22,763 nucleotides of DNA from an uncultured Bacilli bacterium (GTDB lineage Bacteria > Bacillota_I > Bacilli_A > RF39 > UBA660): NCBI GenBank assembly GCA_948874605.1, contig CAQRXS010000007.1, forward strand, positions 1-22,763, given 5' to 3'. The stretch's first letter is position 1; each line of letters opens with the position of its first letter. A model generated the notes under the pieces. The model made no database searches and was not told the origin of the DNA. It was given only the letters and a program-made list of their open reading frames with translations. The position numbers and the translations under genes are program-made. Below are positions 1 to 22,763 of this stretch, piece after piece.

Positions 1-81
1 AACACAGGAGCATATACAAGAAATCAATTTAAGAAACGTTACCAAAATGCATTATCTTTAACGAAAGAGAAAAAACAATGA
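1..81 (+). CDS. C-terminal end of an unrecognised protein (partial)
   Basis: The frame is open from the first base and encodes 26 residues before a TGA at 79-81. The tail is basic and hydrophilic, ending in Lys/Glu/Gln residues. The stop overlaps the miaA start as ATGA, so the two genes are probably co-transcribed and translationally coupled. Too little is left to assign a family. I did not recognise it as MutL or Hfq, which often neighbour miaA in Bacillota. Confidence 0.6.
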   Translation, partial: NTGAYTRNQFKKRYQNALSLTKEKKQ

Positions 82-932
82 TTGTAGCAATTGTTGGACC
101 TACTGGAGTGGGAAAAACACGTCTAAGTGTTGAACTTGCAAAGAAAATGGACGCTATTATTATTAATTGCGATGCGATGCAAGTATACAAAGAACTAAAT
201 ATTGGTACGGCTAAAATTAAAGAAGAAGAAAAAGATGGTATTCCTCATTACCTTTTCGATATAGTTTCAGTTGATGTTAATTATACCGTTTTTGATTATC
301 AAAAGGATGTAAGAAATCTTTTAGAAACTTATAAAAAGAAAAATATTATTTTTGTAGGTGGCACAGGCTTATACTTAAAAGCAGCTTTATTTGACTATCG
401 TTTTGAAAAAGAAGATACGAAACCTTTTGATGATTCTAAGTATTCTAATGAAGAACTACATGCAATGTGTTTACAAAAAAATCCTTCTTGTGAAATACAT
501 CCTAATAATCGCCGACGCTTGATACGTTATTTACAAAAAGAATCTACAATAGAAGTCGAGCCAAAACCTTTATATGATGTCAAAATTATCGGCCTTACAA
601 CAGAAAGAACGCATCTTTATGAAATTATAAACCATCGAGTTGACGTAATGTTAAAAGAAGGTTTAGAAAAAGAAGTAAAAGAATTATTTCAAAAAGAAAT
701 TCACTCCAAAGCCGTACAAACAGCAATTGGTTATAAAGAATTTTATTCCTATTTTGAAGGGCATATTTCCTACGAAGAATGTATTGATTTAATTAAAAAA
801 AACTCTCGCCATTATGCGAAAAGACAGTATACATTCTTTAATCATCAACTCCCAGTAAACTGGTTTTCTGTAAACTATGAAAACTTTAATGAAACCATCG
901 AGGATGTCCTACATTATTTAAAACTTAATTAA
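78..932 (+). CDS. miaA: tRNA dimethylallyltransferase MiaA
   Basis: MiaA transfers the dimethylallyl group of DMAPP to N6 of adenine-37 in tRNAs reading UNN codons. The 284-residue protein opens with a P-loop, GPTGVGKT, at residues 7-14. The family signature D-A-M-Q-V-Y follows at 32-37, with Asp32 at the catalytic position, then NIGTAK at 41-46, GGTGLYL at 94-100 and AIGYKEF in the C-terminal third. It is slightly shorter than the usual 300-320 residues, mainly in the middle insertion region. It starts inside the stop codon of the preceding gene, has no promoter of its own that I can see, and ends at a hairpin shared with the convergent gene downstream. The identification is firm. Confidence 0.95.
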   Translation: MIVAIVGPTGVGKTRLSVELAKKMDAIIINCDAMQVYKELNIGTAKIKEEEKDGIPHYLFDIVSVDVNYTVFDYQKDVRNLLETYKKKNIIFVGGTGLYLKAALFDYRFEKEDTKPFDDSKYSNEELHAMCLQKNPSCEIHPNNRRRLIRYLQKESTIEVEPKPLYDVKIIGLTTERTHLYEIINHRVDVMLKEGLEKEVKELFQKEIHSKAVQTAIGYKEFYSYFEGHISYEECIDLIKKNSRHYAKRQYTFFNHQLPVNWFSVNYENFNETIEDVLHYLKLN

Positions 933-936
933 TACT

Positions 937-965
937 AAAAAAACACTTACTCAAGTGTTTCTTTT
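937..965. terminator. Bidirectional intrinsic terminator between miaA and the convergent gene
   Basis: A perfect 8-bp stem, AAACACTT at 941-948 and AAGTGTTT at 953-960, closes a 4-nt loop. It has an A-run on its left (937-943) and a T-rich run on its right, so it can act as a U-tract hairpin for both miaA and the minus-strand gene. The stem overlaps the stop codon of the minus-strand gene. Confidence 0.8.
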
Positions 966-1918
966 AATTCAAGATAAATACTTCTTTTAAAATCATGTTC
1001 GGTCACCATCACATCGCCACTTTCATCAATTTCCTTTAATTGTTTTGTAGTAATTAAAAAATATTTATGTTGAAGATAATCTTTGCCATCACTACTGACC
1101 GGATCATCCCAAGTAAGGTCTAAATGTAACCATTCCTCATTTATATAAATTGCATTCCATACATGTCCAGAACTTTTAGAATTTTTTTCTGGAGTCATTG
1201 CTACTTTAAAATTTGGCACCCCAAGTTTCGTTAGAAAAAGCGCCATGGCATCAGTATATCCGTTACACGTTGCATACCCCTCAATTAATGGACCATAAGC
1301 AATGTAAGAACGATAATCCGATGCATTTTCATTATTTCTTTCCACATCATATTTTGTGTGTTCAATAATATAATCATGAATGGTTAATACTTTTGTTTCT
1401 AAATCCATATCGCTTGTAATAATTTCTCGATAAATTTGATCAATCTTTTTGTTAATGATATTAATTTCTTCTTGACTGTAAAAATAATCAACCGAAATTG
1501 TAATATCTCCTGCTTCACTAATAACTGTTTTAACATTAGAGAATCCATTATACGGATGAACATAATTATTTAAATGGGTTAGTAAATCTTGATCTTGACT
1601 AAATTCTTTCACATCCTCCAAACAATTAATATATTCGCTTGGACAATAAAAAGTAAATTCTTTCCAACCATTATTTACTATCGTATAAAAAATATTTTTA
1701 ATATCGCCTTTACTTAAAGGAGTAAAATTGTCTGTTGCTTGAACAAATAAAAAATTATCTTCCTTTGTATAAATGTTTTTAGGCTTTAAAATGACATCTG
1801 GTTCTTTTTTTATAAAATGAATTACTTTATTTGTTAAATTTTCTATATTAAAAAATAAAAATACAAGAAAAAGAAAACAAAGAAAAGGAACTATCGCTTG
1901 TTTTATTATATGTTTCAT
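947..1918 (-). CDS. Membrane-anchored transglutaminase-like protein
   Basis: A secreted or membrane-tethered protein with a transglutaminase-like (papain-fold) domain. Counting from a TTG at 1925-1927 (326 residues), one hydrophobic segment spans about residues 11-27, preceded by Lys and His, as in a signal anchor. The C-terminal domain carries a plausible Cys-His-Asp triad: Cys221 in GYATCNGY, His255 in GHVWNA and Asp270 in HLDLTWDDP. Bacterial relatives usually have C-Q/R-G after the catalytic Cys; here it is C-N-G. Starts at 1927 (TTG), 1924 (ATG) and 1918 (ATG) are possible. I chose 1918 because AGG lies 9 nt upstream and the predicted transcript starts near 1930. Substrate is unknown; relatives act as proteases, peptidases or crosslinkers at the cell surface. 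It is transcribed divergently from the amidoligase-like gene. Confidence 0.8.
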   Translation of the reverse strand: MKHIIKQAIVPFLCFLFLVFLFFNIENLTNKVIHFIKKEPDVILKPKNIYTKEDNFLFVQATDNFTPLSKGDIKNIFYTIVNNGWKEFTFYCPSEYINCLEDVKEFSQDQDLLTHLNNYVHPYNGFSNVKTVISEAGDITISVDYFYSQEEINIINKKIDQIYREIITSDMDLETKVLTIHDYIIEHTKYDVERNNENASDYRSYIAYGPLIEGYATCNGYTDAMALFLTKLGVPNFKVAMTPEKNSKSSGHVWNAIYINEEWLHLDLTWDDPVSSDGKDYLQHKYFLITTKQLKEIDESGDVMVTEHDFKRSIYLELKETLE

Positions 1919-1936
1919 ATGCATCAACCTAAATCT

Positions 1937-1965
1937 ATTTTATCAAAGATTACAAAGCGCTTCAA
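1937..1965 (-). promoter_or_regulatory. Promoter of the transglutaminase-like gene
   Basis: On the minus strand TTGAAG (1960-1965) and TAAAAT (1937-1942) are 17 nt apart, and TGA precedes the -10 as a TGn extension. The predicted transcript start near 1930 leaves only a short leader, which favours the ATG at 1916-1918. Its -35 box lies 7 bp from that of the divergent promoter at 1973-2001. Confidence 0.6.
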
Positions 1966-1972
1966 CGCAAAC

Positions 1973-2001
1973 TTTACAATTCGACATTTTTAGTGTAGAA
2001 T
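1973..2001 (+). promoter_or_regulatory. Promoter of the amidoligase-like gene
   Basis: TTTACA (1973-1978) and TAGAAT (1996-2001) are separated by 17 nt. A strong purine-rich ribosome site with six G (about 2015-2023) follows before the ATG at 2030. This is back to back with the minus-strand promoter, so one bound regulator could affect both. Confidence 0.6.
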
Positions 2002-2029
2002 AGCTTTTTAAAAAGAGGGGGGAAATAGT

Positions 2030-2776
2030 ATGCCATTTGGTTATGAATTAGAATTTTTCGGTGCGCCAATAAAAGAAATTGGTCAAAAATATAATATTTT
2101 ATGTGCAAAAAAGAGCAACAAAAGTGATTATTTAAGTTTCCAACTTAAGTCAGAAATAGATATCACTTGTTATGAGGATTGGCGAGGTGGTGAATTAATA
2201 TCTCCAATCTATAAAAATCTCGAATTATGCAAGAAAGAGTTGGCTGAAAAATTAATTATTTTGAAAGAAAATAGAGCATATTTAAAAAAGAATTCAGATG
2301 GAACAGGATTCCATGTTCATCTTCAAAGAACGCTGTTTCAAAACGATTTTGAAGCCTATAAATATTTTTTAAAATTTCTTTTAGCGTTTCAAACAGAAAT
2401 TTATGACTTTGCGAAGGGAAAAGAAGAAAATTTAAGAGACTTAGGTGTTTATTATGCTGCACCACTTGATAAAAAAGATGTAAATGAGCTTTTAAAACAA
2501 AAAGATATTTTTAAAATACTAAGTACTTATCAATTTAAAAACGATTGTATAGATTTTTCTAGAAATATTGACACTGTCGAATTACGTTATTTTAACTCTA
2601 GCTTGGATACGTCTGTTTTATTTGAATATTTAGAGTTTTGCGTTCGTCTAGGAAATATGATTCAAAACAAAACATATGATTCGGAATTAATTGATTATTA
2701 TTATAAAAGATATAAGAGTACTAATCGAAGCGTTAGTAAAGAAAAAGTACAAGCAATGAGAAGACTGCTAATTTAA
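2030..2776 (+). CDS. Putative amidoligase (Amidoligase_2-like)
   Basis: The pattern matches the amidoligase family, ATP-dependent COOH-NH2 ligases of the glutamine synthetase/gamma-glutamyl-cysteine ligase fold. Visible landmarks in the 248 residues are GYELEF at 4-9 (metal-binding acidic strand), GGELISP at 53-59, TGFHVHL at 92-98, and NIDTVELRYFNSSLD at 179-193. These are the conserved G-E-x-E, E-[LV]-x-SP, G-x-H-V-H and E-x-R-x-F elements. It has no signal peptide, so it should be cytosolic. Relatives are proposed to ligate amino acids or peptides, in some genomes as part of peptide-tag or cell-wall modification systems; the substrate here cannot be told. It has its own promoter and no obvious partner gene except the divergent transglutaminase-like gene. 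The family assignment rests on motif memory only. Confidence 0.7.
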   Translation: MPFGYELEFFGAPIKEIGQKYNILCAKKSNKSDYLSFQLKSEIDITCYEDWRGGELISPIYKNLELCKKELAEKLIILKENRAYLKKNSDGTGFHVHLQRTLFQNDFEAYKYFLKFLLAFQTEIYDFAKGKEENLRDLGVYYAAPLDKKDVNELLKQKDIFKILSTYQFKNDCIDFSRNIDTVELRYFNSSLDTSVLFEYLEFCVRLGNMIQNKTYDSELIDYYYKRYKSTNRSVSKEKVQAMRRLLI

Positions 2777-2778
2777 AA

Positions 2779-2807
2779 TAAAAAAATGACTTTTTATTAA
2801 GCCATTT
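2779..2807 (-). terminator. Intrinsic terminator of rpsT
   Basis: Read on the minus strand, AAATGGCTT and AAGTCATTT pair over 9 bp with one G-U wobble and a 6-nt loop, followed by a run of T (the A-run at 2781-2786). The stem includes the end of rpsT. In the plus direction the same stem carries an A-C mismatch, so it is a weaker terminator for the amidoligase-like gene. Confidence 0.7.
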
Positions 2808-3060
2808 CTTTTACTTTATGAGATAGTCTTGATTTTTGACGATCTGCAGTATTTTTCTTTATTAAACCTTTGCTAGTAGCGCGGTCAATACACTTTTGAG
2901 TATCAGCAAGGAGTCTTGAAGCATTTTCTTTTTCTCCAGCAGCAATCGCTTTATCGCATTCACGAATACAGTTCTTTACGCGTGCTTTTAATTCATGGTT
3001 GTTATTTGTTTTTTTTGCAATAACTTTAATTGCTTTTTTAGAACTCTTAATATTAGCCAT
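2797..3060 (-). CDS. rpsT: 30S ribosomal protein S20
   Basis: S20 binds 16S rRNA early in assembly of the small subunit body. The 87-residue, strongly basic, all-helical sequence begins MANIKSSKKAIK, the classic S20 N-terminus, and keeps the central K-A-R-V-K and the C-terminal KNTADRQKSRLSHKV element. The length is normal for the family. AAAGGAG lies just upstream of the ATG. It is a single-gene unit on the minus strand with its own promoter and terminator, set between two plus-strand genes. Confidence 0.97.
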   Translation of the reverse strand: MANIKSSKKAIKVIAKKTNNNHELKARVKNCIRECDKAIAAGEKENASRLLADTQKCIDRATSKGLIKKNTADRQKSRLSHKVKEMA

Positions 3061-3091
3061 ATATATCTCCTTTCTTCATAAGTCAAACATA

Positions 3092-3120
3092 ATTTTAACA
3101 GAAAGAATTCAGTATTACAA
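3092..3120 (-). promoter_or_regulatory. Promoter of rpsT
   Basis: On the minus strand TTGTAA (3115-3120) and TAAAAT (3092-3097) are 17 nt apart, with TGT immediately before the -10 (extended -10). The transcript would begin near 3085, giving a leader of about 25 nt that contains the ribosome site. Confidence 0.65.
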
Positions 3121-3148
3121 GTATATTTCATGGACTTTCCTCATAAAT

Positions 3149-3177
3149 TTGACAAAAAATGCAACTTTTGTTAAGAT
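3149..3177 (+). promoter_or_regulatory. Promoter of the HipA-like gene
   Basis: A perfect TTGACA (3149-3154) and TAAGAT (3172-3177) are 17 nt apart, with TGT before the -10. The leader is short, and AGGGGAG at about 3190-3196 is a strong ribosome site 5 nt before the ATG at 3202. It diverges from the rpsT promoter. Confidence 0.75.
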
Positions 3178-3201
3178 AGCCCTTAAAAAAAGGGGAGTTT
3201 T

Positions 3202-4020
3202 ATGACAAAATGTGATTCAGAAAGAAAATTTTATTCTTGGCTCGATTTAGGAAATTTAGAAGAAAAAAAAGTGTATTTTGAAGACAATGTCATTCCATGG
3301 ATAAAAAGATGCAACGAATATCTAGAAGATGGATGTTGGATTCTTTGGAATGGAGAAAAATATTACTTTAAAACATTAGACAAAGAGGAAATATTACATG
3401 AACTTTTAGGAGAGAAAGTAAGCAACTATTTTGGGCTACCTTCTGCTCATTATATTCCAGCCTATGGATATATTGTTTGTAACAATAAAATAAAAAAAGT
3501 CTTTGGAGTCGTGTCTAAAATGGCGAGAAAAAAAGACAAAGAGTATGCAATTTTAAAAGATGTTTTAAGCCAAAAAGGATATCAAAATTTTGATGCTTTA
3601 GAGTTCTTAAGCAAAATTGACGAATTATTTCCAAATGAACCTATTCAAAAACAAATACGTGCTTTTCTAGTAAGAGACTATTTTACAAATGAATATGACC
3701 GCATGAATGACGAGCTTTTAATTGAAAAGGGTAGTCAAATAAAGTTAGGCTATTTAACAGATTATGCAGAAGAGTTTCGTTTATTTAACTTTAATATAAC
3801 GTGCCCTAATTTATATCTACTTGCGTTAAATAACCAACGGATAAAAAAAGATGCAATTTTAATGAAATATTTTAGCAAAGCCTTAAAACTTGATTTAAGA
3901 AATTATATAGAAGAAATAAAAACAGAAAGATTAATTCGTATTGAAAATAAAGATTTTCATCGAATAAATCAATTCCAAAATATTCGAAGAAAGAAAATAC
4001 GTACAAACCTTTCTTTATAA
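3202..4020 (+). CDS. HipA-like kinase-fold protein
   Basis: A 272-residue soluble protein with a pattern resembling the HipA/phosphatidylinositol-kinase-like fold. Candidate elements are Lys57 in YYFKTL (ATP lysine), Glu67 in HELLGEKVSNYFGLP (helix-C-like), DYFTNEYDRMNDEL at 159-172 (compare N-x-D-R-H-x-x-N, with Asp166 as catalytic base) and DYAEEF at 187-192 (compare the metal-binding Asp loop). His of the usual D-R-H is Met here, and the loop after the second Asp differs from classical HipA. It may therefore be a divergent kinase or an inactive relative. No HipB-like helix-turn-helix partner is adjacent, so it does not look like a standard toxin-antitoxin pair. It has a strong promoter of its own and its end overlaps the convergent gene by 6 bp. 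The call is tentative. Confidence 0.5.
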   Translation: MTKCDSERKFYSWLDLGNLEEKKVYFEDNVIPWIKRCNEYLEDGCWILWNGEKYYFKTLDKEEILHELLGEKVSNYFGLPSAHYIPAYGYIVCNNKIKKVFGVVSKMARKKDKEYAILKDVLSQKGYQNFDALEFLSKIDELFPNEPIQKQIRAFLVRDYFTNEYDRMNDELLIEKGSQIKLGYLTDYAEEFRLFNFNITCPNLYLLALNNQRIKKDAILMKYFSKALKLDLRNYIEEIKTERLIRIENKDFHRINQFQNIRRKKIRTNLSL

Positions 4021-4380
4021 ATCTTTAGTTTGTAGTTCTAAAACATTTTTAGCAGCATTACCATAAGCTCGCATAAGACCACCAGAACCGAGTTTCGTAC
4101 CACCAAAATAACGAACCACGAAAATCGCACGATTTTTTAAACCATTTCTTTCTAAAATTTGATAAATCGGCATAGCACTTGTACCAGATGGTTCTTTATC
4201 ATCACTTTTTCCTGCTGTGTTTGAAAGAATATATGCATAAGGAACATGTCTTGCTTTCTTATGTTCTTTTTTTAAAGTATCCCAAAGAATTTTAATTTCA
4301 TCTTTTTCCATCACTTCGTAGTAATAAGCAATAAATTTCGATTTTTTAATTTCAAATTCATAGGTATTTAAAAGCTTCAT
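4015..4380 (-). CDS. YigZ/IMPACT-family protein, N-terminal domain only
   Basis: The 121 residues match the first domain of the YigZ/IMPACT family (UPF0029). Landmarks are KSKFIAY near the start, HVPYAY at 45-50, the DDKEPSGTSAMPI block at 60-72 and YFGGTKLGSGGLMRAYG at 91-107. Bacterial YigZ proteins usually have about 200 residues with a second ferredoxin-like domain (DUF1949). Here the chain stops after the first domain, as in some short family members. The molecular role is unsettled; eukaryotic IMPACT modulates Gcn2 signalling. AGGTGAT precedes the ATG. The last 6 bp overlap the end of the HipA-like gene, and no U-tract hairpin separates the two. Confidence 0.85.
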   Translation of the reverse strand: MKLLNTYEFEIKKSKFIAYYYEVMEKDEIKILWDTLKKEHKKARHVPYAYILSNTAGKSDDKEPSGTSAMPIYQILERNGLKNRAIFVVRYFGGTKLGSGGLMRAYGNAAKNVLELQTKDL

Positions 4381-4448
4381 AATATCACCTGGTAGTATGA
4401 TACAATAGTTTTGATAAAAAAAGAAGATAAATTTAAATCCTATTATTT

Positions 4449-4479
4449 TTTACATATCTTTTAATTTATGTGGTAGAAT
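4449..4479 (+). promoter_or_regulatory. Promoter of uvrC
   Basis: TAGAAT (4474-4479) is preceded by TGG, giving an extended -10. The best -35 candidate is TTTACA (4449-4454), 19 nt upstream; this is longer than ideal but tolerated with an extended -10. The ribosome site GGGGGT precedes the ATG at 4526. Confidence 0.5.
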
Positions 4480-4525
4480 AATATAGAAAAATTACAGAAA
4501 AAATATCTAAAATGGGGGTATAACT

Positions 4526-6307
4526 ATGCTCAAAGAAAAGCTTTCACAAATTCCTAATCTACCCGGAAGTTATCAAATGAAAAATAAAGATGGGATTATC
4601 ATCTATGTAGGAAAAGCAAAAAATTTACATAAACGCGTAAATTCTTATTTTAATCGTACACAAACTGGGAAAACGGCAAAATTGGTTAGTGAAATATGTG
4701 ATTTTTCTTACATTGTTACCTCAAGTGAATTAGAAGCATTTTTATTAGAAATTAATTTAATAAAAGAATATGACCCCAAATATAATATTTTGTTAAAAGA
4801 TGATAAAAGTTATCCTTATATTGAATTTATAGAAAAGCCTTATCCCAAATTAAAAGTTTCTCGTTATTTAACAATAAAAAAGCGTGATCACAAAAAATTA
4901 TTTGGCCCTTATCCAAATGCCTATGCTGCAAGAAGAATTGTAAATTTATTGAATCGGTTGTATCCATTAAAAAAATGTGATGGAAATCCAAAAAAAGTAT
5001 GTCTTTATTATCATATTGGCGAATGTTTGGGTTATTGTGAAAAAAAAGGTTCGGAAGAAGACATTTTGAAAATGAAAAATGATATTTTAGATTTCTTAAA
5101 TGGAAATGATAAAATTTTAAAAGATAAAATTATGGAAAAAATGGAAGCTTATAGTCAGGCTCTTAATTTTGAACTTGCTATGGAATTAAAAAAAGAATTA
5201 GATTATATTAATATCGTTTTAGATCGCCAAAAAATAACACTACAAGATTTTACGAATCGAGACGTTGTTGGGTATTTCTTTGATCATGGATATATTTCGG
5301 TGCAAATTTTGTTTCTTCGAAATGGAAAGTTAGTAGGAGGGCACACAGATTTGTTTCCTGTTGTAAGTGATTTAGTTAGTGAGATGGAGTCTTATCTACC
5401 TGCATTTTATGCAAGGCATGAAATACCAAAAGAAATTATATTACCAAATGAAATCTTAACGGATGTACTAATGGAGTACTTTGAACAGAAATTATTTAGT
5501 CCTCAAAAAGGTCAGAAAAAACATATCTTAGACATGGCTACAGAAAATGCGAAAATTAATTTAGAAAATGAGTTAGAGTTGACACTTCGAAAAGAAAATT
5601 TAACAGAATCCGCAAATGAAGAACTAAAGAAAATTTTAGGTTTGGACATTTTAGATCGCATCGATTTATTTGATAATTCGAATCTTTTTGGCGATTGGTC
5701 TGTTTCAGGTATGGTTGTTTTTAAAAATGGGGTACCTGCGAAAAATGAATACCGGAAATATAAAATCAGCTTTGATAAAAATGATGATTACAATATGATG
5801 CGAGAAGTTATTTACCGTAGATATCAACGGGCTTTGGTTGAAAGAACAGAACTTCCAAATTTAATTATTGTAGATGGAGGCATCGGTCAAATTCATGCTT
5901 GTAAAGAAATTTTAGGAGAATTAAATTTAAATATTAAAGTATGTGGTTTAAAGAAAAATGATAAACATAGAACCAATGATTTAGTGGATGGAGATACTCT
6001 AGAATTAGTAGATATTCCAAGAGATAGTAATGTCTTTCATTATTTAACTAGAATGCAAGACGAAGTCCATCGTTATACGATTACATATCACCGAACAATT
6101 AGAAGCAAAGGTTCAATTAGTAGTGTATTAGATGGTATTCCTGGAATTGGTGCGAAAAGAAAAAAAGAATTAATAAAAAAATATGGGAGTGTTACTAATA
6201 TGGAATCTGCGAGTGTGGAAGAATTAGCTTTAGTTGTTCCAAAAGATGTTGCGGAATCTTTAAAGAGTTATTTAGAAAGTCGAAAAATTGCGAAAGAAAA
6301 GGGGTAA
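4526..6307 (+). CDS. uvrC: Excinuclease ABC subunit UvrC
   Basis: UvrC makes the 3' and 5' incisions around bulky DNA lesions after UvrA/UvrB recognition. The 593-residue protein has the full domain order. The GIY-YIG nuclease domain lies at about 12-95 (GSY at 14-16, YVGKAKNL at 27-34, Arg37, Glu75). A four-cysteine cluster follows (Cys151, 159, 167, 171), the positions proposed to hold an iron-sulphur cluster. A UVR helix pair that binds UvrB lies at about 198-232. The RNase H-like nuclease domain includes Asp383 (FDNSN), Asp450 (VDGG) and His481. The tandem helix-hairpin-helix region spans about 534-590 (GIPGIGAKRKKEL). Length is normal and all catalytic positions are present. It appears to be a single-gene unit with a promoter upstream, followed by another promoter at 6322. 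Confidence 0.97.
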   Translation: MLKEKLSQIPNLPGSYQMKNKDGIIIYVGKAKNLHKRVNSYFNRTQTGKTAKLVSEICDFSYIVTSSELEAFLLEINLIKEYDPKYNILLKDDKSYPYIEFIEKPYPKLKVSRYLTIKKRDHKKLFGPYPNAYAARRIVNLLNRLYPLKKCDGNPKKVCLYYHIGECLGYCEKKGSEEDILKMKNDILDFLNGNDKILKDKIMEKMEAYSQALNFELAMELKKELDYINIVLDRQKITLQDFTNRDVVGYFFDHGYISVQILFLRNGKLVGGHTDLFPVVSDLVSEMESYLPAFYARHEIPKEIILPNEILTDVLMEYFEQKLFSPQKGQKKHILDMATENAKINLENELELTLRKENLTESANEELKKILGLDILDRIDLFDNSNLFGDWSVSGMVVFKNGVPAKNEYRKYKISFDKNDDYNMMREVIYRRYQRALVERTELPNLIIVDGGIGQIHACKEILGELNLNIKVCGLKKNDKHRTNDLVDGDTLELVDIPRDSNVFHYLTRMQDEVHRYTITYHRTIRSKGSISSVLDGIPGIGAKRKKELIKKYGSVTNMESASVEELALVVPKDVAESLKSYLESRKIAKEKG

Positions 6308-6321
6308 TTCGGCATTTTTGT

Positions 6322-6351
6322 TTGACTAATTAGTAAATAACGGTGTAAAAT
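6322..6351 (+). promoter_or_regulatory. Promoter of the broken phosphoesterase gene
   Basis: TTGACT (6322-6327) and TAAAAT (6346-6351) are separated by 18 nt. AAAGGGTGG follows before the ATG at 6374. The promoter and ribosome site look intact although the gene downstream is broken. Confidence 0.65.
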
Positions 6352-6373
6352 AATCTAAAAAAAGGGTGGTTTT

Positions 6374-7762
6374 ATGGCTTTATCACAAATGGATATTATG
6401 GCATTACGAGGTTTCTTTAAAAAAACAGATCGAGTAAATGTTGCTCCAAGGGCTTTTTTGACGAAAAATTCCAAAGCAACATGTGACGAAGTATTAGCGC
6501 ATATTGCCGATTGGCTTTCTAATATGTTTGATGCAGGCATTGATTCTAATGTTACGTGGAAATTAACAAACTATATTATTTTTAGTATTACATTCTGGCA
6601 GGACAAACAGTTCAAACTTTCTGATGAAACTTTAAACAAAATGAAAATTTCTTTGGAAAAATTTATGGAATCTAAAACCTATCAAGATTTAAGTACTCGT
6701 AGTGTAACATCATTAAAAAATAAGTATCAGTTAGTTGTAGAATATTTAAAAAATGTTAAAGTTGAAGAAGAAATAGAGGAAAAACCAAGCAATGAAGAGT
6801 TAGATTCTATTTATGAACGACTAAAAGCTTTACAAGAAGAATTAGATCGCACTAAACGTAGAAATGGAAAATTAGAAAAAAGTATTAGTTCCATGAGAAC
6901 TTTAGAAGAAAAGCAACAGAATGAAATTAGGAAGTTAAAGAAAGATTTAGAGGAACAGAGAGATCAAATTAAAAGTTTGGAGGCAGAGGTAAGTGAAAAA
7001 GATATCTGTATTGGTGCACTACAATCAAGTCTAGCAAATAGGGAAGCTCAATTAAATAGTGCGCTTCTTAAAAATCAGCGACTTTCAAAAGCGGTAAGTG
7101 ATAATAATAAAAAAGCCGAGACAGAAAGTACTATATCGGTGGAAATTGAAACTTTACGAAATCAACGGGATGCGTTATTTCTGGAATTAGAAGAACGACC
7201 AATTCGGTTAGTAAATCAAGCTGAAAATGAGAGTCATGATATTTTGTCACAAATAGAAGAAGAATTAATTTTTTATTTGAAAGAAGGGAAGCATTTTCCT
7301 ACTATATTGCGCCATATTAATCAAAAGTATTTATTAAACGAAAGAGAACTTTTAACTATTTTAAATAAAATGCAAAACAGCTTTTTATGGCGTCAAGAAT
7401 ACCTAACATTAATTCCTAAAAAATACCAATTAGAAACAAAATATAATGATTTAAAAAAGGTTCAGATAAATATACCAGCTGATAAAAGGAAAAGTACTGT
7501 GTTATTTACTTCTGATTATCATTTTAGTATTTATGATAACGGTGTAGCAAAGAAAATGGACATACTTTATGAGTATGCGTCCAAAAAAGGAATTTCTAAT
7601 ATTTTTATGCTAGGTGACTTTTGGCATTTCTATACAAAAAAGCATAATAAGCCAACATTGGAAGAATTATCAAAGGCCCGAAAAAGAGTAGAAGAGTTTG
7701 CAGAAAAATTACCGTTTGACTCTAAAATAAAAATTTCTTCTTTTATGGATATAATCCAGTAG
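6374..7762 (+). CDS. Coiled-coil metallophosphoesterase, 5' part of a broken gene
   Basis: This 462-codon part ends at a TAG just before the second half continues in another frame. Residues 1-130 form an unrecognised, mostly helical N-terminal domain. Residues about 135-275 are a long Glu/Lys-rich heptad coiled coil. From about 373 a calcineurin-like metallophosphoesterase domain begins, with Asp381 and His383 in TSDYHF (D-x-H motif) and Asp415 in LGDFWH (G-D motif). The next expected motif, G-N-H-D/E, is missing from every frame at the point where the reading frame breaks (about 7720-7745), so DNA including that motif appears to have been lost. The C-terminal metal-binding motif is at 7990-8004. 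I read this as one gene of roughly 600 codons, damaged by an out-of-frame deletion or by an assembly error. The coiled coil suggests a self-associating or scaffolded enzyme. Substrate is unknown. Confidence 0.7.
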   Translation: MALSQMDIMALRGFFKKTDRVNVAPRAFLTKNSKATCDEVLAHIADWLSNMFDAGIDSNVTWKLTNYIIFSITFWQDKQFKLSDETLNKMKISLEKFMESKTYQDLSTRSVTSLKNKYQLVVEYLKNVKVEEEIEEKPSNEELDSIYERLKALQEELDRTKRRNGKLEKSISSMRTLEEKQQNEIRKLKKDLEEQRDQIKSLEAEVSEKDICIGALQSSLANREAQLNSALLKNQRLSKAVSDNNKKAETESTISVEIETLRNQRDALFLELEERPIRLVNQAENESHDILSQIEEELIFYLKEGKHFPTILRHINQKYLLNERELLTILNKMQNSFLWRQEYLTLIPKKYQLETKYNDLKKVQINIPADKRKSTVLFTSDYHFSIYDNGVAKKMDILYEYASKKGISNIFMLGDFWHFYTKKHNKPTLEELSKARKRVEEFAEKLPFDSKIKISSFMDIIQ

Positions 7763-7824
7763 GAGAAATCGCGAGCGCAAGACCTGATTACTATTCATTA
7801 GGATATAAACATGCTTGTGTAACT

Positions 7825-8205
7825 ATGAATTACCGTGACCAAGAAAATACTTTTATGTTTCATCATTTCGATAAGAGGCTTCTTCACGAAACAAAAGATG
7901 GTAAAATTTCGACACGTCAATTAAATCAAACAGTAAATGATTGGTATAAAACTACGCATTTTAATCGTTCCAATACTTATTTGGATTTCCATGGTCATTT
8001 TCATTTGTTTCATTTTGACGCTGAAACTAATAATTTTTCTTTGCCTTCCTATGGGCATGATAGGCTTAAAGATGGTTTAGTCGAAGCCAATGTTTATTTT
8101 GAAAATTCAGGAAAAATTGAACAAGTTGTATTTACGCCTTTTACTCTCCAAGGTAACTTAGAAAAAGGTGCAAAAATTGTATATAATAAAAAATTAAAAA
8201 AATAA
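7825..8205 (+). CDS. 3' fragment of the broken metallophosphoesterase
   Basis: This is the C-terminal remainder of the preceding gene in a different frame. The frame is open from 7726, after a TAA at 7723-7725, and homologous-looking sequence starts at about 7742 with YGYNPVGEIASARPDYYSLG. The ATG at 7825 has no convincing ribosome site, so independent translation is doubtful. It contains a His pair in FMFHHFD and HGHFH at 7990-8004, the G-H-x-H motif that completes the two-metal site of calcineurin-like phosphoesterases. Without the missing N-H-D motif, neither fragment should be catalytically competent. Either a recent pseudogene or a sequencing/assembly deletion explains it; the otherwise clean frames argue that any mutation is recent. 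Confidence 0.6.
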   Translation: MNYRDQENTFMFHHFDKRLLHETKDGKISTRQLNQTVNDWYKTTHFNRSNTYLDFHGHFHLFHFDAETNNFSLPSYGHDRLKDGLVEANVYFENSGKIEQVVFTPFTLQGNLEKGAKIVYNKKLKK

Positions 8206-8210
8206 AATTC

Positions 8211-8239
8211 TTGATTTTCATTTAGATACATAGTATCTT
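8211..8239 (+). promoter_or_regulatory. Promoter of glf
   Basis: TTGATT (8211-8216) and TATCTT (8234-8239) are 17 nt apart. A perfect inverted repeat, AGATAC-ATA-GTATCT (8224-8238), overlaps the -10 and could be an operator, but 6-bp arms are common by chance in AT-rich DNA. GAGG lies before the ATG at 8260. Confidence 0.5.
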
Positions 8240-8259
8240 TAAATTAGAAAGAGGTAGAA

Positions 8260-9363
8260 ATGAAAAAATATGATTATTTGATTGTTGGAGCAGGCCTTTT
8301 TGGCGCAACATTCGCTCATGAAATGACGAAACAAGGAAAGAAATGTTTAGTTATTGATAAACGTGATCATATAGGTGGTAATGTTTATTGTGAAGATGTG
8401 AATGGAATACATGTTCATAAATATGGTGCTCATATTTTCCATACGTCCGATAAAGAAATTTGGGAGTATGTTAATAATTTTTGTGAGTTCAACAACTATG
8501 TAAATTCTCCAATTGCGAATTTTAAAGGTGAATTATACAACATGCCGTTTAATATGAATACATTTACAAAACTATGGAGTGATGTTATTACACCAGAGGA
8601 TGCAAGAAAAAAAATAGAAATTCAAAAACAAGAGTTAAATGGCCGTGAACCAGAAAATCTAGAAGAGCAAGCAATTTCTCTTGTTGGTAGAGATATTTAT
8701 GAGAAACTAGTAAAAGGATATACAGAAAAACAATGGGGAAGAGATTGTAAGGAATTACCTGCCTTCATAATTAAACGTTTACCAGTAAGATTTACATTTA
8801 ATAATAATTACTTTAATGATCGTTATCAAGGAATACCGATAGGGGGATATAACGTGATTATTGAAAAAATGCTTGAAGGATGCGATATTGAACTTGGTGT
8901 AGATTATTTAAAAGAAAAAGAAAAGTATAATGCTTTAGCCGAAAAAGTTTTATATACAGGAATGATTGATGAGTTTTATAATTTTAAATTAGGAAACTTA
9001 GAGTACCGTAGTTTGAGGTTTGAAAATGAATATTTAAGTAATGTAAATGATTATCAAGGCAATGCGGTTATTAATTATACGGATAGAGAAACTCCATATA
9101 CGCGAGTAATTGAACATAAGCATTTTGAATTTCAAGATGTCCCTGGAACTGTAATTACTCGGGAATATCCAAGCGATTGGCATTTTGGTATGGAAGCTTA
9201 CTATCCCGTAAATGATGAAAAAAATAATTCCTTATTTGAAGAATATAAAAAACTAGCAAAGGCAGAAGAAAATGTAATCTTTGGTGGAAGACTAGGTAAT
9301 TACAAATATTATGATATGGATAAAGTAATCAAAGCTGCTTTAGAGCTTGCGAGAAGTATGTAA
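8260..9363 (+). CDS. glf: UDP-galactopyranose mutase
   Basis: This FAD enzyme interconverts UDP-galactopyranose and UDP-galactofuranose, the donor for Galf residues in surface glycans. The 367-residue length is typical. The N-terminal dinucleotide fold carries GAGLFGA at 10-16 and a following I-G-G-N segment at 38-41. HKYGAHIFHT lies at 53-62, KGYTEKQWGRD at 152-162, and the RLPVRFTFNN segment, including the arginine that contacts the UDP-sugar, at about 173-182. It stands immediately upstream of the polysaccharide operon but has its own promoter and a strong terminator, so it can be expressed independently. No dedicated galactofuranosyltransferase was recognised in the window; the DUF4422 enzyme is the only sugar transferase candidate nearby. 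Confidence 0.95.
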   Translation: MKKYDYLIVGAGLFGATFAHEMTKQGKKCLVIDKRDHIGGNVYCEDVNGIHVHKYGAHIFHTSDKEIWEYVNNFCEFNNYVNSPIANFKGELYNMPFNMNTFTKLWSDVITPEDARKKIEIQKQELNGREPENLEEQAISLVGRDIYEKLVKGYTEKQWGRDCKELPAFIIKRLPVRFTFNNNYFNDRYQGIPIGGYNVIIEKMLEGCDIELGVDYLKEKEKYNALAEKVLYTGMIDEFYNFKLGNLEYRSLRFENEYLSNVNDYQGNAVINYTDRETPYTRVIEHKHFEFQDVPGTVITREYPSDWHFGMEAYYPVNDEKNNSLFEEYKKLAKAEENVIFGGRLGNYKYYDMDKVIKAALELARSM

Positions 9364-9447
9364 ATATCGTTATAAAAAACAACAACAATACAATAATTAT
9401 ATAATATTAAATAAGAACTAATTTTAAGCAAGATCATAATTTGAAAG

Positions 9448-9475
9448 AAGATGAGTGAATGAAACTCGTCTTTTT
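9448..9475 (+). terminator. Intrinsic terminator after glf
   Basis: AAGATGAGT (9448-9456) and ACTCGTCTT (9464-9472) pair over 9 bp with one G-U wobble around a 7-nt loop, followed directly by a T-run. It separates glf from the downstream operon. The rest of the 288-bp gap holds A-rich sequence without an evident gene (9364-9440), then the promoters at 9509-9614. Confidence 0.85.
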
Positions 9476-9508
9476 AATAACAAAATTCCCACAATTTCAA
9501 CATTTTTC

Positions 9509-9539
9509 TTGACGTTAGGGGGGGGGTATTTGATACAAT
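9509..9539 (+). promoter_or_regulatory. Polysaccharide operon promoter P1 with a poly-G spacer
   Basis: TTGACG (9509-9514) and TACAAT (9534-9539) are separated by 19 nt, and TGA before the -10 gives an extended -10. Nine consecutive G (9518-9526) sit inside the spacer. Slippage of such a tract during replication would change the spacing, and loss of two G would give the optimal 17. The predicted transcript begins around 9546. I infer a phase-variable promoter; the sequence alone shows only one length. Confidence 0.6.
9518..9526. repeat. Nine-G homopolymer tract
   Basis: This is the longest G run I noticed in an otherwise very AT-rich window, located between the -35 and -10 boxes of P1. No upstream start codon with a ribosome site reads through it, so an effect on transcription is more likely than on translation. 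Confidence 0.9.
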
Positions 9540-9549
9540 ATATTTAGCC

Positions 9550-9651
9550 ATGAAAAAACAGAAAAGCTTTTCAAAATGTTCTTGGTTGCGCAACAGAGTG
9601 ATACGTGTTAAAATAATGTATAAGCGAGAAAGAAGTGTATTGGGTGATTAA
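9550..9651 (+). CDS. Possible 33-residue leader peptide
   Basis: An ATG at 9550 opens a basic 33-codon frame (begins MKKQKSFSKCSW) whose TAA at 9649-9651 directly abuts the ATG of the sugar transferase gene (TAAATG). There is no Shine-Dalgarno site, but a transcript from P1 would start only a few bases upstream, so leaderless initiation is conceivable. Transcripts from P2 would omit the first part; an in-frame ATG at 9616 would remain. It could couple translation into the operon or be a chance frame. Confidence 0.25.
   Translation: MKKQKSFSKCSWLRNRVIRVKIMYKRERSVLGD
9585..9614 (+). promoter_or_regulatory. Second promoter P2 overlapping a palindrome
   Basis: TTGCGC (9586-9591) and TAAAAT (9609-9614) are exactly 17 nt apart, with TGT before the -10 (extended -10). 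The perfect 10-bp palindrome GTTGCGCAAC (9585-9594) covers the -35 and could be an operator half or core site. Another palindrome, GAAAAGCTTTTC, lies at 9561-9572. The ribosome site GGGTGAT then precedes the ATG at 9652. P2 would give expression independent of the poly-G tract. Confidence 0.45.
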
Positions 9652-10326
9652 ATGAAAAGTGGAGAGCTAGTGAATGAGCAATCTAGTATAGGATATAGCG
9701 CCAAGAAGAAAATATATTTTTTTATCAAAAGAATTTTTGATATATTTTGTAGTTTGATAGGAATTATATTTTTATTACCATTATCTTTAGTAATAAAAAT
9801 ATGTTATGTCTGCACAGGAGATTTTCGAAGTATATTTTATTCTCAGTTGCGAATTGGAAAAAACGGCAAATTGTTTCGTTTTTATAAGTATCAAACAATG
9901 ATTTCCAATGCAGACGAAGTTTTGGAAAAAATGCTTGAAGAAGATGAGGCGCTTCGTGAGGAATTCCGAATAAATCAAAAATTTAAAAACGATCCAAGAG
10001 TAACAAAGTTTGGAAAAATTTTAAGAAAATTATCGATTGATGAATTACCACAGTTGCTTAACGTTTTGATTGGCAATATGAGCTTAATAGGTAATCGTCC
10101 TTATTTGCCTCGTGAAATACCTGAAATGGGAGAGTACTATAATGATATCGTCAAAACGAAACCTGGAATTACTGGCTTATGGCAAGTAAGTGGAAGAAAT
10201 GATGTAACATTCAAAAAAAGATTAGAGTTAGAACAACAGTATTCTGAAGAATGTTGTCTGAAGCTAGACATTAAAATATTGCTTCATACCTTTGCAGCGG
10301 TATTTAAAGGCGATGGTGCGATGTGA
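9652..10326 (+). CDS. Initiating undecaprenyl-phosphate sugar phosphotransferase
   Basis: A polyprenyl-phosphate hexose-1-phosphate transferase of the small (PglC/WcaJ C-terminal) type. It transfers sugar-1-phosphate from a UDP-sugar to undecaprenyl phosphate, the first step of repeat-unit assembly on the cytoplasmic face. The 224 residues include a membrane or re-entrant hydrophobic helix at about 30-52, a KYQTM segment at 79-83 (usually K-F-R-S-M), DPRVTKFG at 114-121, the catalytic Asp130-Glu131 dyad in SIDELPQLLNVL, and PGITGLWQVSGRN at 171-183. The GPRP motif after the dyad is GNRP here (147-150), an uncommon change. It is the first gene of the operon, starts directly after a small upstream frame, and ends overlapping the GTG start of the next gene. 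Confidence 0.92.
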   Translation: MKSGELVNEQSSIGYSAKKKIYFFIKRIFDIFCSLIGIIFLLPLSLVIKICYVCTGDFRSIFYSQLRIGKNGKLFRFYKYQTMISNADEVLEKMLEEDEALREEFRINQKFKNDPRVTKFGKILRKLSIDELPQLLNVLIGNMSLIGNRPYLPREIPEMGEYYNDIVKTKPGITGLWQVSGRNDVTFKKRLELEQQYSEECCLKLDIKILLHTFAAVFKGDGAM

Positions 10327-11327
10327 AAAAAATTGTGTTATTATTTTGTCTATTGGGTTTTATAACTGGATGTAGTAAAGAAAAATTAGTGGATAGCAAT
10401 GATATACCAAATTTTTCTGAGTTAGAATCACAAGAGAAAAAAATTAATATTGTTGATTTGGATTCTAATACTAGACCCATTGCTGTAGTAGTAAATAATT
10501 CAGCAGTAGCAGTAAAAGTACAGACAGGTTTACAAAACGCTTATTTAGTGTATGAGATTCCAGTCGAAGGCGGACTTACAAGATTGTTAGCAATCTACAA
10601 AGATGTTGAGGATCTTACCATTGGAACCATCCGAAGCGCTCGTCATAATTTTTTAGATTATGCTTTTGAAAGCGATGCAATTTTAGTTCATTATGGCTGG
10701 AGTCATTATGCCAAAGATGATATTAAATCTACAGGAATAAATAATATTAATGGCCTGTCCGATTCAGCATTTTGGCGAGAAAATCCCGAAAAACTTCCAT
10801 CAGAACATACTGCTTATACAAGTATTTCTAAAATAAAAAACACAGCGAGTCAAAAGGGATACCGAATGACTACAGAAGATTCTTTAATTTTTCAATATTC
10901 TGAGCAAGAAGTTTTATTAGAAAGACAAGAAGGGTTTAAAAAAGCAAAACAATTAAATATACCATCAAATGATCAGTCTAATACTTCATATACCTATGAT
11001 GAAGAATCAAAAACTTATAAAAGATTTGTAAATGGTAATCCACACATTGACTATAAAACGAAAAAGCAATATACAGTTAAAAATATCATAATACAAAAAA
11101 TTAACACAAAAGTAGCCAAAGATAATTATTATTGGGATTTAGAAACAGTGGGTACAGGAGAAGGATTTTATATTACGAATGGCTACGCGATCCCTATAAC
11201 ATGGACGAAAGAATCAAGAAATGCCAAAACAAGCTATCGCTATCAAGATGGAACTGAAGTAATTTTAAACGATGGTAACACCTATGTTCAATTACAGTCC
11301 ACAAAGCAGAGTTTAAAAATGGAATAG
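10323..11327 (+). CDS. DUF3048 (YerB-like) lipoprotein
   Basis: A GTG start overlaps the previous stop as GTGA. The N-terminus is a lipoprotein signal (MKKIVLLFCLLGFITGC) with the lipobox I-T-G-C and lipidated Cys17. The mature part matches the DUF3048 family as in Bacillus YerB: RPIAVVVNN, the EGGLTRLLAIY and GTIRSARHNFLDYAF stretches, then a C-terminal part with GEGFYITNGYAIPITW. The biochemical role is not established to my knowledge. Such proteins are usually encoded alone, so a place as second gene of a capsule-type operon suggests an extracytoplasmic role in assembling, attaching or modifying the polymer. That role is inference from position only. Confidence 0.85.
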   Translation: MKKIVLLFCLLGFITGCSKEKLVDSNDIPNFSELESQEKKINIVDLDSNTRPIAVVVNNSAVAVKVQTGLQNAYLVYEIPVEGGLTRLLAIYKDVEDLTIGTIRSARHNFLDYAFESDAILVHYGWSHYAKDDIKSTGINNINGLSDSAFWRENPEKLPSEHTAYTSISKIKNTASQKGYRMTTEDSLIFQYSEQEVLLERQEGFKKAKQLNIPSNDQSNTSYTYDEESKTYKRFVNGNPHIDYKTKKQYTVKNIIIQKINTKVAKDNYYWDLETVGTGEGFYITNGYAIPITWTKESRNAKTSYRYQDGTEVILNDGNTYVQLQSTKQSLKME

Positions 11328-11337
11328 AGAGGTTTAT

Positions 11338-12120
11338 ATGAAAAAGATTATAGTTGCAACTCATAAAGAATATCAAATGCCAGAAGATGAGCTGTATTTA
11401 CCAGTTCATGGTGGTGCAGAGGGGAAACCGGATATAGGTTATCAAAAAGATAATGAAGGCGAGAATATTTCTCTTAAAAATCCTTATTTTTGTGAACTTA
11501 CGAGTCTTTATTGGGCATGGAAAAATTTAGATGTAGATTATATTGGATTAGTTCATTATCGTCGCTATTTTTCTTTGTATAAAAAAAGAATGAAAACTGA
11601 ACAAGAAAAATTTCAACATGTTTTAAGTTCAAAAGAATTAAATGAATTATTAGAAAATACAGATGTAATTGTACCTAAAAAAAGAAAATATTATATAGAG
11701 TCTCTTTACTCACATTATCAACATACTTTACATATTGAACCACTAGAGATAACTGGACAGATAATACAAGAAAAATATCCAAAATATATTGATGAGTTTC
11801 AACGTTTAAAAAAACGAACTTCTGGTCATATGTTTAATATGTTTATTATGAAAAAAAGTGTTTTAGAAGGATATTGTGAATGGCTATTTGATATATTGTT
11901 TGAGTTAGAAAAAAGAGTGGATAACGATAAATATGATGCATTCCATGCCAGATTCTATGGAAGAGTTTCAGAGTTATTACTAGATGTATATCTTAACACG
12001 AATCACATTTCTTACAAAGAAGTAAAAGTAATAGATATGCAAAATATTAATTGGTTAAAAAAAGGTACAAGTTTTTTAAAAGCTAAATTTCTAGGTGAAA
12101 AATATGGGAAAAGTTTTTAG
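11338..12120 (+). CDS. DUF4422 glycosyltransferase
   Basis: The 260-residue protein matches the DUF4422 family of capsule and lipopolysaccharide glycosyltransferases. Landmarks are the start MKKIIVATHKEY, the PVHGG segment at 22-26, NPYFCELTSLYWAWKN at 48-63 and GLVHYRRYFS at 70-79, which is diagnostic of the family. No membrane segment is visible, so it should act on the lipid-linked unit at the cytoplasmic face. It is the only conventional sugar glycosyltransferase I can recognise in the operon. Donor and linkage are unknown; a UDP-Galf donor is possible given glf upstream. GAGAGG precedes the ATG, and the gap to the previous gene is 10 bp. Confidence 0.88.
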   Translation: MKKIIVATHKEYQMPEDELYLPVHGGAEGKPDIGYQKDNEGENISLKNPYFCELTSLYWAWKNLDVDYIGLVHYRRYFSLYKKRMKTEQEKFQHVLSSKELNELLENTDVIVPKKRKYYIESLYSHYQHTLHIEPLEITGQIIQEKYPKYIDEFQRLKKRTSGHMFNMFIMKKSVLEGYCEWLFDILFELEKRVDNDKYDAFHARFYGRVSELLLDVYLNTNHISYKEVKVIDMQNINWLKKGTSFLKAKFLGEKYGKSF

Positions 12121-12128
12121 GAAGTGTG

Positions 12129-13052
12129 ATGAAAATGTTTGAAACAAATAAGTACATAAAAACTCTTGAAAATAAATTTTGTAAAATTTTAACAGAGGAT
12201 GAAATTAAAGAAATTCAACAAATAGTTTTAGGAATGATGGTGGATTTAAATGATATCTTTCAAAGATATGATATTAAGTATTATTTGGGAGGAGGCAGTG
12301 CTTTAGGAGCAATACGCCACAAGGGATTTATACCATGGGATGAAGATATGGATATAAATATGTTTCGAAAAGATTATGAAAAGCTAATAAAAATATTTGA
12401 TGAGGAACCTCGCTTGTATGAAAAATATTATTTATGTGAAAATAGTTATGATAATGAATTTGATGTAAATTTTATGAAAATAAAATTAAAAGGAACTGTT
12501 TTTCAAGAGTATTTATATTCTGATTATAATAAAGATGGAGTATTTATAGATATTTTTCCGGTGGAAAATGTACCAAATAATAAAATTCTTCAAAAATTAC
12601 ATGGCTATTTAATACATGGCATGTTATTTATTTGCTCATGTATTAGGTTTTATAAAAAAAAGGAAAAGTATTTATCTTTTGGTAATGATATAAAATACGT
12701 GAAAGCCGTAAAGAAAAAAGCGAGAATTGGAAAAATAGCATCGGCATTTGGAAGGAATTTTTGGCTTCGTATTTCAAAAAAAATAATGACGATGTGTAAA
12801 AATGAAAACTCGAATTATCTTTCTGTGCCAACAGGTAGAAAACATTATTTCGGCGAAATGATTCGTAGAAACGAAGTGCAACCACTAAAATGGGTTCCAT
12901 TTGAAAATATCGAACTTCCAGTGGCTAAAGATAACGCCACATACATGTCTAATCTTTATGGAGACTATATGAAGATTCCAGAAGTTTCTAAAAGGGAACG
13001 ACATTATATATATAAAATAGATTTAAAAAACGTAAGGAGTGAAAAAGAATGA
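12129..13052 (+). CDS. LicD-family phosphotransferase
   Basis: LicD proteins, nucleotidyltransferase-fold enzymes related to fukutin and FKRP, transfer phosphocholine or polyol phosphate from a CDP-activated donor to a glycan. Counting from the ATG at 12129, the signature GGGSALGAIRHKGFIPW lies at about 54-70, followed by DEDMDI with the metal-binding acids, and IDIFPVE at about 140-146. An in-frame GTG at 12126 is an alternative start; the ATG is chosen because AGGAAG at 12119-12124 sits 4 nt before it. The end overlaps the next gene by 4 bp. No choline kinase, choline importer or LicC-type partner was recognised here. The neighbour is an IspD/TarI-like cytidylyltransferase, which points to polyol phosphate rather than choline. 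Confidence 0.92.
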   Translation: MKMFETNKYIKTLENKFCKILTEDEIKEIQQIVLGMMVDLNDIFQRYDIKYYLGGGSALGAIRHKGFIPWDEDMDINMFRKDYEKLIKIFDEEPRLYEKYYLCENSYDNEFDVNFMKIKLKGTVFQEYLYSDYNKDGVFIDIFPVENVPNNKILQKLHGYLIHGMLFICSCIRFYKKKEKYLSFGNDIKYVKAVKKKARIGKIASAFGRNFWLRISKKIMTMCKNENSNYLSVPTGRKHYFGEMIRRNEVQPLKWVPFENIELPVAKDNATYMSNLYGDYMKIPEVSKRERHYIYKIDLKNVRSEKE

Positions 13053-13759
13053 ATATAGGTATTATTTTTGCGGGTGGAATAGGTAGTAGAATGAAAATGC
13101 CTGGTATGCCAAAACAATTTTTAAAAGTAAATGGAGTGCCAATTATTGTTCATACTTTAAGACATTTCCAGATTCATCCAGATATTCATAAAATAGTTGT
13201 TGTAATATTAGAAGATTATATGGATTATATGAGGCAATTAGCGGAAGAATATCATTTAACTAAAGTAGAAAGTATTGTAGCGGGTGGTGCAACAGGGCAA
13301 GAGTCTATTTATAATGGCCTGAAGGCAGCGGAAAGGATCGCTGACAATAAAAATGCAATTGTTTTAATACATGATGGGGTTCGTCCAATTATTGAAGAAG
13401 GTTTAATCGATAAAAATATTGCGAGTGTAAAAGAGTACGGATCAGCAATAAGCAGTGTTCCTTGCAAAGAGACAATTATTCAATTAGAAGATAACAATTA
13501 CGTGAAGCAAGTCATTGATCGTTCTACAGTATGGTTAGCAAGAGCGCCTCAAAGTTTTTATTTAAATGAGATTCTTACAGCTCATGAAAGAGCACGTAGT
13601 GAAAATCAAATTAATGTTATAGATTCTTGTACTATGATGACACAATATGGAAAAAAATGCCATATTGTAGAAACTTGTTCAGAAAATCTAAAAGTAACTA
13701 CACCAGATGATTTCTTTATTGTAGAACGTCTTATGAATGTAAAAAAGATAGAGGATTAA
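13049..13759 (+). CDS. IspD/TarI-like cytidylyltransferase (probable CDP-polyol synthase)
   Basis: A cytidylyltransferase that couples CTP to a sugar-alcohol phosphate. Visible motifs in 236 residues are FAGGIGSRM at 7-15 (nucleotide loop), PKQFL at 21-25, the AGGATGQESIYNGL block at 78-91, HDGVRP at 108-113, SVPCKETI at 136-143 and KVTTPDD at 215-221. The family includes IspD (CDP-methylerythritol) and TarI/Bcs1 (CDP-ribitol). HDGVRP and the SVPCKETI segment, together with two LicD domains in the same operon, favour a CDP-polyol such as ribitol, arabinitol or a similar alcohol for the surface polymer. An IspD role in isoprenoid synthesis is less likely in this context. It starts overlapping licD by 4 bp; the next gene starts 1 bp after its stop. 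Confidence 0.88.
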   Translation: MNIGIIFAGGIGSRMKMPGMPKQFLKVNGVPIIVHTLRHFQIHPDIHKIVVVILEDYMDYMRQLAEEYHLTKVESIVAGGATGQESIYNGLKAAERIADNKNAIVLIHDGVRPIIEEGLIDKNIASVKEYGSAISSVPCKETIIQLEDNNYVKQVIDRSTVWLARAPQSFYLNEILTAHERARSENQINVIDSCTMMTQYGKKCHIVETCSENLKVTTPDDFFIVERLMNVKKIED

Positions 13760-13760
13760 T

Positions 13761-15776
13761 ATGAAAAAAGATTTTAAATTAGGTTTAGATACATTATATA
13801 TTTATTCATTAATTATCTATATATGTGCAACAATTATAACTTCTATTTATGTATACGCAAATTCGATAGTAGACTTGCCATTTACTTTAATAAGATATGG
13901 CGTTCTAGTGATATGCCTAACAAAAATAGTATTTTACGATTTAAAATATTATAAACCTAAAAGCATACCAATTGTTTTTACAATATTTATTTTGCTTTTT
14001 GCAAGCTCCATTGTCTCAGGGAATCGAACTTTGTTTCAACTTTATATATTAATATTAGGTGGATATAGAGTCGATTTTGACAAGTTATCAAAAAAGGTAC
14101 TAATTTTTGAAGGCGGTTTTATAGGAATTATAATATTATTATCGCTACTAGGAATTATTCCTAACCGTGAATTTACTCGAGCTGGGCAAAGTGTTATCCG
14201 ATATAGTTTAGGTTTCAAATTTACAACTTATCCTGCTCTTTTGGCATGGAGTTTATCGACAGTGTACTTATATTTGAAAAGAGGAAAACTAAAAAAAAGT
14301 GATTATTTTTGGGTACTAATAGTTAACTTGTTTTTCTATATTTTAACAGATACTAGAAATGAATTATTTTGCTCAGTTTTAACACTTATCGTATTTGGCT
14401 TGCATCAACATGGCTATTTAAAAAAATTTTATCGTCTAACTGAATTTGTTGGAAAATATTTTATGATCGGACTCGTTCTTCTTTCAATTACTCTTGCGTT
14501 TACATATAAATATTCGAATCCTATATTAAGACAGTTAAATATATTTATGTCTAATCGGTTGCATTTGGCTCAAAAAGGTATGGAGAACTATGGTATTACC
14601 TTATTAGGAAATGATATTGCATGGGTTGGACTTTCAGATGTTTATGAACAAACAGCAAAACAAAAAGAATTTAATTATGTAGATAATTCTTATTTAAACA
14701 TCCTGTATCAATATGGTATATTGGTTTTAATGCTAGTAACTTATGGATATTATAAATTATCTAAAAATGCTGCTAAAGAGAAAGACTATTATCTATTGTA
14801 TATATTAATTATCTTATATTTCCATTCATTTTTAAATCCGCAGCTTCTGTTGATTTCTTATAATTTATTTGTGCTAAAATTTGCTGATGTTTTACTTCCT
14901 AAAATAAAACTAAACCAGATAAAAAAAAGTTCAGAAAAAGAGAAATATATGACCCTAGATGAGATTCATGCAGAACAAATCCAAATGTTTAAAAAAATAA
15001 CAAAATATTTGGATAAAAATCAACTTAGATATTTTATATGCGGAGGAACATTGTTAGGTGCAATTCGCCATAAAGGATTTATTCCGTGGGACGATGATAT
15101 TGATATATTAATGCCTCGTCCAGACTATGATAAACTTCAAAAATTATCGATAGATTTTAAAATAGCTGATAATCTAGAACTTCATTCTTTTGAATTAAAT
15201 AATTTAAATGATCCCTTTTGTAAAATTTATAATTTAGACACTGAAATGGAAAAATACTATTCTGACGATGAATATGATAATCATATGTGGATCGATATTT
15301 TTCCGATGGATGGGCTACCAGATAGTCAAAAAAAGATAAATAAAACTTTTAAAAAATCATTAAGGTATAGACAATTATTAAAGCTGAGAAAGGTAAGAGA
15401 AGAAATAATGGTAAAAGAGTCCAAAACTTATGCCAAAGCAATCGCTAAACCATTTCTTAAAATTTTGATAGATTTAATGCCTAAAAAATTTTATGTCCGT
15501 AAAATTGATAAATTATGCCGTAAATATCCCTATGATTCGGCAAATTTTGTAGGTGGAATTGCATGGGGATATGGACCACAAGAGGCATTGCCTAGAGAAG
15601 AGGTAAATAAAATCGTAAAGGTAGAATTTGAGAACATGAAAGTAAAAACTTTTTCTTGTTGGGATAAATATTTAAAAAATTTATACAAAGATTACATGAA
15701 ATTGCCCCCAAAGGACAAAAGAGTCGCCCATGTTATGCAAATCAAAAAAATTGAAAGGAGTGTTCCTGTAAGATGA
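13761..15776 (+). CDS. Wzy-like polymerase fused to a LicD domain
   Basis: One uninterrupted 671-codon frame joins two activities normally found on separate proteins. Residues 1 to about 378 form a polytopic membrane protein with roughly ten hydrophobic segments and a VDNSYLNILYQYG stretch at 307-319, typical of Wzy O-antigen/capsule polymerases. After a charged linker at about 380-398, a complete LicD domain follows: GGTLLGAIRHKGFIPWDDD at 428-446 with its metal-binding acids, and WIDIFP at 510-515. Met397 could serve as an internal start, but only a weak purine stretch precedes it and no stop lies between the parts. LicD uses cytosolic CDP donors, so the C-terminus must face the cytoplasm, whereas Wzy polymerises outside. 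The fusion would tie polyol-phosphate addition to the polymerase. The gene ends with an ATGA overlap. Confidence 0.85.
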   Translation: MKKDFKLGLDTLYIYSLIIYICATIITSIYVYANSIVDLPFTLIRYGVLVICLTKIVFYDLKYYKPKSIPIVFTIFILLFASSIVSGNRTLFQLYILILGGYRVDFDKLSKKVLIFEGGFIGIIILLSLLGIIPNREFTRAGQSVIRYSLGFKFTTYPALLAWSLSTVYLYLKRGKLKKSDYFWVLIVNLFFYILTDTRNELFCSVLTLIVFGLHQHGYLKKFYRLTEFVGKYFMIGLVLLSITLAFTYKYSNPILRQLNIFMSNRLHLAQKGMENYGITLLGNDIAWVGLSDVYEQTAKQKEFNYVDNSYLNILYQYGILVLMLVTYGYYKLSKNAAKEKDYYLLYILIILYFHSFLNPQLLLISYNLFVLKFADVLLPKIKLNQIKKSSEKEKYMTLDEIHAEQIQMFKKITKYLDKNQLRYFICGGTLLGAIRHKGFIPWDDDIDILMPRPDYDKLQKLSIDFKIADNLELHSFELNNLNDPFCKIYNLDTEMEKYYSDDEYDNHMWIDIFPMDGLPDSQKKINKTFKKSLRYRQLLKLRKVREEIMVKESKTYAKAIAKPFLKILIDLMPKKFYVRKIDKLCRKYPYDSANFVGGIAWGYGPQEALPREEVNKIVKVEFENMKVKTFSCWDKYLKNLYKDYMKLPPKDKRVAHVMQIKKIERSVPVR

Positions 15777-16801
15777 ATAAAATATTAGAACAGGATTTGA
15801 ATGCACTTATGGAGTGCAACGAAATTGATTGGAAAGAATTTCAAAATAAAAAAATTTTAATTACTGGTGGAACAGGATTAATAGGGTCTTTAATCGTAAA
15901 AAGTTTTCTTTATAGAAATCAGATGTACCAAGCCAATATTCAGATTGTGTTAATTGCAAGAAATAAAAATAAAGTAGAAGAAATGTACGGAAAAAAAGAT
16001 GAAATTACTTGTATTGAATCATCTATAGAAAACATACATGAGTTACCTGAAAATATTGATTATGTAATACATTGTGCTTCTCCAACAAAATCCAAATTTT
16101 TTGTGACAAATCCCGTAGAAACTATGAATGCTTCTATCATAGGTACACAGAAATTATTAGAATTATGTAAAGCGCAATCTTTAAGTAAATTTATTTATCT
16201 ATCATCTATGGAGATGTATGGTGTTATCGATAACGAGCATGTAACTGAATCTGAATTGGGATATATTGATAATTTAAATGTTAGAAGCTGTTACTCTATG
16301 GGAAAAAGAGCAGCAGAGCTTTATAGTTATTGCTATTTGCAAGAATATAATGTTCCAGCCGTAATAGCAAGACTTGCCATGTGTTTTGGTTCTGGTGTTT
16401 CTAAAGAAGAAAGCAGAGTTTATAAATATTTCTGTGATTGCGTTCTTTCAAATCAAAACATTGAAGTTCGCTCTACAGGCAAAACAATTGTAAATTTTGT
16501 TTATACTATGGATGCTATAAAAGCTTTATTTATATTATTAAATAAAGGAATAACTGGTGAAGCTTATAATATAGTTGCTGACGCAGATCGTTTTACAATT
16601 ATGGACATGGCGAATTATTTAGCTGATAAACATGGAAATGGAATTAAGGTTATTCAAAATATTCCAAAAGAAAATCAAGGATTTGCACCAGAAAATCAGA
16701 TGATTTTAAGTAATAGTAAAATAAAAGAATTGGGTTGGAAACCAGAGTATCAGATTCAAGATGCATTATCCAGGACATTGGAGTATATAAAAAATGAATA
16801 A
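15773..16801 (+). CDS. NAD-dependent epimerase/dehydratase (extended SDR)
   Basis: A 342-residue extended short-chain dehydrogenase. The Rossmann glycine motif TGGTGLIG is at 31-38, an HCASPTKSKFF segment follows at 100-110, LSSMEMYG at 143-150 provides the catalytic Ser region, and Tyr174/Lys178 form the Y-x-x-x-K pair in YSMGKR. The closest general resemblance is to the UDP-glucuronate decarboxylase/dTDP-glucose dehydratase group. Its neighbours (IspD-like and two LicD domains) suggest it acts on a nucleotide-linked sugar or on CDP-activated donor formation, but the exact reaction cannot be read from motifs. It overlaps the genes on both sides (4 bp and 8 bp), which fits co-translation within the operon. 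Confidence 0.88.
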   Translation: MNKILEQDLNALMECNEIDWKEFQNKKILITGGTGLIGSLIVKSFLYRNQMYQANIQIVLIARNKNKVEEMYGKKDEITCIESSIENIHELPENIDYVIHCASPTKSKFFVTNPVETMNASIIGTQKLLELCKAQSLSKFIYLSSMEMYGVIDNEHVTESELGYIDNLNVRSCYSMGKRAAELYSYCYLQEYNVPAVIARLAMCFGSGVSKEESRVYKYFCDCVLSNQNIEVRSTGKTIVNFVYTMDAIKALFILLNKGITGEAYNIVADADRFTIMDMANYLADKHGNGIKVIQNIPKENQGFAPENQMILSNSKIKELGWKPEYQIQDALSRTLEYIKNE

Positions 16802-18308
16802 AGCTATAAAGCATGTTACCTTATGGAACGCAAGTACTAGCTTATTACTGCAAATAATTACGATATTAAGTGGATTTATAATCCCAAAATTAATTCTTGG
16901 AACATTTGGTTCAGAAGTAAATGGCTTAATATCTTCTTTAAATCAATTTCTAAATTATGTAACTCTTTTAGAAGGTGGAATCTCCTCTGTAATTTTGGCT
17001 AATTTATATAAACCTTTATATGAACGAAATATGAATAAAATAAGTGCTGTTGTTAAAACAACTCAAAAATTTTACAAAAAATTGGCTATTATTTTTATAG
17101 GATATACATTAATATTAGCATTACTATATCCCATTATTTTCTCTGTTTCATTTTCATATGAATATGTTTTTGCTTTAACTTTAATTCTGTCAATTAATAT
17201 TTTTGTACAATACAATTTTTCGGCATCTTGGAAATTATTATTAAATGCCGATAAAAAGGTTTATATAGTATCGTTGATTCAAATTATTCTTATTATTTTA
17301 AACACGATCCTTTTTGCTGTATTAATTAAGTTTTTTCCAAACATTCATTTTTTAAAATTAGTAACAGCTATGGTTTATTTATTACAACCATTATGCTATC
17401 ATCGCTTTGTTTTAAAATATTATCAAATAGATAAGAATGTAGTGGAGGATGAAACTTTATTGAAAAGCAGATGGGATGGTTTTGGAATCAGTATTGCTTC
17501 ATTTATACATAAAAATACAGATATTGCTCTTTTAACTTTTTTTACAAATTTGAAAGTTGTTTCAATATATTCAGTGTACAATCTTGTTACGAACGGTTTA
17601 AGGTTAATTATCACATCTTTTTCAGCAGGAATCATTCCTACCATGGGGCATTTATATGCGAAAGATAACAAAGAAGAATTAAACCAACTATTTTCTTTTT
17701 ACGAATATATTATATTTTTTGGGACATTTTTTTTCTTTACAATAGGAGGAATGCTAATAACACCTTTTGTTCTGTTATATACAAAAAATGTTACAGATGT
17801 AAACTATTATGAACCAATATTTGGTATTCTATTAATATTATCAGAGGCCATTTTCTGCATTAAAGAGCCGTTTGTTAATATTGCTTATTCAGCTGGAAAA
17901 TTTAAGGAAATAAAAAAACATGCTTATATTGAAGCAATTTTGAATATTATAATTTCTATTGTATTAGTTAATTTATATGGACTAATTGGTGTTGCGATTG
18001 GAACATTAATAGCAATGAGTTATCGTACCATTTATCATATTTTATACTTAAGAAAAAATATTATGAATCGTCCATTATGGAAATTTATAAAAAAATTAGT
18101 TTGTTTTACTATAACAACAGTCATAGGAATATTTTTGTGCACATTTATATATCCGCTTAAAGTTTTAAATTTGGTAAATTGGATGATTGCAGCAGTTCTA
18201 TATTCTGTAATTTTTATACTGTTATATGGAGGTATGAGTCCTTTATTTTTTAAAGACGAGTGTAATTACGTCAAGTCCTTTTTAATTAAGATTTTGAAAA
18301 GAAAATAG
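16794..18308 (+). CDS. Wzx-type polysaccharide flippase
   Basis: A 504-residue polytopic membrane protein with about 12-14 hydrophobic segments across its whole length. The N-terminus, with the SGFIIPKLILGTFGSEVNGL segment, is typical of the polysaccharide biosynthesis (RfbX/MATE-like, MOP) exporters. Wzx proteins flip undecaprenyl-pyrophosphate-linked repeat units from the cytoplasmic to the outer face. With the Wzy-like domain and an initiating phosphotransferase in the same operon, this completes a Wzx/Wzy-dependent pathway. The start overlaps the previous gene by 8 bp, with GGAG 10 nt upstream. Confidence 0.93.
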   Translation: MNKAIKHVTLWNASTSLLLQIITILSGFIIPKLILGTFGSEVNGLISSLNQFLNYVTLLEGGISSVILANLYKPLYERNMNKISAVVKTTQKFYKKLAIIFIGYTLILALLYPIIFSVSFSYEYVFALTLILSINIFVQYNFSASWKLLLNADKKVYIVSLIQIILIILNTILFAVLIKFFPNIHFLKLVTAMVYLLQPLCYHRFVLKYYQIDKNVVEDETLLKSRWDGFGISIASFIHKNTDIALLTFFTNLKVVSIYSVYNLVTNGLRLIITSFSAGIIPTMGHLYAKDNKEELNQLFSFYEYIIFFGTFFFFTIGGMLITPFVLLYTKNVTDVNYYEPIFGILLILSEAIFCIKEPFVNIAYSAGKFKEIKKHAYIEAILNIIISIVLVNLYGLIGVAIGTLIAMSYRTIYHILYLRKNIMNRPLWKFIKKLVCFTITTVIGIFLCTFIYPLKVLNLVNWMIAAVLYSVIFILLYGGMSPLFFKDECNYVKSFLIKILKRK

Positions 18309-18320
18309 GAGCGTGAAAAT

Positions 18321-19370
18321 ATGAAAAAAACACACAATGGTATTATTAGTTTTTGGAAATTTATATTTAACATAATTATTCTCTTATATCATTTTCAATT
18401 TAGAATACATAGTCGATATTTTAAAATGGGATATTTAGGAGTAGATTTCTTTTTTATAGTGTCTGGATATTTAATGACAGCAGGTGCATTAAAAAAGTCT
18501 AATAATCCAAATGAAAGTATTGGTAAAATAACTTGGGAATATATATGGAAAAAGGTAAAAGTATTATTCCCTTATATTTTTTTAGCTTTTATGATATCTC
18601 TTTTTGTAAAAAGTTCTTTTAGAACATTTGAGTCATATCAATATGCACGATCAGTGTGGAATCTATTTTTGATTGATATGTCTGGAGTTATCACAACTCA
18701 AATGTTAGGTCAATCTTGGTATATTTCTGCAATGCTAATTTCAATGATAATTCTATTTCCATTAATAAGAAAATATCAGAAAAACTTTATCTACATATGC
18801 TGTCCATTAATTGTTCTATTTGTTGGAGGTTATTTGTCTCATCGATATGGCGACTTAGAAAACGCAATGGCGTGGACTGGATTAATTTATAAAGGGACAT
18901 TAAGAGCATTGTTTGAAATGTGTATAGGAGCTTTACTTTATTTGATGGCTACTAAAATACGGACGATAAAATTTACGACATTTGGTAGAATAATTTTAAC
19001 TTTGTTCGAAATTTTTTGCCTTATTTCTACTTCTATAGTTTGCTTGTGTAGTATAAAGCATTATGATTTTTTTATAGTTGCATTGCTTTCACTAGGCATT
19101 CTACTAGCTTTTAGCGAGCAAACATTATTACTAAAAGTTGCAAATAATAAATTGTGTTATTTTCTAGAGAAATTAAGTTTAGCTATTTATTTAAACCATG
19201 TTTGGATAGAAGATTTAGTTGTGATATGTTTTAAAATAACAGATGTAAAGGTAGCGTTTTGCATTGTCCTCATAACTACTCTTTTTGTTTCAATAATAAT
19301 TACTTATTTAATTCCAATTGTCACTCCAAAAATAATGAAAATAACCAAAAAAATATTTATAGAAAAATAG
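18321..19370 (+). CDS. Membrane acyltransferase (acyltransferase 3/OafA-like)
   Basis: This 349-residue integral membrane protein has about ten hydrophobic helices and the acyltransferase-3 pattern: a His in LLYHFQFR (His24), GYLGVDFFFIVSGYLM at 37-52, and QSWYISAML in the middle. Family members O-acylate sugars, commonly O-acetylation of surface polysaccharide. As the last gene of the tight cluster (AGGAG 9 nt before the ATG, 12-bp gap to the flippase gene), it probably modifies the polymer made here. No clear terminator follows. Confidence 0.9.
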   Translation: MKKTHNGIISFWKFIFNIIILLYHFQFRIHSRYFKMGYLGVDFFFIVSGYLMTAGALKKSNNPNESIGKITWEYIWKKVKVLFPYIFLAFMISLFVKSSFRTFESYQYARSVWNLFLIDMSGVITTQMLGQSWYISAMLISMIILFPLIRKYQKNFIYICCPLIVLFVGGYLSHRYGDLENAMAWTGLIYKGTLRALFEMCIGALLYLMATKIRTIKFTTFGRIILTLFEIFCLISTSIVCLCSIKHYDFFIVALLSLGILLAFSEQTLLLKVANNKLCYFLEKLSLAIYLNHVWIEDLVVICFKITDVKVAFCIVLITTLFVSIIITYLIPIVTPKIMKITKKIFIEK

Positions 19371-19447
19371 AAATATTTGTGAAGCTGGTATCGTGTATAA
19401 AATTATGTAAATTAAGTAGTTTATATAGTGATTAATCTTAAACTTTA

Positions 19448-19456
19448 TGATAGAAT
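19448..19456 (+). promoter_or_regulatory. Possible extended -10 promoter of the surface-protein gene
   Basis: TGATAGAAT (19448-19456) fits a TGn extended -10; no good -35 box lies at 16-18 nt. A transcript would start near 19463 and leave a short leader with AGGTGG before the ATG at 19482. Read-through from the polysaccharide operon is also possible. Confidence 0.35.
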
Positions 19457-19481
19457 TAAATTAGTAGGGATAGGTGGTACA

Positions 19482-20804
19482 ATGAAAAAAATTATAATTT
19501 TTCTTTTTATAGCGCTATTGCCAATTACAACAATGGCATTAACAAAAGAAGATTATGTGCAAAACAAATACTCCAAAGTAATGGAGCTGAATATGCCAGA
19601 GGGATATTATAGTTTTCAAGGTTTCATTATAACAAATAAATATTTTGTTTTTTCCAGTATAAAAAAAGATGAGTCAGAAACCAAACTATTAGTTTATGAC
19701 ATCAATACTTTAAAGCCAATAACATTAGATGCCTCTCTTAAATATAATTTTGGACATTCTAATGATATGGCATACAATTCGAAAACTGACGAAATATATG
19801 TAGTGAATGGTAAAAAAATTCATGTCATAGATGGCAAAGATTTTAAGGAGAAAAAAATACTTGAAGCACCTATAGAAATTACCAGTATAGCATACGATAA
19901 TGAAAGTGAAGAATTTTATTTTCGCTATATGTTTAAAGGCTATAAGTATAATAGTAAATTTGAAAAACAATTTGAGTTTAATATGCCAACGAATTTAACA
20001 AGGCAAAGTTTTTCATTACAGGGAGATCACATTTATTATTCTTGTTATGAATTTGGGATGGCAAACTCTTTTCAAAATAGTTATGATGGAATATTAGAAG
20101 CTGGAGCAAATTTGATCTACATATATAATAAAAATGGCACATTAGAAAATGGTATATATATTCCAGCTGGATATGGTGAATTAGAAGCTATGGAATTTGA
20201 TAGTAAAGGTATTCCGTATTTATTTTTCAACACAGAGGATGGTCATGGCACATTATATACTCCACAATATGAAAGTTATTCTGAATCCTTTTCTGTCAAA
20301 GATAATACTTCTGTTGTGAATGCTGTGGCAGAATTAGCAAATGAAAATGGTGTCATAGAAACGGTGTCTCTGAAAAAAGGAACTTATGATTTTAAACCTA
20401 TAGTTTTCAATGAGCCTGGTATTTATAAATATACTATCACTAGATTTGATGAAGATGAAGAAGAAGAATTAAAAGAAAGAAAAGTTTTAAATAATACAAT
20501 TAATGTAGTATCGACTGTTTATTATGATGCTCTTACAAATCAATTAAACGTGGAAACTAAATATGATTACCAAGAATACAATGAAGAGAAAGAACCACCA
20601 AAAGATATTGAAAATGATAAAATGAATGGATCACAAACAATCGATACGAATATAAAGCCTGGTAATTCATCGAACGAAATTGAGTCGGAAAGTATAGAAA
20701 ATCCACAGACTGGTTCAATTATTCCTAGTTATATTATACCAATTTTTCTTGGAGTATTAACTTGTATAGTGCTATATAAAAAGAAAATATTTTTCAGAAT
20801 ATAA
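19482..20804 (+). CDS. Secreted surface protein with pilin-like domain and sortase-type signal
   Basis: The start is placed at the ATG at 19482, preceded by AGGTGG and followed by a signal peptide (MKKIIIFLFIALLPITTMA), rather than at a GTG 54 nt upstream. The mature protein has three parts. Residues about 30-260 are beta-rich, with repeated strand-turn units (for example LLVYDINT, IHVIDGKD, LIYIYNKNG) suggesting a propeller-like fold. Residues about 265-365 resemble the streptococcal pilin (FctA/Spy0128-type) domain, with DFKPIVFNEPGIYKYTIT at 303-320 and a later N-V-V-S-T-V strand. An acidic, Ser/Asn-rich linker then leads to NPQTG (407-411), a hydrophobic helix at about 414-432 and a basic tail, a sortase-type anchor. 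It is probably cell-wall linked. No sortase gene lies in the window. Domain calls are from pattern recognition only. Confidence 0.75.
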   Translation: MKKIIIFLFIALLPITTMALTKEDYVQNKYSKVMELNMPEGYYSFQGFIITNKYFVFSSIKKDESETKLLVYDINTLKPITLDASLKYNFGHSNDMAYNSKTDEIYVVNGKKIHVIDGKDFKEKKILEAPIEITSIAYDNESEEFYFRYMFKGYKYNSKFEKQFEFNMPTNLTRQSFSLQGDHIYYSCYEFGMANSFQNSYDGILEAGANLIYIYNKNGTLENGIYIPAGYGELEAMEFDSKGIPYLFFNTEDGHGTLYTPQYESYSESFSVKDNTSVVNAVAELANENGVIETVSLKKGTYDFKPIVFNEPGIYKYTITRFDEDEEEELKERKVLNNTINVVSTVYYDALTNQLNVETKYDYQEYNEEKEPPKDIENDKMNGSQTIDTNIKPGNSSNEIESESIENPQTGSIIPSYIIPIFLGVLTCIVLYKKKIFFRI

Positions 20805-20832
20805 AAAGGTCTGTAAATTTAAGACTTTTTTT
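20804..20832 (+). terminator. Intrinsic terminator after the surface-protein gene
   Basis: AAAAGGTCT (20804-20812) pairs with AGACTTTTT (20822-20830) over 9 bp with one G-U wobble and a 9-nt loop, and the 3' arm runs into a T tract. It closes the polysaccharide/surface-protein region before the LCP gene. Confidence 0.8.
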
Positions 20833-20883
20833 AGCTCTTATAATAGAGTTATTGAAAGATTTTTAATTTATGCAGGGGAAGTG

Positions 20884-20892
20884 TGGTATAAT
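20884..20892 (+). promoter_or_regulatory. Extended -10 promoter of the LCP gene
   Basis: TGGTATAAT (20884-20892) combines a perfect -10 with a TGn extension. No convincing -35 is present at the right distance, which is acceptable for extended -10 promoters. TAGGAGTG precedes the ATG at 20930. Confidence 0.6.
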
Positions 20893-20929
20893 AGCTATCA
20901 TACGATTTTATTAATAGGAGTGTACAAAA

Positions 20930-22405
20930 ATGAAAGAAAAAAAGAAAAAAAGTAATAATAAAAAGAAACAAGAAATAATGCTTAAATTTAGTCGAGTAGT
21001 TTGGATTATATCAATTCTTTTGATTTTCACCTTAGGTTACTTCATATATTCGGCAAATATTTTACCAGTAAAATATTTCATAGGAATCACCGCTTTATTT
21101 GTTGTTATTTTATCGATTCATGGGTTTCTAATACTTAAAAAGAATACTAGAATCTGGCTTTTAATCGTTTTAAATATCTTGTCATTATTATTTATGTGTG
21201 GTGAGGTATTTGCGATTACCAAAATAAGTGATATGATCAATTTCCTAAAAGAAAATCTTGCCAATCATTTTGAAACAAATGTCTATAATATCGTTGTGAA
21301 TAAAAATGCTTTATATAGTTCATTAGAAGATATCAAAGAGAAAACAGTAAAAACTGCAAAAGATATGAAAAATGTCGAAGAATTTGAAAGTCATGTTAAA
21401 AAGAAAGTAAATGTAACAATTGATTATGAAGAAAATATTGTAGATTTACTTACCAAAATAAAAAATGATACAGAACTAATTTTAATTGTAAACTCTGGCT
21501 CTTATGATGCTATGGTTGGAGTGGATGAAGAGTTTGAAGAATCTGTTAAAATTCTTGATACAATTACAATTGTTACAGAAGTAGAACAAGTAAACACAGG
21601 GCTTAATATTACTAAAGATCCTTTTGTAGTCTATTTAAGCGGAATTGATACTCGAAGTGGATATCTACCTTCTAGAAGTTTAAGTGATGTTAATATTTTA
21701 TTAGCAGTTAATCCAAAAACAAAACGTATTTTAATGATTCATATACCAAGAGATTACTATGTACAAGTACATGGAACAAATGGATATCGAGATAAATTAA
21801 CTCATACTGGAACAATTGGTGGAGTAGAACTTACGATGCAAACGTTAGAGGATTTATTAGAAATTGATTTATCTTATTATTTTCGTGTAAACTTTAATGC
21901 TGTTGTAAATTTAGTCGATGCTATTGGCGGAATAAATATTAACTCTGATGTAGATTATTCTTTTACATGCCATACAGATAGAAGCTGTACATTCCATCCA
22001 GGACTTAACTCTGTTGGAGGTAAATGTGCTTTAGCCTTTACTCGTGAGAGAATGGCATATAAGACGGGCGATAGACATCGTGGAGAAAATCAAGAACAAG
22101 TACTTGAATTAGTAATTAATAAAATTACAAGCTCTAGTACTTTGATCTCAAATTATACACAAATATTAGAGGCGCTAAATGGGACATTCCAAACTAATCT
22201 TTCTATGGAAGAAATTACTGGATTAGTAAAAATGCAAATTGATGATATGTCACCATGGAAAATGGAATCTCTAAATGTTGATGGAACTGGAGCAATGAAG
22301 CCAACATATAGCTATCCAAATCAAAATCTTTATGTAATGGAACCAAACATGGATACTGTCCAGAAAGCTATTTCTAAATTAAATGAAGTATTGGAGACAC
22401 CATAA
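20930..22405 (+). CDS. LytR-CpsA-Psr (LCP) family glycopolymer ligase
   Basis: LCP enzymes transfer undecaprenyl-pyrophosphate-linked glycopolymers (teichoic acids, capsule) to peptidoglycan on the outer face of the membrane. The 491-residue protein has a Lys-rich cytoplasmic start and three membrane helices (about 20-42, 48-69 and 74-97), as in streptococcal CpsA. An extracytoplasmic accessory region at about 100-225 follows, then the LCP catalytic domain. This has YLSGIDTRSG at 235-244 (Asp240, Arg242), SDVNILLAVNP at 252-262 (Asp253), HIPRDYYV at 271-278 (Arg274, Asp275), DKLTHTG at 288-294, Arg371/Arg373 and GDRHRGENQEQ at 380-390. All the acidic and arginine positions that hold metal and pyrophosphate appear present. 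It has its own promoter, lies just after the polysaccharide locus, and is the obvious candidate for anchoring that polymer. Confidence 0.94.
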   Translation: MKEKKKKSNNKKKQEIMLKFSRVVWIISILLIFTLGYFIYSANILPVKYFIGITALFVVILSIHGFLILKKNTRIWLLIVLNILSLLFMCGEVFAITKISDMINFLKENLANHFETNVYNIVVNKNALYSSLEDIKEKTVKTAKDMKNVEEFESHVKKKVNVTIDYEENIVDLLTKIKNDTELILIVNSGSYDAMVGVDEEFEESVKILDTITIVTEVEQVNTGLNITKDPFVVYLSGIDTRSGYLPSRSLSDVNILLAVNPKTKRILMIHIPRDYYVQVHGTNGYRDKLTHTGTIGGVELTMQTLEDLLEIDLSYYFRVNFNAVVNLVDAIGGININSDVDYSFTCHTDRSCTFHPGLNSVGGKCALAFTRERMAYKTGDRHRGENQEQVLELVINKITSSSTLISNYTQILEALNGTFQTNLSMEEITGLVKMQIDDMSPWKMESLNVDGTGAMKPTYSYPNQNLYVMEPNMDTVQKAISKLNEVLETP

Positions 22406-22763
22406 ATGAAAAAAAGGAAAATTTTATCATGGATATTTGTAATCCTATGGATGATGGTAATTTTCTTTTTTTCTGCTCAAAATGGCGGCGAAAGTAGCGA
22501 ATTATCTACGGGCGTCTTAATGAAAATTCAAGAAATAACCCATGTTCCTGTAGCAAATGATATTTTTAAGTTTGTGATAAGAAAAAGTGCTCATTTTACA
22601 GAATATGCTATTTTAGGTGTCTTAGTAATAAACTTGTTCCATCAATATAAAAAAATTACTTTGAAAAACTTAAACTATATTATGCTTTTTTCGAGTATTG
22701 TCATATGTTTCTTCTATGCAATGACAGATGAGTTTCATCAATTATTTGTTGCAGGAAGAAGTG
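22406..22763 (+). CDS. VanZ-like membrane protein (partial, cut by window end)
   Basis: The ATG follows the LCP stop directly (TAAATG), with TTGGAG 9 nt upstream, so it is co-transcribed with the LCP gene. The visible 119 residues contain hydrophobic segments at about 8-23, 65-80 and 92-104, and the VanZ signature: a FVIRKSAHFTEYAILG stretch and later YAMTDEFHQLFVAGR. Short VanZ-family proteins are linked to glycopeptide resistance in enterococci, but most members have no proven function. The C-terminal end lies outside the window. Confidence 0.88.
   Translation, partial: MKKRKILSWIFVILWMMVIFFFSAQNGGESSELSTGVLMKIQEITHVPVANDIFKFVIRKSAHFTEYAILGVLVINLFHQYKKITLKNLNYIMLFSSIVICFFYAMTDEFHQLFVAGRS

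Follow-up and report, generated by a model that had tools for sequence, protein, structure and literature searches.

Phase variation through promoter spacer length is known from a small number of bacteria, most of them pathogens, where it affects single genes or small gene families; the mycoplasma families are small, and their vlp spacers carry poly-A. The tp0126 gene of Treponema pallidum, encoding an OmpW homologue, has poly-G between its -35 and -10 elements and is transcribed best with a 17-nt spacer. At porA of Neisseria meningitidis, the length of a poly-G homopolymer sets promoter spacing and output, and the opc promoter of the same species carries poly-C (for all three, the available portion of PMC7864442; the 1995 porA paper is cited by title in the available reference list of PMC5084427). 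Insertions and deletions between the -35 and -10 switch the surface-protein genes vlp of Mycoplasma hyorhinis, maa2 of M. arthritidis and vmm of M. mycoides (PMC2268961, in excerpt). Slippage in the pilus G-tracts of a gut commensal, Bifidobacterium breve, has been measured by deep sequencing in a study whose available sections touch promoter-spacer G-tracts only in passing (PMC9187656), and phase variation has been reviewed (PMC11868660, in excerpt).

Like tp0126, the promoter analysed here (P1) has poly-G in its spacer. Whereas tp0126 is a single spirochaete outer-membrane gene, P1 comes from an AT-rich, uncultured member of a Bacilli lineage in which one genome can have dozens of such sites, and it stands before a polysaccharide operon that has another, fixed promoter as well. 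Both G and C runs are used in Neisseria, but in the order sampled here we found coding-strand G runs only. In contrast to the mycoplasma vlp, maa2 and vmm systems, related genomes have up to 41 counted sites each. The B. breve tract is part of a coding sequence and works through frameshifting, according to the available sections of PMC9187656, whereas the tract of P1 lies in a promoter spacer. Full-text literature, with subscription papers mostly outside its scope, held nothing on phase variation or diversity-generating retroelements (DGRs) in RF39 and gave no match for homopolymeric phase variation in promoters of gut MAGs. Among the matches listed, no title or abstract start described the G-run promoter class, which is not proof of absence.

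Anatomy of P1 and its operon

The window, by which we mean the whole stretch of 22,763 bases that was analysed, contains P1 on the forward strand at 9509-9539. The sequence there reads TTGACG, a 19-nt spacer that includes nine G (TTA-G9-TATTTGA) and an extended -10, TGn-TACAAT, exactly as the preliminary description had it. The features referred to below are as follows.

8260..9363, +, glf, UDP-galactopyranose mutase, in the upstream unit (Pfam GLF, 3.3e-81)
9447..9473, +, terminator-like hairpin followed by a U run, at the end of the glf unit (RNA fold -11.9 kcal/mol, z -4.4)
9509..9514, +, P1 -35 hexamer TTGACG (sequence)
9515..9533, +, P1 spacer of 19 nt, ending in TGA, the extended -10, at 9531-9533 (sequence)
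9518..9526, +, G9 tract, with G on the coding (non-template) strand (sequence)
9534..9539, +, P1 -10 hexamer TACAAT (sequence)
9550..9651, +, 33-codon ORF, from 10 nt after the P1 -10 to the base before the sugar-transferase ATG (translation)
9586..9614, +, candidate second promoter P2: TTGCGC, 17-nt spacer, TGn-TAAAAT (sequence; simple scoring script)
9652..10326, +, initiating sugar-phosphate transferase, Bac_transf, WbaP-like (Pfam 6.9e-59; NCBIfam WbaP 3.6e-78, below its cut-off)
10323..11327, +, DUF3048 protein (Pfam) with a lipoprotein-like start, judged by eye
11338..12120, +, DUF4422 protein (Pfam)
12126..13052, +, LicD-family protein (Pfam)
13049..13759, +, IspD/ribitol-5-phosphate cytidylyltransferase-like protein (Pfam; NCBIfam ispD just above its cut-off, the ribitol-phosphate model just below)
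13761..15776, +, 671-aa protein with a LicD domain (Pfam)
15773..16801, +, NAD-dependent sugar epimerase/dehydratase (Pfam; NCBIfam matches below cut-off)
16794..18308, +, hydrophobic 504-aa protein (no Pfam or NCBIfam match at E<=0.001)
18321..19370, +, acyltransferase 3 (Pfam)

Both hexamers of P1 agree with the consensus at 5/6 positions and its TGn is intact, so that a G tract stands between a recognisable -35 and -10. The tract is the sole G or C homopolymer of at least 7 in the window; it gives two overlapping G8 matches, a result matched in 0/100 dinucleotide shuffles, from which the expected number of G8 per window is 0.02. A promoter consensus scan, which accepts spacers of 16-18 nt only, does not have P1 in its output and found 2 promoter-like sites in the region, fewer than the 6.4 in shuffled sequence.

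The nine ORFs from 9652 to 19370 form a polysaccharide-type block by ORF table and Pfam, consistent with the nine-gene surface polysaccharide operon originally proposed; we take the DUF4422 protein to be glycosyltransferase-like and, judging by position, the 504-aa protein to be flippase-like. From 20930, 3' of the block, come genes of the LytR-CpsA-Psr and VanZ families. By annotation, then, P1 stands before surface-structure genes, a predicted polysaccharide operon. Since the hairpin and its U's at 9447-9473 would close the glf unit (0/200 shuffles fold as well, though the consensus terminator scan called no terminator there), P1 appears to head a new transcription unit. The closest named relative, G001 (= L001), an uncultured Bacilli MAG of the Lapin sample series, has a sugar transferase 67% identical and a UvrC 80% identical to those of the window. 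A search with the sugar transferase protein gave as its top two clusters one at 100%, made up of 2 contigs that are presumably the window, and one at 85%, a single contig of 956 bases. In a plasmid collection 50 records match the window, none above 80% of the query, and in the 20 of these that were listed the match is confined to the glf part (67.0-67.9%).

The sugar transferase is separated from P1 by the candidate P2, which starts 46 nt 3' of the P1 -10. Its -10 scores equally when paired with TTGGTT at 21 nt, and ties between 17 nt and another spacing occur in L127, L131, L135 and L144 as well as in the window. A 17-nt candidate is nevertheless among the three best in 16 of the 18 close homologues with upstream sequence (from L126-L144), and in 13/18 it has the strict TGn form; the two that lack a counterpart, L142 and L143, are distant members of the set, and in L139 P1 itself outscores the 17-nt candidate. 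Over 48 sequences, the strict TGn form occurs 18 times at 17 nt and 12 times at all other spacings together. Because it occurs in only 4/28 of a wider set (L241-L268), we keep the claim of P2 conservation to the close homologues.

A G run is much rarer at this position. Among 45 comparators, which are sugar-transferase homologues with at least 165 nt upstream and need not all be orthologous operons, only two have a run of at least seven G within 400 nt upstream (L127 = G016 and L139 = G024). The window has G9, G016 an interrupted GGGAG7 and G024 G10, the run standing in the same location before the gene in all three, and the distance from the -10 to the gene start is 112 nt in the window and about 110 nt in G016. 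Absence from 43/45 comparators argues that P1 is not generally required. Close homologues of the operon usually carry P2, so that P1, as far as sequence can tell, would be an optional extra that boosts transcription and does not gate it. The idea that P1 controls the operon on/off therefore fares poorly, with a 17-nt P2 lying between P1 and the gene and having counterparts in 16/18 close homologues. The 33-codon ORF would be complete on a P1 transcript only; a P2 transcript would not have the whole ORF.

G-run promoters in related genomes

P1 has the elements by which we counted G-run promoters in the regions described below, namely TTGAC, a coding-strand G run of at least 7 and a -10 with at least 5/6 matches. 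Since its -10 is TACAAT, the strict search pattern for the class, which demands TATAAT, would miss it; TACAAT is the -10 of 4/24 class copies in G001 and 1/26 in G011. The pattern TTGAC, short gap, at least seven G, gap, TATAAT occurs in 15/39 genomes (G001 and relatives) and its reverse in 0/39. Across the order of G001, with TTGAC-x-G>=8-x-TATAAT, we found the class in 45/288 genomes (G001 included), whereas the reversed pattern and the pattern with C8 in place of G8 each occur in 0/288. There are 367 counted places in these 45 genomes; copies are non-independent and the variable gaps may count one site twice, so it is the numbers of genomes, not the 367, that bear the argument. At least 5 sites are present in 18 of the 288 genomes, and the maximum of 41 is reached in a genome of 1.2 Mb. 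A class-level sample had the pattern in 13/395 genomes; of the 326 that were new, 3 were positive, with one place each. The pattern was also found in 4 viral contigs.

In 860 kb of relatives' regions, 97 of 105 runs of at least seven G lie in promoter spacers, which is not an unbiased rate, as the regions were picked for class sites or for the homologous operon. In G001, on contigs picked partly from a plain G7 listing, the figure is 24/29. The remaining 8 of the 105 runs are 5 in coding sequence and 3 others (at a contig end, with the second hexamer missing, and with neither hexamer). For the 97 promoters, coding-strand G is part of the definition; the strand rule itself rests on the reversed and C-run controls in the order. 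Predicted promoters with a G tract in the spacer are thereby shown to recur as a class in relatives, with the strand rule holding in the order sample; the original reading of the G tract as a promoter-spacer element is borne out by this recurrence, with two sequence controls at zero. As a separate observation, G9-G11 runs lie within coding frames of G001 at 5012, 7313 and 18673 of L145 (contig 4) and, on the minus strand, at 2228 of L159; three of these four are on the polysaccharide contig, and they are possible frameshift switches.

Tract length varies between copies, within narrow bounds. The 33 promoters of G131 that have identical flanks comprise 1 with G7, 28 with G8, 3 with G9 and 1 with G10. 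In the 860 kb of regions, G001 has tracts of 7 (1), 9 (10), 10 (11) and 11 (2), G011 of 9 (7) and 10 (19), G231 of 8 (7) and 9 (6), and G018 of 10 in 7/7 sites. One pair between G231 and G286, read as orthologous from alignment coordinates, has G8 in both, and a comparison of G131 with G218 met differing flanks, promoters with the G131 flanks occurring at 0 places in G218. The variation among paralogous promoters and between species is thus real but narrow. The check across related genomes suggested by the preliminary description therefore has a divided outcome: length differs among paralogues with identical flanks, but it is narrow per genome and equal in the G231/G286 pair. Within a population, slippage is thus inferred.

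To place the spacer of P1 on a scale, we use ordinary TTGACn-N-TATAAT pairs lacking a G6 run, pooled from the G001, G011, G131 and G231 regions. They peak at 17 nt, with 12 pairs, and every other length from 10 to 25 has at most 3. The peak draws 6 pairs from G011, 3 from G231, 2 from G001 and 1 from G131; G001 alone has no clear peak at 17 nt (2 at 17, 2 at 14 and 2 at 24). The 97 G-run promoters, by contrast, have spacers of 15 (19), 16 (7), 17 (1), 18 (0), 19 (23), 20 (37) and 21 nt (7), with 3 at other lengths. With 17 nt the pooled optimum in relatives' DNA and only 1/97 G-run promoters at that length, the 19-nt spacer of P1 is off the optimum, as had been proposed, and since the class mostly avoids 17-18 nt, 19 nt is typical of it. 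Order-wide, the 150 listed of the 367 places (28 genomes) have spacers of 15 (37), 16 (58), 17 (8), 18 (9), 19 (22) and 20 nt (10), with 6 others. The commonest spacer is therefore 16 nt, which is near-optimal, and to call the class mostly off is too strong for the order; the counts do show it as mostly displaced from the optimum. The two spacer classes, 15-16 and 19-21 nt, usually occur in separate genomes, although G075 has both. The sole 17-nt G-run promoter in the 860 kb, on L192 (G131 contig 18), has a G10 tract.

Readings of the G run in P1

The best reading of P1, which we hold with moderate confidence, is a switchable booster tuned by length. P1 would be a sigma-A-type promoter in which the G run sets the distance from the -35 to the -10. 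As G9 gives a 19-nt spacer, off the 17-nt optimum, P1 is probably weak in its assembled state; if slipped-strand mispairing removed two G, the spacer would be 17 nt long and P1 strong, and gain of G would silence it further. The poly-G spacer of tp0126, best at 17 nt, is a precedent. Because the operon also has a 17-nt P2 downstream, slippage would toggle a booster and not the choice between polysaccharide and none. Cells would then differ in the amount of a LicD/cytidylyltransferase-type surface polysaccharide, and in the presence of a 5' leader carrying the 33-codon ORF. Starting from the anatomy, the class with its recurrence in relatives' genomes, the 17-nt optimum of the pooled pairs and the P2 counterparts, all established above, we infer the strength that P1 would have at each length and the resulting difference from cell to cell. 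Since a relative's genome can contain dozens of promoters of this type, the G-run promoter probably serves, genome-wide, as an expression switch tuned by length. Against a booster stand the near-uniform tracts within genomes, the equal G231/G286 pair, the strand preference, the 43/45 comparators lacking an upstream G run, the prevalence of 16 nt in the order and the lack of a clear 17-nt peak in G001 by itself.

The main rival is a fixed architecture, in which a regulator peculiar to the lineage, or the polymerase, reads the G-rich non-template strand within an off-length spacer and the sites form a coordinated regulon instead of independent random switches. This we consider unlikely, though it would deal with a fact that slippage alone does not predict, namely the strand preference (coding-strand G in 45/288 genomes, C in 0/288), and it accords with narrow tract lengths, with conserved flanks specific to each genome and with spacers mostly a few nt away from 17. 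A single rigid geometry would not, however, yield two spacer classes at 15-16 and 19-21 nt, nor does it sit well with tract lengths that vary among copies with identical flanks. MerR-type promoters have a 19-20-nt spacer with a dyad-symmetric operator inside it; the 19-nt spacer of P1 fits, but by inspection the operator dyad is absent, with no complementary C run, and we rejected activation of this type.

The proposal of the preliminary description, that P1 is the main promoter of the operon and that slippage switches the polysaccharide on or off in each cell, now looks improbable. It retains what had recommended it, namely near-consensus P1 elements, a terminator-like hairpin immediately upstream and a class used before surface genes, but a 17-nt P2 intervenes, and most close homologues have one. 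What survives of it is the class, the surface-gene targets and the off-optimum 19-nt spacer; what lacks support is the on/off control. We give equally little credence to the view that P1 has decayed or is in the class by accident, with P2 alone mattering and the G run drifting: an upstream G run in just 2/45 comparators, the interrupted GGGAG7 of G016 and a -10 of TACAAT would all suit such decay, but hexamers at 5/6 consensus each, an intact TGn and a near-identical position in the window and G016 (112 vs about 110 nt) would not be expected from it. Homopolymers can be misread, and trouble in sequencing G-tracts is described in the available part of PMC9187656, but an origin of the architecture in chance or assembly artefact has a vanishingly small probability when G8 is expected 0.02 times per window and the architecture occurs in 45/288 genomes with both control patterns at zero. 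Chance specifically is ruled out by the shuffles together with the zero reversed and C-run controls.

Genes and retroelements behind G-run promoters

At 76 class sites, 69 have a downstream ORF, and 66 of these 69 fall into one single-linkage paralogue set. An N-terminal hydrophobic segment is present in 67/69 of the downstream ORFs, compared with 146/376 control ORFs. In the genomes examined, G-run promoters thus mostly precede predicted surface or membrane-anchored protein genes, and the suggested link to surface structures holds up where we looked. Pfam, applied to 10 proteins first behind G-run promoters, gave FGE-sulfatase (3) and DUF6273 (2), all below cut-offs, one Laminin_G_3 and one FkbH_N above cut-offs, and 4 proteins without a match. 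In G286, G001 and G131 several G-run promoters are found no more than about 100 bases from the end of a contig, probably because the gene starts that follow are repeated, and the genes behind such promoters may be undercounted in MAGs.

Some of these genes are also targets of DGRs. The IGxxxSQ motif of a reverse transcriptase (RT) marks a DGR. RT matches occur in 9/12 chosen genomes, not all of DGR type: six aligned RTs form one family with the motif IGN[LMY][ST]SQ, and the matches in L225 and L226 carry QGGNLSP and so are not of the DGR kind. In the window itself we saw no DGR, with no RT domain among its 20 ORFs by Pfam. Template repeats lie in relatives at L197:2375-2495, L227:369-468, L230:569-676 and L192:5484-5631. 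In G011, differences between template and variable repeats fall at template adenines in 16/16, 16/18 and 15/19 cases, and all three genes have G9 or G10 promoters. The corresponding figures in G231 are 23/29 (G8), 18/23 (G9), 21/29 (G9) and 20/29 (G9), and also 16/18. In G131, 11/12 and 11/13 apply to ORFs that come second after a promoter with G10 or G8, and 17/23 to an ORF that a G8 promoter precedes by 487 nt, with co-transcription presumed in each case; in G018, 20/20 applies to an ORF cut by the locus edge. In several weaker repeats of G231 and G131 the bias towards adenines is not significant (p up to 0.31), and three variable-repeat ORFs of G231 (L194, L196 and L197) have no G run within 250 nt upstream. 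The L200 protein differs from its paralogues in the variable part.

We also considered whether DGRs and G-run promoters form a pair at the level of genomes and rejected this, since RT presence, defined order-wide as a match at E<=1e-30, was found in 19/45 positive and 126/243 negative genomes (Fisher p 0.26). The two being unassociated across the order, the combination is not a fixed pairing; it is real in some genomes, gene by gene. To our knowledge, no DGR target, such as TvpA of Treponema denticola, stands behind a length-variable promoter. None of the matches listed for DGR, phase variation and promoter dealt with the combination, by title or abstract start, and in the available main text of a DGR survey (PMC8144416) the terms 'promoter' and 'phase variation' occur 0 times.

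As a whole, we tentatively read some of these genomes as having a genome-wide switchboard, a possibility to be taken seriously without being the likelier outcome. Orientation-locked G-run promoters of one type, with spacers mostly off 17 nt, would stand separately before up to about 40 loci. Among the loci examined, most encode surface proteins that are membrane-anchored and lectin-like, joined in some species by a polysaccharide operon. In some genomes, switched genes would also be DGR targets, so that one layer would rewrite the binding site and the other would decide which variant is displayed, and the strand lock would mean that the G run does more than slip. Here, some members of a large, uncultured lineage seem to use spacer-length variation wholesale. 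If so, the tract lengths found in ordinary metagenome reads would allow differences in surface between cells to be predicted. This putative variation coincides with retroelement hypermutation in G011 and G231, and also in G131 if ORFs further behind the promoter count. The rule that G lies on the coding strand poses a directly testable question about promoter spacers. The L192 contig, with the sole 17-nt G-run promoter, also bears a reverse transcriptase and its template repeat.
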